Virus record (IMG/VR): IMGVR_UViG_3300033141_003979
Span: 45,771 to 109,770 of that record
From: a virus
Length of the DNA stretch: 64,000 bases
Reading direction: 5' to 3' (one strand)
Position numbers and translations under genes: made by a program. The notes beneath the pieces are model-generated. The model was not told the DNA's origin, did not search any database, and saw nothing but the letters and a program-made list of their open reading frames with translations. This document shows, one piece after another, positions 1-64,000 of the stretch; the stretch's first letter is position 1, and each line of letters starts with the position of its first letter.

Positions 1-1651
1 CCATATTTTCCCCTGCATTCAATTCAAGCCGTTCAGCATCACCAGCATTCGCTATTACCCCAGTCCCTGTCCAATGCCAAGCAAATGTACGTACATTTGT
101 CTCAGTCACAGCTGTAACATGTCCCCAACAAGTATCCCCAGGTATTGCAGGTGAAGGAGATGGGGATATTGAAGGGCTAACTGAAGGCGATAAAGATGGA
201 CTCAATGACGGTGATATACTAGGTGAAATGCTCGGGCTGATTGAGGCTGAAGGACTATATGATGCAGAGATACTTAGTGAAATGCTCAAGCTTATTGATG
301 GGCTTATACTCGCACTTGGACTGATTGAAGGACTTAGGCTTGCACTCAGACTCGGCGATAAAGATGGTGAAATTGAAGCTGAAGGAGTAGATGGAGAATA
401 TGATGGGCTTATACTTGCCGATGGACTATATGATGCCGATGGAGACGAAGAAATCGAAGCCGAAATCGAAGCCGAAGGGGTATCTGGTGATGGACTTGGT
501 GATGGTGAAATCGATGGACTAATTGATGGTGAAATTGACAAACTAATTGATGGTGAAATGCTTGCAGATGGGCTTAATGATGGACTGATTGATGCCGACA
601 ATGACGGGCTTTCTTCCACAAACTCACTTGCCCCTACATCCCATCTAGCATCCGTACCAGCAGGCCTGGCATTTCCTTCTATACTAAAAGCATAAAGTGG
701 ATCAGGGGTAGTAAAGAAATTCATAGGGTTCCATGTGCCAGAAACATCATTAACTGGCGACATGCCGCAATTGCCCTCACCTAAATTATCGACACCATCC
801 CTAGTAGATAGACTGGCCGTAGCTAAGTAATCAGCATCTAGTGAGGCGTCCAAATCCAAACTGTTATCCCATGCAGTAGGAATTCCTCCAGCATCTAAGT
901 CCGCTGTATCATCGTCAGCAGCGTTCCAATCCGAAGGTACATCAATATCAACAGCAGGAAATACATCTCCCCCTATGTCCATTCCATAGCAACTAAAAAT
1001 AATACCTGTGCCATCTGTTAGAGAAGAATAAAATCCTGCACCACAATCTGCCCCAGTACAACAAATACAGCCCATTGTATATCCTGCGGCCGGAGAGAAT
1101 CTAAAAGCAAGATCCTCATGCCCATAGGAGATACAAGCATAGGCCATACTGTCTTCACCAAACATCCGAAACCCCTGCGGATTTCCACCAGAAGAAACTC
1201 CATCATAGGCAATACAATGTATAAAAAACACGAAGTCTGCGTCTTCACATCTGAAAATATGAGCACCTGTCGAACCAGTATAACTAGCACTTATTTTAAC
1301 AATTCTACTATAGAAATCCTTAACTTCAAAAACAAAAACATTTGCTCCTGTATAAACAAACGTAGCTCCAGTTGCTACAGTACCAGCAAAAGGAGTAGCA
1401 CAACTTGGTGAGGATTGAATCTTTCTATAGTGTGTTGCATCTACAATAGCATCTTGGAGTGCGACAGAATCATCATGTACTTGGCTATCATAGCAGTCGA
1501 GCACAAGAATACCAAGACCGGTGATATCTACATCTGTATCAGCTTCCCAAGTGCCTAAAACACTATAATCTGGATCTCCAGCGCCAGGCAACGAACCGTT
1601 GCCTCCAGAATCATAGGTTCAAAGATATGGTGCTTGATCCCAACAAGCCAT
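1..1651 (-). CDS. Beta-helix adhesin/tail-fibre protein with Ser-Pro linker (3' end beyond window)
   Basis: The reading frame is open from 1618 to the window edge. A first domain of about 330 residues is rich in Gly/Asp and ends in RWDVGASEFV, which resembles the DIGA-E-F signature closing many right-handed parallel beta-helix (choice-of-anchor Q type) proteins. A long Ser-Pro-Ile linker follows, then the start of a second domain (around GDTCWGH). The best start is the ATG at 1651, which overlaps the stop of the upstream gene (TAATG), but an in-frame TGA lies at codon 11 (1619-1621). Alternatives are a TTG start at 1591, which has GGAGG 10 bases upstream, readthrough, or a sequence error. The fold and position suggest a host-binding surface protein; the role is inferred. 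Confidence 0.6.
148..612 (-). repeat. Ser-Pro-rich low-complexity repeat inside the adhesin gene
   Basis: About 155 codons encode tandem variants of the five-residue unit S-[ILAV]-S-P-S, with occasional Y or T. Third-position variation between units shows that the protein repeat is kept while the DNA has diverged. It separates two globular domains and probably works as an extended, stiff spacer. The acidic ORF on the opposite strand is only its complement. Confidence 0.85.
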
Positions 1652-2349
1652 TAGCTAATAAGCCCCTTTTTTGGTTCTAACATATTCAGCCCATCAAAAG
1701 CGCTAACAATGCGACCCTTAAGTTTATCCCAGAAATCAGTCTTACCAAGAGATCTGGACACCGCAGGAGTATAAACATCGTGCCTGTCAAACATCCTTAC
1801 GGTGTTGACCCCTAGTGTGTCTAAATCAGCAAGGGGCACACAGAACCTACGTTTTTTAATAATATCCGTTGGATTCGCACCAATATCCCACGATCCCGTT
1901 ATATCGTAGTAAGGCTCGCATAAGGCTTCTATCTTTGGACGATCTAAGTCGGTCACGGGGACAATTAAAAAATGCCTTCTTTCTAGATTGGTCCACCCAT
2001 GACCCTCTGCTTTATGAGCAATAATATCTCCGGGTCGTGGCCTTTTGTCGGTCTTCATATCTTCGTGAACAGAATATAGGTTAGGGTCAAATCCTGTTGG
2101 ATAATCAATACTTTTGCTAACAAGTTTATTTATAAGGACAGAACCAGCTTTAGCAATATCTGGCGTTAATTTGTTATAGGGGCCGTTCGCATAGCCTTTG
2201 CCATCAGCGCATGGAAAGTTCTTGTCGTAATAATATGGCTCGCCATTCCAGCCATGAGCGACAACAGGGAAATGATCTGTCAGGCTTTTCTCCTTCATAA
2301 GATAACGATTTTTATAGTAAGCAAATAAAGCTAATTCAAAGTTAGCCAT
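1651..2349 (-). CDS. Conserved-looking phage protein of unknown function (232 aa)
   Basis: I do not recognise a family. The protein has no signal peptide or membrane segment and is rich in aromatic and charged residues. Its middle (about 85-135) contains PRPGDIIAHK and HGWTNLERRHF, suggesting a small beta-rich enzyme-like or binding fold. The ATG is preceded by AGAGAGGA. It lies between the giant exported protein and the beta-helix adhesin, and its stop overlaps the adhesin start (TAATG), suggesting translational coupling and a shared role in the particle surface. Confidence 0.75.
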   Translation of the reverse strand: MANFELALFAYYKNRYLMKEKSLTDHFPVVAHGWNGEPYYYDKNFPCADGKGYANGPYNKLTPDIAKAGSVLINKLVSKSIDYPTGFDPNLYSVHEDMKTDKRPRPGDIIAHKAEGHGWTNLERRHFLIVPVTDLDRPKIEALCEPYYDITGSWDIGANPTDIIKKRRFCVPLADLDTLGVNTVRMFDRHDVYTPAVSRSLGKTDFWDKLKGRIVSAFDGLNMLEPKKGLIS

Positions 2350-2368
2350 CAGTCCTCTCTTCTATAAA

Positions 2369-5300
2369 TTAAGGAGTCAAAATCATAACAACTGTATCTT
2401 CATAATCTGCCCCTAACAAAGCCGTCAAATTCTGAATATAAAACATGTCCTTGTAATCATAGTCTTCAAATTTCCAAGGAAGATAATTTACCATATCTTC
2501 AAACAATTCATCTTGAATGTAAATTTTGGCTTGAAACATATCGGCAGCTAAAGCAGGCGAACTACTATCTATTTCATTAGATCCAACAATTACAGCATGA
2601 CTAAAATCACCCATGTACCACCAAGGATTATACTTTTCGACTGAGGCCATAAAGTCACTGACGATATCAGACGCATTACTCTGTATAGTAGCCCCTAGTT
2701 CTGGGATTATTGGGTCAAACCCATGTAGCCTGAATGGGGCTTTGGCTACCCACGAAGAATAGGACTGTGTACTATCGATATCGTGTACTTGCCTAAAATC
2801 ATTAGTTGCTGTCAGATTACCCTCAGCAGGCATCGGAGAAAGCCCTTGACTATATCCCCAATCTTCCCAATCTGTATAGTTATCGTCTGTACCAGGATGC
2901 GCTGCTCTTGCAAAATTAACCCAACCAGTAGCCGCATCATTACAAGTTGTAAACCAAGCAGTAATCATATCATCATAGTAGCCCTGAACCTCTGCTTCCG
3001 TGGCCGCATCTCCCCGATAATTTGCCATTTCTATCATCGCATACATAGCAGCAACTTGCTTGACGGGGTGGAAATTACCAGACGTCCAAGTAACCCACTC
3101 AAAGAAGCCACTATCAGCTTCCCAGGTATGGTTTGCGTCATTGTCAAATAAAGCGTACATAGTATCGACTACAAAATCCCAGACATCTCCACCCCCTAAT
3201 GCCTCATCCAGCTTGGCCCAGTCATCGCTTCTTTGGCAGTATTTATAAAGCCCATAAATTCTATCAGCTATATCATTCCTATTTGACCAACGCCAGCGGC
3301 GATAAGGAGATGTATTGTTACAAGTAGTTTCAAGGGAATGAGTATCATAATCAAGACAACCCCAGACATAGGCATATAAGTTACTGTCTAAAATATAGGT
3401 ATCAACCAAATTACTCAAATATAATATTGTATTTGCCTTCAGGGGCTCTTCAAGATATGGGAGTGCATCTGAAAGTGTCCTTAAAACTTCTCCATCTTTC
3501 CAAAATACTTCCTCGGGTGCAGTTGAACTTTGAGCCCAAAACATTTGCGTAGCCGGATCTAAGTGTGCATCATCATCGACTATATCCTGTACCACTGCGT
3601 TAAGAAGTGTTTTCACATTATTTCTTGACAAACCTAAGTCTGGCGGTGCCACAAACAAATCTAGAGGATCATAGGTATTGCTTGCTTCTGGTGATTCATG
3701 AGTCAAGCAGAACAGATGCCCCCAGCTTACCCAAAAAACTTCATTTCCGGCAACCACTACAGGGCTAACAGAATCATTTGCTCCCCCGATACCGCCAGTT
3801 GTCGAACATCCGAAGCGAGTAAAGAATTTATGCATTCCATCTGGATAAATAGTGGTTGGTGTACTGTCTATCAAAAGAGGTTTTCTGTGAGTACCGAATC
3901 CATCCCCATAAACAGTTGTGTTAAGTGCCGGTGTCTCAATATCATAGTATCCTATATCTTCACTTAGAGTCTGATAAAACCTATCATTTACCAGCGTGTA
4001 ACGACCTATCTCATCTGGCCTCATTACAAACGTAGGACTATCATCTTCATCAGCAATTTGAATGCAACTTCCATCATCTAAATCTACCTTAACAAGCCTG
4101 TCATCATGATCTAGTGGATCTGTGTAAGCCCCACCATAGGGCACAAAATAGGCATATCCATCATTACTGATTACTGGCGTGTAAAGCCCCCAGTAACCAA
4201 GATAAAGCGGAGTATAGGCTGATCCGCTCCACAAATCTGTTCCGTCTGTAGCGTTGAAATAAAATAACGGTCTACGCTCTCCATAAGCTGTATAATATGT
4301 ATTGTACTCAGAAAGGACAGTTGCAATAGCCTTATACCCGACAGGCTCAGTATCGTATAGAAGTGCGTTTGGTGCATTTTCCCCCACAAAGGAGTAATCA
4401 TTTCCTGGCTTGCGTGTGACAAATATAACTACTTTAGTGCCTCCGTCACCTTTACCATAAACAGCCATTGTGCGTTTTGTGAATACCCCCTTCATTGTAG
4501 CTGTCCATAACTCCGTACCATTTTCCCTCAAGGCATAAGCGGTATTTGCCCCTGACTGAAAAAATATCGCTGATTCTATTGGAGTCGTTTCTACTTCACC
4601 AATAGCAGCCGTACACGATATAGGGCTATCGGCTGGGTAAGTCCATAAAAGAACCCCAGTAGAAAAGTCATAAGCTTTAAAGTTGCCACCAATATTCCCT
4701 ACAAAGACCTTGTTGTTATGCACCGCAGGAGTAACCCAAAGGGAGTCCCCCGTGTCAGCACTCCATATAAGATTACCAGCATCACTCAGACAATAGAGAT
4801 AACCATCTGTCGAGGCAGCTAGAATACGCAGATTATTATCTTTGTCACGATCTACTGTTAATGCACTAGGGAGAGCCCCTCCACAGGGGTAAGACCAATC
4901 AGTTGTCCCGTCGGATGTATCTAAAGCGTAAACTTTACCATTCATCAAACCAATATAAACTACATCACCAACAACTACTGGTTCTGCTTCAATCTCTATT
5001 CTCTCACCCAAGAATCTGCGCCACCTAAGATTTAAGACTCCACTATCTAATTCAAGATCATAAGGGACAAAATAATGCCTATCCATCGAACCACCACGAG
5101 TGGGCCACTCTGGTAGATAGATTTTGTAGGCTACATCATCTGATGTAGCGGCGATGGGAATAGTTATTAGCGCATCTCCATTACTTTCAATAACGTCTGT
5201 GGAATTAATGAGGCCCGTATCTGTGTCCCACTCCTCTAATATAAAATCAGTATCCGCCATACCTGTCATGGTAAAAGTAAGGTTATTAGGATTTGTTGGG

Positions 5301-7549
5301 GTTATTCCAGCAGAACAATCAACAGCCCCTTCCTGTGCCCCTTCATGTAAACACCAACCATAATCATCATTCTGAGCATGTATATATGCTTTACCTTTTG
5401 TTACATTTTTCTGACCTATGCTATCTATCCCAGCCGGATCATCAGCATCAATGGCCACATATCCTCCATGATGAACATCCAAATCTTCTACAAAATTATA
5501 GAAGGCGGCAAGAATAGGCAAATACCCACCAGATACCTTATCTAAATGCTCTCTCCACCAATATGCCCCCATGTAAAATGGCTGATGATGAAGTCCACCA
5601 CCCCATACTAGATTATGCAACCACACCCCATCATTTGCATTTCCGTCGAGCCAATCCCCACGATCATCGCCCGTAGCTGCCGGGTCAATTCCGCTTTCAC
5701 TCATTATAAAAGGTTTGCTTATTTGATCATCTAATATATCTAATGACCACGAAATACTCCAATCGTATAAATCACTCCCACAAATGCTATTGATGGTACA
5801 TTTATCATCAGCCTCGTCGGTATATTCATGAATGTTAACAACATCTAAATTGATACTAGCGACATTATTATCATAATCAGTTTGACGCCAATAGGTTACT
5901 TCCCATACTGAAGTTCCAAGAAGATGTACGTTGGCTGCGGAGTCGATTGATTTCATATAAACGGCGAAGTCATCAGCAGCAGAATACCAATCAGCATCGT
6001 TTGGATGATGCTCATTGCAAAATTCCCAAAGAAATACAGCAGTAGAGTATCCCCAACGAGCAACACAATAACGCCACCACATTTGAATATGCCATTTTGA
6101 CTTAGTAGTTAAAGCTTGGTTATAGCCATCACCTGTATCCGTCCAACTTCCATCATCCTCATCAAGATGTCTAGGAACCCAATCGTTTTTCTCAAAGATA
6201 ACATACTGGAGTTTGACCCCTGCTGCTTCCGCTGCTTCCACCTGTTTATCAAAAAAGAAAGATGGCTTTTGTTCTATAACTCTATGCCTATCTGCGCTTT
6301 CGTAACGCATAATTTCTTGATCATATACTCCATCATCATCTGTATCAGCCTTAATGCTTAACTTAGCTATCCAAACTTCACCATAAGAACAGTTATCAAG
6401 GTAGAAACTCAAATAGTCCCCATACGTGGTGCCATCAGCAACTTGGTGATCAAATGTCACTACTGTTGAGTCCCAATCGGTAGTAGCAATCTCATGCCCA
6501 AAACCACCCAAAGTATTGTTGCCCCGGATAGATTCGTAAAAGAAAGCCCCTGTATAATCACATTTATCATCTCCGGCCGGGAATCCATGAGTCTTTAATG
6601 TAAATCCGTGATCTTCTCCTATATCTACAGGGCCAACTAGACCGACAATTTTATAAATAACTGTCATCTGGTAATCAGGAAAGGTATCTTCTGGACCACC
6701 ATAATCAACAAAATCATGGGAATATCTCGTGTTCTCCCAAGGGCCTGTCCATATACCACAAGCACCATCCGTGACAGTAATATACCAAGACAACTCCATA
6801 TCTGTATATGCTTCTTCAAAGTCCAAGGGCATTTCAAACCCTTCGTTGCCTGAACTTTTATCTACCCGGATATAGTCTGCCCACTGATTACAATAAGCTG
6901 CTTCCGGTCCCATCCACTGGCGGTGAATATTTGCCCCTTTACCATCAAAAGAAGTATAACCAGTTGAAGTTTCCATATCTGCCCCACCTATGGGCCAAAA
7001 AATATCTCCACTCCCACTATACTCAAAATATCGAGTATCGGTTGCAACCTGGATAAAACCCTTTTTAGTTGGTGCTCGTGCTTCAAATGAGCCTGTGGCA
7101 GCAGAGGATGTGCCCCCTACATCTTCAGCAACTATTGAGTATTGCCATGTACCGACCTTATCCGGTTTAAACCGAATTTTGAATGAATCGTCATCTAGTT
7201 TTTCTGTAAGATGATAATTTGATTGAGGGAAGGTCCCAGATACCTCCATGTCACGATAATAAAATCCAGGTACGTCATAAGCGACGGAATCAGGGCCAGT
7301 CATTGTGCAAGTAACAGTTACTCCTTCCTCTGGAGTCACATTTTCTGGCTGGCTACCATCTTCAACATAAACCTCATAAGGATTATCAAATGTTCCTGTG
7401 AGATCAAAAGTAAGCTCATACTTCTCATAACAGTTAACTGGATCTGAGTTCTCCGTTACGTTTGAGATAACAGGCACAGCTCCCCAAGCTAATGTTGGAA
7501 ACAACATTAGAAATGCAAATATAAATATCTTTTTCATCAGTTTTTTCAA
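2369..7549 (-). CDS. Giant exported protein: DUF5060-like, GH clan A-like barrel, PQQ-type propeller, helical C-terminus
   Basis: 1726 residues. Residues 1-24 form a Sec signal peptide (basic start, hydrophobic core, AWG-A cleavage site). Residues 25-160 resemble the DUF5060 beta domain found before glycoside hydrolases. Residues 170-700 look like a TIM-barrel hydrolase: WEFCNEH (candidate acid/base Glu513) and IMSESG (candidate nucleophile Glu618) sit as in clan GH-A enzymes. Residues 840-1310 contain PQQ/BamB-like propeller blades (GKVYALDTSDGTTDW and relatives). The last ~400 residues are helical and Trp/Tyr-rich, perhaps an alpha/alpha toroid. The start is TTG 7549 or ATG 7537. It could be a depolymerase acting on host polysaccharide, but a Sec signal is odd for a virion protein. 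The function is inferred from motifs. Confidence 0.75.
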   Translation of the reverse strand: MKKLMKKIFIFAFLMLFPTLAWGAVPVISNVTENSDPVNCYEKYELTFDLTGTFDNPYEVYVEDGSQPENVTPEEGVTVTCTMTGPDSVAYDVPGFYYRDMEVSGTFPQSNYHLTEKLDDDSFKIRFKPDKVGTWQYSIVAEDVGGTSSAATGSFEARAPTKKGFIQVATDTRYFEYSGSGDIFWPIGGADMETSTGYTSFDGKGANIHRQWMGPEAAYCNQWADYIRVDKSSGNEGFEMPLDFEEAYTDMELSWYITVTDGACGIWTGPWENTRYSHDFVDYGGPEDTFPDYQMTVIYKIVGLVGPVDIGEDHGFTLKTHGFPAGDDKCDYTGAFFYESIRGNNTLGGFGHEIATTDWDSTVVTFDHQVADGTTYGDYLSFYLDNCSYGEVWIAKLSIKADTDDDGVYDQEIMRYESADRHRVIEQKPSFFFDKQVEAAEAAGVKLQYVIFEKNDWVPRHLDEDDGSWTDTGDGYNQALTTKSKWHIQMWWRYCVARWGYSTAVFLWEFCNEHHPNDADWYSAADDFAVYMKSIDSAANVHLLGTSVWEVTYWRQTDYDNNVASINLDVVNIHEYTDEADDKCTINSICGSDLYDWSISWSLDILDDQISKPFIMSESGIDPAATGDDRGDWLDGNANDGVWLHNLVWGGGLHHQPFYMGAYWWREHLDKVSGGYLPILAAFYNFVEDLDVHHGGYVAIDADDPAGIDSIGQKNVTKGKAYIHAQNDDYGWCLHEGAQEGAVDCSAGITPTNPNNLTFTMTGMADTDFILEEWDTDTGLINSTDVIESNGDALITIPIAATSDDVAYKIYLPEWPTRGGSMDRHYFVPYDLELDSGVLNLRWRRFLGERIEIEAEPVVVGDVVYIGLMNGKVYALDTSDGTTDWSYPCGGALPSALTVDRDKDNNLRILAASTDGYLYCLSDAGNLIWSADTGDSLWVTPAVHNNKVFVGNIGGNFKAYDFSTGVLLWTYPADSPISCTAAIGEVETTPIESAIFFQSGANTAYALRENGTELWTATMKGVFTKRTMAVYGKGDGGTKVVIFVTRKPGNDYSFVGENAPNALLYDTEPVGYKAIATVLSEYNTYYTAYGERRPLFYFNATDGTDLWSGSAYTPLYLGYWGLYTPVISNDGYAYFVPYGGAYTDPLDHDDRLVKVDLDDGSCIQIADEDDSPTFVMRPDEIGRYTLVNDRFYQTLSEDIGYYDIETPALNTTVYGDGFGTHRKPLLIDSTPTTIYPDGMHKFFTRFGCSTTGGIGGANDSVSPVVVAGNEVFWVSWGHLFCLTHESPEASNTYDPLDLFVAPPDLGLSRNNVKTLLNAVVQDIVDDDAHLDPATQMFWAQSSTAPEEVFWKDGEVLRTLSDALPYLEEPLKANTILYLSNLVDTYILDSNLYAYVWGCLDYDTHSLETTCNNTSPYRRWRWSNRNDIADRIYGLYKYCQRSDDWAKLDEALGGGDVWDFVVDTMYALFDNDANHTWEADSGFFEWVTWTSGNFHPVKQVAAMYAMIEMANYRGDAATEAEVQGYYDDMITAWFTTCNDAATGWVNFARAAHPGTDDNYTDWEDWGYSQGLSPMPAEGNLTATNDFRQVHDIDSTQSYSSWVAKAPFRLHGFDPIIPELGATIQSNASDIVSDFMASVEKYNPWWYMGDFSHAVIVGSNEIDSSSPALAADMFQAKIYIQDELFEDMVNYLPWKFEDYDYKDMFYIQNLTALLGADYEDTVVMILTP

Positions 7550-7553
7550 ATCT

Positions 7554-8249
7554 CTAATCCGTCAAATCAAGTGTACTTTCTTCTGCCCTATCTCCATCCG
7601 ATCCCACATTAAGTTGGATCAGCATATTTTTCCCGTCTCCAATATTCCTATAAGTAATATCCCAATCCTCTGCCCCATTCTTTACCACACTTGTCTTGCC
7701 TGCAATGAAGGCAGAAAAAAGCCTCATCAAATCACTGTGAGAATATGTACCTTCAATATCTTCATCCATAAATGCATCTACTACAGTTGCTGTAGTGTCA
7801 AGAAGGTCGGCATCCACAGCATCCCCTCCGAAAGTGCCATCCCCTGTATGAGAAGCACGATTAGCATCCCATATCAATGTCGATGGTGCAGTATTATAAT
7901 CAGGAGCAGTTGTCCATGTCGCACGGGGGCAACCATAACATTGAATGTTTCCTGTTGAACTTTCTGGCATCATTGCTACATAATCGCCATTAGTTTCATC
8001 TGCGTCTATATCAAAAGCATAATACCCATCTTCTAATTCTGTGGGATTTGCATCAGTCACAGCAACCCCTGCCACTCCATCAATACTAACTTCTGCTGTG
8101 ATCTGTGCCGCATCTCCTGCTTTTGCCGTATGGTCTGTTTCATCAAAGCAAAATACTACCCACTTTTGACTGGCTACATTCTTTTCAAGAGCGAAAGAAT
8201 GGGAGCAAAATGCAAAGATTAAAAACAATGCAAAAATTATTCTCTTCAT
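7554..8249 (-). CDS. Putative exported phage structural protein with Ig-like domain (231 aa)
   Basis: Residues 1-20 form a clear signal peptide ending SHSFA. Residues 22-100 resemble the small beta-sandwich often seen in phage tail proteins (DAAQITAEVSIDG, then LEDGYYAFDI). The C-terminal part, with DLMRLFSAFIAGKTS and YRNIGDGKNM, resembles segments shared by many phage tail-associated proteins. It is 4 bases downstream of the connector gene, whose stop lies inside its GAGG ribosome binding site. Family membership is by resemblance only. Confidence 0.65.
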   Translation of the reverse strand: MKRIIFALFLIFAFCSHSFALEKNVASQKWVVFCFDETDHTAKAGDAAQITAEVSIDGVAGVAVTDANPTELEDGYYAFDIDADETNGDYVAMMPESSTGNIQCYGCPRATWTTAPDYNTAPSTLIWDANRASHTGDGTFGGDAVDADLLDTTATVVDAFMDEDIEGTYSHSDLMRLFSAFIAGKTSVVKNGAEDWDITYRNIGDGKNMLIQLNVGSDGDRAEESTLDLTD

Positions 8250-8253
8250 AGTA

Positions 8254-8919
8254 CTACCTCACCATTACATCTACCGTGCGAAATAAATCCAACAATGGCC
8301 GTGCCTCAGGTGGTGGGTTCTTGCTATCTAAAACCCTCGTCGCCTGAATCGTTGCCGCCCATAATTTTATAGCATCCCGAATTGGGGCGGGCACATCAGG
8401 AGGATCAGGCCCATAGCCTGCTACATACCGAATCAAGTACCCTCCATAATCCCGTACCGTATTGGAAGGAGCAGTTACAGACTTCTTCAATACCAGTTTG
8501 CCAGGCGTTCCCTCAGTGATGACATAATAATTGTCCGAATCATATTCTGTCTCAGTATCATCTTCATCTAATGTCGCCACCTTAGTCACAGAGATTAACG
8601 GAGGCTGAGGCAATTTGATCACCATACTTGGCCAATAATCCATCTTCATATCGATGGTCCGGGAGATCAAGGATCTACCAAGATATTCTTCGGTTGCGAC
8701 ACGTGCTGCCATAATGAAACCTTCCAGCAACGAGTCCTCATCAGTCACATCAGCCAATCTGCCAAATTCTTTTAACACACCCAATGTAACAGGTTCAACA
8801 ACAGGGATGGTTGAAACCGACCATACCCTATTGCCATGACCAGGAAGGGCTTTTGTAATCAGCCTTCCAGTCTTCCTATCCAGACCGCCATAGGCTAGTT
8901 GTGCTAAATCAGTTTCCAC
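8254..8919 (-). CDS. Head-tail connector, phiE125 gp8/gp6-like
   Basis: The 221-residue protein follows the pattern of gp6-like connectors: EPVTLGVLKEF near residue 40, LLEGFIMAARVATEEYLGRSL (about 63-83), a hydrophobic PQPPLISVTKV strand, then RYVAGYGPDPPDVPAPIRD followed by a long helix. These proteins form the ring that joins portal and tail. The start is GTG at 8919, directly after AGGAGGAGG. It lies downstream of the capsid gene cluster, as expected. Confidence 0.8.
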   Translation of the reverse strand: METDLAQLAYGGLDRKTGRLITKALPGHGNRVWSVSTIPVVEPVTLGVLKEFGRLADVTDEDSLLEGFIMAARVATEEYLGRSLISRTIDMKMDYWPSMVIKLPQPPLISVTKVATLDEDDTETEYDSDNYYVITEGTPGKLVLKKSVTAPSNTVRDYGGYLIRYVAGYGPDPPDVPAPIRDAIKLWAATIQATRVLDSKNPPPEARPLLDLFRTVDVMVR

Positions 8920-8930
8920 AGCCTCCTCCT

Positions 8931-9371
8931 CTACTTAGCAAGTCCAGCCCTGATCTTTTCCGCTTCCTCTTCTGTCAATCCACTTTGAGCCACTTTGATA
9001 GAAATCCCCAATGCCCTGGCCTTTTTTATGACTTTCTTAGAAGGTATCCCAAGCTCATCAGCCAACTGATAAACCCGCGTTACTGTGGAATTTTCCTCAA
9101 GGCTTTTACCACTTACAGCTTCTGCTTCTTCTTCCGTCTTAGCAGAAACGGTTCCAGCAACTTTATTTTCTGGTACATCCTTAACCATTTTATTCTCAGG
9201 AGCTTCTGGCTCTGCCTTTCTCACTCTGACAATCTCGGCAACCCCCATGTGTCCTATGAAAGCCTTAGCAAGGTCTTCGGTCACATCATATTCTAGATCC
9301 TTCAAAAAATACGTGACAGTAAACCCGTCAAGGCTCCCTTTGTCATCTCGGAGCATTCTAATTCTAGGCAT
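8931..9371 (-). CDS. Small protein with C-terminal IF2_N-like domain (146 aa)
   Basis: The N-terminal 55 residues form a compact unknown domain. A Glu/Lys-rich linker follows. Residues ~97-146 (VYQLADELGIPSKKVIKKA, then GLTEEEAEKI) match the N-terminal helical domain of bacterial translation initiation factor IF-2 (IF2_N type). The gene has a strong AGGAGG site and sits between the connector and the tandem paralogue array. In bacteria IF2_N is a small helical domain; its use next to phage head genes is unexplained. Perhaps it contacts nucleic acid or a host factor. Confidence 0.75.
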   Translation of the reverse strand: MPRIRMLRDDKGSLDGFTVTYFLKDLEYDVTEDLAKAFIGHMGVAEIVRVRKAEPEAPENKMVKDVPENKVAGTVSAKTEEEAEAVSGKSLEENSTVTRVYQLADELGIPSKKVIKKARALGISIKVAQSGLTEEEAEKIRAGLAK

Positions 9372-9396
9372 AACAAACCTCCTATCAAATTAAAAG

Positions 9397-10047
9397 TTAA
9401 ACCGCTGGCTCTTCAATCACACAAACCCCAACGTCACTTACTGAAAATCCATTATCTATGATCGCCCAAACTCCATCCTCAACCCCAACTAAGCGAAGAA
9501 ACGCTCGACTATCTGCGGAGGCGGTTAGGATAATGGCAGACAAGGCATCTTCACTATGCCCGATGAGGCCAACCCCACTAATATTGAGGGTACTAGTTTC
9601 ACCAGATGCAAAAATATGGATACTCCCAGCTTCACAATCACCCCGGATCATAAGAACTAACTCTTCTCCTTGATGAGCCGAAGGCAATCTTGCGGATGCC
9701 GCAGATTGATCATCATTAATAGAAAAAACAATATATCCCTGCATGGATGGAAGAACAGGGGGAGATGATCCTCCCATTGCTGAAAGTTTTTCACTTGCAA
9801 CATCAACAGGTCCAATGATTGACCATCGTCCCCTACCCGCCAGAAAATTAAACATTCGAGCAGCAGAAATAGTCTCATCATTCATAAAAAACTCAAAACC
9901 TTCTTCACAACTAAAATAGCCGACGCTATTTCCCATCAACTCGCCGCCAGACCAAAGAGTACAGGCACCATCACTTCCAATATGATGGGTATCTCCTGGC
10001 CTTTGGCGAAATACATCTGTCTGATATGTTATATCTTCGGTTGCCAT
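9397..10047 (-). CDS. Tandem paralogue A1, putative virion decoration/fibre protein (216 aa)
   Basis: Third in transcription order of three adjacent related proteins. Shared features are an M-A-x-x-D-x-T-Y-x-T-x-V-x-x opening, a Gly/Ser-rich segment (GSDGACTLWSGGELMG), RMFNFLAGRGRWS near residue 65-77, GEELVLMIRG and AFLRLVGVEDGVWAI near the C-terminus. The function is not established. Location just after the major capsid gene and similarity to cement/decoration-like phage proteins suggest a surface role. It has a strong ribosome binding site (AGGAGG). Confidence 0.7.
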   Translation of the reverse strand: MATEDITYQTDVFRQRPGDTHHIGSDGACTLWSGGELMGNSVGYFSCEEGFEFFMNDETISAARMFNFLAGRGRWSIIGPVDVASEKLSAMGGSSPPVLPSMQGYIVFSINDDQSAASARLPSAHQGEELVLMIRGDCEAGSIHIFASGETSTLNISGVGLIGHSEDALSAIILTASADSRAFLRLVGVEDGVWAIIDNGFSVSDVGVCVIEEPAV

Positions 10048-10071
10048 AACACAAAGCCTCCTATCTAAAAA

Positions 10072-10725
10072 TTAAACTCCCTGAGTCACTATACTTCCTC
10101 CATCTCCCATTTCTCCGCCTTGATTTACAATTGCCCATGTGCCATCTTCAGGACAAACAAGTCGAAGAAAAGCCGCACTAGCAACAGATGCTGTCATAAG
10201 AAGGCTTGTCAATTGCCCCTCATCACTCATCCCTATTACTATTGGGCTAGCAAGAACGGAGTCAGAAAAATGCATAGTAAGCGCAGTAGAATCCCCTGTC
10301 CCCCTCATCTGGATGACTAATTCTTCTCCCTTATATCCACGAGCTAAACGGCAAGACAGCTGATGATTGTTCTCCGTCTGAACCATCGAAAGAAAAAAGT
10401 ATCCTATACGAGAAGGCAAAATTGGCGGTTGTGAATCAGCCGGGGCTCCAGCAGATAAAGTCGTGCCTGACAAAATCAATACAGACCACTGATTTCTGCC
10501 TGTCAGATAGTTCCTCATAACCTGAGCGGTGACAAAATCTTCTCGAACCCCAAAATTGAAATCTGATAAACAACTCATCGTTGTACTATCAGTGCAATTT
10601 ATCATCCCTCCAGATTCTACAACAAGGGCACCAGATGTCGCAACAGTATATCCACTTACCGTCCTTCCATCCCCATCAGATACCCGCTGATAAACTTTAG
10701 TTGTGTATGTATTGTCTTGTGCCAT
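10072..10725 (-). CDS. Tandem paralogue A2, putative virion decoration/fibre protein (217 aa)
   Basis: Related to its two neighbours: MAQDNTYTTKVYQ start, GALVVESGGMINC, VMRNYLTGRNQWSV, GEELVIQMRG, AFLRLVCPEDGTWAIV. A longer frame back to 10812 exists, but GGGAGG six bases before the ATG at 10725 fixes the start and removes an overlap with the next paralogue. Sequence divergence among the three is high, so the duplications are old. Confidence 0.75.
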   Translation of the reverse strand: MAQDNTYTTKVYQRVSDGDGRTVSGYTVATSGALVVESGGMINCTDSTTMSCLSDFNFGVREDFVTAQVMRNYLTGRNQWSVLILSGTTLSAGAPADSQPPILPSRIGYFFLSMVQTENNHQLSCRLARGYKGEELVIQMRGTGDSTALTMHFSDSVLASPIVIGMSDEGQLTSLLMTASVASAAFLRLVCPEDGTWAIVNQGGEMGDGGSIVTQGV

Positions 10726-10739
10726 AAGTCCCTCCCTTT

Positions 10740-11405
10740 TTACACTAGTTTTCGTTCTACCACTTGATTGCCAGTTCCCGTTGCCTGAGTATTGCCTATA
10801 ATAGCCCAACAACCAGCATCGATCCCAAGCAAACGGACAAAGGCACGAGACGCAGCAGAAGCATATAGCAAAAGGCTGCTAAGTTGATCACCTGATGTTC
10901 CCATTATACTGACACCAGTGAAGTTTTTTGCACTGTCAAAAGATGAACAACGAAGTATCATACTAACCCCATCGCCTGCCTCTCCTCTAAGAATTATACA
11001 TAATTCTTCACCCGAATACGCTGAATGAAGATTTGCAGAATAGGCATCATCGTTTGCCAAAGAAAATACAATGAATCCTGTCCGAGATGGAGTAACCGGG
11101 GCTGCATTGACCCCATTAAAAGAAGTAATATTTGGCCCCATTGTTGCTGAAATTTCACCAGCCGCCGAATTAACAACAACTGACCATCTCCCTTTGCCCA
11201 TCAATGCGTTCCGCATCCGATCAGTAAAAAAAGTCTCCCCGGCAAGAAAGAAATCAAAAGCAGCAGAACAAGCCATTGACCCTCCGCTGAGGCCCGTTAT
11301 TGCCCCATCGGATTCAACAGTAAGATCTCCACTACTTCCAATTTCTAAATCATTTCCTCCGTGGGGCTGATACACATTTGTTTGATAAGTATCATCTTGA
11401 GGCAT
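10740..11405 (-). CDS. Tandem paralogue A3, putative virion decoration/fibre protein (221 aa)
   Basis: First in transcription order of the three-copy family. It opens with MPQDDTYQTNVYQ and has DLTVESDGAITG, RMRNALMGKGRWSV, GEELCIILRG and AFVRLLGIDAGCWAI at the same relative positions as A1 and A2. GGAGGAGGA precedes the ATG. The role as a capsid surface protein is inferred only from position and the repeated gene architecture. Confidence 0.75.
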   Translation of the reverse strand: MPQDDTYQTNVYQPHGGNDLEIGSSGDLTVESDGAITGLSGGSMACSAAFDFFLAGETFFTDRMRNALMGKGRWSVVVNSAAGEISATMGPNITSFNGVNAAPVTPSRTGFIVFSLANDDAYSANLHSAYSGEELCIILRGEAGDGVSMILRCSSFDSAKNFTGVSIMGTSGDQLSSLLLYASAASRAFVRLLGIDAGCWAIIGNTQATGTGNQVVERKLV

Positions 11406-11432
11406 AACAATCCTCCTCCTTTATTCAGGTTA

Positions 11433-11454
11433 GGTTAGGGCCGAAGCCCTAACC
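11433..11454 (-). terminator. Intergenic 9-bp hairpin with UUCG loop
   Basis: GGTTAGGGC and GCCCTAACC pair perfectly around CGAA. On the transcribed minus strand the loop reads UUCG closed by C-G, an exceptionally stable tetraloop. No U-tract follows, so it is more likely an mRNA stabiliser or processing point between the two paralogue arrays than a full terminator. Confidence 0.6.
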
Positions 11455-11471
11455 ATCCCATTATTTCGTTC

Positions 11472-12074
11472 CTAAACAACCCCTAATGTCGTATCATGTT
11501 TGACAAAGTTAATCGGCCAATCGGCCTCTAACCCCTGAATGGCATAACAGGCAACTGTAACCCCGTCAACATTTCCAGCATTACTCACTGAAAGTAAATT
11601 ACGGACCCATCGTTTCTTGCCTATATAACCCGCAGCATATACACGAGACATGGCATCAGAAATTGAAGCTACCTGAACTCCCCATGCTCCCCATGTCCCT
11701 GATGCTGGGCCACCACCCTCTGAACCAGTCTGCATCAATGCATAAGAAGCGCTTAAATAATCTGACCACTGCCCACTATGGGTTACATCAATAAGCATAT
11801 GTGAGGCTTGGCAATTTGCCCATATAACAGTCCCTGCATCATTGCTTTCCCCATGCTCCATCCGAATCCAAAAACCGGAATCGAAATCCATGCTTATATC
11901 GCCAGATGCTTCCCCGGATGCTTCATTCCAAGCAAAAAGAAAAGTTAATGTCTCATACCCCATCATATCAACTGTGGCCCCTGTAACAGTTGCCGCTGCC
12001 GCAGGTTCATAAACCTGTGGACTCATGTGTTCAAAAAATCTAAAGTTTGAATAACCATCTCGTACTCCACCCAT
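11472..12074 (-). CDS. Tandem paralogue B1, putative virion protein (200 aa)
   Basis: Start chosen at the second methionine (MGGVRDGYSNFRFF), which has AAGGAGGA upstream and aligns with the start of its neighbour B2. Shared landmarks with B2 are TGATVDMMGYETLTF, WIRMEHGESNDAGTVIWAN, AAGYIGKKRWVRNLLSVSN and EADWPINF. The fold is probably beta-rich. It lies directly after B2 and the major capsid gene, so it is probably a head or head-surface component. No known family was recognised with confidence. Confidence 0.75.
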   Translation of the reverse strand: MGGVRDGYSNFRFFEHMSPQVYEPAAAATVTGATVDMMGYETLTFLFAWNEASGEASGDISMDFDSGFWIRMEHGESNDAGTVIWANCQASHMLIDVTHSGQWSDYLSASYALMQTGSEGGGPASGTWGAWGVQVASISDAMSRVYAAGYIGKKRWVRNLLSVSNAGNVDGVTVACYAIQGLEADWPINFVKHDTTLGVV

Positions 12075-12102
12075 AATATAGTCCTCCTTATCTTCTCTTT
12101 GA

Positions 12103-12135
12103 GACAGGCTGAAGACTTTTTCCAACCTGCCTCAT
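12103..12135 (-). other. Intergenic hairpin between paralogues B2 and B1
   Basis: On the minus strand GAGGCAGG pairs with CCTGTCTC (8 bp with one G-U) around a 17-base loop, just after the end of the B2 gene and before the B1 ribosome binding site. Together with the hairpin at 11433-11454, each paralogue block is bounded by a stem-loop, which could adjust transcript levels between head genes. Confidence 0.45.
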
Positions 12136-12154
12136 TTCAATTAAAAATTGCCTG

Positions 12155-12754
12155 TTATCCAACATTGCGTTCAAAGTTAACAGGCCAATCAGCTTCTTTG
12201 CCAAGTATTGCAATTCCAGCAAGAGCGACCGTACTTGTATCACCAGCATTACTAACTGACACTACAAGCCGTACCCATCTCTCACTACCAATATAACCTG
12301 CCGCAAAAGCCTGAGATTCCCAATAACTCTGCAAATCTGCACTCACTCCACCAAGGCAGAAGAATGTACCAGCGGTCAATCCAGAACCAGCATTGCTCAC
12401 ATTCAGGACTCCCATACTTCCACTTATAAATCCTGAAGTATTCGCTCCAGCAGCAGCTCCACTTAATCGCAAATCAACGAGAATGTGTTCCGCAGAGCAA
12501 TTTGCCCATATAACAGTGCCGGCGACATTACTTGCTCCATGCTGCATCCGAATCCAAGCACAAGAAGTTACGGAAATCTGTGCAGAAGCTTCTCTTGATC
12601 CTTCCCCACCATGAACAACAAAGGTTACTGTTTCATATCCTTGCCTATCAACAGTTGCCCCAGTCAAGCTAGCAAAAGTTGTTCCATCATAAGTTGATGG
12701 TGCAAGGGCTTCAAAGAACTTGAAATTACTGAAACCGTCTCTTACTCCACCCAT
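12155..12754 (-). CDS. Tandem paralogue B2, putative virion protein (199 aa)
   Basis: It opens with MGGVRDGFSNFKFF, nearly identical to B1, and shares TGATVDRQGYETVTF, WIRMQHGASNVAGTVIWAN, AAGYIGSERWVRLVVSVSN and EADWPVNF. AAGGAGGC precedes the ATG. It is the first gene after the major capsid protein in transcription order. A duplicated small capsid-proximal protein is typical of decoration proteins, but no function is proven. Confidence 0.75.
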   Translation of the reverse strand: MGGVRDGFSNFKFFEALAPSTYDGTTFASLTGATVDRQGYETVTFVVHGGEGSREASAQISVTSCAWIRMQHGASNVAGTVIWANCSAEHILVDLRLSGAAAGANTSGFISGSMGVLNVSNAGSGLTAGTFFCLGGVSADLQSYWESQAFAAGYIGSERWVRLVVSVSNAGDTSTVALAGIAILGKEADWPVNFERNVG

Positions 12755-12779
12755 AATATTGCCTCCTTATCTTGTATAA

Positions 12780-12804
12780 TTGGTTGCATTATCTGCATAA
12801 CCAA
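12780..12804 (-). other. Hairpin just after the major capsid stop codon
   Basis: TTGGTT pairs with AACCAA and GCA with TGC, with a two-base bulge and five-base loop, starting two bases past the capsid gene stop. The following sequence has no U-run. It is a possible mRNA 3' stabiliser for the most highly needed transcript; low certainty. Confidence 0.35.
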
Positions 12805-12806
12805 AA

Positions 12807-14273
12807 CTATACGGCAATATTGCCAAGTTTAATTGCTTGATAGTTGACGACATCGCCACCAACTCGCTTCCGGGTATAGAACTCAACCATCGGTTTAACG
12901 GTAAATGGATCTCTTTGAATGGTGACTCCAAGACGATCAACGATCATATAAGCCTCTGTCCAATCGGCTAATGCCACAGCTCTAATACCAGCAGCAACAG
13001 CAGGCATCGTAGTACTCATTCGCACCGGCAGGCCCAAGATGGTACTTGTTGCATCGTCCTGAAAACCAGGCTTCCAAATATAGCGCCCTGCACCATCTTT
13101 AAGATACATTGCATCAGCCACAGTGCCCCTGTTCATTACCCAAGTGCCTCGATTCAAATACTGCTCAACCAGGCTATACTTGACTGCAATAAATCCATCG
13201 GCGGTAAGGGCCGCAGCGGCTCGCATATTGGTTCGTTCTATGGCACCCCACTGATCAACTCCAGCGGTGGTATAATTGTTGTAGGTATTAAAGCCTCTAG
13301 GCTTACCTACCCCATCGCCAGTAACAAATGCAACTCCCTCACCTCTGATAAAGCGGCTAGCTACCTTATCAGCCAACCAGTTTTCAATGTTAATCCCTGA
13401 GTCCTCAAGCAATGTCTGACTTGCCCTCGGCTTGGCATACATCACATGAACCGGAATGCGTTTCTTATAAAGCTGAGGAGTTGTAGTCTCTGCTCCTGCT
13501 TCAGTCTCGCCTTCCCATCCCCAACCGGCCTCATCGAAATCAACCATGAACTCGATGGCGCCTGTAGTAATAGATTCCACCGTAGCAAGCTGACGAATGG
13601 GATCAACCTCATACAGCCGCTTGGTAATACGAGAACTCATATAAGGAGTAACGGTATATCCACCATCAGGATCGATGGCGACCGTCAGGGCCTTAACATT
13701 TGTAGGATCAAGCAGCCTTTCATCCTTACGGAGAAAGGAAATAAGTGCTTTGCGATATGCTCGAAATGCCTCTACATCGGGTTTTATCGCATCTTCTTGA
13801 TCTGATGTAACCCCAACCCCATCCTTTTGAACCACTAAGGCATTAAACTGAAAATCCCTGGCATCCTTCTGTTCCTGAGCAATTGCATCTGCCGACTGTG
13901 CCCCGCCCAACGGGACTCGCTTCATGGCTGCCTCAACGGCATCAATCCGCTTGGTCGCCAACTCATCCAACTTCGCCATAATGTCAGTCTCGACCTTAGC
14001 ATTAGCATCTGCAATGTCCTTGGCATTCTTTACATCCAATGCATCCTGCCGGGTTGTAATGTCTTCGGTTAATTTTACGGCCTGTGCTTTGACAAGAACA
14101 TCCATTCCGTTGTCTTTCTCATCGACCAACTTCTTCAAATCTTCATGAGCCTTGCGAAGTTCATCATAATTGGCCTTGGTGTTTTCGCCCAGTTTTTCAA
14201 TCTCTGCTTTAACAAGCTTTACAACCTCAGGCTCTTTGGCTCCGCCTGCATCTTTCGTCAAATACTTATCCAT
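12807..14273 (-). CDS. Major capsid protein, HK97 fold
   Basis: 488 residues. About 115 N-terminal residues are charged, heptad-like helix, the delta/scaffold domain normally removed by the prohead protease. The coat domain begins near residue 150; AFRAYRKALISFLRKDER, then DGGYTVTPYMSSRITKRLYE and SQTLLEDSGINIENWL, are characteristic of HK97-type coat proteins, as is the GDGVGKPRGF turn. The start is ATG 14273, eight bases after GGGAGG (a TTG two codons upstream is less likely). It lies directly downstream of the protease gene, the usual order. Confidence 0.93.
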   Translation of the reverse strand: MDKYLTKDAGGAKEPEVVKLVKAEIEKLGENTKANYDELRKAHEDLKKLVDEKDNGMDVLVKAQAVKLTEDITTRQDALDVKNAKDIADANAKVETDIMAKLDELATKRIDAVEAAMKRVPLGGAQSADAIAQEQKDARDFQFNALVVQKDGVGVTSDQEDAIKPDVEAFRAYRKALISFLRKDERLLDPTNVKALTVAIDPDGGYTVTPYMSSRITKRLYEVDPIRQLATVESITTGAIEFMVDFDEAGWGWEGETEAGAETTTPQLYKKRIPVHVMYAKPRASQTLLEDSGINIENWLADKVASRFIRGEGVAFVTGDGVGKPRGFNTYNNYTTAGVDQWGAIERTNMRAAAALTADGFIAVKYSLVEQYLNRGTWVMNRGTVADAMYLKDGAGRYIWKPGFQDDATSTILGLPVRMSTTMPAVAAGIRAVALADWTEAYMIVDRLGVTIQRDPFTVKPMVEFYTRKRVGGDVVNYQAIKLGNIAV

Positions 14274-14315
14274 AACCAAATCCTCCCTTTTCCAACTTAC
14301 TATTAATTGATATGC

Positions 14316-14993
14316 CTAAAATTCTGAGTTAGCTTTCTTCAGGCTCTCCAGTATCATCGAAAGCCCATCCATATCCACCGTCCCTGAATCCCTCAAGGCC
14401 GTCTTGTGCCGACTAAGGAAAATTTGAGCATCGGTCTTGGAATATCCTGATTCCCTCAAAAGCTTTTCCAGATCTCGCTCAGTCTCAGCCTGTTGTAATT
14501 GTTCCTTGAACTCCTGTTCCTTAACCGCAGTAACCTGTGCACGAAGATTGGCCCCGAATGTTACAGGACTAATTTCCCACAATTCTACTTCTTTCAAATA
14601 GTTCACCTTTTTCTTTTCGTCTACTTCACGTTGAACTGTGTCGTAGCCAATACTCAATCCCCTGAGAGCTCCTATTTTCATTAACTCAAACGTCGTATTA
14701 CCATCTTGAGTTTTCATGGCAAGCTGGCCAGTGACCTTGAGCCCTCGCTTATCTTCTTTCAGCTCAGTCCATACTCCGATGGGACGACGGGCATCATGTT
14801 GATACAGCATAGCAATGCCAGTACCATTGCGCCCGCCATTATTAAGGGTCTTTAAAAAGGCTCCTGACACGATGATATCTCCATGGCTGTCTGGCTTACC
14901 ACCGAACATGCTGCCATATCCTTTGAAGATTCCAGAATCTTCAACATCATCTGCTTTCAGTTCAAAAGGGACATTCAAAATTTTCTTTTCCAT
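14316..14993 (-). CDS. Prohead protease, HK97 family (U35-like)
   Basis: 225 residues. It begins with the conserved beta strands and GYGSMFGGKPDSHGDII, then AMLYQHDARRPIGVW with candidate catalytic His66, and GALRGLSIGY with candidate Ser114, followed by VELWEISPVTFGAN. These are the hallmark segments of HK97-type serine proteases that trim the scaffold domain of the coat protein. GGGAGG lies eight bases before the ATG. The C-terminal helical tail is probably self-cleaved. Confidence 0.93.
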   Translation of the reverse strand: MEKKILNVPFELKADDVEDSGIFKGYGSMFGGKPDSHGDIIVSGAFLKTLNNGGRNGTGIAMLYQHDARRPIGVWTELKEDKRGLKVTGQLAMKTQDGNTTFELMKIGALRGLSIGYDTVQREVDEKKKVNYLKEVELWEISPVTFGANLRAQVTAVKEQEFKEQLQQAETERDLEKLLRESGYSKTDAQIFLSRHKTALRDSGTVDMDGLSMILESLKKANSEF

Positions 14994-15040
14994 GATCTTA
15001 TCCTCCCATCTTGGAGTGGGATAGGGTGAATAGTTATTTT

Positions 15041-15129
15041 TCTAAAGCAGGGCAAAGAAAAAGGCAGCAAATATGAGAAGTATGGTCCCATACTGACCGC
15101 CTTGTATTCTTTCTTGCGTCTGCTTTAGA
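15041..15129 (-). other. Extended imperfect inverted repeat upstream of the protease gene
   Basis: TCTAAAGCAG (15041-15050) pairs perfectly with CTGCTTTAGA (15120-15129). Inside it AAGGC (15061) pairs with GCCTT (15099), and the centre is a 16-base palindrome, AGTATGGTCCCATACT (15079-15094). All pairs share nearly the same centre, giving an 89-base long hairpin. It lies in the gene-free stretch 14994-15165 between a small membrane-peptide gene and the protease gene. It could be a structured leader, processing site or cruciform-type protein site. Confidence 0.6.
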
Positions 15130-15165
15130 TTCGTCAATCCTTAGCAGAACCCTATTTATCAATTA

Positions 15166-15279
15166 TTATATTATAGATCTATATTTCTCATCAAAATTTC
15201 TATCCCATTTTATCATTAAGCACCATAATAATCCTATACCGATTATTATCCCCACACAAACCCCCTGTATAAAAAACAT
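15166..15279 (-). CDS. Small membrane peptide (37 aa)
   Basis: ATG 15279 has GGAG nine bases upstream. The peptide has one strongly hydrophobic stretch (VCVGIIIGIGLLWCLMI) followed by a charged tail ending KYRSII. It fills part of the gap between the minor-head-gene neighbour and the prohead protease. It is similar in design to the other tiny membrane peptide at 25105-25182. Function unknown; holin-related or host-membrane roles are possible. Confidence 0.6.
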   Translation of the reverse strand: MFFIQGVCVGIIIGIGLLWCLMIKWDRNFDEKYRSII

Positions 15280-15302
15280 TATTTACTCACTCCTTCCCAT
15301 AA

Positions 15303-15500
15303 TCAACGTTCAAAAACAATATCATTACCTTGGTTCTTTAATGGTTTTAAATGCCGATTATTGCCATAGGCAATCTCTACTGGAATCCCTTTCAAAAATG
15401 CCTTGCAATTATTAACTTCTGTCAATTCTGTTCCATCCGGCTGTATAACGCCTATATAATGTTTGCACTTTCTTGTAAAACATCTTGGTTCTGCAATCAT
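15303..15500 (-). CDS. Small cysteine-containing phage protein (65 aa)
   Basis: It starts at ATG 15500, overlapping the stop of the minor head gene (ATGA), so translation is coupled. Cysteines at CFTRKCKHY and VNNCKAF suggest a metal site. The sequence PDGTELTEVNNCKAF followed by IPVEIAYGNNRH has the look of a conserved small protein encoded next to phage head genes. The role is unknown. Confidence 0.7.
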   Translation of the reverse strand: MIAEPRCFTRKCKHYIGVIQPDGTELTEVNNCKAFLKGIPVEIAYGNNRHLKPLKNQGNDIVFER

Positions 15501-16975
15501 TTAATTTTTCCTAATAATTTCTCAAATACCTCTTCTAATTCTTTTGGCAACATTCTTCTTTTATATAATGGAGATGTAATAGCCGTAAAACATTCAGCAA
15601 GAGCCTCATTTTTATTGGATGCACTATAAATACTTACATTATTTTCAAACCATTCTTTGGCTAAATGCTGATATTCTATTCCATCAAAAGTAGCTTTTTT
15701 ATTCCAAAATTTTGTAAATCGTTTTGATATATTAGGAATATTTTCTAAATGGTGACTAAGTTCATGGCGCAAAGTAGTTTTAAAATCTCTACTAACAAGA
15801 AATTTTCTTTTGCCGATAAATAAAGAAGGACTAAGTCTTTCAGTTAAATCGGGTATTGCCAATTTAATTCTATTAAATCTTGTATCATATTCACCAAGAA
15901 ATCCTCTTTTTATTGATTTTTTCAATCCTCTACCTTTAAAGAAATCAATTCCTTGAATTTTTTCCTTATTTAATTGCTTTGTTAAATATGGAAATTTAAT
16001 CTTTAGTCTTTCCAATTCTTCAAGAGTGGGATTTAGTGCATTGTCAATAAAACTTTTTTCAGTTTCCCATCCATATTTTCCACCTAATTGCCCAATATTA
16101 TTAATTCCTAAAGATTTAAATCTTTCTTCCGCCTCTTGAATAGTTGAAGTAGGCAGAAATCCTTCCTCCGGCTCATAAGGTTTCATCGGCTCAGACCGCC
16201 GGACAGTATGATACATTAAAACACATCGACACAACACAGTATTATCAGCCCCGCCGGCAGGATCGCCAGGATATTCCATCGGCATCCCGTCAACAATAAA
16301 GACAGCATCTTGGGCAATCCTATCACCATCAACATCAGCATGGGTATCTCGTGTACGTTTATCCATTGTAGCCAACCACTCTTTTTCCATCTCAACCCGA
16401 GTACTGGCCACCGCCACATCCACACTTTTAACAGCCCCTGTATGTGTCTCGGTCGCTGCAATCACCCTCGCCCTGTAAGGAGTCGCAATCCTGCCGGTCC
16501 TGACTATCCGCTTGGCAATCTCCCGATGGCTTTCTCCCTCAGCCATTCCGTGATAGATAACATTTGCTAAAACTTTCTTTGTCGTCTTCTGCACTTTCGT
16601 AATCTGCTGAGCTGCCGTTGTATTAGCCCAACGATTTAGCTCTGCCCAAAACTCATTTTCCGGCCCCTTGGTTTCGGGCACAACTAAACCTTTGATCTTA
16701 CTGTCCTCAAAGATGCGGAAAGTCTTCTTACTAAACACTGTTCCTGTCCTATGATATTGATTCCATAACTGTATTTCTAATCGTTCACGCTCTTTATTCA
16801 CCGCATGATCAACCCCATCCAATATCCCTTGCCTAACCAGTTTGGCAGTATTCAGGTATTGCCGGTTTAGGATAGGCTTTAATCTTTTAGCGTATATATT
16901 TTCTAGTCTTACCATTTGCCTTGTCATCTCAGCGTGATAACGCCTGCGAGCTATTTTATTGGTTATGTTGATCAT
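15497..16975 (-). CDS. Minor head protein (Mu F/SPP1 gp7-like) with C-terminal zincin-like domain
   Basis: Residues 1-260 match the phage head morphogenesis family: helical start, ANVIYHGMAEGESHREIAKR, RARVIAATETHTGAV (about 168-182), MDKRTRDTHADVDGDRI and the closing DNTVLCRCVLMY. Residues ~270-492 form an extra domain with HELSHH (404-409) and NEALAECF (456-463), the pattern of an HExxH zinc metallopeptidase with a downstream Glu ligand. Minor head proteins are known to carry variable C-terminal effector domains. Here it could act on host protein after injection. It overlaps the portal and the 65-aa gene by four bases on each side. Confidence 0.85.
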   Translation of the reverse strand: MINITNKIARRRYHAEMTRQMVRLENIYAKRLKPILNRQYLNTAKLVRQGILDGVDHAVNKERERLEIQLWNQYHRTGTVFSKKTFRIFEDSKIKGLVVPETKGPENEFWAELNRWANTTAAQQITKVQKTTKKVLANVIYHGMAEGESHREIAKRIVRTGRIATPYRARVIAATETHTGAVKSVDVAVASTRVEMEKEWLATMDKRTRDTHADVDGDRIAQDAVFIVDGMPMEYPGDPAGGADNTVLCRCVLMYHTVRRSEPMKPYEPEEGFLPTSTIQEAEERFKSLGINNIGQLGGKYGWETEKSFIDNALNPTLEELERLKIKFPYLTKQLNKEKIQGIDFFKGRGLKKSIKRGFLGEYDTRFNRIKLAIPDLTERLSPSLFIGKRKFLVSRDFKTTLRHELSHHLENIPNISKRFTKFWNKKATFDGIEYQHLAKEWFENNVSIYSASNKNEALAECFTAITSPLYKRRMLPKELEEVFEKLLGKIK

Positions 16976-18381
16976 TCTTGATTAGCTTTATCCAACTCTT
17001 CCTGCACTAACCAAGCTGGAGTCGGCACCCCAAGCATATCCTCAATCTCTTCAACATTATACCCTTGATCCAATAATTGCCGGTATGTCTTTTTCTCCTC
17101 TTCCTCTTCCTCAATTTCTTCCTCCTCTTCCTCTTCAATCCCCGCCGCTTCAATAGGAATTTTCGATGCCTCGATAAATATCATCGACCCAGGATCATCC
17201 GAAGGCTCATACTTATCTTTACCCACCAGCTCTCTCTTTTCATCCAATGTCAAAAAGTCTGAAGTCCGTGCCCGATCCCATAACATATCCCGTTTGACTG
17301 CCAAGGCAGGTACATCGTCTAATATATAATCAAGAAACATCTCACTATCTTTTTCAAATAACCAATTATTCAATTCTCCTTTCAGATAATTGAGCCAGAA
17401 GAAAATGGTGTTTTCCCAGAAGGCCAACCTCGCCTCTTTGTAATTAGCAAATGTTGCCTCACCTGGAATACCTATTAGCATCGGTGGCACCCCATATCCC
17501 ATTGCAATCTTACGCATCAAGCGGTGGTCACCCTCATTGAAATCCAAATCCGCCGGAGTCCACCCATAAGGGGTTACCGTAGTTCCTTTATCCCCTGTAA
17601 TGATAATGTCCCTTCCAACATTCTCAGGCCCAGCCCTCTCCTCAAGAGTCCTCTCAAGGCTATCAAACTGATCTACCCCTAACTGCCCAACTAAGGTATA
17701 AACCATTCCTGGCCGACCCTGCTGATCGATCAAGGACTTATTCCATTGTGTCGCTGCATTGCTTGTATCAACCTCCCTTGCTGCGGCCTCAGTCGCCGCC
17801 GCTCCCCACCAATCATCTAATGGGTGAAATGTTTTCAGATGTAATATATCACTCTGTAAAGTTACAGGGTCAACTTCATACTCAACTTTCCTTCCCTGAA
17901 CCTTATATATGTACTTACCAACCTGCCCTGTCACAGAATTAGTTCCTATCTCAAACCTATCCGGCCTCAAGGTATACAATTCACGAAGTTGTCCACTATT
18001 CGGACCTGTCCCCAATTTAATCCGTTCCAAAAAACCATTGCCACTCATAACCAAAAAAGCCGCAGCCCTGAGAATCACATACTCCAAGCTCTCAGTCGGG
18101 TTTGGTCTCTTCAATACCTCCACTACATCTCCTTCTTGCTCTTCCTCCCGGCCACCACCAGAAAGCTTCCGAAACTGCTTCCAAGGGACTGACGCCACGC
18201 TTTGTGCCACTTCCCTTATAGCCGTAAAGGCCGTGACGTTCTTGAGATAGGTCTCCTTGGCAAAGTTATCATATCCCTTCGGGGTCCATATTGTTCCGCC
18301 AGAGCCGGGAGCCCTAATCAATGCAGCAGTGCGACTATCCTTCCTGCTAAATATACTTTTTGCTTTCTGCCATATATTCAT
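16972..18381 (-). CDS. Portal protein, HK97 family
   Basis: 469 residues with the hallmarks of HK97-type portals: ETYLKNVTAFTAIREVAQSV, LRAAAFLVMSGNGFLERI, the YTLRPDRFEIG strand, PLDDWWGAAATEAAAREVD, and FNEGDHRLMRKIAMGYGVPP then EARLAFWENTIFFW. The C-terminal 50 residues are extremely acidic (runs of Glu). It forms the dodecameric DNA channel. The stop codon overlaps the start of the minor head gene (ATGA). Confidence 0.93.
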   Translation of the reverse strand: MNIWQKAKSIFSRKDSRTAALIRAPGSGGTIWTPKGYDNFAKETYLKNVTAFTAIREVAQSVASVPWKQFRKLSGGGREEEQEGDVVEVLKRPNPTESLEYVILRAAAFLVMSGNGFLERIKLGTGPNSGQLRELYTLRPDRFEIGTNSVTGQVGKYIYKVQGRKVEYEVDPVTLQSDILHLKTFHPLDDWWGAAATEAAAREVDTSNAATQWNKSLIDQQGRPGMVYTLVGQLGVDQFDSLERTLEERAGPENVGRDIIITGDKGTTVTPYGWTPADLDFNEGDHRLMRKIAMGYGVPPMLIGIPGEATFANYKEARLAFWENTIFFWLNYLKGELNNWLFEKDSEMFLDYILDDVPALAVKRDMLWDRARTSDFLTLDEKRELVGKDKYEPSDDPGSMIFIEASKIPIEAAGIEEEEEEEIEEEEEEKKTYRQLLDQGYNVEEIEDMLGVPTPAWLVQEELDKANQE

Positions 18382-18569
18382 TTCGCATCTTCTTCAGTCT
18401 TCTTAAAATAGAATACCAGTGCAGTACCTAATGACCCAATCAAGGCCCCGATTACTGTGGCCTGTACTTCTTCCTTAGTTGTAAATGCCATAACCCCAAC
18501 TATTCCAACTAGTGATAATGTAGTAACAGTCCTAGTTACTGCTTGTAGCATTTCTTTACTCATTGTCAT
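18378..18569 (-). CDS. Small two-segment membrane protein, candidate holin (63 aa)
   Basis: Two hydrophobic stretches (VTTLSLVGIVGVMAF and VIGALIGSLGTALVFYF) separated by a short charged turn and followed by KKTEEDAK fit a class II holin-like topology. AGGAGA precedes the ATG. It overlaps the portal gene by four bases and lies next to two cell-wall-hydrolase-like genes, which supports, but does not prove, a lysis role. Confidence 0.6.
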   Translation of the reverse strand: MTMSKEMLQAVTRTVTTLSLVGIVGVMAFTTKEEVQATVIGALIGSLGTALVFYFKKTEEDAK

Positions 18570-18578
18570 TTTATTCTC

Positions 18579-19097
18579 CTATAATATCTTTACTTGAGGC
18601 AATGTCGCCCCAAGACTGTCCATTTCACCAGGCTGTTTGGCTTGCCTCTCAGACGGAATAACATCATTATCTTCCCAACATATCTGCCCAAATTCTGAAC
18701 AGAACAATTCCCTTGCATCTGTTGAAACCCTCATAACCGCCTGTTTAACCAAAGACCATTTATCATAACCAACCCCTACATAGGACAATGCTGACCCGCC
18801 AATCCCAAAACGTTTACTATTATGCTCAGGTTTAAGGGAATGCCAATAACAAGTTCCTCTATGGTTTCTAAGGCGTTCTGAAAGCGCGCGTAATACAATT
18901 CCCGGCCTTAGAGCTTCAAGTGTGAATATCCGGTTTTCATCATACTGCCTAAAGCGAATGACAAGCCCAAAATGATTAACCGGATAGCCAGTAACTATCT
19001 GAATGGTCTTGCCAAGAATAGTTTTACTGCCCCAAGTAAGCCCATCTCCAGTTTCTAAAAAATGGCGTCTTTCATAATATAGGTCGAGTTTACCCAC
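18579..19097 (-). CDS. YiiX/YebB-like permuted NlpC/P60 cysteine hydrolase
   Basis: 172 residues. The order His-first, Cys-second is that of circularly permuted NlpC/P60-type enzymes: VNHFGLVIR (His42) and ELFCSEFGQICW (Cys133), with LTWGSKTILGKTIQIVTG before the His strand. Such enzymes act on amide or thioester bonds, and some on peptidoglycan. The start is GTG 19097. Neighbours suggest a lysis or DNA-entry function. Confidence 0.7.
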   Translation of the reverse strand: MGKLDLYYERRHFLETGDGLTWGSKTILGKTIQIVTGYPVNHFGLVIRFRQYDENRIFTLEALRPGIVLRALSERLRNHRGTCYWHSLKPEHNSKRFGIGGSALSYVGVGYDKWSLVKQAVMRVSTDARELFCSEFGQICWEDNDVIPSERQAKQPGEMDSLGATLPQVKIL

Positions 19098-19099
19098 TT

Positions 19100-19534
19100 C
19101 TACCCTTCTACTACTGTGACTATAAAGTTTATCGTAGCCCCAGGGGGTTCGAAATCAATTGTTGTAGTGCACACATTCCCTTCTATATCTCCATAGCACC
19201 AATCAGAGCTATTAGCGCTTGTATCCATCGCCTTTATTCTGAACCAGTATTGAACTTCCTGATCATCAGGAGAAGAGAAAGTCTGTTCAGATATATATTC
19301 GGTTATCCCATTATTATAGGCTATCTCAAAGAAGGGTTGCCAATCTGTCGCCTCTTCACCACCGGTCACAGAAGATTCAAGGACAAACTTGTCCAGATCA
19401 TCCTCAAGTACTTCCTTCTGCCAAGACAATTCAATCTGTTTTTCCCCAGCGAATGATGCACTACCAACCACAAACCAAACCGACAAACAAAACGCCAGGC
19501 ACGACCCCCATACAAACAACTTCCCCCAATTCAT
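19100..19534 (-). CDS. Exported fibronectin type III-like protein (144 aa)
   Basis: Residues 1-29 form a signal peptide or membrane anchor (hydrophobic core, SASFA-G). The rest reads like a single FN3-like beta sandwich: IELSWQK, YWFRIKAMDTSANSSDW. FN3 modules are common on phage and bacterial surfaces. The start overlaps the stop of the upstream M15-like gene (ATGA). Partner and role are unknown. Confidence 0.6.
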   Translation of the reverse strand: MNWGKLFVWGSCLAFCLSVWFVVGSASFAGEKQIELSWQKEVLEDDLDKFVLESSVTGGEEATDWQPFFEIAYNNGITEYISEQTFSSPDDQEVQYWFRIKAMDTSANSSDWCYGDIEGNVCTTTIDFEPPGATINFIVTVVEG

Positions 19535-20151
19535 ACCTTAACCCTCCTTTTCGTTTCGTCCCTTGACTGCAAATGAAAATGTGGTCCGAAGTCTTTCAAA
19601 AACCCTCCACCAGCCCCACACTTAATACAAGTTGTCGAGCCGGTAATTCCAATGCCGGGGTCAATCTCAAATTTCCTCTCGCATTTCTCGCATCTAACCG
19701 TTCGATGGTACGTGCATACCTGATATGACTGATCCGTTTTTGGATTGATCTTCCCATAATCCCACTCTCGGTTAAAATCATTCTCGACAATCCGAGGATT
19801 AGAAAATTCAGTACTCCTCAAATCAGCGCCCCTCATCTTTGGAAGGGCCCCATGAATCCCTTTATCTCCTTTCCTATGCCCAGAAGTAAAGACAATCTGC
19901 TCTGGCCAACGCTTTAATCCCCAAAAAATAACCTCTTTTAACATCGGATGCCAAGAAATCACAATCAATTCTGCTAATACAACTTCATTCTTGGCACAAA
20001 TCAAAGAAGTACGATCAGGAAAACGATTCGCGACATCATCAATCCTGACAATAGCCTTCTCCATCTGACGTCTTGCTAATGATAAATCAGTTAAGGCATG
20101 TCTCAGCTCATGTTGCCCTTCATTTCGTGTCATTTTAGTTTCCGATGTCAT
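19531..20151 (-). CDS. M15-like peptidase with zinc-ribbon insertion, candidate endolysin
   Basis: 206 residues. FTSGHRKGDKGIHGALPK followed by MRGADLR (His100, Asp110) and GPHFHLQ (His191/His193) resemble the metal-binding motifs of D-Ala-D-Ala carboxypeptidase-fold (M15) enzymes, although His-to-Asp spacing is 10 rather than the usual 7. Between them lies a four-cysteine ribbon (CTYHRTVRCEKC and TTCIKCG). The first 45 residues are helical. The start region carries a duplicated 15-base block, so ATG 20151 or ATG 20133 may be used. Confidence 0.6.
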   Translation of the reverse strand: MTSETKMTRNEGQHELRHALTDLSLARRQMEKAIVRIDDVANRFPDRTSLICAKNEVVLAELIVISWHPMLKEVIFWGLKRWPEQIVFTSGHRKGDKGIHGALPKMRGADLRSTEFSNPRIVENDFNREWDYGKINPKTDQSYQVCTYHRTVRCEKCERKFEIDPGIGITGSTTCIKCGAGGGFLKDFGPHFHLQSRDETKRRVKV

Positions 20152-20160
20152 TTCGTGTCA

Positions 20161-20442
20161 TTATCCCAGCAAGACTTTCAATTCAGCGATCCATCTACGG
20201 TACTGGTCATACTGAAACTGAGGCATCAGCCCCTGACAACTTAAAGCATTGGGTCGTATGTCCGAACACCCATACTGATCTTCGATTTGCCATATCCACT
20301 TCTGGAGAACGTCTACTCTATATTCCTGTCTGAATCCAACAAACTCAGATCGAGGGGTAAACCACTGATATGCAGCAATTGGGGCTCCACCGAATACAAC
20401 TAAACTAGCAATTATTGCCATCACTATTTGAAATCTCTTCAT
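20161..20442 (-). CDS. Small membrane-anchored protein (93 aa)
   Basis: One N-terminal hydrophobic segment (VMAIIASLVVFGGAPIAAY) is followed by a soluble helical part with two cysteines (YGCSDIRP, LSCQGLM). It lies in the lysis-type cluster beside the M15-like gene. Inner-membrane spanin or signal-anchored accessory protein are possible, but no diagnostic motif is seen. Confidence 0.6.
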   Translation of the reverse strand: MKRFQIVMAIIASLVVFGGAPIAAYQWFTPRSEFVGFRQEYRVDVLQKWIWQIEDQYGCSDIRPNALSCQGLMPQFQYDQYRRWIAELKVLLG

Positions 20443-20455
20443 CCCACTATCCTCA

Positions 20456-20764
20456 TTAATTCTCTAGCACATCAGCCAGTTTAATCCCCAAAGCCTTCTC
20501 ATATTGAAGAATTTTTTCCTGCAATCCTTTCCCATTAGCAATATCTGACATAACCAAATTTCCAAGAGTCAATCTCTTAGAAATCTTTTCTAAAACCACA
20601 AAAATCCTTTCTTCAGATTCTTTCCGGGCTCTCATACAGGCCTCCGCAGCATCGTTAGTTCTGTATTTTCCTTCCATTTGATAAGTATCCCACAATTTAA
20701 CTACAAAAGCAGTAATACTCCCTGTAACAACTGTTGCAAGCATTACACATTGATAAGTCTCCAT
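20456..20764 (-). CDS. Small membrane-anchored coiled protein (102 aa)
   Basis: An N-terminal membrane helix (CVMLATVVTGSITAFVVKLW) is followed by a charged helical region (RARKESEERIFVVLEKISKR). The topology resembles Rz-type inner spanin components, but no matching outer lipoprotein was found. A 58-base AT-rich gap upstream shows nothing else. Confidence 0.6.
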   Translation of the reverse strand: METYQCVMLATVVTGSITAFVVKLWDTYQMEGKYRTNDAAEACMRARKESEERIFVVLEKISKRLTLGNLVMSDIANGKGLQEKILQYEKALGIKLADVLEN

Positions 20765-20822
20765 CTTCTAGCACCCTCCATTTCGCTCCATGTTTTCAAC
20801 TTTTAATAAGAAGATGTTTCAA

Positions 20823-22052
20823 TTATATCACCTGTAATTCCAACCAGACAACCGTACTGTTTCCACCGGATTCGCACTTGGCTTCGGCGACTATTTGTGT
20901 CCCTTTATTAAAAATGTGATCAGTGGCAGTTGGGGCAACCGATGCTGATCTTTTTTGTGCATTTACTTCTCCTTCAATAGAGATATCATCAAACCATGTT
21001 AGGCCACCATCAGCACTTAAATGTATTCTGAATTTTTCGGCGGCATTGGCTTCAACAATCGTGGCAACAATCTTAAATGGCTTGGTAGCTGTTAGTGCAG
21101 CCCTTATCTCAACGGGGGCGGCGGTCCATGCATCTCCAGCTCCACCAGTTGCAACAGTAACCCCTGTAAAATTATCAGGTTCCAAGGTTACATCAAGTTC
21201 ACCACCTATATTATTCCATGTGGAATCACCGATATCATCAAGAACATTATTGGTATTATGATGAAAAAGAATATGATCAAAAAGATGTTCATTTCCAGCA
21301 TCAATATCTATGCCTGTAGCACAATCACCGATATCAATAACTTCAAAATGATTATAATCAGAAAGGGCATCATCAATATGAATTCCAGTCAAGCACTTGT
21401 GAAGATGCATATGCCTAAACTCATTAACCCTAGATTTATCTATATGAAGCCCCTTGGTATGGGTAACATGACCAATTACCTGAATGTCATCTATAATTCC
21501 GCCCTGAGTCATGCCACCAGAACCATCAATGTGAATTGCGGTCACGGCCCCATTTACCCCTTCAGAGTTAAACCCACATTTTCTGATCCTAAAACCATGA
21601 TTTGTGAAGACAATACCATCACAATTATTAGTGCTGTCCTGAAATATCGCCAAGTTTGTAAGTGATATTTTACCCGTGAACTTCATTACGGATGTTGCGC
21701 CGCCATCTGAATTTTTAATTGGAGACCATAATCTATGCGGCCCAACAATTTCATAATTGCCTGCCCATGTCGGATCGCCAACCGCATCAATATCATAAAA
21801 TCCGGCGATAGGAGCAAGGAGAATCAAGGTCAAATCATTGGCATCTGTACTAGCCGCATCTAGGGCATCTTGAATTGTTGTAAAAGCCTTATCCCATGTC
21901 GACCCATCTGTACCATTTCCATCTGGTGAAACATGAAGTTTAGAGGTTATTGATCGACCAGTAACAGCCCCACCTGCTACAGATACCAACTCTTTAGTAT
22001 TGATCCATGTATCTGTTATCGGTTGGGCTTGTGCATCAACTATTAATGGCAT
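20823..22052 (-). CDS. Tail spike/fibre protein with right-handed beta-helix
   Basis: 409 residues. It opens with a short anchor-like region, then VSPDGNGTDGSTWDKAFTTI, the typical entry segment of DUF1565/beta-helix proteins. Repeating short strands rich in I-H-I-D turns follow (TAIHIDGSGG, TKGLHIDKSR, LTGIHIDDALS, TGIDIDAGNE). Residues ~290-409 form a separate beta domain. It probably binds or cleaves a surface polysaccharide; no catalytic residues can be assigned. Confidence 0.75.
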   Translation of the reverse strand: MPLIVDAQAQPITDTWINTKELVSVAGGAVTGRSITSKLHVSPDGNGTDGSTWDKAFTTIQDALDAASTDANDLTLILLAPIAGFYDIDAVGDPTWAGNYEIVGPHRLWSPIKNSDGGATSVMKFTGKISLTNLAIFQDSTNNCDGIVFTNHGFRIRKCGFNSEGVNGAVTAIHIDGSGGMTQGGIIDDIQVIGHVTHTKGLHIDKSRVNEFRHMHLHKCLTGIHIDDALSDYNHFEVIDIGDCATGIDIDAGNEHLFDHILFHHNTNNVLDDIGDSTWNNIGGELDVTLEPDNFTGVTVATGGAGDAWTAAPVEIRAALTATKPFKIVATIVEANAAEKFRIHLSADGGLTWFDDISIEGEVNAQKRSASVAPTATDHIFNKGTQIVAEAKCESGGNSTVVWLELQVI

Positions 22053-22060
22053 AATTTATC

Positions 22061-22447
22061 TCAAATCCTCACAGCCACATACTTAGCCATAATTTCACCC
22101 ATCTTACCAGGAGCACGTCTTCCAAGAAAATTGTCAAACACTGCATGCCCTAACTCATGCGCTAACACTTTATTTTTCCCATCTCGAATGCATAGATGTA
22201 CCGTTTTATTATAGTGAGAGTAATAGCCTTTCGGGCGAAGCATGTGAACCCTACGATGTAGTCTTATTTTGAGGCCCTTCATAGATGGGCAATCCAGAAG
22301 AGTCTGCACCCGCACAAACAATTTATCAACTCTATCTTCAACTGGAAGCTTTCTGAAAAGTCGATTTCCATAGGTAATCCTCCTAGACCAAATAAGGAGT
22401 TCTTCCTCCTCGTAATGAATTTCAGTATATTTAGTCCTTAGTATCAT
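22061..22447 (-). CDS. Small HExxH metalloprotease-like protein (128 aa)
   Basis: VLAHELGHAVFDNFLG (His97, Glu98, His101) is a textbook zinc metallopeptidase helix. The preceding HYNKTVHLCIRDG resembles the edge strand of minimal zincins. A third ligand may be Glu118 (GKMGEIMAKY). There is no signal peptide. It is encoded among tail-fibre genes. The substrate is unknown; cleavage of phage or host proteins are both possible. Confidence 0.7.
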   Translation of the reverse strand: MILRTKYTEIHYEEEELLIWSRRITYGNRLFRKLPVEDRVDKLFVRVQTLLDCPSMKGLKIRLHRRVHMLRPKGYYSHYNKTVHLCIRDGKNKVLAHELGHAVFDNFLGRRAPGKMGEIMAKYVAVRI

Positions 22448-22453
22448 TATTCC

Positions 22454-22642
22454 TTACCATTCTTCATCTTCTTCAATTGACTTACTAGGACTAGCAGAAG
22501 GACTAACCCCCTCATTCTTAGCCAATAAAGGCTTATCTAGTTGCTTAGGTGACTGACTCAATGCCCCTTTTACCAATGTTGGCCCCAAGGCGACTGTCCC
22601 AACTAACAATGGAAACTTCTTTAAAAAATCTCTTCTTTTCAT
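22454..22642 (-). CDS. Tiny protein with twin-arginine (Tat) signal (62 aa)
   Basis: Start at ATG 22642 (AGGAAAG upstream) gives MKRRDFLKKFPLLVGTVAL, matching the S/T-R-R-x-F-L-K Tat consensus (here K-R-R-D-F-L-K), a hydrophobic core and a possible cleavage near VKGA-LS. The mature part is only about 35 residues, Ser/Pro/Glu-rich and disordered in appearance. A longer frame to 22681 adds 13 residues and has a poorer start. Function unknown. Confidence 0.6.
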   Translation of the reverse strand: MKRRDFLKKFPLLVGTVALGPTLVKGALSQSPKQLDKPLLAKNEGVSPSASPSKSIEEDEEW

Positions 22643-22649
22643 TTCTTTC

Positions 22650-23399
22650 CTATACTCCAAACCAAGAACGTTCTCTTGCAAACATATTTTGCCATTCCAG
22701 CGGGGGCAAGGAACGATCCCAAATTCTCGGCCTATACATCAACCCCTTATACCAGTTGGCATCTTTAGTAAATCGGCATCCTATCACTAAATCACGATTA
22801 CATGTATCAGGATCAAGCATCCCAGAGGTCTCATAAGCTACTGTCAACTCAGCTCCATTCCGATAATGCTTAGGATAAATACTACCCCCCTTTCGAGAAA
22901 TGCCAAGGAGGCACCACTGACCAGGTGCCCAGCCAATGGAAAAACAATTGCTATTCAAATTCGGAGTTAGGCTTGCATGATGGTGTCTTTGAGAAAGGGT
23001 ATTCCTCCCTCCGCTAATATCAAAATAAATCTCCCATCCATCAAGATCAACTCCATATCGCCCTATCACTATCGAAGAATAGCCATTCCAAGTCCACTTT
23101 ACCCAACAACCAAGGCTGAAAGCCCCTGTAGTAAAATCGAGATCGGCGGTATCGGCAGCAGCGGCATCAAGATAAACCCCGGCAACTGCCCCACCACCTG
23201 TTGTGACAAATTCCAATGCCATGAGTCCTGTGCCTAAAGTAGTCCAAATAAATGAACCGGTGCCAGGGTCGTGCATTCCTATCGGACGATGATGAGGCTT
23301 CGCATGATCAAAGGTTTCCATCCCTGAACCTTCACGATAAGGCAGATCCAGTAAGATCGAATCATTCTCAGGAACTTTATCGTAGCTTCGTGCAATCAT
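22650..23399 (-). CDS. LamG/concanavalin-like lectin-fold tail protein (249 aa)
   Basis: Residues 60-240 show the LamG/jelly-roll pattern: FTTGAFSLGCWVKWTWNGY, then WEIYFDISGG, GQWCLLGISRKGGS and RDLVIGCRFTKDANWYKG, ending GLMYRPRIWDRSLPPLEW, typical of these carbohydrate-binding sandwiches. It overlaps the upstream tail gene by four bases and is probably a fibre or spike-tip component binding a glycan. Confidence 0.75.
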   Translation of the reverse strand: MIARSYDKVPENDSILLDLPYREGSGMETFDHAKPHHRPIGMHDPGTGSFIWTTLGTGLMALEFVTTGGGAVAGVYLDAAAADTADLDFTTGAFSLGCWVKWTWNGYSSIVIGRYGVDLDGWEIYFDISGGRNTLSQRHHHASLTPNLNSNCFSIGWAPGQWCLLGISRKGGSIYPKHYRNGAELTVAYETSGMLDPDTCNRDLVIGCRFTKDANWYKGLMYRPRIWDRSLPPLEWQNMFARERSWFGV

Positions 23400-23809
23400 A
23401 TCTTATATGTCATTTCCCACTCGTAGGCTCTGTTCGCCCCACCAGTCTTCTCAATCGTAATCTGAACCCCATACCGATTATCTTTAAGATCAATATTTAA
23501 TAACAAAGGATCTATCGCGCCCGCATGTGTGTCCTCAATCTCCATAACCATTGCCCCACCGGACTCAACACGATAATAAATCCGAACTACTATAGTTTCA
23601 CCCGCCGTATGATTGGTACAATCCAACTTCAACATTCTTGGAGAGTAAAGGGCAGAGGGGGCATTGTTGAGATAGATATCCTGCTCAGTGCCATCAGTGG
23701 TAACTGTCCCCCCAGTCTCCGTCAAAGTCAAAATCGATGATGCCAAACTAGTAAGGGAAGCAGCAAGATTTGCATAAGTTTGTTCTACGGTATCAATTTG
23801 TAATGTCAT
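23396..23809 (-). CDS. Putative tail-associated beta protein (137 aa)
   Basis: It begins with a Ser/Thr-rich helix (YANLAASLTSLASSILTL), followed by alternating strands (EQDIYLNNAP, ETIVVRIYYRVESG, YGVQITIEKTGG). The pattern is common in small phage tail or fibre proteins. Stop and start overlap with both neighbours (ATGA type), so it belongs to the fibre operon. The specific role is unknown. Confidence 0.65.
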   Translation of the reverse strand: MTLQIDTVEQTYANLAASLTSLASSILTLTETGGTVTTDGTEQDIYLNNAPSALYSPRMLKLDCTNHTAGETIVVRIYYRVESGGAMVMEIEDTHAGAIDPLLLNIDLKDNRYGVQITIEKTGGANRAYEWEMTYKI

Positions 23810-24123
23810 CCTCTACCCTCCCCAAAAAATATTTCCTGCCTCTTTTCCATAACCTTTTTTATAAATCCAGATCTTATTTTGAAATGCTCAGAACAACCAT
23901 CTACAAATTTCAGCCAGTTATATCCGATTAAAAAGCAAAACCCCTCTAATTCGTATTCATCCTCTACGAAATCAAGTGGACTCAAAGATACATCCCATGT
24001 CCCTTTATCGCATACGATTGACAAAATTCGCATTGCTGCATATTCCATCTCTGTTTTTCCAAATACAGAAGCTAAATTATCTGGAACATAAGTCGGAACA
24101 GGATGTATAGATTTTACATTCAC
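23806..24123 (-). CDS. Unknown phage protein (105 aa)
   Basis: I do not recognise it. It is soluble and mixed alpha/beta, with two cysteines and an acidic middle (DFVEDEYELEGF). It overlaps the downstream tail gene by four bases and lies two bases after its upstream neighbour, so it is co-translated with fibre genes and could be a fibre-assembly chaperone. Confidence 0.6.
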   Translation of the reverse strand: MNVKSIHPVPTYVPDNLASVFGKTEMEYAAMRILSIVCDKGTWDVSLSPLDFVEDEYELEGFCFLIGYNWLKFVDGCSEHFKIRSGFIKKVMEKRQEIFFGEGRG

Positions 24124-24125
24124 TC

Positions 24126-24542
24126 CTATCCTCCAGTCGGCACTGTAATGGCCCAGCCACTGATCTCTAAACCATAGATATTAGCTGCACTATATTCCAT
24201 TGATAGATGAATTTCATCTCCTGGATGCAATTTTATAGTCGGGTCAGGTTGATACATCACATCCTTAACCGCCAGCATAGCCTGAGAGATAAGATTCTGG
24301 TTATAGTGGATTCCCAGATGATTGCTGACATATACCATAAAATCAACAATACTAGTATGCACAACAGAAAGCCGCAGTCGGATCTTCTCTAACTCAAAGC
24401 CCCCATTCCAGGCAAAATTCTCTGACAATGTGCTTTCCGTTGCGGCTCCTCCCGCAATGCTACCATCTGTAGCAAAATAAGTAATATACTTTTGCCTTGT
24501 GTATGGTAAGTATTTAGTCGTTGACGCTGCTGCATGTGCCAT
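24126..24542 (-). CDS. Putative virion beta protein (138 aa)
   Basis: Beta-strand-rich sequence with a Thr/Gly-rich start and EKIRLRLSVVH, DFMVYVSNHLG, GDEIHLSMEYS and GLEISGWAITVP strands, a jelly-roll-like pattern seen in receptor-binding or decoration proteins. It is the first of the fibre group in transcription order, downstream of the sigma factor. Family not identified. Confidence 0.6.
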   Translation of the reverse strand: MAHAAASTTKYLPYTRQKYITYFATDGSIAGGAATESTLSENFAWNGGFELEKIRLRLSVVHTSIVDFMVYVSNHLGIHYNQNLISQAMLAVKDVMYQPDPTIKLHPGDEIHLSMEYSAANIYGLEISGWAITVPTGG

Positions 24543-24569
24543 TGTTTTTCTCCTTATTTAAATCAAAAA

Positions 24570-25112
24570 TCACAACCAACATGCTATCCTTTGCCCTTCC
24601 TTTATCCCTTCCTTCACCAACTGATTAATCCTACTGGCTGTAAGACTCAAAACTTCAGATATCTCCCTCTGCGACATATCACTCATGTAGTGTAATCTCA
24701 AGACAACTGCAAGTCTCTGTGGTAAGCGGGAAAGGATTTTATATGCCAAATCCTTTGTAGCCGTCCTATCTTCTGTCCCATTTGCACTCAGGGAATTTAA
24801 AGTCTTGAAGGAAAGATCCTCAATACTAACAAACCGTAGCTGTCTTTTCTTTGAGAATTCTGTGCGCCCTATATTTTTCCTGATACAATCTTTGACAAAT
24901 CCCCGCAAACGGTGCCTCAAATAGGTCTGAAAACTAGCCCTTTTATCTGGATTGTATGTCCTAGTGAATCGAACAAGACCCAATCTGGCTTCCCCAAGAA
25001 AATCATCAACCTCCCACTCCGGCACATTATGGGCTCTGCAAAGATTGACCATAATGCCATCAGTAAGTTTAACAAGCTCTGGGGTTATTTCAATGGGCAT
25101 ATCTTTATCCAA
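24570..25112 (-). CDS. Sigma-70 family sigma factor (late operon)
   Basis: 180 residues. Region 2 is clear: DDFLGEARLGLVRFTRTYNP then KRASFQTYLRHRLRGFVKDC (about 38-78). Region 4 is a helix-turn-helix: LPQRLAVVLRLHYMSDMSQR then EISEVLSLTASRINQLVKEG (about 129-172). Regions 1 and 3 are minimal, as in small ECF- or sporulation-type factors. It is placed between terminase and virion genes, so it is a candidate activator of late transcription or of host-independent promoters. The start is TTG 25112 or ATG 25100. Confidence 0.85.
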   Translation of the reverse strand: MDKDMPIEITPELVKLTDGIMVNLCRAHNVPEWEVDDFLGEARLGLVRFTRTYNPDKRASFQTYLRHRLRGFVKDCIRKNIGRTEFSKKRQLRFVSIEDLSFKTLNSLSANGTEDRTATKDLAYKILSRLPQRLAVVLRLHYMSDMSQREISEVLSLTASRINQLVKEGIKEGQRIACWL

Positions 25113-25182
25113 CCCACTTCTTCCCTATAAATATCACTAAAACAATAACTCCCAGTCCAATAATAATCGTTATTACTTCCAT
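25105..25182 (-). CDS. Tiny membrane peptide (25 aa)
   Basis: ATG 25182 overlaps the terminase stop (TGATG) and has GGGGAG six bases upstream. The peptide MEVITIIIGLGVIVLVIFI plus a short Lys/Trp tail is a single membrane helix. Its stop overlaps the start of the sigma gene. It may be a genuine micro-protein or a coupling peptide that passes ribosomes to the sigma gene. Confidence 0.55.
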   Translation of the reverse strand: MEVITIIIGLGVIVLVIFIGKKWVG

Positions 25183-26600
25183 CAATATCTCCCCAACCCA
25201 TGCTCAATTCCGGTAGGTCTTTTCCCACTTCCGAGCTTCTCCCATCCTACAATCACACCGCCTTCATCAATCGGAATCCATTCTTCACCAGGCTTTGTAT
25301 CAGGCTTTTCACTCACTTCAATATTCTTCCTGGGCTTTGTCCCCACAACACTTATGCGAGGCTTGACCCTCAGATCTGCCATATCGCTTTCCATGGCATA
25401 TCGGATATCATCAATATGATGGTTGAACTTATCTATTGGAATATTTATTGTTTCCCCGGATTTTGTTTTCTTCCATTGATAGACCTGAAATTCATTTATG
25501 GTTTCCTGACAATCCGGATCAATCAGAATTTGATGCTGCTTGAGCCATTGGATACCGAAATTAACTGAGTCCTTTCCTTTTACCGCTCCTACAGCACTAA
25601 TACCACAATCCTTCAATTCCTGAATAGACTTGGGCTCTGCACTATCACAAACCACCCGCTCCCTATCCACAATTGGCATGAGCAAATCTGCCAACTGGGG
25701 GTTAGTCAAGCCATATTCATGCAGTTCTCGGAAAATGTATATTAATTTCCGCTTCGGATCATAATGAACCCTGTTATAGGCAGAAGGATCATCAGCAAAG
25801 CCAAAATCAAGGCCATTCCTGATATTGTCAAAGAATGGGATTCTCTCTGACAGATCCAACACCCGCCAGTTAGTAAATATAACATCCCCTAAGACACCCC
25901 AATTCCCTAGGGTATAAACATTGTAGAAATATTCATCCGACTCATTCTCAAGTGCCCGGATATCATCAGCCTCTAAAAATCTCAAGTTATCCTTATATAT
26001 AGTCTTTAAAATTGACAGATCTTCATCCTTATAATGCCTGTCGCCATCATGAAATCGATTCTTAAAATAGGTTTCATGAATCCAGTGGCTGCGAAGTATA
26101 GGGTTAAAAACTAATGTCAACCGCTTCTGCCTCTTGATCTTAGACTTACCCCTAAGTCTTTTCTCCAACTGTTTGATGTCTGTTTCAGAGGTTTCTGTGG
26201 CTTCTTCAACCACTATATCTGTAATGATCCCTAGTTCCGGAGTAACACTCTTGAGTTTTTCAACATCATCTAGGCCAGCAAACAATATCTGATACCTATT
26301 GACACAAGTAATAACCATGTCAGACTTATTGACCTTGAAATACTCACCGACTTTCCAGTTAGATATTGTTTTGCGGATTTCATTAAAGGTTGACTGGCGG
26401 GAAGTACGAGCAACATTACGAACTATCAAATAATTCCTGCCACCCTTGAGAATATCCCATACCGGTCTCTGACCAATAGCGAAAAAACTCTTTCCAGAAG
26501 AAGCCCCGCCAAAAAATATCTGCGTGCGGGTATCGTCATCCAAGAATGGTAGATATACTTTATTAAAAATTTTGCGGCTTATAGTTAGGTTGATTTCCAT
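25182..26600 (-). CDS. terL: Terminase large subunit (PBSX-type)
   Basis: 472 residues. ATPase: FFGGASSGKS (Walker A, about 30-38), and IVVEEATE (Walker B with the extra acidic residue, about 129-136). The C-terminal RNase H-like nuclease follows with NGLDFGFADDPSAYN and VVCDSAEPKSIQEL, and HHIDDIRYAME near the end carries the last acidic pair. These are the motor and headful/site nuclease domains. It is two bases downstream of the small subunit gene. Confidence 0.93.
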   Translation of the reverse strand: MEINLTISRKIFNKVYLPFLDDDTRTQIFFGGASSGKSFFAIGQRPVWDILKGGRNYLIVRNVARTSRQSTFNEIRKTISNWKVGEYFKVNKSDMVITCVNRYQILFAGLDDVEKLKSVTPELGIITDIVVEEATETSETDIKQLEKRLRGKSKIKRQKRLTLVFNPILRSHWIHETYFKNRFHDGDRHYKDEDLSILKTIYKDNLRFLEADDIRALENESDEYFYNVYTLGNWGVLGDVIFTNWRVLDLSERIPFFDNIRNGLDFGFADDPSAYNRVHYDPKRKLIYIFRELHEYGLTNPQLADLLMPIVDRERVVCDSAEPKSIQELKDCGISAVGAVKGKDSVNFGIQWLKQHQILIDPDCQETINEFQVYQWKKTKSGETINIPIDKFNHHIDDIRYAMESDMADLRVKPRISVVGTKPRKNIEVSEKPDTKPGEEWIPIDEGGVIVGWEKLGSGKRPTGIEHGLGRY

Positions 26601-26601
26601 A

Positions 26602-27240
26602 TCAATCCGTCAAGCCTACATTTATCTGGACAGGAATCAAAGGGCGCCTCTGTTCATTGTCTTCTTTGAACATACCGAGGTATTTGCCGATAGAGTCAAG
26701 GACCCCTTTCTTTTCTGGTAGTTTAAATTCCTTGATCCTATCTACAATACGAACTTCATCTGCTAAAGTTATTATCTTTCTACTATGCTTAAATCCACCA
26801 ATAGCATATAATTTTTCTTTAGGAATTTCACTTAAAGGCTTCATTGCTCCATCATCATTATAAAAATCATCTATACTATAATCAGACAACATCTTGTATC
26901 TCTGCAGTACCCATTCCGTGTCTATCTCAGCATCAGCACTTAGTTTATCAAGTTTTTTACTTATATACTCAGCTACTTTAGGTAATCTAAGGAGTTCAAA
27001 AGCACACACACCTGCAGTCTCATCCTTCTTCACATTAGGATAAGACACCTTATAGGCACGAGTTCCGTTTCGATCAACAAGCCACTGATCTGCAAATATC
27101 TTCTGATTTGCAGTCAACCTACCATTACCATTACTCTTCTTCTTTTTTACTATTGGATTTGATTCTTTAGGAACAGGAGATCTTTGTCGTCTATGGAAGC
27201 AGGAAGGAATTGGAAAGGCCTTTCTTTTGAATCTAGCCAT
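26602..27240 (-). CDS. terS: Terminase small subunit
   Basis: A basic, disordered start is followed by LTANQKIFADQWLVDRNGTR, AYKVSYPNVKKDETAGVCAF and LRLPKVAEYI, the DNA-binding helical domain of Terminase_2 family small subunits. Residues ~100-150 include the oligomerisation helices and the common YSIDDFYNDDG segment. It is the first gene of the leftward operon and directly upstream of terL. It recognises the packaging site. Confidence 0.88.
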   Translation of the reverse strand: MARFKRKAFPIPSCFHRRQRSPVPKESNPIVKKKKSNGNGRLTANQKIFADQWLVDRNGTRAYKVSYPNVKKDETAGVCAFELLRLPKVAEYISKKLDKLSADAEIDTEWVLQRYKMLSDYSIDDFYNDDGAMKPLSEIPKEKLYAIGGFKHSRKIITLADEVRIVDRIKEFKLPEKKGVLDSIGKYLGMFKEDNEQRRPLIPVQINVGLTD

Positions 27241-27346
27241 TGTTTAGGCCTCTTTCTTATTGGTTAAAAGGATTAAAAATAATGGCATTTTTCTCCCTTT
27301 TTTCTTTGAAACTTATAACATACTAAATTTATTGACATAACATAAG

Positions 27347-27368
27347 GGTCATTTCTACAAGTATGACC
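27347..27368. promoter_or_regulatory. Candidate operator (inverted repeat)
   Basis: GGTCAT and ATGACC form a perfect 6-bp inverted repeat with a 10-base spacer, in the middle of the divergent region and just downstream of a TTGACA box. Symmetry, spacing and location fit a dimeric repressor site. No repressor gene was identified nearby. Confidence 0.4.
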
Positions 27369-27515
27369 ATCATTATACCTATATTCTAGGGTTATTTGGT
27401 AGTTTTTGACAAGGAAAAAATTATTTATTTTACAACTATTTTTATCTGTCTGATTTTATCTAATGATAACAACATATTGTAGAGATCATTTTTTTTCCTT
27501 TTTTTCCTTTTTTCC

Positions 27516-27543
27516 TTGATTTCTTTATTTTAATAATTATAAT
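27516..27543 (+). promoter_or_regulatory. Sigma-70-like promoter for the early operon
   Basis: TTGATT (27516-27521) and TATAAT (27538-27543) are separated by 16 bases, with the start codon of the first rightward gene about 30 bases downstream. The same TTGATT -35 box recurs at the promoters 34227, 51992 and 60910. Confidence 0.65.
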
Positions 27544-27574
27544 ATAGATGAACAATTAATAAAGGAGGCACACA

Positions 27575-27790
27575 ATGGGAAAAGGATTTTACAGCAACAA
27601 AGACTTAAAAGATTGGAGAGAAACAGAAAGAACCATGAGGAAAGACCCGAATTCATTATCTGATATGGCCTGGAAGCGCAGAGAATTAATGTTTGCAACA
27701 GATCCAGAAGCGTATGAAGATAAGGATATTCCTGAAGATAACGGGCATGGGATAGTAGAAGTGGAAGAAGAAGTGGATTGTCCATTTTAA
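27575..27790 (+). CDS. Small acidic early protein (71 aa)
   Basis: First rightward gene, with AAGGAGG before the ATG. It is highly charged, with a basic first half and a very acidic tail (EVEEEVDCPF). No known domain. As the first early gene it may act on the host or on transcription, but that is inference from position. Confidence 0.7.
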   Translation: MGKGFYSNKDLKDWRETERTMRKDPNSLSDMAWKRRELMFATDPEAYEDKDIPEDNGHGIVEVEEEVDCPF

Positions 27791-27860
27791 GATTATCTTA
27801 ACCCACTAAAACAAAAGCCAAGTGGATGGACCAAACAATAAATAAATCAAACAAAATAAC

Positions 27861-27920
27861 GGGGCAGAGTTTCAGGCTTTTGGTTTCCTCAACCAAAACA
27901 TCCACACTGGACTTTGCCCC
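27861..27920 (+). other. Nested hairpin in the leader of the second early gene
   Basis: GGGGCAGAGT (27861) pairs with ACTTTGCCCC (27911-27920) with one mismatch, enclosing a perfect 8-bp stem TTTTGGTT/AACCAAAA with a 5-base loop (27878-27898). It occupies most of the 171-base gap 27791-27961 and ends 41 bases before the next start codon. There is no U-tract, so it is more likely a structured leader or RNase III-type site than a terminator. Confidence 0.55.
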
Positions 27921-27961
27921 CCTTCATCTTTCTTTACCCTATTAACAGAAAGGAGAACAAC

Positions 27962-28168
27962 ATGACAAAGAATGAAGCAGCACTTTGGATGACCGTAGAT
28001 GCCATTGATGATGCAATCAAAGAATCCGGAACCCAAGGAATTCCTGCCGGACATCTCTATGCAGCAATAATGGGGCAAATGAATCTGGAAACCTTTAATG
28101 CAATCATCAGCCTCCTGAAAAAAGGAAAGAAAATAAAAGAAACTAACCACCTTTTAACGGCTATCTAA
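27962..28168 (+). CDS. Conserved-type small phage protein (68 aa)
   Basis: The start is ATG 27962 after AAAGGAGA, not the upstream frame extension. The sequence (IPAGHLYAAIMGQMNLETFN then LLKKGKKIKETNHLLTAI) reads as a helical winged-helix-like mini-domain seen in small phage early proteins. Function unknown; a DNA-binding role is possible. Confidence 0.7.
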   Translation: MTKNEAALWMTVDAIDDAIKESGTQGIPAGHLYAAIMGQMNLETFNAIISLLKKGKKIKETNHLLTAI

Positions 28169-28241
28169 GCCATCAAACCAAAAGGAGAAACACGAACTAT
28201 GTTGTTACCAATTCATTCTATGATAAAGGAGGTGAAAGTAG

Positions 28242-28415
28242 GTGAAAAAAATCAGAATCATAATCACAAAAGCCTCAATGATTGTAAATGTTATTGAACC
28301 CGTTGGAATAGTACTTACGCCCAACGGGAATGTTTCTAGAAGTGGAAAGACTGTCTTAAAGTATATCCAAGAGGCGATTGACAATGGCCTTGATGTGGAA
28401 ATAATTGGTAGGTAA
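28242..28415 (+). CDS. Small protein (57 aa), GTG start
   Basis: GTG 28242 follows AAAGGAGGTG by eight bases. The product starts MKKIRIIITKASMIVNVIEP and ends GLDVEIIGR. It is a short mixed alpha/beta protein without recognised domain. A second short frame (ATG 28200, 32 aa) overlaps it upstream and could be a leader peptide, but has a poorly spaced ribosome binding site. Confidence 0.6.
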   Translation: MKKIRIIITKASMIVNVIEPVGIVLTPNGNVSRSGKTVLKYIQEAIDNGLDVEIIGR

Positions 28416-28443
28416 ATAAAAAATACCCGAGGAGGCAAACAAA

Positions 28444-28992
28444 ATGAAGAAAGTACAAACTGAGTATGGAGAAGCTGATTTAATTTTTAATAAGTATGCC
28501 AATGGACGGTTGGCAATATCTCTTGTATCATCAGATATTGGGGAACCTATTGCTGGTCTTACCGTCAATCTTCCTGAAGAGGCGCTTGAAGATGGAGAAT
28601 TTTTTGTCAAGACCTGGAGTGAAAATGCGGAGATTGCAAAAGACTGTCTTGCAAGTGGCCATTTCGTAGATACCAGAAAGCGAGTAACTACAGGATTTGT
28701 TCAAGCACAGGTTTGGAAATTCAATGAAAGGGGAGTAAATAAGATGCCAAAAGAAAATTTCGATTGGACAAAGTGCCCCAAAAAAAAGCCCGTACAAATG
28801 CTCAACCCGCTTACATGGGAAAAGAAAACCCTCTTTGGTAGTACTAAGGAATCAACTTTTGAATACCACGGATGCATCCTTCATTGCAGCGGCCCTCCAA
28901 TGGGGGCCTGCACCTATCCAATGATCATGACCCATCACCAAGGAGATCCGTGCCTGAGACTGACTCCTAAATTCTTTGAAGGGGGTGAATAA
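28444..28992 (+). CDS. DUF4313-like protein fused to a second cysteine-rich segment (182 aa)
   Basis: Residues 1-95 resemble the DUF4313 phage family (KVQTEYGEADLIFNKYANG, LTVNLPEEALEDGEFFVKTW, TTGFVQAQVWKFN). Residues 100-182 look unrelated, with HGCILHCSGPPMGACTYP. At the junction there is GGGGAG followed by an in-frame ATG at 28743, as if two genes had been joined; internal initiation could still make the second part alone. Confidence 0.65.
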   Translation: MKKVQTEYGEADLIFNKYANGRLAISLVSSDIGEPIAGLTVNLPEEALEDGEFFVKTWSENAEIAKDCLASGHFVDTRKRVTTGFVQAQVWKFNERGVNKMPKENFDWTKCPKKKPVQMLNPLTWEKKTLFGSTKESTFEYHGCILHCSGPPMGACTYPMIMTHHQGDPCLRLTPKFFEGGE

Positions 28993-28993
28993 A

Positions 28994-29185
28994 TTGAACT
29001 GTCCATATTGTAATGCTAAAGAAGATAATTGTGTTCCAGATGTTGTTTATCGCCACGCTGAAAATTATGGTGGAGGAATGAGTAATTTTAGATGTTTAAC
29101 TTGCAAGAAAGTTATAAGAGCCTCAGTGAATGTTTGCATTTCTATTAAATTCCCTGAAAAAACCAATGAAAAAAGCGATTGGTAA
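28994..29185 (+). CDS. Small zinc-ribbon protein (63 aa), TTG start
   Basis: TTG 28994 begins one base after the previous stop and has GGGGGTG seven bases upstream. Two CxxC pairs (NCPYCNA and RCLTCKK) form a typical zinc ribbon. It probably binds nucleic acid or protein; no closer assignment. Confidence 0.65.
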   Translation: MNCPYCNAKEDNCVPDVVYRHAENYGGGMSNFRCLTCKKVIRASVNVCISIKFPEKTNEKSDW

Positions 29186-29206
29186 AAAGATTCAAAGGAG
29201 AACACT

Positions 29207-29416
29207 ATGGTAACACAAGCAGAAAGAGCAGCACTAATGAAGTTCGCCCGCCCCTTGAAACCACAGGGGCCAGATCTAATCGTTACAATCAGAACGGACC
29301 TGTTTGAAGAAAGAATGCTTAAACAATATGACAAAGGCAAGCTGCGGCCCTTATGGTGGCAGAAAGAGGACAAAGCAAATAACCGAATTCAGTTAGCCTT
29401 CGGGCCGGGGAGGTAA
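29207..29416 (+). CDS. Small unknown protein (69 aa)
   Basis: AAAGGAGA precedes the ATG. It is basic and soluble, with the segment KPQGPDLIVTIRTDLFEERM and a Trp-rich stretch (RPLWWQKED). No family recognised. It is part of the dense run of small early genes. Confidence 0.6.
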   Translation: MVTQAERAALMKFARPLKPQGPDLIVTIRTDLFEERMLKQYDKGKLRPLWWQKEDKANNRIQLAFGPGR

Positions 29417-29509
29417 GAAAAAGTGACAAATTTACAATTCTCTAAGGAAAAGGAATTGCTTGGAAAACAACTTTCCCAAAGAAAGCACAAAAAAAGGAGA
29501 ATAACCACA

Positions 29510-29656
29510 ATGAAAAGGATCAAAGAAAAGACTGCCCGCAGATGGCTGAACCGAAACGAATGGAAAATCATTACATATAGTAAATACGGACACAAGAAAT
29601 TCTGGCGGCAATATGCCGTATGTATGCGGACACTAACTATATTCAAAAAGTTTTAA
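29510..29656 (+). CDS. Very basic small protein (48 aa)
   Basis: ATG 29510 has AAAGGAGA at good spacing. A longer GTG-started frame from 29423 (77 aa) is possible. The product MKRIKEKTARRWLNRNEWKI continues with Lys/Tyr/Trp-rich sequence and probably binds nucleic acid. Known family not recognised. Confidence 0.5.
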   Translation: MKRIKEKTARRWLNRNEWKIITYSKYGHKKFWRQYAVCMRTLTIFKKF

Positions 29657-29673
29657 TAGGAGGTGAAAGAAAA

Positions 29674-29988
29674 GTGATAAGCTGCCAATACTGTAAATCA
29701 TTTCAGAAAGGAAGGTCCTGCCAAGAATATAAAATTCCAATGAGGCTATGCACCATCAAAAATAAGCCCGTACAATACAGAGATAAGGCCTGCGATGAGT
29801 TCCAATTAGCCAAGCGATTCTGGTGTGAACGGCATAAAATGTGGCTAGATCCTGAATTATGCAAAATGAACCAGAAAAAGAGGAGGAATGGTTGTGTGAC
29901 TTGTCGGCAAGGGGAGATCATCAATAAACTTCTATCCCCGGCGGTAGTCAAATCAAGATTCCAGAGGAGGGAGAAGAACAGTGAATAA
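29674..29988 (+). CDS. Cysteine-rich zinc-binding protein (104 aa), GTG start
   Basis: AGGAGGTG lies before GTG 29674. Eight cysteines are arranged in pairs or near-pairs (SCQYCKSF, SCQEYKIPMRLC, FWCERHKMWLDPELC, GCVTCRQG), implying two or more zinc sites. The rest is basic. It could be a DNA- or RNA-binding regulator of early infection. Confidence 0.65.
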   Translation: MISCQYCKSFQKGRSCQEYKIPMRLCTIKNKPVQYRDKACDEFQLAKRFWCERHKMWLDPELCKMNQKKRRNGCVTCRQGEIINKLLSPAVVKSRFQRREKNSE

Positions 29989-30181
29989 TCCAAACAGACC
30001 AACTGTTAAACTCATCGGAGAAGATGGAAATGTCTTTTACATTCTTGGAAAGGTCCGGGCAGCATTGAAAAGTGCAGAGTATTCCAAGGATGCTATATCG
30101 GAGTTCACCAAACAGGCAACCTCTGGCAGCGATTATGATACAGTACTGCAAACTTGCATGATATGGGTTGATGTCGAGTAA
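29981..30181 (+). CDS. Conserved-type small phage protein (66 aa), GTG start
   Basis: It overlaps the previous gene by eight bases. The pattern NVFYILGKVRAALKSAEYSK then EFTKQATSGSDYDTVLQTCM and the ending WVDVE are typical of a widespread small phage protein of unknown function, with a helical core between two short strands. Confidence 0.7.
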   Translation: MNNPNRPTVKLIGEDGNVFYILGKVRAALKSAEYSKDAISEFTKQATSGSDYDTVLQTCMIWVDVE

Positions 30182-30191
30182 AGGAATTGTC

Positions 30192-30404
30192 ATGACCACT
30201 AAACTACTCTACTACACTGAATTCAACTGGTATGGAGAAGTCCATGACTTCTGGACCCATGCCAGAAACCCGGAAGCAGCCAAGCGGCAGTCTGTCTCCA
30301 AGTTGGCAAAACGACTAGGCACTTCCAGATACCGGGTAAGATGCTACTTTTCAGGATATAAAGACAATTTCAAAATCACAGAAAAAGAAAAGGAGCCTAA
30401 CTAA
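30192..30404 (+). CDS. Conserved-type small phage protein (70 aa)
   Basis: ATG 30192 after AAAGGAATT is preferred to upstream in-frame ATGs. FWTHARNPEAAKRQSVSKLA then KRLGTSRYRVRCYFSG suggests a strand-turn followed by a helix-turn-helix-like segment, as in small phage proteins encoded near replication genes. Function unknown. Confidence 0.65.
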   Translation: MTTKLLYYTEFNWYGEVHDFWTHARNPEAAKRQSVSKLAKRLGTSRYRVRCYFSGYKDNFKITEKEKEPN

Positions 30405-30938
30405 ATGCAAAAATATGAAGACCACCAAAAACTTATCCATTGCTTAGCCTATCGATTCCATCATACCACAGGCATCGAAGCCAATGAACTTATTTCATGC
30501 GGAAATCTTGAGTTCATGGAATGCCAAAAAAACTACAATCCTGCAAAAGGGACAAAATTCAGCACATATCTCTATACAAAACTACAAGGACTTTTCCTAG
30601 AAATGGGAAGAAAAAAGGAAACTGCCCCAAAAATCATCAGCATAGAAAATGATTATTGGGGTAAACCTTTATCAGAAACCTCTCCGTTCATGAACGAGAT
30701 CACTCCTGAAGACAACTGCCTATTCAAAGAAATAGTCCTTGGCTTACCAGAAGATGCCAAAGAAGTCGTGAAGATTGTTTTTAATACCCCAATAGATCTC
30801 ATGAAAATGCTTCCAAAAAAGCAGCCCCGTGGGATCAACAAAACTCAAACCCAAAAATACCTGAGGCAACAGTATGGCTGGTCCTTTTCCAGAATACAAA
30901 AAGCATTTACTGCAATCAAAAAAGGATTATCATTTTAA
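30405..30938 (+). CDS. Second sigma-70 region 2-like protein (177 aa)
   Basis: Residues 5-70 fit sigma region 2: DHQKLIHCLAYRFHHTTGIE, then NELISCGNLEFMECQKNYNP, KGTKFSTYLYTKLQGLFLEM. The C-terminal part (about 135-175, TQTQKYLRQQYGWSFSRIQK) may be a diverged helix-turn-helix in place of region 4. It lies in the early rightward operon, two bases before the first copy of the repeated promoter. It could direct polymerase to the repeated element; that link is inference. Confidence 0.7.
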   Translation: MQKYEDHQKLIHCLAYRFHHTTGIEANELISCGNLEFMECQKNYNPAKGTKFSTYLYTKLQGLFLEMGRKKETAPKIISIENDYWGKPLSETSPFMNEITPEDNCLFKEIVLGLPEDAKEVVKIVFNTPIDLMKMLPKKQPRGINKTQTQKYLRQQYGWSFSRIQKAFTAIKKGLSF

Positions 30939-30939
30939 T

Positions 30940-30967
30940 CTTTGAAATTTTCTTATAATATAACATA
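30940..30967 (+). promoter_or_regulatory. Repeated promoter element, copy 1 (variant)
   Basis: CTTTGAAATTTTCT precedes TATAAT (30954-30959) and then ATAACATA. It matches the core of copies 2-5 but lacks their upstream TTTTGAAAC. The next gene starts 11 bases after it. Confidence 0.7.
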
Positions 30968-30977
30968 TGGAGAAAAA

Positions 30978-31133
30978 ATGAATAATGACTATGAAATCGA
31001 ATGTGAAAATTGTGGGTGGTCAGGACGTTCCGACGAACTGGTAGCATTAACAGAAGATCTTAAAGACTGTGATTTTTCATATCGTCCTGATTGCAGTAGT
31101 CAAGACATTATAGATATAGATCAAGATGAATAG
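30978..31133 (+). CDS. Small zinc-finger-like protein (51 aa)
   Basis: The start is at the second methionine (MNNDYEIECENCGWSG). CENC and a single distal Cys (RPDCSS) look like a CxxC-CxxC ribbon in which one ligand has been lost. It overlaps the helicase start by eight bases. Confidence 0.55.
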   Translation: MNNDYEIECENCGWSGRSDELVALTEDLKDCDFSYRPDCSSQDIIDIDQDE

Positions 31134-32453
31134 TTCAGGCCTTGCCATTACGATCACAATTAGAAATCTTGCGGAGATTTCATTTATCAATGATGAGCTT
31201 AATACTGAAATCCTTAGCCTGCTTACTATTAGAAATCCCAAATGGGCAGAAAACCGCAAGATGAAAAGATGGCAAGGCGATACTCCAAAACTACTGACAT
31301 TTTATGAGCAAGATGATAACAACCAACTCTTCGTGCCACGTGGGGCAATTGAGCCCATAATCGAAATCTGCAATAAAAGAAATATTGATGTAGATCTCAT
31401 TGACGAAACAAACCAATTAACCCCAATCAATCTTTGTTTTAAAGGAACCCTGAAAGATTTCCAAAAACCAGTAATCTGTACCATATTAGAACATGAAGAA
31501 GGAACTCTTTGTTCCCCAACTGGCTCCGGCAAAACCATCATGGCCTTATATCTAATTGCACAAAGACAACAACCTGCCTTGATCATAGTTCATACCAAAG
31601 AATTACTTGATCAATGGAAAGATAGGATTGAAACCTTTCTTGGAATCCAAAAAGATAATATAGGTCAATTCGGGGATGGACAAAAGTGGGTCGGTGAAAA
31701 AATAACAGTAGCTCTAATCCAGACACTACGCAAGATCAAGAAATTGCCAGAAATAGGGCATTTAATAACCGATGAATGTCACCGAATTCCAGGTACTACT
31801 TTCCATGAAACCATCAAAAGATTCAACTGCAAATATCTTCTAGGGCTATCGGCCACCCCATATAGAAGAGATGGTTTATCAAAACTAATCTCTTGGTATG
31901 CCGGCCCCATCAGATACAAAATAGATCCTCGCGAATTAATGAAACAAGGACACATTACTAAAATCCAATCAATAATCAAAAAAACAAATTTTATCTGCCA
32001 ACTTCGAGATAAAAAAGGAAACAAAATTAATCCAGCAGATTTGCGGAAGCAAAGCAAGGAGAAACCTGTCTTGTACTAACTGACAGGAAAGAACATTGTA
32101 CTGCATTGACAAACTTAACCAGTCATAACGGATTAAGAGTTGAAGAATTAACTGGAAGTCATTCAGAAGGGCATAGAAAAAGGGTAATCCAAGATATTAA
32201 TGATGGCAAAATCAATGTCCTAATAGCAACCGGACAACTAATTGGTGAAGGATTTGATTGCGAAAATCTTTCTACAATATTCCTAACTACCCCAATAAGA
32301 TTTTCCGGCAGAATAATTCAATACATCGGACGAGGACTAAGGCCAATGCCAGGAAAAGAGGTGGCAAAGATTTATTATTATCATGATCAAACGATAAAAT
32401 GTTTATATGGCTCATATAAAGCAATACTGAAAGTTTGTAAGGATCTAGAATAA
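31126..32453 (+). pseudogene. SSL2-type DEAD/DEAH helicase, interrupted by frameshift and apparent deletion
   Basis: The first frame (31126-32079) has the first RecA lobe: CSPTGSGKTIMAL (Walker A), LITDECHRIP (DECH box), LLGLSATPYRRDG (motif III). The second lobe lies in another frame to 32453: CLVLTDRKEHC, TGQLIGEGFDCENL, RIIQYIGRGLRPMP (motif VI). Correct reading passes from one frame to the other near 32035-32050. The linker where relatives carry roughly 25 more residues is short, so a deletion plus frameshift is likelier than a single sequencing error. Such helicases serve phage DNA replication or transcription. Confidence 0.8.
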
Positions 32454-32459
32454 TCCTCA

Positions 32460-32870
32460 ATGGCACCCTTACTACCTACATCTGATGAACTTAGCCTTGA
32501 AATTGATAGATTTGAAATTGACAATCTTGATCCAGAAATTTTAGAAGGAAACGAAACAACAAAAGGATATTCCACCATGTCACCAGAACAAGCAATGTGG
32601 GCAGCAGTCATTGAACAAGCAGCTAGAGATCTTTTCTATATGCCAAATGCACAATTTATAACAGGCCAAATAATAACAATCAGGAATTCTTCCTATGCCT
32701 TTTTCTTTTCAAAAAGTTCTCATTATATACAATACAGGGATTTTGTCCTCACAACTATTGACCTTGATTTAGATGTAATTCTATCTGCTTTACAAAAACG
32801 AATTAAAAAATTCAAACAAAATCAACAAAAGTCTTCAAAATGCAAAGCCCATGTTTTGAATGTGAATTAA
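32460..32870 (+). CDS. Unknown phage protein (136 aa)
   Basis: An acidic start is followed by MSPEQAMWAAVIEQAARDLF, a helix pattern found in phage proteins near replication genes, and a C-terminal basic helix (LQKRIKKFKQNQQKSSK). No catalytic motif. It overlaps the next gene by 31 bases. Confidence 0.6.
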   Translation: MAPLLPTSDELSLEIDRFEIDNLDPEILEGNETTKGYSTMSPEQAMWAAVIEQAARDLFYMPNAQFITGQIITIRNSSYAFFFSKSSHYIQYRDFVLTTIDLDLDVILSALQKRIKKFKQNQQKSSKCKAHVLNVN

Positions 32871-33112
32871 AAAAATCAGACAAAAATAATCTCGTCTGTG
32901 CAAAATGCAGGGAAAGGATTAATTATGCTCTTTATCTTGAATATCCTAATAAATTGTCTGCTATCCCTCCACAAAAATGCAAAACCAAAGGATGCAAAAA
33001 TCCTAACCGTGTTAATGATTTATGTTTGAGATGCGCTATTATCAACTGGAAATTAACACATCCAAAAGAAAGAATATGGATAAAAAGAGGAATCTACAAT
33101 GTTTTCCGCTGA
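32840..33112 (+). CDS. Small double zinc-ribbon protein (90 aa)
   Basis: Four CxxC-like pairs are seen (PCFECELKK, LVCAKCRER, KCKTKGC, LCLRCAI), enough for two zinc sites. It lies directly upstream of and overlaps the primase gene, so an accessory nucleic-acid-binding role in replication is plausible. No family assigned. Confidence 0.65.
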   Translation: MQSPCFECELKKSDKNNLVCAKCRERINYALYLEYPNKLSAIPPQKCKTKGCKNPNRVNDLCLRCAIINWKLTHPKERIWIKRGIYNVFR

Positions 33113-33995
33113 ATCATTCTGTGAAGACTATCAAATCCCTTGGTTCCCTCCAGGCACTAAAAATGTAGGCCGTGGGTATATAGGAATATGCTGCCCCTTC
33201 TGTGATGATACAAGCTCACATGGTGGATTCAATATCTCTAAGTCCTTTTACAATTGCCATCGATGCGGAGGACATTGGATATTAAAAATAATTGCGGCCT
33301 TAACAAAAACCAACATCCATAATGCAAAAAAAATCTTTGAAAAATATTCATCAGACGAATCGATTGCCGAAAAATTCAAACCCAATAAATATGTTTCAGA
33401 AGTTACTTTTCCTCCAGATACAGGTCCACTAAATGAAAAGGCAAAACAATATCTCATTAATCGAAACTTTGATCCAAACAAACTAGTCTCTGAATGGGGG
33501 CTCCTATCAACCGGTCACGCCGGAGAATACAAATTCTCTATCCTAGCTCCTATCTACCTACATGGACTTCTCATATCATACCAATGCAGGGATATTACGG
33601 GTAAAAATCCCACTCCATACAAAGGGTGCTCGATTGATGAATCTGTCTACAATCATAAGCATTCACTATACGGAATTGATAAGGCAATGCCACAAAAGAA
33701 ATGTGTAGTTGTTGAAGGAATCACTGATACCTGGAGACTTGGGCCGGGAGCGGTAAGCACATTCTCAATGAATTTTACCATACCACAAATCAGATTATTA
33801 GTTCAATCATTTGATTACTCCTTCATTCTATATGATCCAGAACCTCAAGCACAAGCACAAGCAGAAAAACTTTTTCATTACATAACCGGATGTGGCAAAG
33901 AAGCAGAAATTCTTAACCTACCAGACTGGATAAAAGACCCAGGCGACTTATCAGATAACTCGGCTAAAGAAATTATGAAGGAATTAGGACTATGA
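33099..33995 (+). CDS. DNA primase (DnaG-type, zinc finger plus TOPRIM)
   Basis: 298 residues. N-terminal zinc finger: CCPFCDD (31-37) and YNCHRCGGH (51-59). The central part has FSILAPIYLHGLLISYQCRD. The TOPRIM core is KCVVVEGITDTWRLG (Glu of motif I) and SFILYDPEPQA (acidic pair). The protein is smaller than host DnaG and lacks the helicase-binding domain, as in many phage primases. The stop overlaps the next gene (ATGA). Confidence 0.85.
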   Translation: MFSAESFCEDYQIPWFPPGTKNVGRGYIGICCPFCDDTSSHGGFNISKSFYNCHRCGGHWILKIIAALTKTNIHNAKKIFEKYSSDESIAEKFKPNKYVSEVTFPPDTGPLNEKAKQYLINRNFDPNKLVSEWGLLSTGHAGEYKFSILAPIYLHGLLISYQCRDITGKNPTPYKGCSIDESVYNHKHSLYGIDKAMPQKKCVVVEGITDTWRLGPGAVSTFSMNFTIPQIRLLVQSFDYSFILYDPEPQAQAQAEKLFHYITGCGKEAEILNLPDWIKDPGDLSDNSAKEIMKELGL

Positions 33996-34219
33996 AAGTA
34001 AAATATGTTGTAATAAATTATCACGGCGATGACACCATGATTATCTTTCCTGGATATATTCAACATGCCACTATGGCAAAAATAGGATGTGTTATAATAT
34101 CTGCCGGTTTTGTCAATATGAAAACAAAAGCCTGCTATGGAGAATCTGTAAGCTTAAAGGTAAAATCAGATCCAGAGCTTGATAACATTTTATTAGAAGA
34201 ATTTTTTAATCAGGAATAA
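33992..34219 (+). CDS. Small conserved-type phage protein (75 aa)
   Basis: FPGYIQHATMAKIGCVIISA then GFVNMKTKACYGES gives a compact alpha/beta protein commonly encoded beside phage primases. It is coupled to primase by ATGA overlap. Function unknown. Confidence 0.65.
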   Translation: MKVKYVVINYHGDDTMIIFPGYIQHATMAKIGCVIISAGFVNMKTKACYGESVSLKVKSDPELDNILLEEFFNQE

Positions 34220-34226
34220 AAAAAGC

Positions 34227-34255
34227 TTGATTTTTATAAAAAGATATTTTATAAT
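34227..34255 (+). promoter_or_regulatory. Sigma-70-like promoter for the structured leader
   Basis: TTGATT (34227-34232), 17-base AT-rich spacer, TATAAT (34250-34255). It follows the end of the previous gene by seven bases and precedes about 170 bases of leader, so a dedicated transcript is expected to start near 34262. Confidence 0.75.
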
Positions 34256-34263
34256 ACATTTTA

Positions 34264-34381
34264 GTAGAAATTCTTGGCGGGATTTCTACCTCCAAATTGG
34301 CCAGCTGTGATAGCGCACACAGTTATGGGAGGGGCTATCGTCCCCTCCCGGCTTCTTTTCTTTCGACCTTACGATAGGAGG
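34264..34381 (+). ncRNA. Riboswitch-like leader with loop-to-ribosome-site pseudoknot
   Basis: Three hairpins: GTAGAAAT/ATTTCTAC (34264-34271 with 34282-34289), CTGTG/CACAG further on, and GGGAGGGG/CCCCTCCC (34327-34334 with 34342-34349). The 7-base loop of the third (CTATCGT, 34335-34341) is an exact complement of ACGATAG (34371-34377), whose last two bases begin the ribosome binding site AGGAGG (34376-34381). Forming this H-type pseudoknot would block initiation at 34387. A pyrimidine run after the third hairpin (CTTCTTTTCTTT) could also allow termination. The ligand or protein is unknown. Confidence 0.65.
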
Positions 34382-34386
34382 TTGTC

Positions 34387-34443
34387 TTGAGCAAAATAAA
34401 TCAATTTTTATTAAAATCAAAACAAGGAGATAATTATGTCTAA
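34387..34443 (+). CDS. Putative leader peptide (18 aa), TTG start
   Basis: AGGAGG, five bases, then TTG starts MSKINQFLLKSKQGDNYV, which stops at 34443, eight bases inside the next gene (ATG 34436). Lysine/asparagine-rich. The overlap makes downstream translation depend on this reading frame. The main gene also has its own AAGGAGA. Existence of the peptide is inferred from signals only. Confidence 0.5.
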   Translation: MSKINQFLLKSKQGDNYV

Positions 34444-35176
34444 TACCGAATACAGATACGGCTGCCAAGTAATTTGTAACGAAAACGATATCTATCCTGC
34501 CATGAAAGACCTTGTTGAAAACAAGGGAATGTCTGTAAATGCTGCCGCTAAGTTCGTTCACAAGGACAGCAGTGGTGAGGTAACTAAGGGAAGGGCAGAA
34601 CAAGTATATCTAAGACGAACTCCTTCTATGCACATAGAACCTGATAAACCTTTGAAAAAACAGACAAAAGAAAACACAAAATTACAGTTAAGCGATATAA
34701 GGAAAGAAATCAAAGCAGGAAATGTGTCTGATGACGATACGAAAAAGTTAGTAGATACTATTGCAGATGAAGTGTCAAAAGAAACAGTTCACCCAAGAAT
34801 TGGGTCAAGGCTAAATACCGCTATAAAAAAGTATCATACAAAAAGAAGATTGACTCCAAAAACAGATGAAAAAAGTAAAATCGAAATGCTAAACAAGAAA
34901 TTGGGGGAATGCTCTACCGAGCTTAAATTATTGGTGGATGGTCAAATAAAAACGGCCTCCGGTGACCAGAAATATTTAGATGCCATAAAAGGCCACGCCC
35001 CTATGATCATATGGAGTTTTCATGATCTTGGGATAGACATACAAAAGGTATGCAGGTTGATAAATGGCAGAAAGGAGATTTCAAATGATGGTACAACCCA
35101 AGTTCAACCTCACGACATTATCGACATTATCCCCAAAACCATTATCTCTACGACAATTAATCAAAAGGAAAATTGA
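34436..35176 (+). CDS. Unknown, possibly DNA-binding protein under leader control (246 aa)
   Basis: Charged and mostly helical. The N-terminus (MKDLVENKGMSVNAAAKFVH) looks like a helix-turn-helix for sequence recognition. The middle is Lys/Glu-rich and the end has GHAPMIIWSFHDLGIDIQKV. AAGGAGA precedes the ATG. It is the gene controlled by the structured leader, so its level is probably tightly set. The 3' end is overlapped by the next gene in another frame for 92 bases. Confidence 0.65.
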   Translation: MSNTEYRYGCQVICNENDIYPAMKDLVENKGMSVNAAAKFVHKDSSGEVTKGRAEQVYLRRTPSMHIEPDKPLKKQTKENTKLQLSDIRKEIKAGNVSDDDTKKLVDTIADEVSKETVHPRIGSRLNTAIKKYHTKRRLTPKTDEKSKIEMLNKKLGECSTELKLLVDGQIKTASGDQKYLDAIKGHAPMIIWSFHDLGIDIQKVCRLINGRKEISNDGTTQVQPHDIIDIIPKTIISTTINQKEN

Positions 35177-35804
35177 TTATATAATAGAGACAGAAGTTCG
35201 CGTATCCCCATTTATAACTTGGATTAGCAAGGGGCAAATTCTTTGGGGAAACGGAATGCACTGGAAAAATGCAAAAGACAAATGGCTTAAAGAAGGAATA
35301 ACCAAACATGCAGGAATAACAAGACCAACAAACGATGAGCTTAAATATCAAATCGGAGAATATGGATATTGTATGCCATGGCCTCCCCCGACATTTCCAC
35401 CTATGTTAGGCCAAGTAATGCGTCCTGATTTTGTTAACCAATGGATTGACGGAAAACAATATACAGATCTTCGTTTTTTTTGGGGGTTAGGGTATGTCAA
35501 TGAACAAGGCAAGCTAATTCCTGAATATGGAAATGGAGTAGCTGGATATTTCATGTTTATGGCAGATTCGCCTTTCCGTGAATTCCAACAACAATGGTTA
35601 GATAAACAGCCAAAATGGAAGAGGATACAATGGGCTAGATGTAATGATACTTACATTTCTGCAGTTGACTATCAAATAAAAGCTAGCCGCAGAAAAATGA
35701 TAGTAAGCCAACGACTTCTTGGAGTTCAAGAATATAAAGAGCTTGATGCCGCTAAAAATTTAGAATTAGAAGATACTCCATGGAGAAAAGAAAGTAAAGA
35801 ATAG
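35085..35804 (+). CDS. Unknown protein (239 aa) overlapping its upstream neighbour
   Basis: AAAGGAG precedes ATG 35085, inside the previous gene (92-base overlap). The protein is Trp/Pro-rich (YGYCMPWPPPTFPPMLG, RFFWGLGYVNEQGK) with a charged C-terminus. No known domain recognised. It is followed by a strong terminator-like hairpin, so it closes this transcription unit. Confidence 0.6.
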   Translation: MMVQPKFNLTTLSTLSPKPLSLRQLIKRKIDYIIETEVRVSPFITWISKGQILWGNGMHWKNAKDKWLKEGITKHAGITRPTNDELKYQIGEYGYCMPWPPPTFPPMLGQVMRPDFVNQWIDGKQYTDLRFFWGLGYVNEQGKLIPEYGNGVAGYFMFMADSPFREFQQQWLDKQPKWKRIQWARCNDTYISAVDYQIKASRRKMIVSQRLLGVQEYKELDAAKNLELEDTPWRKESKE

Positions 35805-35809
35805 ATAAT

Positions 35810-35840
35810 AAAAAAGAGCATTCCCCCTCTTTTTATTTTT
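35810..35840 (+). terminator. Rho-independent terminator-like hairpin
   Basis: AAAAAGAG (35811-35818) pairs with CTCTTTTT (35827-35834) around an 8-base loop, followed by ATTTTT. It sits just after the stop at 35804. The A-tract/U-tract flanks make it potentially bidirectional, though no convergent gene is present. Confidence 0.7.
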
Positions 35841-35864
35841 AATAAAAAAGGAATATAAACTACT

Positions 35865-37139
35865 TTGACTAAAAATAATAAAGAAGAACAAAAAAAAGGA
35901 ATCAAAGGCGTTTTTATTCCTGGCGAAGTTGCTTTTAATAAAACCCTCACAAAAACAGATATGTTTATTTGGTGGCAGATCGATTCACTTGACTGCACAG
36001 AAAAGCATTGTTTTGCAAGCAATGAATTCATTTCTGATCAACTTGACTTAAACCCCCAGACAGTTTCAAATTCCATATCTAAACTAAAAGATCTTGGATA
36101 TTTCAAGCAGGTAAGTTTCAATGGCCGCAAGAGAGTTTTAGCAAGAGATGATAGTTACCTTGAAAAATACAGGCATCTCGTTGATAAATATAACAGTGAT
36201 AATAAAAACAGACTAAATCGATCCTTATATGCAGACTATAATGACTCTTATAAGCAGACTAAGTCAACTCTTATAGGAGATATAAATAAGAATAGTAATA
36301 ATAGTTTAGAAATTAATTCTAAAGAATTAATAAATGATTCTGACGAATCACAAAAAATCTTTCCTGACAAAAATCCTATCAAACCTTCATACTCATCCAA
36401 ATATGAAATATTCTCCTTGAGATTAATTCAATTCTGGAATTCATTTCCTCATACCTCTATTCATAAAATTATTACTCCTCCAACAAAAACCTATCAATCC
36501 TTAATTAAAAATCTCTGTTCCTTGCAAACAGGAACCTTCCATAAGAACGGGAAACAATTTGATCCTGAATGGATCAAAAAGGACAAAATCCCTGAGAAAT
36601 GGTTTTCTCTTGCTTGGACATATCAAGAGTTACGTGATGGAATTCAAGAAGCATCTAAATATAGTATGGAAGGATATTGGCCTTATAAAAAAAGAGAATT
36701 TTTCAAATCCTTAGCAAATCTCATATATGATGCACACAGTCGAAAGAGTTGGTTGTTGGCCGCTATAAAAAACCCACCTAAGCTTCTCAAAGAATCTTCA
36801 AATGAACAATGGCAAAATCCTTTTCCGGAAACAACTAAGATCTTTTTGGATGCAGGAATTTGGCCAAATGGATATGAAGTAGATTGTAAGATGCTTGCCA
36901 GAGGCATTGCCTCCTTGAAGATCTTCTCTGATAATCTAGTCCCAGATTCCTACAATAAAATCAATCATTGGTTTGGTACCTTATATAAGCTTTCCACTGA
37001 ATATATTACTTGGTTACAAGATCAAGACTGGTTGACCGATATCAAGGAAAATGTCATCGGGACAGAAAACGGAGTGTTTAAAAAATTCATTGAAGATCAG
37101 GAAAGGGAAATTGGGGTGAAGATAAGGGTGCAAGAATGA
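35865..37139 (+). CDS. Winged-helix replication-initiator-like protein (424 aa)
   Basis: Residues 20-85 resemble a winged helix: KTDMFIWWQIDSLDCTEKHC, then FASNEFISDQLDLNPQTVSN and SISKLKDLGYFKQV. The middle is Asn/Ser-rich and flexible, and the C-terminal 200 residues are helical and aromatic. Position just before DnaB-type helicase suggests an origin-binding initiator or helicase loader. The start is a TTG with a weakly spaced AAGGA; no better start is visible. Confidence 0.65.
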   Translation: MTKNNKEEQKKGIKGVFIPGEVAFNKTLTKTDMFIWWQIDSLDCTEKHCFASNEFISDQLDLNPQTVSNSISKLKDLGYFKQVSFNGRKRVLARDDSYLEKYRHLVDKYNSDNKNRLNRSLYADYNDSYKQTKSTLIGDINKNSNNSLEINSKELINDSDESQKIFPDKNPIKPSYSSKYEIFSLRLIQFWNSFPHTSIHKIITPPTKTYQSLIKNLCSLQTGTFHKNGKQFDPEWIKKDKIPEKWFSLAWTYQELRDGIQEASKYSMEGYWPYKKREFFKSLANLIYDAHSRKSWLLAAIKNPPKLLKESSNEQWQNPFPETTKIFLDAGIWPNGYEVDCKMLARGIASLKIFSDNLVPDSYNKINHWFGTLYKLSTEYITWLQDQDWLTDIKENVIGTENGVFKKFIEDQEREIGVKIRVQE

Positions 37140-37366
37140 TTGATACAATGGCTCAATATGCCATCATGGTGTTAGGGCCTACAGCAACTTGGGTTGTGGG
37201 TTGGAAAGGAGAAAAAAGACGATGGGGCTATATCATCGGGATTGCCTGTCAACCTTTTTGGTTCGTTACTTTATATGAAAACAAACAATGGCCAATCTTT
37301 ATTGTTGCTTCTTTATATACCTTTTCCTGGATACAAGGGTTTTGGAATCATTGGGTGAAGAGATGA
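37136..37366 (+). CDS. Small membrane protein (76 aa)
   Basis: Two to three hydrophobic segments (YAIMVLGPTATWVVGW, YIIGIACQPFWFVTLY, WPIFIVASLYTFSWI) separated by a basic loop. It resembles small membrane proteins commonly found in tailed-phage replication operons. Coupled to both neighbours by ATGA overlaps. Function unknown. Confidence 0.7.
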   Translation: MIDTMAQYAIMVLGPTATWVVGWKGEKRRWGYIIGIACQPFWFVTLYENKQWPIFIVASLYTFSWIQGFWNHWVKR

Positions 37367-37563
37367 AAAATCAACCCATCGGCATTTGCCGGATCTGCCA
37401 TAAAGAATTTTGTATAACCCGGTTAGGCAAAATGTATCGGCATGGGTATAGGTATCACAGGATTAAAAGAGATGGCGGATTCTTTTCATTTATTCGTTAT
37501 CAGACAATTAGAACACAGCCTCCTTGTACAGGTAGCGGAATAAAGCCGTTGAGGGTAAAATAA
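37363..37563 (+). CDS. Small zinc-binding protein (66 aa)
   Basis: The start is ATG 37363 (ATGA overlap), not the upstream extension. CRICHKEFC, MYRHGYRYHR and a distal PPCTGSG give a C2-H-C-type site as in small phage proteins of unknown role. It precedes the DnaB-type gene. Confidence 0.65.
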   Translation: MKNQPIGICRICHKEFCITRLGKMYRHGYRYHRIKRDGGFFSFIRYQTIRTQPPCTGSGIKPLRVK

Positions 37564-37567
37564 TATA

Positions 37568-39085
37568 ATGTTACAAAGATCTAAGCCCCCAGATTCGCGC
37601 ATAGAACGCCAGATTTGCACCGGGCTTATAGTATCGGAGCAATTTATCAGAGAGATTAAACCAATCCTTCAACCAAATTCCCTTCAGCTTCCATTCACTC
37701 AGATAGTAGCAAACTGGTGTCTCGAATACTTTGATCAGTTTCAAACAGCTCCTGGCAGAAACATCCAAGACATATTCATCGAACACCGAAAAAGTAGTCT
37801 TGATCCTGATACAGCAGAATTGATTGAGGATTTCTTGACTGGAATTTCTGATGAATATGAACGACAAGATGTATTCAATATTGGTTATATTCTAAAGAAA
37901 GCAGAAGATCATTTAAGGAATGTTTCTCTGCAAAACCTTTCCAAGGAGATTGCAAAAGCAGCTAGCGGAGGTAGGATTGAGGAAGGGGAAGCATTAGTAA
38001 AAGGTTATGAACGCATAGCAAGGCCACAAGCCAGAGGGGTAGACCCTATCAATGATTCTTCTGTCATTGTCAATGCCTTCACAGAAGATTCCGGAGACAA
38101 GTTATTTTCCCTGCCCGGAGCAGTAGGGAAAATGATGGGGCCGATGGAAAGAGGATGGTTATTCTCATTTGTTGCACCTGCAAAGGGAGGGAAAACTTGG
38201 TGGTTAATGCTAACTGCTTTGAAGGCATTGTTTTCTGGATATAATGTAATTTTTGTCAGTATGGAAATGTCAGAAAAGGCCATGACCAGGAGAATTCATC
38301 ACTACATAAATGGTTTACCGACAAGGCGGTGGGCGGGGGAAATGTTGATCCCTGTCTTTGATTGTGAATGGAATCAGAAAGATACCTGTAAGAAATCAGT
38401 ACGAAAGAATAAAATCAAATTATTATCTGATGAAGGAAACCAGATTTCAGATTTTGATGACGCTTTAAAAGATTATACCCCTTGTACAGAATGCATGGGG
38501 ACAAAGAAGTTTGCCTGTGAAAGTTGGTTTAAGAAAGTTACCAAAAAAGAACTGACAATCGAGCAAGCACTTAGAAAAAAACAGGCAATAAAGAGATCTG
38601 CCCTGGTCCGTGGTAGCCGGTTTCATCTTGTGGAATTCCCTTCAGGCACTTTAACTATGTCAGAATTGAAAGCATATTTGTATAATCGGGAACAATATCG
38701 TGGAGAGATCTATGATGTTATCTGCACAGATTATGCAGATAAAATGAAGGCAGAATCCAGCTGGGAATATCGCCATGGGATAAATGAGATTTGGGAAGGA
38801 CATAAAGGATTAGCACAGGAGAAAAACGCCCTAGTTGCCACTGCCAGCCAATCTAATACTGCCAGGTCAGGGAAAGACATTAAGCAAGGAGATTGGGCCG
38901 AGGATATTAGGAAATTGAACCTGATTGATGCTGGAATGGCACTCAACATGTCACCAGAAGAAAAGAAAAGAGGAGTTATGCGAGCAGGGCTCATGGCACA
39001 GAGACATGAATTTTTCGATGTTTTAGGAATTGTTCATGTTTTACATCAGTTGAAGATAGGTCGTCCGTATTTGCAAAGTTATTGA
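37568..39085 (+). CDS. DnaB-type replicative helicase
   Basis: 505 residues. The N-terminal helical domain (1-180) is followed by a RecA-like ATPase: FVAPAKGGKTWWLM (Walker A, about 200-213), IFVSMEMSEKAMTRRI, DVICTDYADKM (Walker B), and NALVATASQSN (sensor). A cysteine-bearing insertion (PCTECMGTKKFAC, about 304-316) adds a likely zinc site. It unwinds DNA at the fork together with the primase upstream. A 138-base gap with promoter copy 2 follows. Confidence 0.85.
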   Translation: MLQRSKPPDSRIERQICTGLIVSEQFIREIKPILQPNSLQLPFTQIVANWCLEYFDQFQTAPGRNIQDIFIEHRKSSLDPDTAELIEDFLTGISDEYERQDVFNIGYILKKAEDHLRNVSLQNLSKEIAKAASGGRIEEGEALVKGYERIARPQARGVDPINDSSVIVNAFTEDSGDKLFSLPGAVGKMMGPMERGWLFSFVAPAKGGKTWWLMLTALKALFSGYNVIFVSMEMSEKAMTRRIHHYINGLPTRRWAGEMLIPVFDCEWNQKDTCKKSVRKNKIKLLSDEGNQISDFDDALKDYTPCTECMGTKKFACESWFKKVTKKELTIEQALRKKQAIKRSALVRGSRFHLVEFPSGTLTMSELKAYLYNREQYRGEIYDVICTDYADKMKAESSWEYRHGINEIWEGHKGLAQEKNALVATASQSNTARSGKDIKQGDWAEDIRKLNLIDAGMALNMSPEEKKRGVMRAGLMAQRHEFFDVLGIVHVLHQLKIGRPYLQSY

Positions 39086-39096
39086 TATTTTTTTTG

Positions 39097-39133
39097 TTTT
39101 GAAACTTTGATATTTTCTTATAATAAAATATAA
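39097..39133 (+). promoter_or_regulatory. Repeated promoter element, copy 2
   Basis: TTTTGAAAC, then TTTGATATTTTCT, TATAAT (39119-39124) and AAAATATAA. It starts the AT-rich accessory cassette. The first gene begins 91 bases downstream; the intervening leader shows no long frame. Confidence 0.75.
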
Positions 39134-39223
39134 GGAAATAATAAGGTGTTTAAAAAGAAATATAATGTAGAAGAGATTAGAGGAAATAATATCTAAAACC
39201 AAGAGGTTGAAAACAAGAATATT

Positions 39224-39970
39224 ATGAGAGACAAAAACAATTTAAAAAGCCGGTTTAAAAGAAAAAATATAAATACAAATTCTTTAGAAAAAGAAATTTT
39301 AGAACAGGCTAATAAATTATTTAAAGGATTAGACAAATTAAAGTCTGAAACAAAAATTAACACTATAAATGAAATAAAGAAAAAACTCCATAATTATAGC
39401 CCGTTTAAAAACGAACCGGTTGATTGTGTTTTGTGGGCAAGAGGCAAAGATATATATGCCAATGATTATAATCCAAATGCTGTCGCTCCTCCAGAAATGG
39501 AATTGTTAAAACAATCCATTTTAGAGGATGGATTTACCCAACCAATTGTATCATGGAAAACTGAAAATGGAATTGAGGTTGTTGATGGTTTCCATAGAAA
39601 TAGAGTTGGAAAAGAAGTGCCAGAAATACAGGATCGCCTTTTTGGATATTTACCTGTTGTAAATATTAATCAAAACAGAGAACAAAAAGGAGATAGAATA
39701 GCATCTACTATTCGGCATAACAGAGCAAGAGGGACCCACAATATAGAATTAATGAGCACTATTGTCACCGAATTAGTAGAAATGGGAAAAGGAGATCCTT
39801 GGATTTGTAAGCATGTAGGGATGAGTATAGATGAATTATTAAGATTAAAACAAATAACAGGAGTTGCTGCGTTATTTAAAAATAGAGACTTTTCTGAAAG
39901 CTGGGAAGTAGACATTAGTGTGGATTATTATGAAAACAACCAAAATGATTTTATAGAACAAAAAGAATGA
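39224..39970 (+). CDS. ParB/Srx-like protein, IbrB type
   Basis: 248 residues. After a Lys-rich helical start, residues 66-170 form a ParB/sulfiredoxin-like domain: APPEMELLKQSILEDGFTQP, then GIEVVDGFHRNRVGKE (DGFHR 121-125) and STIRHNRARGTHN (164-170). A helix-turn-helix-like segment follows (DPWICKHVGMSIDELLRLKQ). In other mobile elements this type (IbrB) is paired with a PAPS-reductase-like IbrA, as here. It overlaps the next gene by ATGA. Confidence 0.8.
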   Translation: MRDKNNLKSRFKRKNINTNSLEKEILEQANKLFKGLDKLKSETKINTINEIKKKLHNYSPFKNEPVDCVLWARGKDIYANDYNPNAVAPPEMELLKQSILEDGFTQPIVSWKTENGIEVVDGFHRNRVGKEVPEIQDRLFGYLPVVNINQNREQKGDRIASTIRHNRARGTHNIELMSTIVTELVEMGKGDPWICKHVGMSIDELLRLKQITGVAALFKNRDFSESWEVDISVDYYENNQNDFIEQKE

Positions 39971-40350
39971 AAAAGATTTGGCATCCTTGGTATTTATGGG
40001 AATGTTATAAGGCAGGCTTTTATTCTTCATTTTTAGATATAAAAATAGACATTGAAGATGCTCAAGAACAATACAAAGTGTTTTTATCAGATTTAAAATT
40101 GTTCGAAAGAGTATTAAAGTGCGTAATTATAGAATGGAAATATTCATGCGAACACTTTTTGACCGATAAAGGCAGGAATAGAATTGCGTGGTTGGGGCAA
40201 GCATGTATGGCGTATTATGCCGGAATACCATCCGAGGCCCGTGCTGGATTTAAGTTATTAACAGAACAGCAACAAATTAATGCCAATGCAATGGCGTTGA
40301 AATATTTAAAAATTTGGGAAAATAAAAATTCGGATAAAGTCCTTGAATGA
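39967..40350 (+). CDS. Small protein of the IbrAB unit with W..SCEHFLT motif (127 aa)
   Basis: Mostly helical, with HPWYLWECYKAG at the start and EWKYSCEHFLTDKGRNRIAW followed by LGQACMAYYAGIPSEAR. I recall similar small proteins next to PAPS-reductase-like genes in phages, but cannot name a family. It is locked between ibrB- and ibrA-like genes by ATGA overlaps on both sides, so it is likely a subunit or partner. Confidence 0.7.
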   Translation: MKKIWHPWYLWECYKAGFYSSFLDIKIDIEDAQEQYKVFLSDLKLFERVLKCVIIEWKYSCEHFLTDKGRNRIAWLGQACMAYYAGIPSEARAGFKLLTEQQQINANAMALKYLKIWENKNSDKVLE

Positions 40351-41915
40351 AAACTAAGATAAAAAAATATATTCAAATGTGGAATAATCGCGGATACACA
40401 GAAGATATTCCTGATGAAGTTCCTGAAAAATTAATGCAATTAAAATTAGCTCCGTCATATAAAGCCATAAGCATAGCAATTTTAAAAAATGACCACTCTA
40501 TGAAAAATCTCGGATTTACTCCTAAAAAATCCAAGTGGTATAATGAATTTAAACGCATAGAAATAGAAAATAGAAACAAGGAAACTTCTATGGAACAATA
40601 CAATAATCCGAGGCTACTACGAAAATACAATAAAAATAAAAACGTACATGATGCTACCAACGAACGATTTAAATTTATTTTTGATAATTTCCCAAGAATC
40701 TATTTGTCATTTTCAGGGGGAAAGGATAGTGGCATTATGCTTAATTTGGCACTAGAGTATATGAGAAAAAATAAAATAACTAAAAAAATAGGGTTGATGA
40801 TTTTAGACAATGAAGCAAATTATGAGTATTCTCTTGAGTTCATGCACAAGATAATTAGAAAAAATCTTAATTTGCTTGATGTTTATTGGTGCTGTTTACC
40901 AATTACATTACCTTGCACGGTAAGCTCATATGCTGTTGAATGGCAATGTTGGGGTGAAAGGGACAAAAAAAGATGGATAAGACCAATGCCACCTGATAGC
41001 TACATTACAAATTTTAAAAACCACAAGTTTGATTTTTTTTGGGAGGATATGAATTATGACGAATTTTGGGATAAATTTGGAGATTGGTATGGCCAAGGGC
41101 AAAGAACTGCATGTTTAATAGGTATTAGAACTGTTGAAAGCTTGAATAGATATAGAGCCATAATGAACCCAAAAAAGAAAACTCTTAGGGGGCAAATGTG
41201 GACAAAAAAGAATACTAAATATGTATATAATTGTTACCCAATATATGATTGGAGAACAGAAGATATTTGGACAGCTAATGCTAAATTTGGATGGGAGCAT
41301 AACAAATTATATGATATTTTTTATAAAGCAGGAGTACCAGTTCATAGCATGAGAGTAGCATCTCCATTTATGTCTGAATCTAAATCAAGTCTTGGGCTAT
41401 ATAGGGTAATTGATCCTCATGTTTGGGCGAAGCTTTGTGCAAGGGTTCAGGGGGCTAATTTTATTGCAACGTATGGAAAACAATTAAATTATAGATCATT
41501 TAAACTACCAAAAGGACATACATGGAAATCCTTCACAAAATTTTTATTAGATACTTTGCCAAAAGAAGTAGCTGAAAATTTTAAAATGCGCTTCATTCAA
41601 TCGTTTAAATATTGGGGAAGAGTGGGGCGCGGATTACCCAATAAAACTATAGAAGAACTAAAACAATATGATATTTCATTTAAATTAAATGGCCTTACTC
41701 ATCATGGCAGAAAAGACTTATCTAGAGTAAGAATTCAGTCACTCCCTGATCATCTTGATATGTTAAGTTGTAATAATAGTCAAGTTACTTCATGGAAGCG
41801 ATTTGCATTAACTATTTTGAAAAATGATCATACCTGTAAATATATGGGACTTGCTCCTACAAAAGAACAAGCACTTAGACAAAGACAAATAATGGAAAAG
41901 TATAAAAATATTTAG
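40347..41915 (+). CDS. PAPS-reductase-like protein, IbrA/DUF3440 type
   Basis: 522 residues. SFSGGKDSGIM (121-131) is the PP-loop ATP-pyrophosphatase motif; YNCYPIYDWRTEDIW is typical of PAPS-reductase-family proteins. A segment is repeated at both ends: AISIAILKNDHSMKNLG near residue 40 and FALTILKNDHTCKYMG near 490, as in DUF3440 proteins. The family activates substrates through adenylation; sulfur transfer to nucleic acid or regulation has been suggested for relatives, but the reaction is unproven. Confidence 0.8.
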   Translation: MKTKIKKYIQMWNNRGYTEDIPDEVPEKLMQLKLAPSYKAISIAILKNDHSMKNLGFTPKKSKWYNEFKRIEIENRNKETSMEQYNNPRLLRKYNKNKNVHDATNERFKFIFDNFPRIYLSFSGGKDSGIMLNLALEYMRKNKITKKIGLMILDNEANYEYSLEFMHKIIRKNLNLLDVYWCCLPITLPCTVSSYAVEWQCWGERDKKRWIRPMPPDSYITNFKNHKFDFFWEDMNYDEFWDKFGDWYGQGQRTACLIGIRTVESLNRYRAIMNPKKKTLRGQMWTKKNTKYVYNCYPIYDWRTEDIWTANAKFGWEHNKLYDIFYKAGVPVHSMRVASPFMSESKSSLGLYRVIDPHVWAKLCARVQGANFIATYGKQLNYRSFKLPKGHTWKSFTKFLLDTLPKEVAENFKMRFIQSFKYWGRVGRGLPNKTIEELKQYDISFKLNGLTHHGRKDLSRVRIQSLPDHLDMLSCNNSQVTSWKRFALTILKNDHTCKYMGLAPTKEQALRQRQIMEKYKNI

Positions 41916-41931
41916 AAAGGTGAGTTAAAAT

Positions 41932-42267
41932 ATGGCGGGGGCAAAAGAAAAAACTTATATAGATTGCAATGGTAAAAAAATTATTGCGATAGGACAAATT
42001 TATAAAATAATTTACCCAAATGGCAAAATATATATTGGGCAAGACAGAACAGATGATATAAATTATTTTGGAAGTGCAAATAGCCATATAATAGCAGCAA
42101 GCTTTACAAAAAAACAAAGGAGGTTATTTACTGTTACTAAAGAAATACTGTTTGAAAAAGCGCATTTAACAATTCAAGAACTAAACAGAATAGAGCGCAA
42201 ATACATTGCATTATATAATTCTGATGATCCTGTAATTGGGTACAATAGAACAAAAAGGAAGGAATAA
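41932..42267 (+). CDS. GIY-YIG nuclease-domain protein (111 aa)
   Basis: IGQIYKIIYPNGKIYIGQDR is the GIY-YIG pair with its connecting loop. ILFEKAHLTIQELNRIERKY has the conserved Glu helix, and IGYNRTKR the closing asparagine. Only the catalytic domain is present, without the DNA-binding tail usual for homing enzymes, so it may be a stand-alone nuclease linked to the IbrAB unit or a mobile remnant. Confidence 0.75.
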   Translation: MAGAKEKTYIDCNGKKIIAIGQIYKIIYPNGKIYIGQDRTDDINYFGSANSHIIAASFTKKQRRLFTVTKEILFEKAHLTIQELNRIERKYIALYNSDDPVIGYNRTKRKE

Positions 42268-42268
42268 A

Positions 42269-42427
42269 ATGAGGTATTTTGGAGAATATGGTCTGTACCC
42301 TTTAAAACCACTAGATTATATTATAAATGATATAAAGAATACCAACGAAAATGATTTAATTATTAAAGAAATATTAATATTTCTTTGTAAAAAAATAGCT
42401 GTTCTTGAAAAAGAGATAAAACAATGA
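42269..42427 (+). CDS. Small helical protein (52 aa)
   Basis: AAAGGAAGG precedes ATG 42269. The peptide is amphipathic and helical at the end (FLCKKIAVLEKEIKQ). It overlaps the cupin gene by ATGA. Unknown. Confidence 0.55.
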   Translation: MRYFGEYGLYPLKPLDYIINDIKNTNENDLIIKEILIFLCKKIAVLEKEIKQ

Positions 42428-42804
42428 AAGTTATACAGATTGATGAATTAAAAGATACCAAAAGAGAAGTGAAGTTTCCATGCGGAATGATTAGCAATCG
42501 AATATTGCTAAAAAAAGACGCTATGGGGTATACTTTAACAAGAACAGATATTCCAAAAGGGAACTGGCGTCATTGGCATTATAAAAATCATTTGGAAACT
42601 TGCTATTGTATATCGGGCAAGGCATTATTACACGATATCAAAACTGGTATAATATATAATATTAATCCTGGATATATATATGTTTTAAATCAAAATGATA
42701 ATCATAAATTTAAGGCATTAGAAAATACTGTTTTAATTTGTATATTTACTCCTCCATTAACTGGAGAAGAAATACATAATAGTAATGGTTCATACAGTAT
42801 CTAA
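42424..42804 (+). CDS. Ectoine-synthase (EctC)-like cupin
   Basis: 126 residues over the full length of EctC. HYKNHLETCYCISGKALLHD, NPGYIYVLNQNDNHKFKA and CIFTPPLTGEEIHNSNGSY match the order and wording of L-ectoine synthases. Glu58, Tyr86 and His94 keep the 28- and 8-residue spacing of the iron ligands described in EctC. No ectA, ectB or ectD is present, so it is an orphan enzyme. It may act on an imported or host-made precursor, or on another substrate. AT-rich, within the accessory cassette. Confidence 0.8.
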   Translation: MKVIQIDELKDTKREVKFPCGMISNRILLKKDAMGYTLTRTDIPKGNWRHWHYKNHLETCYCISGKALLHDIKTGIIYNINPGYIYVLNQNDNHKFKALENTVLICIFTPPLTGEEIHNSNGSYSI

Positions 42805-42830
42805 AATTTAGACACTAGCAGTAAAAAGAA

Positions 42831-43370
42831 ATGATAGCCAAAAACCTAAAGAATAGCTGGATTCAGACCTATACAGGCAAACAATTTTTTCCATTAGCTC
42901 CAAAGATTGACCAGATCTGCATTGAGGACATTGCACAATCTCTTGGAAAGATATGCAGATTCAATGGGCATACTTTAAAATTCTATTCGGTAGCAGAACA
43001 CAGTATCTATGTCAGTCATTATGCTTCTGAGAAGAACTCCTTATGGGGCTTATTGCATGATGCTGCAGAGGCATATCTAGGGGATATAGTTAGGCCATTA
43101 AAGCCATTTCTGAATGGATACAAAGAAATAGAAAAGAATCTAAGTAAATGCATAGCCAAAAAATTCAATCTTGAATGGCCGATGCCAGAGGAAATCAAAC
43201 AAATTGATATAGCAATACTACATGACGAATCGATTCAAGTTATGGGTAAAAAGCCACAAGCATGGTCTCAGCTTAGCCTGTCTCCGCTTGGGGTTAGAAT
43301 AATAGGTTTTGATTATAGTGATGCAACCCGAATATTTCTAGAAAGATATCAAGAATTGGTTAAATGCTAA
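42831..43370 (+). CDS. HD-domain phosphohydrolase (YfbR-like nucleotidase)
   Basis: FYSVAEHSIYVSHYA (His57), WGLLHDAAEAYLGDIVRPLK (His76-Asp77) and IDIAILHDES give the HD metal-binding set in the arrangement of 5'-deoxynucleotidases. It probably adjusts dNTP pools. A 13-base palindrome TCTAAAATTTAGA (42800-42812) covers the stop of the cupin gene just upstream and might be an operator. Confidence 0.8.
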   Translation: MIAKNLKNSWIQTYTGKQFFPLAPKIDQICIEDIAQSLGKICRFNGHTLKFYSVAEHSIYVSHYASEKNSLWGLLHDAAEAYLGDIVRPLKPFLNGYKEIEKNLSKCIAKKFNLEWPMPEEIKQIDIAILHDESIQVMGKKPQAWSQLSLSPLGVRIIGFDYSDATRIFLERYQELVKC

Positions 43371-43381
43371 TAAAAATAATC

Positions 43382-43430
43382 TTTTGAAACTTTGATATTT
43401 TCTTATAATAAAACATATGAAACATAACCC
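43382..43430 (+). promoter_or_regulatory. Repeated promoter element, copy 3
   Basis: TTTTGAAAC, TTTGATATTTTCT, TATAAT (43404-43409), AAAACATA, followed by GAAACATAACCCAAAA which is also found after copy 5. The next ATG is at 43452 with AAAGGAGA. Confidence 0.8.
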
Positions 43431-43451
43431 AAAAGTAAAAGGAGAAAGAAG

Positions 43452-44081
43452 ATGGCAGAAGAAAACGGAATAGCAAAAGCAGAATTGGTAGTAGCAGCCG
43501 AAGAATTGAATGAAAAGATTCTAACTAAAGAAACGGCAATCAAAATTACCGGAAGAAAGGCAACATCAGACCAGCTTGAGAAAGATATCAAAGATGCGGC
43601 TGCACTGATCAACCCTGAAGACCAATTTTCCGAAGAAACCTGGAAAGTCCTGAGAGAAATGGCGATAGAGGGGCTTCCGCAGATTCCTGTTAATGATAGC
43701 CCTCAGACAAGTGAAGTTGTTGAAGAATCGATGGTAGAGACAGAAAAAACAGAATTGGCTACAGGCAAGACTGATAATACTCCCGAGAAGCAAGCAGATA
43801 GCTTACAGGACAAGCCGGAAGCTACAGGTGAAGGGCAAACTAAGGGGAAAGCAGGAAAAGCCGTTAAAAAGGCTGAGGCGAAGCCGAAGGGAAAGAAAAA
43901 AAGAAACAAGGGAATTGGTGAATTTGTACGTTCCGGCCTGATTGACGGATCTTTTAAGGGGATGAAAAACGCAGAAATTGCAAAATTGGCCGTAGAAAAA
44001 TTTCACGGAAACACAAAACCTTCTTGTATTGGTTGGTATAAGAACAAATTGCAAAAAAGCAATATTGAAATAAATATTTAA
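43452..44081 (+). CDS. Unknown protein with flexible middle and DNA-binding-like C-terminus (209 aa)
   Basis: Residues 1-75 are helical, 80-150 are Glu/Lys/Thr-rich and disordered, ending in a very basic run (KPKGKKKRNKG). Residues 155-205 (GEFVRSGLIDGSFKGMKNAE, IAKLAVEKFHGNTKPSCIGW, YKNKL) resemble a compact winged or helix-turn-helix domain frequent in phage proteins. It is under promoter copy 3. Confidence 0.65.
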   Translation: MAEENGIAKAELVVAAEELNEKILTKETAIKITGRKATSDQLEKDIKDAAALINPEDQFSEETWKVLREMAIEGLPQIPVNDSPQTSEVVEESMVETEKTELATGKTDNTPEKQADSLQDKPEATGEGQTKGKAGKAVKKAEAKPKGKKKRNKGIGEFVRSGLIDGSFKGMKNAEIAKLAVEKFHGNTKPSCIGWYKNKLQKSNIEINI

Positions 44082-44093
44082 AAAAAACAAAAC

Positions 44094-45173
44094 ATGCAGT
44101 ATTTTGATTTTTCATATAAATGGCAACTAAAGACTGGATATCCAAAAAAGAAAAATGGCTATTTTGTTTTTAGTTGTTTTGCCTGTGGTGGCGGTTCAAC
44201 AATGGGATATAAATTAGCCGGATATGATGTTTTAGGGTTTAATGAAATAGACCCTAAAATGGCAGAATGTTATATTGAAAATCATAATCCCAAATATCAA
44301 TTTATAGAACCTATACAAGAATTTAAAAATAGAAATGATTTGCCAAAAGAATTATTTAATCTTGATATTCTTGATGGTTCACCCCCATGTTCAAATTTTT
44401 CAATGGCAGGCAATAGAGAAAAAGACTGGGGCAAAAAGAAAAAATTTAGAGAAGGGCAACAAGAACAAGTTCTTGATATCTTATTTTTTGATTTTATTGA
44501 CCTTACTAAAAAATTACAGCCTAAAATTGTAATTTCAGAAAATGTTCCAGGAATTTTAATGGGAACGGCATTTCAATATGTTCAAAAAATATATAAGGAT
44601 TTTAAAAATGCGGGATATTATACAATTCATAGACTTTTAGATGCATCAAAAATGGGAGTCCCTCAAAAAAGAAAACGGGTATTTTTCTTTTCAATTAGGA
44701 AAGATTTAATAAAACATATTGATACATATGATTTTTTTGATGAAAATCCTAAAATTGATTTAATGTTTAATGAGAAGGGAATTTTATTTAAAGAAATAAA
44801 AACAAATTCAAAAAGAAAAACTATTCAAAAAACAATTCAAGATGCTTATCATTATTGCACAATTAATAAAAATTCTGATTTTGCGCAATATTTTGAAAAA
44901 ATAAGTGGCAAAAGAAAATATTTTAACACACGATTGATTTTTAATAATGAAATTTGCAGCACAATAAAAAGTGACTGCACTCATATTATTGAAGGGGAGA
45001 AAGCATATATAAATAATGAGGAAATAAAAAAGGCAAGCACATTTCCTAATGATTATAATTTTAAAAAAAACAAAGTTGATTATTTATGTGGAATGTCAGT
45101 TCCACCAGTAATGATGGCGCAAATATCAAAACAAATTGAAATTCAATGGCTTGATAAAATTTATCAAAAATAA
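44094..45173 (+). CDS. DNA (cytosine-5) methyltransferase
   Basis: 359 residues. FSCFACGGGSTMGYKLAGYD (motif I), DILDGSPPCSNFS (motif IV, catalytic Cys99), IVISENVPGILMG (motif VI), MGVPQKRKRVFFF (motif VIII) and the C-terminal GMSVPPVMMAQISKQ (motif X) are all present. The target domain between is AT-rich and Lys-rich. It probably protects phage DNA from host restriction. No partner nuclease was found. Confidence 0.92.
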   Translation: MQYFDFSYKWQLKTGYPKKKNGYFVFSCFACGGGSTMGYKLAGYDVLGFNEIDPKMAECYIENHNPKYQFIEPIQEFKNRNDLPKELFNLDILDGSPPCSNFSMAGNREKDWGKKKKFREGQQEQVLDILFFDFIDLTKKLQPKIVISENVPGILMGTAFQYVQKIYKDFKNAGYYTIHRLLDASKMGVPQKRKRVFFFSIRKDLIKHIDTYDFFDENPKIDLMFNEKGILFKEIKTNSKRKTIQKTIQDAYHYCTINKNSDFAQYFEKISGKRKYFNTRLIFNNEICSTIKSDCTHIIEGEKAYINNEEIKKASTFPNDYNFKKNKVDYLCGMSVPPVMMAQISKQIEIQWLDKIYQK

Positions 45174-45175
45174 AA

Positions 45176-45589
45176 ATGAAAACAGAACCAATAAAAATAT
45201 TATTTAATAGGTATATTTATGCTGAAGTAGATAAAATTAGTCATGTTTTCGGGACAATCTTTATGGCTAATTGGGATTTTTACTACATCATGAGTGTTGA
45301 TGCTATTAAACAGCACATGACTTCTGCCATTAAATTGGTTGAGGAAATACAGCCAAAACCACCAGCAGCTATAAACAAAACTATCAAAGCTATGAGAAGA
45401 ATGATTGATAAAGTAGAAGAAAAAGAGCACTTTCTTCAGTTTATTAGTGATCTTGTTTTAGCAAAAGAAGGCCTTGGATTATTGCCAGGATTTGGTTGTG
45501 CCTTTACTGAAACCAATGAAGGCAAGGTAAAAGTTAAAGCAAAGATATGGCTTAATCCTGAAAAGCAATCTATTCGGGCAATTAAATAA
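45176..45589 (+). CDS. Unknown protein (137 aa)
   Basis: Helical and basic, starting two bases after the methyltransferase. No signature motif; ISHVFGTIFMANWDFYYIMS may be a hydrophobic helix, and the C-terminus is strand-like (KVKVKAKIWLNPEK). It could modulate or specify the methyltransferase, by position only. Confidence 0.55.
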   Translation: MKTEPIKILFNRYIYAEVDKISHVFGTIFMANWDFYYIMSVDAIKQHMTSAIKLVEEIQPKPPAAINKTIKAMRRMIDKVEEKEHFLQFISDLVLAKEGLGLLPGFGCAFTETNEGKVKVKAKIWLNPEKQSIRAIK

Positions 45590-45627
45590 TACTAGGAAAT
45601 AATAAACCAAAATAAGGAGGAAAGTCA

Positions 45628-46689
45628 ATGGCAAGACGAACAAGGCAAACAGTAGAGGCAGAACCACAAACACAAGCAAATGAAGTTAATCGACAAGATC
45701 TCATTGATGCCCTGACTAAAGTCAACCCCGGTTTGGCAAAAAAAGAATTGATTGAGCAGTCAACCCATTTCATTTTTGACGACGACAAGATTTGGACTTA
45801 CAATGATCAGATCACTATTATGCATAAATTCAACACCGGATTAACAGGGGCTGTCAAGGCAGAGAAATTCTTCAAGCTTCTTGATAAAATCCCCGATGAA
45901 ACAATCCAGATCTCAGGTACCGAAAAGGGGAAAATAAAACTCTCCGGCAAAAAGATCAAGGCCACTATCAATATTGATCCAGATATCAAACTTCAGCCCA
46001 TCCAGGTTCCCGGCATCAATTCTAAGCAGTGGGAGGAGTTGCCTAAAAACTTCTCAGATGCCATCGCTTTTGCCGCCTTTTCGGCAAGTCGAAACATGGC
46101 CCGACCAGAACTTACTTGCATTTGGATTACGGACGGGCAGGCCGTATCATGCGATTCCTACCGGGGCACCAAATATCAGTTGGATTCCAAGATGGAGCAG
46201 GACTTTCTTCTCCCCGCAACAGCCGCAGTAGAGCTGGCAAAGTATACCCCCTACAAAATCATTATTGACGGGGGATGGCTGCATTTCATCAATAATGAGA
46301 AAACCTCATTTTCCTGCCGGACATATTATGATGAAGAATATCCCGCAATGATCTGGAAGTTCTTTGAAATAGAAGGGCAAAAGATAGTGCTCCCAGACGA
46401 CTTTCTTGATGCAATCGGAAGGGCAGAGATCATGCTGACTGCGGACTTTGATCTTGATCGATTTGTATTACTAACTATGGAGGCCAATACATTAACCTGT
46501 AAAGGGGAGGGGATATATGGAGAGTTTGAAGAAACTACAGATATTGATTACAGCGGGGAAAAGATTGAAATCAAGGTCCATCCTGTTCTGCTCTCGCAAA
46601 TCCTAAAGCACATCCAGGTTATGGTTGTTGGAGAAAGGCTCCTATTTCATGGGGATAAATTTCAGCATGGAGTTTGTTTGAGCTGCTAA
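45628..46689 (+). CDS. Sliding clamp, DnaN-like
   Basis: 353 residues, the size of bacterial beta clamps. Repeated clamp-like units are visible: LTGAVKAEKFFKLLDKIPDE, GKIKLSGKKIKATINI, QKIVLPDDFLDAIGRAEIML, and the final VHPVLLSQILKHIQVMVVGE. AAGGAGGAAAG precedes the ATG. It tethers the fused polymerase encoded downstream. Confidence 0.8.
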   Translation: MARRTRQTVEAEPQTQANEVNRQDLIDALTKVNPGLAKKELIEQSTHFIFDDDKIWTYNDQITIMHKFNTGLTGAVKAEKFFKLLDKIPDETIQISGTEKGKIKLSGKKIKATINIDPDIKLQPIQVPGINSKQWEELPKNFSDAIAFAAFSASRNMARPELTCIWITDGQAVSCDSYRGTKYQLDSKMEQDFLLPATAAVELAKYTPYKIIIDGGWLHFINNEKTSFSCRTYYDEEYPAMIWKFFEIEGQKIVLPDDFLDAIGRAEIMLTADFDLDRFVLLTMEANTLTCKGEGIYGEFEETTDIDYSGEKIEIKVHPVLLSQILKHIQVMVVGERLLFHGDKFQHGVCLSC

Positions 46690-46701
46690 AAGAGGTGCAA
46701 A

Positions 46702-47250
46702 ATGAAAAAGATACCAACTATATTTAAACGTAATCCCAAAAATATGCGAGAACTCTTAGATGAAGTTCATCCAGATTGTTTATGGGTATTCGCTGGCGAG
46801 GGGATAGCGACCAGAAAGTATGACGGCACATGCGTAAAAATAGAAGACGGAAAATATTTTAAACGGAGAGAAGTTAAGAGAGGTAAAAACGCACCCACTG
46901 ACTTTATTGAAGAACAACTTGACGAAAATACAGGCAAACGAGTTGGATGGGTGCTTGTTGACCCAAACTCTAAAGAGGATCAATGGCACATGGAAGCTTT
47001 CAACACATCCTTCATTGACGGTACATATGAACTTGTCGGGCCTAAAATCCAAGGGAATCCTGAAGGGCATGGGCGCCATGCTCTTATAAAGCATAGCGAG
47101 GCGGGTATTTTTGGCAATGCACCACGAACACTGGATGGTATCGCAGAGTTTTTAAAGGACAAAAATATAGAAGGGCTTGTATTTCATCACCCCGATGGTC
47201 GGATGGGTAAAATCAAAAAGAAGGATTTTCAACAAAAGAGGATTCCATGA
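46702..47250 (+). CDS. RNA ligase (nucleotidyltransferase superfamily)
   Basis: 182 residues. TRKYDGTCVKIEDG contains motif I K-x-D-G (Lys39 as the adenylation site). GTYELVGPKIQGNPEG, KNIEGLVFHHPDGRMGKIKK supply motifs IIIa/IV and V. The size and wording match the small phage RNA ligase family (DUF5565-like). It may repair tRNA cut by host defence. It overlaps the polymerase by ATGA. Confidence 0.82.
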   Translation: MKKIPTIFKRNPKNMRELLDEVHPDCLWVFAGEGIATRKYDGTCVKIEDGKYFKRREVKRGKNAPTDFIEEQLDENTGKRVGWVLVDPNSKEDQWHMEAFNTSFIDGTYELVGPKIQGNPEGHGRHALIKHSEAGIFGNAPRTLDGIAEFLKDKNIEGLVFHHPDGRMGKIKKKDFQQKRIP

Positions 47251-50200
47251 CAGGTTTCTGCCACATCCATACCCATAATGAGTTCAGTTATCTTGATGGG
47301 TTCGGCTCTGCAAAACACTACATTGCCAAAGCAAAAGAACTAGGCATGCTGGCAATTGCCATAACAGATCATGGCGTGGTCGATGGTTGTATCGAGTGGC
47401 AAAAGGAATGTGACAAACAGGAAATGGGGTGTATTTTAGGGGTAGAAGCTTATATCGTTCCAGACGCCAATATCAAAAAGAAGGAAGATAAGCCTGCCCA
47501 TATTACAATTCTTGTTCGTAATACTGCTGGCTGGATTGAGTTATGCAAACTTCTAACAAGGGCAAACCTAACAGGGTTTTATCGCAAACCCCGCCTAGAT
47601 TTCAATACTTTACTCAATGCAGATTTATCCGGCCTTATCATTCTCACTGGATGCTCAAATTCATTCTTGAATTTGCCTGGCGGAATTGAAACTCTAAAAG
47701 AAATGCAGGATAGAATGAAGGGAAGAATCTATCTTGAAATTATGCCGCATGATTTTCCTGTCCAATATGAACATAATAATCTAATCCAGAAACTACATGA
47801 AAAACATGATATCCCATTAGTAGCAACAAATGACTGCCACTACATTGAAGAGGAAGACTGGGAGGCCCAGGAAATCTTGCTAGCCATTCAGACCAAAGCC
47901 AAGTGGGATGATCCGAAGCGGTGGCGCTTCGGGATTAAAGGATTACATCTTAGGACAGAAAGAGAGATGCTATTTGCATTCAGGAAACACTCTTTTTCTT
48001 CTAAGCAGATTGAACAGGCAATAGGCAATACAGTTAAGATCGCAAAACTATGCTGTGAGTTCAGAATTCCAAAACAGGAGATCAGTTTGCCTTCCCCTTA
48101 TGACAAAATCAATGATAATAAATTTCTGGATAAACTATGTTGGCAACAGATCGATAAAGAAAAGTTAGATGATGATTATCAAAATCGATATCTCCATGAG
48201 TACCGTCTCATCAAGAAGAAAAAGTTTGCAAGATATTTTCTCATCGTCTATGACATCATCCAGCATTGCCATAGAGAAGGTATTGCGGTTGGCCCCGGAA
48301 GAGGAAGTATCGGAGGGTCACTGATCGCCTATTTGTTGGGCATTACACAAGTTGATCCCATCAAATTCCATCTATCTTTTGCTAGATTCATTAGTGAAAA
48401 TCGTATCGACTGGCCGGACATAGACCTCGATTTCGAGACACGTCATAGAGAAAAGGTCCGCGAGTATCTATGTGATAAATACGGGAACAATAATATCTGC
48501 GGCATCTCTACAGAAATGAAGATGAAAAGCAAGGCTGCCCTGAGAGATGTAGGGAGAGTATTTGACATTCCTGCGGCAGATGTAGATGAAGTCACCAAAG
48601 CCATCAGGCAAAAGGAACACGAGCACGGAAGTGGCATTCAATCCGTAATTGATAAAACCAAAGAAGGAGAGAGATTCGCAAGGAAATATCCAAAAATAGT
48701 CAAGTTTGCCAAAAAGATGGAAGGCCATGTCCGGGGCAGTGGACAACATGCGGCGGCAGTCATCATATCAGACGAAGACTTGTCTGAGGGGAAGAAATGT
48801 GTCCTTGTCAGGCGTAAAGATAGAATTGTTTGCAATTGGAATATGAAAGACTGTGAATATGTTGGGTTGATGAAACTAGATGTTTTAGGATTGTCCACAT
48901 TATCTGTATTGGCAGAAAGTGAAAGATTGATTCAAGATATTCCTCTTGAAAGATTTAATCTTAACGACACCCCATTAGATGACAAAAAAGTATTTGACCT
49001 CATCAACAAAGGGGGGACTGCCGGAATGTTCCAAATTTCTGCAACTCCAACTACAATACTTTGCAAGGAAATGGGAGTTAACAATTTTGAAGATATTGTT
49101 GCCGCAATTGCCCTAGTCCGGCCCGGACCAGCAGATTCGGGGATGACAGAAAAATATCTCAAAAGAAAACACGGAGAGGCTTGGGAAAAGAAACATCAAA
49201 TATATGAAGAGATTACTAAACATACTTATGGCATCCCGGTTTATCAAGAACAAATCATGCAGATAATCAGTCGTGTAGCAGGATTATCTGAAAGTACCGC
49301 AGATGAAATTCGCAAAGTAATTGGAAAGAAAAGAGATCCAAAAGAATTTGAACTATATCGAAAACAGTTTAAGAAGGGTTGTAAAAAAGCAAAAACCCTA
49401 TCAGAAAAGGAAGCAGATGATTTTTGGAAAGGATTGTTAAAGTGGGCTAGTTATGGATTTAATCGTGCCCATTCTGTTTCCTATGCCTTGATTGGCTACT
49501 GGACAGGATGGTTAAAGGCAAATTACCCAGCAGAGTTTATTTGTGCTTCACTTTCCTATGGGGATTTCGACGACAAGTCATCGGATCTTGCCAAACAAAA
49601 GAAACCGCTCCTTGAGGAAATAATAAAACTTGGCATCACAATTATGCCTCCGAAAAAAGATTTATCAGATCCTACAAGATGGACGGTTAAGAATAATAGA
49701 TTATACGTTCCATTTATAGAGATAATTGGAGTAGGGGAAACTCAAGCACAAAAATGTGCACAGAGCAAAAATACACAAACACGGCTAAAAAGCTTTTTTG
49801 GAAAAGAGTATCTTCCTGAAAAGAAAAACAAGATTGACACAATCCTTGACGAACTTAAAGTGTTCGACCCAGAAGTAATTCCATCATCGAAAGTCTTGTC
49901 AAGATATCTCCCTTTCAGCATTGAAAAAGAAGAGTCGTATTGTGGGTTAAAAGAAGTTCTTGGTTTTAGTTTCCCTAGAAAAGAAATCCCTAAATGGAAA
50001 ACCCTTTATATTCCAAAATATCGTCTTCCTCCTGGATTAATCAGGCAAGCCCGCTTTCGCAATAGCAATTTAACAAAGTGTAGAAACTGTGAACTCGTAA
50101 ATGAATGTAGAGCCCCTGTCATGCCTTCCTGTGGAATGTTTAATGTAATGATAATTGGCGAAGCTGCTGGCCCACAGGAGGACGAATATGGTAGGGGATT

Positions 50201-50669
50201 CTATGAAGAGGCCCCTGCAGGAGAATTGTTATGGGAAGAACTTGCATTATACGATCTAACAAGACGTATGTTCCATGTCACAAATATTGTTAAGTGTTAT
50301 CCAGGAAAGCAGATCAAGACCCCAACCGCTAAACATATCGTTGCCTGTAGTTCATGGCTAAAAGAAGAGTTCACCAAACTCCAACCAAGATTGGTATTAG
50401 CCATTGGAAATACATGTGTCAAGGCATTCACCGGGCAAGATGGTGGCATTCAAAAATTAAACGGCACAACTCAGTGGATAGAATCATTAGAGGCCTGGGT
50501 TTGCTGGTGCCTCCATCCAGCGGCAGTCAAGAGGGCAGGCAGTAATAGGGAATATTTTGAGAGAGGGATCAGGAATTTTTCAGCAAAGTTTGCTATATTG
50601 AAGCCTATAAAAACCAAAGGAGGATCTATTGATGATCCTTATAATATAGGAGATGATATCCCGTTTTAG
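47247..50669 (+). CDS. DNA polymerase III alpha (DnaE-type) fused to uracil-DNA glycosylase
   Basis: 1140 residues. The PHP domain (1-250) keeps its metal ligands: HIHTHNEFSY, ITDHGVVDG, GVEAYIV, PAHITI, ATNDCHY, suggesting an active proofreading exonuclease. Polymerase core: GPGRGSIGGSLIAYLLG (about 348), WPDIDLDFETRHREKVREYL (catalytic aspartates about 390), KLDVLGL (about 540). From about residue 935 a second domain follows: KCRNCELVNEC, VMIIGEAAGPQEDEYGRGFY, HVTNIVKCYPG and CLHPAAVKRAG, the pattern of family 4-type uracil-DNA glycosylases with iron-sulfur cysteines. The usual DnaE C-terminal domains are missing or reduced. Confidence 0.9.
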   Translation: MTGFCHIHTHNEFSYLDGFGSAKHYIAKAKELGMLAIAITDHGVVDGCIEWQKECDKQEMGCILGVEAYIVPDANIKKKEDKPAHITILVRNTAGWIELCKLLTRANLTGFYRKPRLDFNTLLNADLSGLIILTGCSNSFLNLPGGIETLKEMQDRMKGRIYLEIMPHDFPVQYEHNNLIQKLHEKHDIPLVATNDCHYIEEEDWEAQEILLAIQTKAKWDDPKRWRFGIKGLHLRTEREMLFAFRKHSFSSKQIEQAIGNTVKIAKLCCEFRIPKQEISLPSPYDKINDNKFLDKLCWQQIDKEKLDDDYQNRYLHEYRLIKKKKFARYFLIVYDIIQHCHREGIAVGPGRGSIGGSLIAYLLGITQVDPIKFHLSFARFISENRIDWPDIDLDFETRHREKVREYLCDKYGNNNICGISTEMKMKSKAALRDVGRVFDIPAADVDEVTKAIRQKEHEHGSGIQSVIDKTKEGERFARKYPKIVKFAKKMEGHVRGSGQHAAAVIISDEDLSEGKKCVLVRRKDRIVCNWNMKDCEYVGLMKLDVLGLSTLSVLAESERLIQDIPLERFNLNDTPLDDKKVFDLINKGGTAGMFQISATPTTILCKEMGVNNFEDIVAAIALVRPGPADSGMTEKYLKRKHGEAWEKKHQIYEEITKHTYGIPVYQEQIMQIISRVAGLSESTADEIRKVIGKKRDPKEFELYRKQFKKGCKKAKTLSEKEADDFWKGLLKWASYGFNRAHSVSYALIGYWTGWLKANYPAEFICASLSYGDFDDKSSDLAKQKKPLLEEIIKLGITIMPPKKDLSDPTRWTVKNNRLYVPFIEIIGVGETQAQKCAQSKNTQTRLKSFFGKEYLPEKKNKIDTILDELKVFDPEVIPSSKVLSRYLPFSIEKEESYCGLKEVLGFSFPRKEIPKWKTLYIPKYRLPPGLIRQARFRNSNLTKCRNCELVNECRAPVMPSCGMFNVMIIGEAAGPQEDEYGRGFYEEAPAGELLWEELALYDLTRRMFHVTNIVKCYPGKQIKTPTAKHIVACSSWLKEEFTKLQPRLVLAIGNTCVKAFTGQDGGIQKLNGTTQWIESLEAWVCWCLHPAAVKRAGSNREYFERGIRNFSAKFAILKPIKTKGGSIDDPYNIGDDIPF

Positions 50670-50680
50670 GGGACAGGAAT

Positions 50681-50953
50681 ATGACTCGACTAAGAAAAAT
50701 AATTGAAGATCTCAGAAGAGAGACCAAAAAGATTGAAAGATTCAAAGATGAAATAGAAGAATTAAAAGACGAGATTGAAAGGCAAGAAAGTGAGATTGCA
50801 GATTTTGAAGAAGAGGAAGAAGAAGAAATTACATATGAAGAAGAAATACTAGAATCAATCCTTGATTTTTGTTTTAATTGTCCTTTGAAAGATATCTTCC
50901 CAAAATGCAACCTCTGTTATCTGAACAAATGGAAAATAGAAAATGAAAGTTAA
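50681..50953 (+). CDS. Acidic coiled-coil protein with cysteine cluster (90 aa)
   Basis: Residues 1-60 form a strong heptad coiled coil ending in a Glu run. Residues 62-90 carry CFNCPLKDIFPKCNLC, a four-cysteine zinc or iron-sulfur-type site. It lies between polymerase and exonuclease genes. Function unknown. Confidence 0.65.
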   Translation: MTRLRKIIEDLRRETKKIERFKDEIEELKDEIERQESEIADFEEEEEEEITYEEEILESILDFCFNCPLKDIFPKCNLCYLNKWKIENES

Positions 50954-51062
50954 AATCTGTCCAAAATGTTTTTCACGCATGGTTAAGCTAGAATTAATCT
51001 GGATTTGCTCACAGTGCCAACATGTTATCATAAAGACAAAAGAAGAAATAGTATGCGAATAA
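50943..51062 (+). CDS. Micro zinc-ribbon protein (39 aa)
   Basis: The frame MKVKICPKCFSRMVKLELIW then ICSQCQHVIIK has two CxxC pairs at zinc-ribbon spacing. It overlaps the previous gene by 11 bases and the exonuclease start by 10. The ribosome binding site is weak, so it may depend on coupling. Missed by length cut-offs but well formed. Confidence 0.55.
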   Translation: MKVKICPKCFSRMVKLELIWICSQCQHVIIKTKEEIVCE

Positions 51063-51970
51063 TAATTGATGCAAACAACATCGGATATGCAATGTTCCAT
51101 GCCATGGGACCGGACAAGATTGCCTTCGGATTCCTCAAGCAAATTGTAGCTCTGTCAAAGACTTTTGAAACAAACAGATTCATTTTCTGCTGGGATTCAA
51201 AACATTCTTATCGCAAAACCTTATACCCTGCCTATAAAAGCAACAGGAGAAAGGACCTAGACCCATTTCAACAAAGTCAGTTAAAACTTGCCTTCCAGCA
51301 ATTTAATAAACTGAGGGAAGAAATCCTCCCGGCCTTGGGATTCCAAAATGTCTTCATGCAAGATGGCTACGAGGCAGACGATCTCATCGCCTGGATAACA
51401 TATCGATGCCCAGATCAGACTACCATAGTCAGTTCAGATCATGACCTCTGGCAATTGCTCACAGACGACAAATTCAATCCTGTTCAAATCTATACAGTTG
51501 CTAAAAAGAAAACATTTACTGTTGCCGGCTTCAGATTGGGTTGTGAAGGATTAGAACCTACGGAATGGGCAACTGTCAAGGCTATGGCTGGATGCTCCGG
51601 CGATAATGTTGCCGGGATAGTGGGGGTAGGGGAATTGACCGCTATACGATATCTTACTGGATTATTGCCAGACGGGAAAATAAAAAAGAAGATTGATACA
51701 CCTGAATCAAAAGAACTGATAACAAGGAATCTTCCTTTGGTCTTTTTGCCATTTGGAGGAGAGGCCCCGATTCAAATCTCACTTGATGAGAAAGAGGTCT
51801 TTTCCAAAGAGGGCTTAAAGAGGGTGTTTAGAGAACTAGGATTCATGTCATTTCTGAAAGGGGACGTTGAACAGTGGGGCCAGTTTCATGGCAAGGGAGG
51901 AAAGAAGCAAAAACAAGAAATTGACAAACCTGAATCAATCAGTGGAACAATCAAAGCATTTACATTATAA
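51053..51970 (+). CDS. 5'-3' exonuclease (FEN/T5 D15-like)
   Basis: Start ATG 51053 gives MRIIIDANNIGYAMFHAM. FCWDSKHSYRKTLYPAYKSN, GYEADDLIAWI and VSSDHDLWQLL are the acidic metal-binding motifs, and KAMAGCSGDNVAGIVGVGEL the helix-hairpin-helix DNA-binding segment. It removes RNA primers and flaps during replication. It is followed by the first homing-endonuclease cassette. Confidence 0.88.
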   Translation: MRIIIDANNIGYAMFHAMGPDKIAFGFLKQIVALSKTFETNRFIFCWDSKHSYRKTLYPAYKSNRRKDLDPFQQSQLKLAFQQFNKLREEILPALGFQNVFMQDGYEADDLIAWITYRCPDQTTIVSSDHDLWQLLTDDKFNPVQIYTVAKKKTFTVAGFRLGCEGLEPTEWATVKAMAGCSGDNVAGIVGVGELTAIRYLTGLLPDGKIKKKIDTPESKELITRNLPLVFLPFGGEAPIQISLDEKEVFSKEGLKRVFRELGFMSFLKGDVEQWGQFHGKGGKKQKQEIDKPESISGTIKAFTL

Positions 51971-51991
51971 GGAGGATAATTAAAATAATCC

Positions 51992-52020
51992 TTGATTTAA
52001 TTATAAAAATACTATATATT
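51992..52020 (+). promoter_or_regulatory. Promoter of homing-endonuclease cassette 1
   Basis: TTGATT (51992-51997), 17 bases, TATATT (52015-52020); TATATA at 52013 is an alternative. The surrounding CCTTGATTT and the following TTATGTT are shared with the promoter at 60910, showing common descent of the two cassettes. Confidence 0.7.
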
Positions 52021-52057
52021 TATGTTAGATAATAAAGTAACAAATCATTCAAATTTC

Positions 52058-52124
52058 AGGCTTGAGAATCTTCATATTGCGAAGTATGAAGGCGTTGTTA
52101 CTAACGTTATCTGTTCTCAGGCCT
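52058..52124 (+). ncRNA. Three-way-junction RNA element, copy 1
   Basis: P1: AGGCTTGAGAA (52058-52068) pairs with TTCTCAGGCCT (52114-52124), 11 bp. P2: 52070-52078 with 52083-52091, 9 bp capped by GNRA loop GCGA. P3: GCGTTG (52092-52097) with TAACGT (52102-52107), loop TTAC. All three helices are also present in copy 2 with compensatory changes. P1 ends 8 bases before GGAGA and 20 bases before the ATG of the endonuclease gene. Confidence 0.8.
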
Positions 52125-52144
52125 TTTTATTTGGAGAGTCTAAT

Positions 52145-53074
52145 ATGGGTGAAAATAAAAGAATTTTAGGTGTTTGTTTTTATTGTGGAAAGAATGCATT
52201 TTATAGATTTAAAAATGGGAAATTATGTTGTAGCAATAATGTTTCTAAATGCCCAACCGTAAGAAAAATCAATAGTGAAAAAAATAAATTTAAATTTTGT
52301 AAAATTGAACATGCTAAAAGAAAAGCAGAAGGAGGACCGATATGTGCATGTGATTGTGGCAACAGAACAAAATGGAATAAAGACAAAGGAGAATATAATA
52401 AATATATAAATGGACATTGGGTTCGACATAACAATCCTAGTCGTGGTAAAGATAAATATGCTAAAAAAAAGAGAAGAAGGAGCCCATTATGTAAATGTAT
52501 CCCTCAATGCGGACAAAGAACAAAATGGAATCCTTGCACAGGAAAATATGATGATTATATCAAATATCACCATTTAAAAGGAGCCAAAAGAGACAAAAAG
52601 TTTTGTGAAAATCAATCTAAAAGAATGATTAAAAATAACCCTATGCAAAAACCAGAAATTGCTAAAAAGCAATCAGAAAGTTTAAAGGCGTTAGGTGACG
52701 ATCATCCATCAAGAAGACTAGAGCACCGCAAAAGAACATCTGAATATGCATTAAATGGGCATGCAACCTATATGTGTTCTTGCAATTCAAATCCATCTAA
52801 GCCACAAGCAGTATTATTTGAATTGATTAAATCTTTATACTCAACTGCTATACTCAATCATCCATCCTTAAATTTTTCTATTGATATAGCCATTCCTGAT
52901 CTAAATATTGCTATTGAATATGATGAGCCGTATTGGCATGATTTTGAAAAGGATAAAATAAGACAAAGAAAATTAGAGACAATAGGATGGAGATTTTTAA
53001 GATATATAAGTTATGTACCCACCATCAATGAATTAAAAAATAATATTTTAAATATAATTAACAAGGAGGGATAA
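52145..53074 (+). CDS. Homing endonuclease, Vsr-like/EDxHD PD-(D/E)XK type (309 aa)
   Basis: Start at ATG 52145 (GGAGA upstream); the in-frame extension to 52022 is the structured leader. Residues ~50-150 hold zinc-binding modules CACDCGNRTKWNKDKGEYNK and CKCIPQCGQRTKWNP. Residues ~225-309 form a Vsr-like nuclease: FSIDIAIPDLNIAIEYDEPY, WHDFEKDKIRQRKLETIGWR, FLRYIS, with the E-x-D..HD arrangement of I-Bth0305I-type enzymes. Intergenic location between exonuclease and clamp loader, AT-rich, own promoter: a free-standing mobile gene. Confidence 0.8.
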   Translation: MGENKRILGVCFYCGKNAFYRFKNGKLCCSNNVSKCPTVRKINSEKNKFKFCKIEHAKRKAEGGPICACDCGNRTKWNKDKGEYNKYINGHWVRHNNPSRGKDKYAKKKRRRSPLCKCIPQCGQRTKWNPCTGKYDDYIKYHHLKGAKRDKKFCENQSKRMIKNNPMQKPEIAKKQSESLKALGDDHPSRRLEHRKRTSEYALNGHATYMCSCNSNPSKPQAVLFELIKSLYSTAILNHPSLNFSIDIAIPDLNIAIEYDEPYWHDFEKDKIRQRKLETIGWRFLRYISYVPTINELKNNILNIINKEG

Positions 53075-53076
53075 AA

Positions 53077-54024
53077 ATGTCTCTGTATCAGGATTATCGG
53101 CCAAAAAATTTCGGTGAGATTGTTGGAAATAAAACAACCATCAATACAATAAAAAATAAAATTTATGGGGAAGACCCACCGCATGCAATTATTTTACACG
53201 GTCCAAGAGGATGTGGAAAAACTACTATCGCCAGAATTATATCAGAAGAATTAGGATGTAAAATTAAAAGTAACGATTTTGTTGAACTTGATGCTGTTCA
53301 AACGGGAGGAATTGATACAGCTAGAGAAGTTAGGCAAAATATGAATTTTTTACCAATGGAATCAAAATGTAGGGTTTGGCTTATTGATGAGGCTCAAGAT
53401 GCTTCAGGCAAATTCCAAGCTGGTCTTTTAAAAGCATTAGAAAGCGGCCCAGCCCATTGTTATTTTATTTGGTGTACTACAGATTTAAGTAAAATTATTA
53501 CAACTGTTAAATCAAGATGTACTCAATGGAAGGTTAATTTATTAAAAGACTCACAAATAGAAAAATTGATTGCATGGGTTCTAAAAGGGGAAGAGTTTAC
53601 AATCGACCAGAAGATAATTGATGAAATTATTGCCGCCTCCGAAGGTTGCCCAAGAGAGGCTCTAGTGACTCTAGATCAAATCATTGACCTAGAGCCTGAT
53701 AAAATGATTAATGCCATCCAGCAGACCAAAGCCGACAGGGAAAGCAAGGAATTATGTCAGGCTCTACTCAAGAAAGAATCATGGCCGAGGCTAGCAACAA
53801 TTATCAAAGGCCTTGATCCCTCTAATCCTGAAAGTATCCGGCGAGCTGTGATTGGGTATATGGCAAATGTGGCTCTGGATAAGCAGGGGTATAACAAAGG
53901 GAACAAGGAAAGATGGGAAGGAGTGGCTGTACGAGCAGCTCTTGTGTTTGATTGTTTTGAAAAACCTGTCTTTTATACCGGTATGGGAGGGATTACATTT
54001 GCGGCCTATAACACAACTTTATAG
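53077..54024 (+). CDS. Clamp loader subunit (DnaX/RFC-like AAA+ ATPase)
   Basis: 315 residues. YQDYRPKNFGEIVGN is the typical entry. HGPRGCGKTTIARII (Walker A, about 41-49), RVWLIDEAQDASG (Walker B), FIWCTTDLSKIITTVKSRC (sensor 1 and SRC box). EGCPREALVTLDQ is sensor 2. It loads the clamp encoded at 45628. AAGGAGGG precedes the ATG, just after the homing endonuclease. Confidence 0.9.
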   Translation: MSLYQDYRPKNFGEIVGNKTTINTIKNKIYGEDPPHAIILHGPRGCGKTTIARIISEELGCKIKSNDFVELDAVQTGGIDTAREVRQNMNFLPMESKCRVWLIDEAQDASGKFQAGLLKALESGPAHCYFIWCTTDLSKIITTVKSRCTQWKVNLLKDSQIEKLIAWVLKGEEFTIDQKIIDEIIAASEGCPREALVTLDQIIDLEPDKMINAIQQTKADRESKELCQALLKKESWPRLATIIKGLDPSNPESIRRAVIGYMANVALDKQGYNKGNKERWEGVAVRAALVFDCFEKPVFYTGMGGITFAAYNTTL

Positions 54025-54033
54025 AAAATAAAC

Positions 54034-54069
54034 TTTTGAAACTTTGATATTTTCTTATAATAAGACATA
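54034..54069 (+). promoter_or_regulatory. Repeated promoter element, copy 4
   Basis: TTTTGAAAC, TTTGATATTTTCT, TATAAT (54056-54061), AAGACATA. It starts ten bases after the clamp-loader stop; the next ATG is at 54092. Confidence 0.8.
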
Positions 54070-54091
54070 AGAAGGAGAAAGAAAAGAGGCA

Positions 54092-54577
54092 ATGGTAACC
54101 GCACGTAAACAGATTGGATGTAAACTCAATGCTGAATTGTGGATGCAAATTAAGATATTAGCACTGAAGAAAGGTATCACAAGTGGAGAGATGCTTGAGA
54201 TGGCGATGAAGGAATATCTTGAATTGAAAGATTGGACAGCTCGCATGACAATCTCCACAAAAAAAATAATAAATATAGAACTTCATGAAGAACCACCACT
54301 ATGTGAATGTGGATGCAGAGAGAAAGTGATATTAGGTACAAATGGAAGGTGGAATAGATTTATCCCCGGACATCATGCTCATGGTAAAAGAGGCCCAAAT
54401 TCTCCTAATTGGAAAGGAGGAATAGCAGATTATGAAAAGATGAAAAGTCTTGCTAAAAAACGAGATATTCCAATAGGAAAATTAAAAGAAAGACTCAGAC
54501 AAATGGCATTAAGTACTATAACTCAAACAACTAAGGAGGTTGAACAATGCCGACAATTACAGAACATATTAAGTTAG
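54092..54577 (+). CDS. Ribbon-helix-helix-like protein fused to a CxCGC zinc module (161 aa)
   Basis: Residues 1-50 (KQIGCKLNAELWMQIKILAL then KKGITSGEMLEMAMKEYLEL) look like a ribbon-helix-helix DNA-binding domain. Residues 68-110 (PPLCECGCREKVILGTNGRW then NRFIPGHHAHGKRGPNSPNW) are the same zinc module seen in both homing endonucleases. The tail is helical and basic. It may be a transcription regulator that captured a DNA-binding module, or a nuclease remnant. It overlaps the next gene by 31 bases. Confidence 0.65.
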   Translation: MVTARKQIGCKLNAELWMQIKILALKKGITSGEMLEMAMKEYLELKDWTARMTISTKKIINIELHEEPPLCECGCREKVILGTNGRWNRFIPGHHAHGKRGPNSPNWKGGIADYEKMKSLAKKRDIPIGKLKERLRQMALSTITQTTKEVEQCRQLQNILS

Positions 54578-55116
54578 TAAAAAATTTCAAAGTACAATCA
54601 AATGAAAGTACTCTGAAAATTCATAATATTCTATTAGATATTAAGGACGGGCAATTCTGGAAGAGTAAAAACTATTACAAAGATCAAGCTGCTTATACCT
54701 ACAAAGAACATAGCAAGATGGATTTTAACTTGTTTATTGAGGCCGTTTTTGGCAAGAGCGGAATGTGGTTCAAATCTATAGAAAGAATTTTATCGCTTGA
54801 TAATGGAGAAGAACTTTTACTGAAGCATGGACGCAGCAATATGGTTACATATTATGATAGTACAAATGAGGAAAGAGTAGCTATCCTGACAGCAATAGAG
54901 AGTGGGCGAAAACTTGCTCGTTTTAATGCAGTGAAAAGAGAACTATATCCAGCTATCAAATCCTCTTCTATTACTAATATCTGGGAACGGAAATATAAGG
55001 AAATAAAAAAGAAGTATAAAATAATGGAAAAAGAATATAAGGCACTAAAACAGGAATTTAACAATTACAAAAAGAAGGTTGAATTTCTCATGGATGGAAT
55101 AAGAAAAGTAGCCTAA
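54547..55116 (+). CDS. Unknown protein with C-terminal coiled coil (189 aa)
   Basis: AAGGAGG precedes ATG 54547. The N-terminal half is globular and basic (FWKSKNYYKDQAAYTYKEHS). The C-terminal 60 residues are a Lys/Glu/Tyr-rich coiled coil. It is transcribed with the ribbon-helix-helix gene from promoter copy 4. No function assigned. Confidence 0.6.
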   Translation: MPTITEHIKLVKNFKVQSNESTLKIHNILLDIKDGQFWKSKNYYKDQAAYTYKEHSKMDFNLFIEAVFGKSGMWFKSIERILSLDNGEELLLKHGRSNMVTYYDSTNEERVAILTAIESGRKLARFNAVKRELYPAIKSSSITNIWERKYKEIKKKYKIMEKEYKALKQEFNNYKKKVEFLMDGIRKVA

Positions 55117-55120
55117 TATC

Positions 55121-55170
55121 TTTTGAAACTTCGATATTTTCTTATAATAAGACATAAGAAACATAACCCA
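55121..55170 (+). promoter_or_regulatory. Repeated promoter element, copy 5
   Basis: TTTTGAAAC, TTCGATATTTTCT, TATAAT (55143-55148), AAGACATA, then GAAACATAACCCAAAA as after copy 3. It drives the recombination genes beginning at 55197. Confidence 0.8.
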
Positions 55171-55196
55171 AAAATAGAAGGAGAAGGAGTAATCAT

Positions 55197-55688
55197 ATGC
55201 CAGAATTCAACTTTGAGGAAGATGTGGCAATTGACCTAGATGATCTGCATGAAGAATGGAGAAGCCATGCTCAACTACGGCATAAATATGCCTCAGAAGT
55301 TTCGCATCTAGAAACTGTGGCTAAAAAAGCACATGAGAAAGTTAAGATCACTCGGTCAAGGCTGATTCGAGAAGCCAAAGAATTAAAATTATCAAGTGCT
55401 GATTTGCGAGAAGCATATTACCGGGAACATAAAGATCACATCACCGCTAAGAATAATCAAACAGATGCAGAATATAATCTAAGCATGGCATGGAATGCCG
55501 TGAAATCTATGGATGATCGGAAAGTTGCCCTTGAAAAAGAAGTTTCTCTTTGGAAAGGAAACTACTTCGCTACCCCAAGAGAACATAGGGATGTTGAGCC
55601 AGGTAAACGGGTCATAGATACAGGCAGGGCTGAAGCAGAAGCCAAACAACGGGAAGGCCTTAACAAGAGAGTTCGAAAAGATGCCTGA
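55197..55688 (+). CDS. Helical recombination-operon protein, possibly UvsY-like mediator (163 aa)
   Basis: It has a predicted long helical hairpin with EDVAIDLDDLHEEWRSHAQL, RHKYASEVSHLETVAKKAHE, and SMDDRKVALEKEVSLWKGNY followed by FATPRE. This layout resembles a small helical phage protein regularly encoded beside SSB and UvsX. A UvsY-like role is a guess from position. It overlaps a micro-gene at its end. Confidence 0.6.
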   Translation: MPEFNFEEDVAIDLDDLHEEWRSHAQLRHKYASEVSHLETVAKKAHEKVKITRSRLIREAKELKLSSADLREAYYREHKDHITAKNNQTDAEYNLSMAWNAVKSMDDRKVALEKEVSLWKGNYFATPREHRDVEPGKRVIDTGRAEAEAKQREGLNKRVRKDA

Positions 55689-55860
55689 TCTTTCTGATCT
55701 TCTAACAAATGTAGGTTTATTTATCGGAGGGATCATTCTTATAGGAATATTATCAAGAATAGTATCAAAAGTAGTTTTCAAAACCTTTTATGAGGAGAAG
55801 AAAAAAAATGAGCAAGACAAAAGCAGAAGAGAGAAGAGAAAAATTACGGAACAGAAGTAG
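55681..55860 (+). CDS. Small membrane protein overlapping both neighbours (59 aa)
   Basis: The frame starts inside the end of the previous gene and runs 53 bases into the SSB gene in a different frame. It has one hydrophobic segment (LFIGGIILIGILSRIVSKVV) and a very basic tail (KSRREKRKITEQK). The second half may be only the shadow of the basic SSB start, but the membrane segment lies in otherwise non-coding DNA. Confidence 0.5.
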   Translation: MPDLSDLLTNVGLFIGGIILIGILSRIVSKVVFKTFYEEKKKNEQDKSRREKRKITEQK

Positions 55861-56926
55861 ACAGGCCGTCAAGACTAGAGATCAGAAAGGTTTGGGGAAG
55901 AAGTCGGCACTCGATTGGGCAAGGCTTGTAGGAAAGAAACCTCCAAATTTCATCCCTACGACTGGAAAGGATAATCTAAATCTGATTGACATCTTGCCAT
56001 TTGTTATTACACAATCCTGGTATAAAGATCTGCGAACATTCTCAGGCCTAACAACCAATCTAGAAGTTGGTGACTGGGATTATAAATTGGAGATCCCAGT
56101 GCATAAAAATGTAGGGGAAGACAACGATACCTTCCTTTGCCTCCGTCTAGCCTTTGGAAAGAAATGCCCTCTCTGTGAGGAAATGTTTAAAGAATATGAA
56201 AAAGACAATCCTGATGAAAAAAAGATCAAACCATTGAAGCCATCCTGGCGGGATTATTTCAATATCTATGATTACAACGATGAAGACAAAGATCTCCAGG
56301 TTTGGGAAGATGTCAGTTATCATCTTTTTGAGAAGTACTTTCTTGCAGAGGCAGACGAGGGGGAGAATACTATCCTATATAGCGACATTGAGGAAGGAAA
56401 AACTATTGAGATCAAGGCTCAGGATAAAACTATAGGTTCAGGGAAACCATTTCCTGAAGCCCAAAATATTGAATTCAAAAATAGGGATAAATACGAAGAA
56501 GAAATTGTCAATGATACTGTTTCTTTTGATTCCTTAGTCAAGATTCCTACATTTGAAGATGTCTCACGAATCCATCGTGGACTAGAAGATGAAGGAACCC
56601 CTGACCAAGAAAAAGTACCAGCAGGGGAAGAACCTCCTGCTCCATCAGGAAGAAGGCGACAAACCAGGCAACAACCAGCAAAAGAGGAAAACCCTCCGTC
56701 TGAAACACAGGATCAAGACCAGGCCTCCGGCCCTGCCTGCCCATACAAAAAAGTATTTGGGGCAGATTGTGATCCGACCGCAGATGAATGCAAAAAATGT
56801 CCGGAGGAAACTTTCAGTACCTGTGCCGATAAGTTGGATGAGATAGAAAAAGGTGAGAAGGAAACCCCTCCGCCGCCTGCAACTACCACGCGTCGTAGAA
56901 GGCAACAGCCAGGCAATAGAAGGTAA
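55808..56926 (+). CDS. Single-stranded DNA-binding protein (gp32-like)
   Basis: 372 residues. ATG 55808 has GAGGAGAAG upstream. Residues 75-140 carry FLCLRLAFGKKCPLCEEMFK, a zinc-knuckle-containing OB-like core as in phage gp32-type proteins. An acidic, Pro/Gln-rich tail follows, then a second cysteine group (ACPYKKVFGADCDPTADECK KC) and a basic end. It coats ssDNA in replication and recombination. Confidence 0.75.
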   Translation: MSKTKAEERREKLRNRSRQAVKTRDQKGLGKKSALDWARLVGKKPPNFIPTTGKDNLNLIDILPFVITQSWYKDLRTFSGLTTNLEVGDWDYKLEIPVHKNVGEDNDTFLCLRLAFGKKCPLCEEMFKEYEKDNPDEKKIKPLKPSWRDYFNIYDYNDEDKDLQVWEDVSYHLFEKYFLAEADEGENTILYSDIEEGKTIEIKAQDKTIGSGKPFPEAQNIEFKNRDKYEEEIVNDTVSFDSLVKIPTFEDVSRIHRGLEDEGTPDQEKVPAGEEPPAPSGRRRQTRQQPAKEENPPSETQDQDQASGPACPYKKVFGADCDPTADECKKCPEETFSTCADKLDEIEKGEKETPPPPATTTRRRRQQPGNRR

Positions 56927-56931
56927 TCCTG

Positions 56932-57138
56932 ATGTCTAAAATTGAATATATCACATCTACTGAGGCCCTAGAAATCATCAAGAGGAGTTGGTTAGCTGAG
57001 TCAGGGGGATATAAACCTAATCTTACTACTCTAATTGGATGGGTCAAAAAATATAATCTTGGATTCAAGTTTGCAGGCAAATACAGGATTGATAAGGTAA
57101 AGCTCATTGGGTTCTTGAAACAAGGGGAATCAAAGTGA
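56932..57138 (+). CDS. Small MerR/excisionase-type helix-turn-helix protein (68 aa)
   Basis: EYITSTEALEIIKRSWLAES then TTLIGWVKKYNLGFKFAGKY and RIDKVKLIGFL follow the HTH_17 pattern (helix-turn-helix, then wing). It could bind the palindromic DNA directly downstream. No integrase is present, so an excisionase role is unlikely; a replication or transcription role is more plausible. Confidence 0.65.
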   Translation: MSKIEYITSTEALEIIKRSWLAESGGYKPNLTTLIGWVKKYNLGFKFAGKYRIDKVKLIGFLKQGESK

Positions 57139-57147
57139 TACCCAACC

Positions 57148-57379
57148 CCGTTATATATCTAGAGTACGACCTGCATATCGTCAGACAGCCTTTGGTTTTA
57201 AAAACGTTGAAACCGGGAACCTCCGGCCTAACTAGGTATATAACGGTTTTATATAATTGGATTGGGCATGCGGGGAACGATGAATAAACCGTCGGGGTAG
57301 GGAAGCCTACTCAATTTGATACGGTCTCGTTGTGATAAACCCTGTCCCAAGTGCTACATCGTCGCTAGGATCATGCCCA
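57148..57379 (+). ncRNA. Densely structured gene-free region between HTH gene and recA
   Basis: Domain A: a 15-bp stem, 57148-57162 with 57232-57246 (CCGTTATATATCTAG with its partner, one G-U), encloses GGTTT/AAACC and CCGG/CCGG hairpins. Domain B: TGGGCATG/CATGCCCA (57263 with 57372-57379), ACGATG/CATCGT (57277 with 57357-57362), ACCGT/ACGGT (57288 with 57321) and GGGTAGG/CCTACTC capped by GAAG (57295-57312) nest in order. ATAAACC occurs twice. No long ORF. It may be a structured RNA, a replication origin or a protein-binding region. Confidence 0.6.
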
Positions 57380-57404
57380 TTCAAAAAAGAAGAAAGAAAA
57401 TCCT

Positions 57405-58565
57405 ATGATGAAAAGACGTAGACAATCACCTAGCCTAACACAACAGGTAGAGGAATCAGCAGAAAAGAAGGTTGAGAGAATAGGAGATGGGATTGGACCA
57501 GATCCTAAAACCATCACCCCGGACAGACTTATTCCAAGCGGGGTTACATTGCTGAATTGTGCCTGTAGTGATAATCCCAGAGGGGCATTCGCTAAAGGAA
57601 CAATCAATACTATACCTGGAAAATCTGCCAGCGGAAAAACCATTTTAATGCTCAATACATTGGCCGCTTGTGCCTCAACACCAGATTTTGACAGTTATGA
57701 ATTAATTTTAGATGATGCTGAAGAAGCACAAGAATTTGATCTTGATTATCTATTCCCTATATTGGCTGGCAGATTAAAGGCCCCAAGATATGATATCAAA
57801 GGTTTGCCAATCCATAGTAACACTATTGAAGATTTTGAAGGCAATATGCTGTTGAAATGCAAATCTGGCAAGCCTTTTATTTATGTACTGGATAGTTTGG
57901 ATACATTATCGTCAACGGCAGAATTAGAACGAGAATATGCCAATGCCAAAAAGAATGCCAAAACATCCGAAGAAAAGGAAAAAGCCAAACAATCATATGG
58001 CACTGAAAAGGCACGAATTATTAGCCAGACATTAAGAATGGTCAACGGCAAGATAAAAAATAGTGATAGTGCTTTATTTCTTGTCCAACAAACAAAACAA
58101 AATATGAATAGAATTTCTAAATTTCAACCAGACTGGGTAACATCCGGCGGGGAAGCCCCATTCTTTTATTCTTTTCATAGAATATATACCAATTCCTTTA
58201 AAAGCCATACAGGGGAATCAAAAGGAATAAAACATAAAATAGGAGGGCGAACCCAAGCACAAGTTGTCAAAAATAAATTAAATGGTAAAAAACGAACCGT
58301 TGAATTTGATATATATGAAGATCTGGGAATTGATGATCTTGCTAGCAATATTGATTTTTTGAAGAGAACAGGCAAGATCAAAATCAGTGGGGCTTTCATG
58401 TTATTCCCTGAAATACTAGGAACTGAAAGAATGTATCGGGTGGACTTAATTAAACATATTGAAAAAGAAAATCTTGAAACTGTAATACAAGATATCGTTG
58501 GAGAAGAATGGAATCAAATTGAACGTGATATCCGGTTATCAGATCGGAAAAGACGATTTTGTTGA
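57405..58565 (+). CDS. RecA/UvsX-like recombinase
   Basis: 386 residues. TINTIPGKSASGKTILMLNT (Walker A, about 70-78), YELILDDAEEAQEFD, FIYVLDSLDTLSS (Walker B), ALFLVQQTKQNM (motif with the Gln sensor). The L2-like region and PFFYSFHRIYTNS follow, as in phage UvsX proteins. It forms strand-exchange filaments and works with SSB upstream. The C-terminal third is more AT-rich than the first. Confidence 0.85.
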   Translation: MMKRRRQSPSLTQQVEESAEKKVERIGDGIGPDPKTITPDRLIPSGVTLLNCACSDNPRGAFAKGTINTIPGKSASGKTILMLNTLAACASTPDFDSYELILDDAEEAQEFDLDYLFPILAGRLKAPRYDIKGLPIHSNTIEDFEGNMLLKCKSGKPFIYVLDSLDTLSSTAELEREYANAKKNAKTSEEKEKAKQSYGTEKARIISQTLRMVNGKIKNSDSALFLVQQTKQNMNRISKFQPDWVTSGGEAPFFYSFHRIYTNSFKSHTGESKGIKHKIGGRTQAQVVKNKLNGKKRTVEFDIYEDLGIDDLASNIDFLKRTGKIKISGAFMLFPEILGTERMYRVDLIKHIEKENLETVIQDIVGEEWNQIERDIRLSDRKRRFC

Positions 58566-58584
58566 TAATAAAAAAGGGGGAGTT

Positions 58585-58770
58585 ATGAAAAATCGCAGAA
58601 TTGAAGTGAGAATGGGAAAGACTGTCAATCTGGGCAATTTTGAATCATTTAGACTTGATATAGGTATGGCAGCAGACATATCCGATGAAGAAGATATTGA
58701 CCTAAAATATGATAAAATGGTTAAGATTGTTGAAAACAAATTGGATGAAGAGATAAAACCCAGTGAATAA
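58585..58770 (+). CDS. Small conserved-type phage protein (61 aa)
   Basis: GGGGGAG precedes ATG 58585. RRIEVRMGKTVNLGNFESFR then LDIGMAADISDEED is a pattern of short strands common in small proteins encoded beside phage recombinases. Function unknown. It overlaps the endonuclease VII start by eight bases. Confidence 0.7.
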   Translation: MKNRRIEVRMGKTVNLGNFESFRLDIGMAADISDEEDIDLKYDKMVKIVENKLDEEIKPSE

Positions 58771-59278
58771 ACTCAAAGAGATAACACATGTACAATTAAC
58801 AAAACTTCGCCAAAAACAATTGGCAAAACAAAGTTATGTTTGTCCTATTCTAAACCAGATAATTGATTTTGAATCCTCGGCCTTTGACCACAAACACCGA
58901 ACAAAGGCAGAAAAGATTGGGGAAGATGGGAAGGGGCTATTAAGAGGTGTCATTCACAATCAAGCAAATGTGATTGAAGGCAAAATTGCCAAATTGTATA
59001 AGCGATATGGGTTGCATAAATTCTTACCACTACCAGAGCTGCTCAGAAATATTGCTGATTACATTGAAAATCCACCAATGAACCCTGAATATATACACCC
59101 TAATGAAAGGGAATTCAAAATGCTTGGGAAACGAGACTTCAACAGGATCGTTAAATACTACTTTCAAATGTATCCGAGATGCAAAGTATTACCTGAGTAT
59201 CCTCGCAGTGGCAAGTTAAGCAAGAAATTTGAAGAATTGCTTAAAAAGGCAAACAAATTACATTTTTTAGGTAAATAG
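58763..59278 (+). CDS. Recombination endonuclease VII-like (T4 gp49 family)
   Basis: 171 residues, GTG start. YVCPILNQIIDFESSAFDHK, HRTKAEKIGEDGKGLLRGVI, HNQANVIEGKIAKLYKRYGL are the beta-beta-alpha-metal (HNH) core of endonuclease VII, and LPELLRNIADYIENPP the dimerisation helix. It resolves branched DNA before packaging. One zinc Cys pair of T4 gp49 seems reduced. Confidence 0.82.
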   Translation: MNKLKEITHVQLTKLRQKQLAKQSYVCPILNQIIDFESSAFDHKHRTKAEKIGEDGKGLLRGVIHNQANVIEGKIAKLYKRYGLHKFLPLPELLRNIADYIENPPMNPEYIHPNEREFKMLGKRDFNRIVKYYFQMYPRCKVLPEYPRSGKLSKKFEELLKKANKLHFLGK

Positions 59279-59364
59279 TGAATACCAGAAATGCTGCTAA
59301 AATATTTAGAGAAAGAACAGGTTATCAATGTCCTTTCCCATGTGAAATAAAAGGAGACAAAAAA

Positions 59365-59670
59365 ATGGATGACAAAACACGAACAGAAATAATGAAAATG
59401 GCTGTTGAATTATATGATAGAAAACACAATACTCCAGAAATTCAAGAAGCAATAAAACAGTTATTTACTAATAAATCTACCAGTCAAATAAATTTTATAG
59501 TTACAAGTGCTATTGATATGGTAAAATCATTTGACAAGGCCGTTGATGATGCAGGGGGATCTGGATGGCAAATAGAGGAATTATTAAAAATGACTTTTAT
59601 GGATTTACTTTCTTCTTTAGCCACAAATCATGTGAGGTTTGTTTTTGAAAGGCCTGAAGAAAATGCTTGA
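59365..59670 (+). CDS. Unknown helical protein (101 aa; longer GTG start possible)
   Basis: AAAGGAGA precedes ATG 59365. A GTG at 59278, overlapping the previous stop, would add 29 residues containing YQCPFPCEI. The shorter form is helical (KMAVELYDRKHNTPEIQEAI, SAIDMVKSFDKAVDDAGGSG). Not recognised. It overlaps the Rad50-like gene by eight bases. Confidence 0.55.
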   Translation: MDDKTRTEIMKMAVELYDRKHNTPEIQEAIKQLFTNKSTSQINFIVTSAIDMVKSFDKAVDDAGGSGWQIEELLKMTFMDLLSSLATNHVRFVFERPEENA

Positions 59671-60913
59671 TTCAATTCACCTCATTAACTTTCGTAGCCA
59701 TAAGAATACCTTCATAGAACTCCATCCTGGTATCAATATTTTCACAGGTCCAAATGACAGTGGAAAAACTAATGTACTCCGGGGCATTGATCTCGTTGTC
59801 AATAATCACCCAGCCGGAGACGATTATATTTCAAAATGGGGTGGGAATCTAGATGTCAAGCTTGGCATTGATGGCAAGCAAGTTGGCAGATTCAGAGATG
59901 CTCATTGGGACGAAGAGCTTAAAAGATTCAAGGCAGGAACAAAAAACTACTATACCCTGACTCATGAGGATGGAGAGGTTGAGCCCCCATTCAAATCATT
60001 TGGCAGGGGAAAGGTTCCAGAAATCATTGCCAATCTTTTGAATATTTCTTCAACCAACATTCATTTCCAACTTGATGGACCTTTTCTACTCAACAAATCT
60101 CCAGCAGACGTGGCAAGGCATTATAACGAGATAGTAAATCTTGACATCATAGACAGGACCATCTCCAACATTGCCGGCACACTGCGTAAGGAAAGGGCTG
60201 AACTAAAAGTTGAAAAGGCCAAGATCGAAGAGAAAACAGAAAAGTTAGAAGAATACGATTGGCTGCCAAAGGCAGAGTGTGAGCTTGCCCGATTAGAGAA
60301 GATGCAGAGGGCTATCAGTGGTCTAAAATCTGACTGGACAGAACTGCATGGCCTGATCAGGGATCATGAAAGGCTAACTGCTGTAAGCATAGAATTAGAT
60401 AAAATCGTCAAGCATGATGAAGGAGTAGAAAAATTATTATGGTTAGACAAAGAAATCAAGGCCGGGGATGTAGAATATCTGGCCCTGAAAAGCCTGATTG
60501 ATAAACTTGAGGCACTGACAGAAACATCCCAACAGATGGACAGGATCGTCAAATATGAAAATACAGTGATCCAATTGTTGCAGCAGGCAGAGAAAGTCAA
60601 GTTACTGAGGGGAGACGTAGAGGCACTAAAGGCAATCGTTGAAGAGGCAGCAAGACTAAAGAAAGAGGAAAGTAAATGCCAGGAAATTATCAAACATGAA
60701 GATGAAGTTTCCAGATTGGTTGAATTGGATACTAAGATTGCCGAGAACACAGACGAATACAATGCCTTGTTTGATCTTGTTGAAAAATGGGAAGGACTGG
60801 ATGGACAGCTTGTAACAGCGGACAATAATCTGGCAAATCTTGAGTTAGAATTCAAGGAGGCGATGCCAGAAATTTGTCCGTTGTGTGAGCAAGAGATTAA
60901 AAATACTCCTTGA
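59663..60913 (+). CDS. Rad50/SbcC-like ATPase, N-terminal half ending at the zinc hook
   Basis: 416 residues. ATG 59663: LDSIHLINFRSHKNTFIEL, FTGPNDSGKTNVLRGID (Walker A, about 29-37), and a Q-loop region (NIHFQLDGPFLL). A long coiled coil follows, ending ICPLCEQEI (zinc hook) ten residues from the stop. No signature motif or Walker B is present, so a second subunit is required; it begins at 63832. The stop TGA lies inside the TTGATT box of the inserted endonuclease cassette. Confidence 0.85.
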   Translation: MLDSIHLINFRSHKNTFIELHPGINIFTGPNDSGKTNVLRGIDLVVNNHPAGDDYISKWGGNLDVKLGIDGKQVGRFRDAHWDEELKRFKAGTKNYYTLTHEDGEVEPPFKSFGRGKVPEIIANLLNISSTNIHFQLDGPFLLNKSPADVARHYNEIVNLDIIDRTISNIAGTLRKERAELKVEKAKIEEKTEKLEEYDWLPKAECELARLEKMQRAISGLKSDWTELHGLIRDHERLTAVSIELDKIVKHDEGVEKLLWLDKEIKAGDVEYLALKSLIDKLEALTETSQQMDRIVKYENTVIQLLQQAEKVKLLRGDVEALKAIVEEAARLKKEESKCQEIIKHEDEVSRLVELDTKIAENTDEYNALFDLVEKWEGLDGQLVTADNNLANLELEFKEAMPEICPLCEQEIKNTP

Positions 60914-60938
60914 TTTTCTCTAAAAGAAAGACTATACT
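60910..60938 (+). promoter_or_regulatory. Promoter of homing-endonuclease cassette 2
   Basis: TTGATT (60910-60915), 17 bases, TATACT (60933-60938). Flanks CCTTGATTT and TTATGTT are shared with the promoter at 51992. It overlaps the last codons of the Rad50-like gene. Confidence 0.75.
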
Positions 60939-60971
60939 TATGTTGAACAGTATGATAACGATCCAGAATTC

Positions 60972-61040
60972 AGAGCTTGAGAGTTTTCATGTCGTGAGGC
61001 ATGGAAGTGTTGTTATCGACACTGTTCCCTCTCAGGCTTT
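60972..61040 (+). ncRNA. Three-way-junction RNA element, copy 2
   Basis: P1: AGAGCTTGAGAG (60972-60983) with CTCTCAGGCTTT (61029-61040), 12 bp. P2: 60985-60993 with 60998-61006, 9 bp with GNRA loop GTGA. P3: GTGTTG (61007-61012) with CGACAC (61017-61022), loop TTAT. Compared with copy 1, many pairs change on both sides (A-T to G-C, C-G to T-A) while pairing is kept. It ends 7 bases before GGGGA and 19 before the ATG. Confidence 0.8.
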
Positions 61041-61059
61041 TTCTTTTGGGGAAATTGAC

Positions 61060-62024
61060 ATGAGTAGATTTAGAAGGAAAGATGCAGCTCCATTGTGTGC
61101 ATGTGGCTGTGGAGTATATGTTAAATGGAATATAAATTACAAAGGATGGAATAGATTTATTCAAGGGCATAATTCTAAGGGCGAAAACAATCCTATGTAT
61201 GGTAAAGAATCTTGGAGTAAAGATAAAACTAATATCTTCTCAGAAGAAATATTGAAAATAATATCTAATGCCAAAAAAGGTGAAAATAATCCTATGTATG
61301 GCAAAGTGCCTTGGAATAAAGGTAAGACTGATGTTTATTCAGAAAAAGCCTTGAGGATGATGTCCAATATCAAAATAGGCAAGAAACGCTCTACTAAGAC
61401 AAAACAGAAAATGTCTATTGCGAGGATGGGCGAAAAGAATCCAAATTATGGTAAAAGGCACACCATTGAGACAAAACAAAAAATTTCACAGACCCGGATT
61501 GAAAATAATCATATACCTTGGAATAAAGGCAAAAAACTCCTTGAATTTTCTAAAAGAATGATGGGAGAAAAAATCCTATGTATGGGAAAATAGGAAAAGA
61601 CAACCCTAATTATGGCACAAAACGGACTCCCGAACAGCGAGAAAAATTGAAAGGTAGATGTGGTCCATTATCGGCTGCCTGGAAAGGAGGCATAGCCGCA
61701 GACCCATATTGTGATGTTTGGTTGGATTGGGAGTATAAACAATCTATCAAAGATCGTGACAATAACAAATGCCAGAATCCTGATTGCTGGGGGAAGTGTA
61801 ATCATTTACCTCTACATTTACATCATATAAATAATGATAAAAAAGATTGCCGCCCCAAAAATATCATAACACTATGCAATAGTTGCAACGGGAGAGCACG
61901 GGGGAGCAAAGAATTTTCAAGAGAATGGTGGGTAAAATTCTATCAAAATATCATGACTAAAAAATATGAATACGAATTTGTTCAGAAGGCAAGAGGTTTT
62001 TTGAGGGAAATAAGCAGCCTATGA
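61060..62024 (+). pseudogene. HNH homing endonuclease with NUMOD-type repeats, frameshifted
   Basis: The first frame (61060-61593) has the zinc module PLCACGCGVYVKWNINYKGW followed by several NUMOD-like repeats (ENNPMYGKE, ENNPMYGKV, KNPNYGKR). The second (61578-62024) continues GKDNPNYGTKRTPEQREKL and ends with an HNH core: CQNPDCWGKCNHLPLHLHHI, NDKKDCRPKNIITLCNSCN. One extra A in the run near 61566-61571 would restore GENNPMYGK across the junction. It could be a real inactivating deletion or a homopolymer error. Confidence 0.8.
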
Positions 62025-62284
62025 TTCTCATTGAAAAAGATTCACCTATGGCGATATTCTTAGGAGAGGTAATCCCAAAACTGACTTCTCCTGAAACTGA
62101 GTTAGCCGCTTGCCCACATTGTAAAGAACGAATTTTCTTTCCCATTGTTGCAAAGGAACAAGATATAAGAGCATTTCAACAGTTAATCGGGATCACAATG
62201 GAATATCTGCATGAGAAGGGCATAGTCCAGCAAGTGTTTGATGATCTGAGGAAAAAGGTTAATGAAAGGATAAAATTGCAGTGA
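62021..62284 (+). CDS. Small protein with CxxC pair (87 aa)
   Basis: It overlaps the HNH gene stop (ATGA) and the Mre11-like start. CPHCKERIFF and a helical C-terminus (ITMEYLHEKGIVQQVFDDLR). An alternative start is the in-frame ATG after ten codons. It resembles no family I can name. The position between Rad50 and Mre11 parts suggests it belonged to the original operon. Confidence 0.55.
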   Translation: MILIEKDSPMAIFLGEVIPKLTSPETELAACPHCKERIFFPIVAKEQDIRAFQQLIGITMEYLHEKGIVQQVFDDLRKKVNERIKLQ

Positions 62285-63222
62285 CCCGATTCAAACGACA
62301 AACCAAACAATCTAAAGCCACTGCCATCCTAGCAGCAGACCTTCACATTCGACCAGATACGCCTGTTTGCCGTACCGATGACTACTGGGCTGCGCAGGAA
62401 AGGAAGATCGACTTTATACTTGACTTGAGGAAACAGCATGATTGTCCCTTGCTCGTGGCCGGCGACTTAGGCAATTTCCCACTCAACAACGGCTGGCCGA
62501 CATGGCTATTAGAGTGGACAATTAATAAGTTTGAAGGCCATGAAATCATAGCGATACCTGGGCAACATGATTTACCAAACCATAAGATTGAATTATTTGA
62601 AAAATCAGGCATGGGTGTTTTGGATGCGGCTGGAGCAATTAAAACAATATTTGAACCATATATAATTAATCTTCTTTGTAGCAACACATTTACTTTATAT
62701 CCATTTTCTTATAGTCAAGAAATTGATTCTCGATATTGTATAGATGGCCCGATAAATATCGCCATGACCCACCAAATGGTCATAGAAAACAAACCACTTT
62801 GGCCAGGCCAGGAAGCACCAAGAGGGCATCAATTGCTAAAGAAATTCCCTTCTTATAACCTCATCCTTTCAGGCGATAACCACCATCCTTTCATAGCTGA
62901 ATACGAAGGCCGTCTTCTCGTAAATCCTGGCTCACTCATGCGCATGACAGCAGACCAGGAAGATCACAAGCCCCGTGTATATCTTTGGTATGCAGAGACA
63001 AATGAAATCGAAGCCGTATATTTACCGATTGAACAGGGAGTAATCAGCCGGGAACATATTGAGGCAGCAGAAGATAGAACCAACCGTTTTGCAACTCTGA
63101 TTGAACGAGTCCGGGAAGATGTAGAAATTCAACTCTCATATACGGATAACCTAGAAAGGTACTTTGGAAGATTTAGGACACAGAAACAAGTTAAGGAAAA
63201 AATATGGGGGGTGGCAGTATGA
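62281..63222 (+). CDS. Mre11/SbcD-like nuclease (gp47-like)
   Basis: 313 residues, GTG start. ILAADLHIRPDTP (D-x-H), LLVAGDLGNFP (GD), IAIPGQHDLPNHK (GxHD), IAMTHQMV and LILSGDNHHPF (GDxHH) are the metallophosphoesterase motifs in order. It partners the split Rad50-like ATPase for end processing. Confidence 0.88.
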   Translation: MTRFKRQTKQSKATAILAADLHIRPDTPVCRTDDYWAAQERKIDFILDLRKQHDCPLLVAGDLGNFPLNNGWPTWLLEWTINKFEGHEIIAIPGQHDLPNHKIELFEKSGMGVLDAAGAIKTIFEPYIINLLCSNTFTLYPFSYSQEIDSRYCIDGPINIAMTHQMVIENKPLWPGQEAPRGHQLLKKFPSYNLILSGDNHHPFIAEYEGRLLVNPGSLMRMTADQEDHKPRVYLWYAETNEIEAVYLPIEQGVISREHIEAAEDRTNRFATLIERVREDVEIQLSYTDNLERYFGRFRTQKQVKEKIWGVAV

Positions 63223-63386
63223 AATTAGAAAAATTTGGAATTGCGATATCTATAATAGTATTATACTGCACTTCTGCACTTGATAGAAATGTATCGATTT
63301 CTATGAGTACTTATGGATTTATACTTGTAATAATTGGATTGTTAATATTTATATTTGCAGATTCCTTTAGAGAGAAAGGAAAATAA
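63219..63386 (+). CDS. Small two-helix membrane protein (55 aa)
   Basis: ATG 63219 overlaps the previous stop (ATGA). Two hydrophobic stretches (GIAISIIVLYCTSAL and YGFILVIIGLLIFIFA) are separated by a short polar loop. Unknown; an odd member of a recombination operon. Confidence 0.6.
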   Translation: MKLEKFGIAISIIVLYCTSALDRNVSISMSTYGFILVIIGLLIFIFADSFREKGK

Positions 63387-63388
63387 CC

Positions 63389-63625
63389 ATGGGAACTGAA
63401 CGACTTTTACAAATTAAAGATCAGATCAACAAAGCAAAAACCACACAGTCAGAAGTCAAGGGACAGATTGCCGGCGTTTGGGACAATGCCAAGACAAGAT
63501 TCAAGATCAGTGAGTTGCCTGAGGCCTCAAAAAAACTGAGTGAGATGGGGGCAAAACTGGATCAGGAAGAAGTGGAATTAAAGTCCGGGGAAGAAAAGCT
63601 GGAAGCAGCCTATCCGTGGGAGTAA
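63389..63625 (+). CDS. Small coiled-coil protein (78 aa)
   Basis: Helical, charged, heptad-like (LLQIKDQINKAKTTQSEVKG, LSEMGAKLDQEEVELKSGEE). It lies between Mre11 and the Rad50 C-half and could contribute to the coiled-coil assembly. No family assigned. Confidence 0.6.
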   Translation: MGTERLLQIKDQINKAKTTQSEVKGQIAGVWDNAKTRFKISELPEASKKLSEMGAKLDQEEVELKSGEEKLEAAYPWE

Positions 63626-63631
63626 TATAAA

Positions 63632-63829
63632 ATGTGCAGTGATGGAGAACAATTATCAACCTACAAACTTGGGTATCAAGATGGCGAGCAAAAATGCAAG
63701 GATAAGACCATTAAATTGCTTAAAAAATGTCATGATGTGAGTACAAAAGCTGGAGCAACTATATTTCTTTCCCAATTCTGTAAAGATTGTATAAATCGTC
63801 TTATAAACATGATAGAAGAGAATATTTAA
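63632..63829 (+). CDS. Small cysteine-containing protein (65 aa)
   Basis: YKLGYQDGEQKCKDKTIKLL and SQFCKDCINRLINMIEENI; four to five cysteines but no clear zinc spacing except CKDC. Probably helical. Function unknown. Confidence 0.55.
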   Translation: MCSDGEQLSTYKLGYQDGEQKCKDKTIKLLKKCHDVSTKAGATIFLSQFCKDCINRLINMIEENI

Positions 63830-63831
63830 AA

Positions 63832-64000
63832 ATGAATCTCCAAACTATTCGCAAACAACTAGAACGCAAGAAGGGGCAAGCCCAACAGATTGAACTGGAT
63901 CTGAAGCAAGCCACTGATTCTCACGAATCTATTGAAAAGGAAATCGGCATCACTGAAAAAGCCCAGGCTATAATTGTCGCTGTAGCAGAGAGCACGCAGA
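63832..64000 (+). CDS. Putative Rad50/SbcC C-terminal half (runs off the window)
   Basis: The frame begins MNLQTIRKQLERKKGQAQQI, a coiled coil, and reaches EKAQAIIVAVAES at the edge. This resembles the start of the separate phage proteins that carry the Rad50 signature and Walker B motifs. It would complete the ATPase whose N-half ends at 60913. The assignment rests on only 56 residues plus context. Confidence 0.5.
   Translation, partial: MNLQTIRKQLERKKGQAQQIELDLKQATDSHESIEKEIGITEKAQAIIVAVAESTQ

Follow-up and report, generated by a model that had tools for sequence, protein, structure and literature searches.

A probable C4-like antisense RNA element in front of phage homing endonuclease genes

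Two homing endonuclease genes of different families in one viral genome are preceded by the same promoter and structured RNA, which raises the question of what this RNA is and what it does for the genes behind it. The window analysed here is a stretch of 64,000 nucleotides (positions 45,771 to 109,770) of the IMG/VR virus record IMGVR_UViG_3300033141_003979, which is 109,770 bases long. From the letters of this window, the original prediction had described a mobile promoter and a three-way-junction RNA (helices P1, P2 and P3) before one endonuclease gene (copy 1), and the same architecture before a different endonuclease at 60910 (copy 2). The promoter, the three helices, the GCGA and TTAC loops and the coordinates of copy 1 proved right, with P1 consisting of 10 pairs and a U-G pair. 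Copy 2, at 60910-61062, has the same arrangement, and the downstream genes are indeed different: EDxHD/Vsr-like for copy 1 and a NUMOD3 ORF with an HNH-like ORF for copy 2 (Table 1). The two ORFs of copy 2 may be separate genes or the parts of a single endonuclease gene interrupted by a frameshift, and the break near 61578-61593 may reflect a pseudogene, a sequencing error or a real frameshift. Two further copies lie outside the window, at 5728-5815 of the virus record upstream of an HNH-like ORF and at 11235-11325 upstream of an EDxHD/Vsr-like nuclease. These two copies, the long-range a1/b1 complementarity described below and the large phage family of such RNAs had gone unnoticed in the original prediction.

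Table 1. Features of the two cassettes in the window (window coordinates)
Feature	Position	Strand	Basis
Copy 1 promoter: TTGATT (51992-51997), 17-bp spacer, TATATT (52015-52020)	51992-52020	+	sequence; predicted start
Copy 1 a1 site TAGATAA, complementary to a' TTATCTG	52026-52032	+	family test, 0/10000 permutations
Copy 1 b1 site AGTAACAA, complementary to b' TTGTTACT	52036-52043	+	permutation and joint tests
Copy 1 three-way-junction RNA core	52059-52123	+	fold, covariation
Copy 1 P1, 10 pairs (52059-52068/52114-52123) and U-G	52059-52069 with 52113-52123	+	
Copy 1 P2, 9 bp, GCGA loop	52070-52078/52083-52091	+	
Copy 1 P3, 6 bp, UUAC loop	52092-52097/52102-52107	+	
Copy 1 b' antisense segment (P3 loop and inner P3)	52095-52102	+	b1/b' complementarity
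Copy 1 a' antisense segment (J3/1)	52107-52113	+	a1/a' complementarity
Copy 1 U-run directly 3' of P1, terminator-like	52124-52132	+	sequence
Copy 1 Shine-Dalgarno GGAGA	52133-52137	+	sequence
Copy 1 gene: EDxHD/Vsr-like homing endonuclease, Cys-rich N-terminal modules	52145-53074 (ATG 52145)	+	MTES_1575 below Pfam cut-off; phrog_3339 homing endonuclease
Copy 2 promoter: TTGATT, 17-bp spacer, TATACT	60910-60938	+	sequence
Copy 2 a1 site GAACAG	60945-60950	+	a1/a' test
Copy 2 b1 site TGATAACGAT	60953-60962	+	b1/b' and joint tests
Copy 2 three-way-junction core: P1 60974-60983/61029-61038, P2 60985-61006, P3 61007-61022	60974-61038	+	fold, covariation
Copy 2 b' segment GTTGTTATCG	61009-61018	+	b1/b' test
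Copy 2 a' segment CTGTTC	61022-61027	+	a1/a' test
Copy 2 U-run	61039-61047	+	sequence
Copy 2 gene: NUMOD3 ORF 61060-61593 and overlapping HNH-like ORF 61578-62024	61060-62024	+	

Fold and spread of the RNA

The folds of copies 1 and 2 gave z-scores of -5.69 and -4.26, and 0/200 shuffles folded equally well. In the first four sequences, which were the window copies and two homologues, all 25 pairs were kept throughout (100/100 cells paired) and 8 of the 25 changed on both sides; slid controls kept 38-52%. A covariance model built on these four sequences was used together with sequence patterns to gather further IMG/VR copies, giving about 40 distinct copies in total, nearly all from IMG/VR phage contigs. 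Across 39 distinct sequences, 96.1% of cells were paired, compared to 26-56% in slid controls, and 21/25 pairs changed on both sides. There were 222 double-sided cell changes against a shuffled mean of 55.6 (0/500 shuffles), and although the alignment of the 39 was fitted to the model and so favours structure, the compensatory changes far exceed that effect. The P2 loop was a GNRA loop. The P1 motif GAGA/UCUC belonged to the search patterns, so that its invariance is partly imposed and its conservation is to be read with caution; some copies have a different P1 sequence. Together, these data confirm the three-way-junction fold of both window copies. The original prediction had staked its reading of the region on further homologues with covarying helices; such homologues were found, and the reading survives that test.

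A predicted sigma-70-like promoter stands in a similar arrangement and at a similar distance in most other copies, with single predictions often no better than shuffles. In 41/41 copies, at least six of the nine nucleotides after P1 were T, of which the search patterns imposed only three. Some contigs carry four or five copies. No named phage matched among 50,697 records (blastn, 21 concatenated elements as query). In bacterial genomes, a pattern scan gave chance matches only, among the matches listed, and no copy was found in sets of 398 and 58 genomes, a negative that is weak because few candidates were scored per genome. No Rfam family matched the element: the window scan was empty, and scans of the elements were empty or at chance level. 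The empty scan agrees with the earlier statement that the RNA is not a group I intron, since no splicing core was matched in the window. A self-cleaving ribozyme or riboswitch was also rejected, on the few conserved unpaired bases and the lack of an Rfam match, as was an OMEGA/HEARO RNA working with IscB/IsrB, for which Rfam gave no match and the nucleases are instead EDxHD, GIY-YIG or homing HNH types.

Complementarity between the RNA and its 5' leader

The P3 loop (b') was complementary to a short strand just 3' of the promoter (b1), and its letters differed in nearly every copy. Matched loops beat the loops of other copies, and 0/10000 permutations reached the observed mean. A second segment, a', located in J3/1, was complementary to a1, the strand just 5' of b1 (0/10000 permutations). 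The starts of a1 and b1 were mostly 8-10 nt apart, and the joint score of a1-b1 with a'-b' was above at least 95% of mismatched RNAs in 39/41 copies (0/5000 permutations). Two held-out copies, which were not used in finding the rule, were scored, and 0/39 mismatched RNAs were as good in each. Complementarity was also seen by inspection in L356, L358 and L114:3044, which have unrelated P1 sequences; among the three, a score was computed for L114:3044 only, on segments set by hand. The a'b' letters drift freely yet track the local a1b1.

In four GC-rich copies (two in L304 and one each in L287 and L118), a'b' was also complementary to a downstream a2b2-like site, which covers the Shine-Dalgarno sequence or the start codon and fitted better than any mismatched RNA. 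In L304, the downstream site and the loop differ together between the two copies. No a2b2 site over the downstream start region was detected in the window copies or in most nuclease copies, and in most of the latter the only complementary site found was the RNA's own 5' end. The linker from b1 to P1 was short in the nuclease copies with only their own 5' site, and about 10 nt in AT-rich copies. Elsewhere in three phage genomes, no trans site rose above background, and own best scores equalled foreign ones. The original prediction of a cis-regulatory leader stands as far as a mobile leader is concerned and falls short in describing a three-way junction only, as the RNA also has antisense segments against an upstream site and a terminator-like U-run. 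The suggested role in target recognition gained no support.

Relation to C4 and possible mode of action

C4 is an antisense switch for phage antirepressors. In the record of phage P1, the annotated order is promoters, a1 and b1, c4 RNA, a2 and b2, and then icd and ant. In the folded c4 RNA, a long helix P1 encloses two hairpins, one closed by a tetraloop and the other by a large loop; a' (CUGUCAA) lies in J3/1 and b' (CACUAAC) in the loop of P3. The element resembles the C4 RNAs of phages P1 and P7 (RF01695; RF03163, c4-a1b1) in its order of promoter, a1 and b1, RNA and gene. As in C4 of phage P1, a long helix P1 encloses P2 with its tetraloop and P3 with its large loop, a J3/1 strand is present, and a' in J3/1 and b' in the P3 loop are complementary to upstream a1 and b1. 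Antirepressor genes follow the L304 and L287 copies, and the GC-rich family members supply the link between the element and C4. In contrast to C4, the element has a GNRA loop instead of UUCG, its AT-rich copies have a1b1 only about 10 nt from P1, and most copies are without a2b2 and have homing endonucleases downstream; the window copies likewise precede homing endonucleases and not an antirepressor operon. The U-run right after P1 is absent from phage P1 c4. The RF01695 covariance model, which gave phage P1 c4 itself 68.8 bits, placed no element above its cut-off in the 13 records scanned, and the element's own covariance model (R2) did not detect phage P1 c4; the element is therefore C4-like, not a scored member of RF01695. 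Taken together, we consider a C4-like antisense architecture very probable.

Other systems share parts of this arrangement. IS10 RNA-OUT and pT181/pIP501 attenuation are examples of mobile or multicopy elements that limit themselves via antisense RNA against their own leader. Those antisense RNAs come from the opposite strand, whereas the element's antisense segments belong to the same transcript as the target site. The CI RNA of satellite phage P4 acts by antisense-driven termination with sites upstream and downstream (seqA - CI - seqC; PMC4825925) and offers a precedent for such control. Going by this description, it is like the element in that the antisense RNA comes from the leader which it targets, is complementary to sites on both sides and, as proposed for the element, brings about termination, but in P4 replication genes lie downstream. 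The T4 homing endonucleases I-TevI, segB and mobE have a leader hairpin that hides the ribosome site, with a promoter positioned to leave the hairpin's 5' arm out of late transcripts (PMC2988022). Here too a structured RNA stands before a phage homing endonuclease; the T4 leaders, however, are a simple hairpin over the ribosome site and have no antisense segments. The C4-type architecture described here precedes at least three unrelated homing-endonuclease families and is missing from Rfam. No open-access paper was found with both 'C4 antisense RNA' and 'homing endonuclease', and a description elsewhere is possible.

We think it probable that homing endonucleases have taken up a C4-like antisense attenuator as a mobile control module. 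How it would work is a more tentative matter, in which we infer the transcription start, termination, RNA release, action in trans and timing. The simplest scheme would be attenuation under antisense control. Transcripts from the cassette's own promoter would contain a1 and b1, then the three-way-junction RNA, the U-run, the ribosome-binding site and the homing-endonuclease gene. Some would end at P1 and the U-run and release a small antisense RNA, possibly once the 5' end has been removed, as in phage P1 C4. In the nascent leader, a1b1 would pair with its own a'b', closure of P1 would be delayed and the polymerase would read into the nuclease gene. The a' segment lies against the inner end of the P1 3' strand and often overlaps it, so such cis pairing is expected to impede the closing of P1 and to promote read-through. 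If antisense RNA produced earlier, or from a different copy, instead occupied a1b1 in trans, P1 and the U-run would form and the nuclease would be off. The cassette would be briefly expressed on entry into a naive cell and would then silence itself. Since each copy has its own antisense code, several cassettes in one genome could be regulated independently.

The main rival to this attenuator is a purely cis-acting leader, in which a1b1 pairs only with its own a'b', and the resulting compact pseudoknot in the 5' UTR stabilises the mRNA or sets the timing of translation. It is the main rival because the RNA's own 5' end is the only site found in most nuclease copies, and the short linker in those copies also fits. 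With a1b1 and a'b' on one transcript, their pairing may be confined to cis. We nevertheless consider it unlikely, as a second site covers the downstream start region in four copies, which is expected of antisense control, and C4 of phage P1, whose layout is the same, acts in trans (PMC8546580). P1, a1/a' and b1/b' formed together over a short linker would also seem sterically strained. A separate small RNA directed at other genes of the phage, the host or competitors, with the nuclease merely read through, would suit an RNA bracketed by a promoter and a terminator-like end and followed in some copies by non-nuclease genes. The lack of a second target above background in the three phage genomes and the way in which a'b' follows its local a1b1 while drifting argue against it, and we regard it as improbable.

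Control of the T4 type, as known for T4 homing endonucleases (PMC2988022), would rely on a hairpin that masks the ribosome site when early transcripts read through, and on a late promoter within the hairpin for making translatable mRNA. In the minimum-energy fold of each window copy, the Shine-Dalgarno sequence does pair with an upstream strand. However, a1b1 and the whole fold lie 3' of the predicted promoter, so that own-promoter transcripts would contain all of the RNA, and across the family the ribosome-site pairing is weak and A/U-driven and, in the AT-rich group, not conserved as such. T4-type control is thus very improbable, and simple occlusion of the ribosome site by the outer helix was rejected on the same weak pairing. 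Finally, 33/41 copies have an open frame running through the RNA, which in the window copies joins that of the nuclease. A coding N-terminal extension of the nuclease, with an incidental RNA fold, was suggested by this open frame in the first six copies and rejected on the wider set. The frame is without a fixed start codon, meets stops in 8/41 copies and joins out of frame in others, and its changes follow base pairing and not codons (e.g. L151 versus L157); with the strong covariation, this leaves the coding reading barely credible, although translation of the leader is conceivable.

Returning to the attenuator, it is quite possible that such immunity-type antisense RNAs are a portable self-limiting module of selfish homing endonucleases, each copy having its own drifting a1b1/a'b' code and independent regulation and firing only in cells without that copy's RNA. 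If so, selfish endonucleases would limit themselves by antisense RNA as transposons and plasmids do, and the copies would amount to a collection of naturally occurring antisense attenuators that differ in their codes. When free-standing homing endonucleases are expressed has been named an open area (PMC2988022), and the element makes this timing directly testable.

Downstream genes and setting of the cassettes

As the original prediction held for its two cassettes, the mobile promoter and RNA leader are common to unrelated nucleases. Most downstream ORFs were homing endonucleases or their remnants, from at least three families: EDxHD/Vsr-like (copy 1, L004, L006 and L134), GIY-YIG (L137 and L159) and HNH types, of which some carry NUMOD3, NUMOD4 or AP2 and some do not (copy 2 and many others). 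L118, one of the copies with an a2b2-like site, also has an HNH nuclease downstream. Other copies were followed by Bro-N (L304), an AntA antirepressor (L287), an integrase (L308), a primase-like ORF (L120), an HTH protein (L122) or an unknown ORF (L142). In L120, L122, L142:3606, L143 and L151, the RNA is followed either by degraded remains of a nuclease or by a primase-like ORF, an HTH protein or an unknown ORF, suggesting that it can outlast its nuclease or be taken over by other genes. In several copies (L142, L146 and L151), the leader frame runs up to or into the start codon of the nuclease, as in translational coupling.

L304:869-1407 holds two C4-like units in tandem, both having an a1b1, an a2b2 and a Bro-N-type ORF of their own, the shorter first ORF being assigned by eye. 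The second unit, about 450 nt after the first, cuts the first unit's ORF short. In the window, an ORF at 54092-54577 starts like CopG and continues with the Cys-x-Cys-Gly-Cys module of these nucleases, with no RNA in front. The stop codon of the upstream gene lies inside the cassette's -35 box in copy 2 (60910-60915) and at L004:674-680, and both cassettes look as though they had landed on gene ends. The gene before copy 2, a Rad50/SbcC-like ORF (59639-60913), stops at its Cys-x-x-Cys hook motif (CPLC), where the cassette starts, and its C-terminal half does not lie directly downstream.
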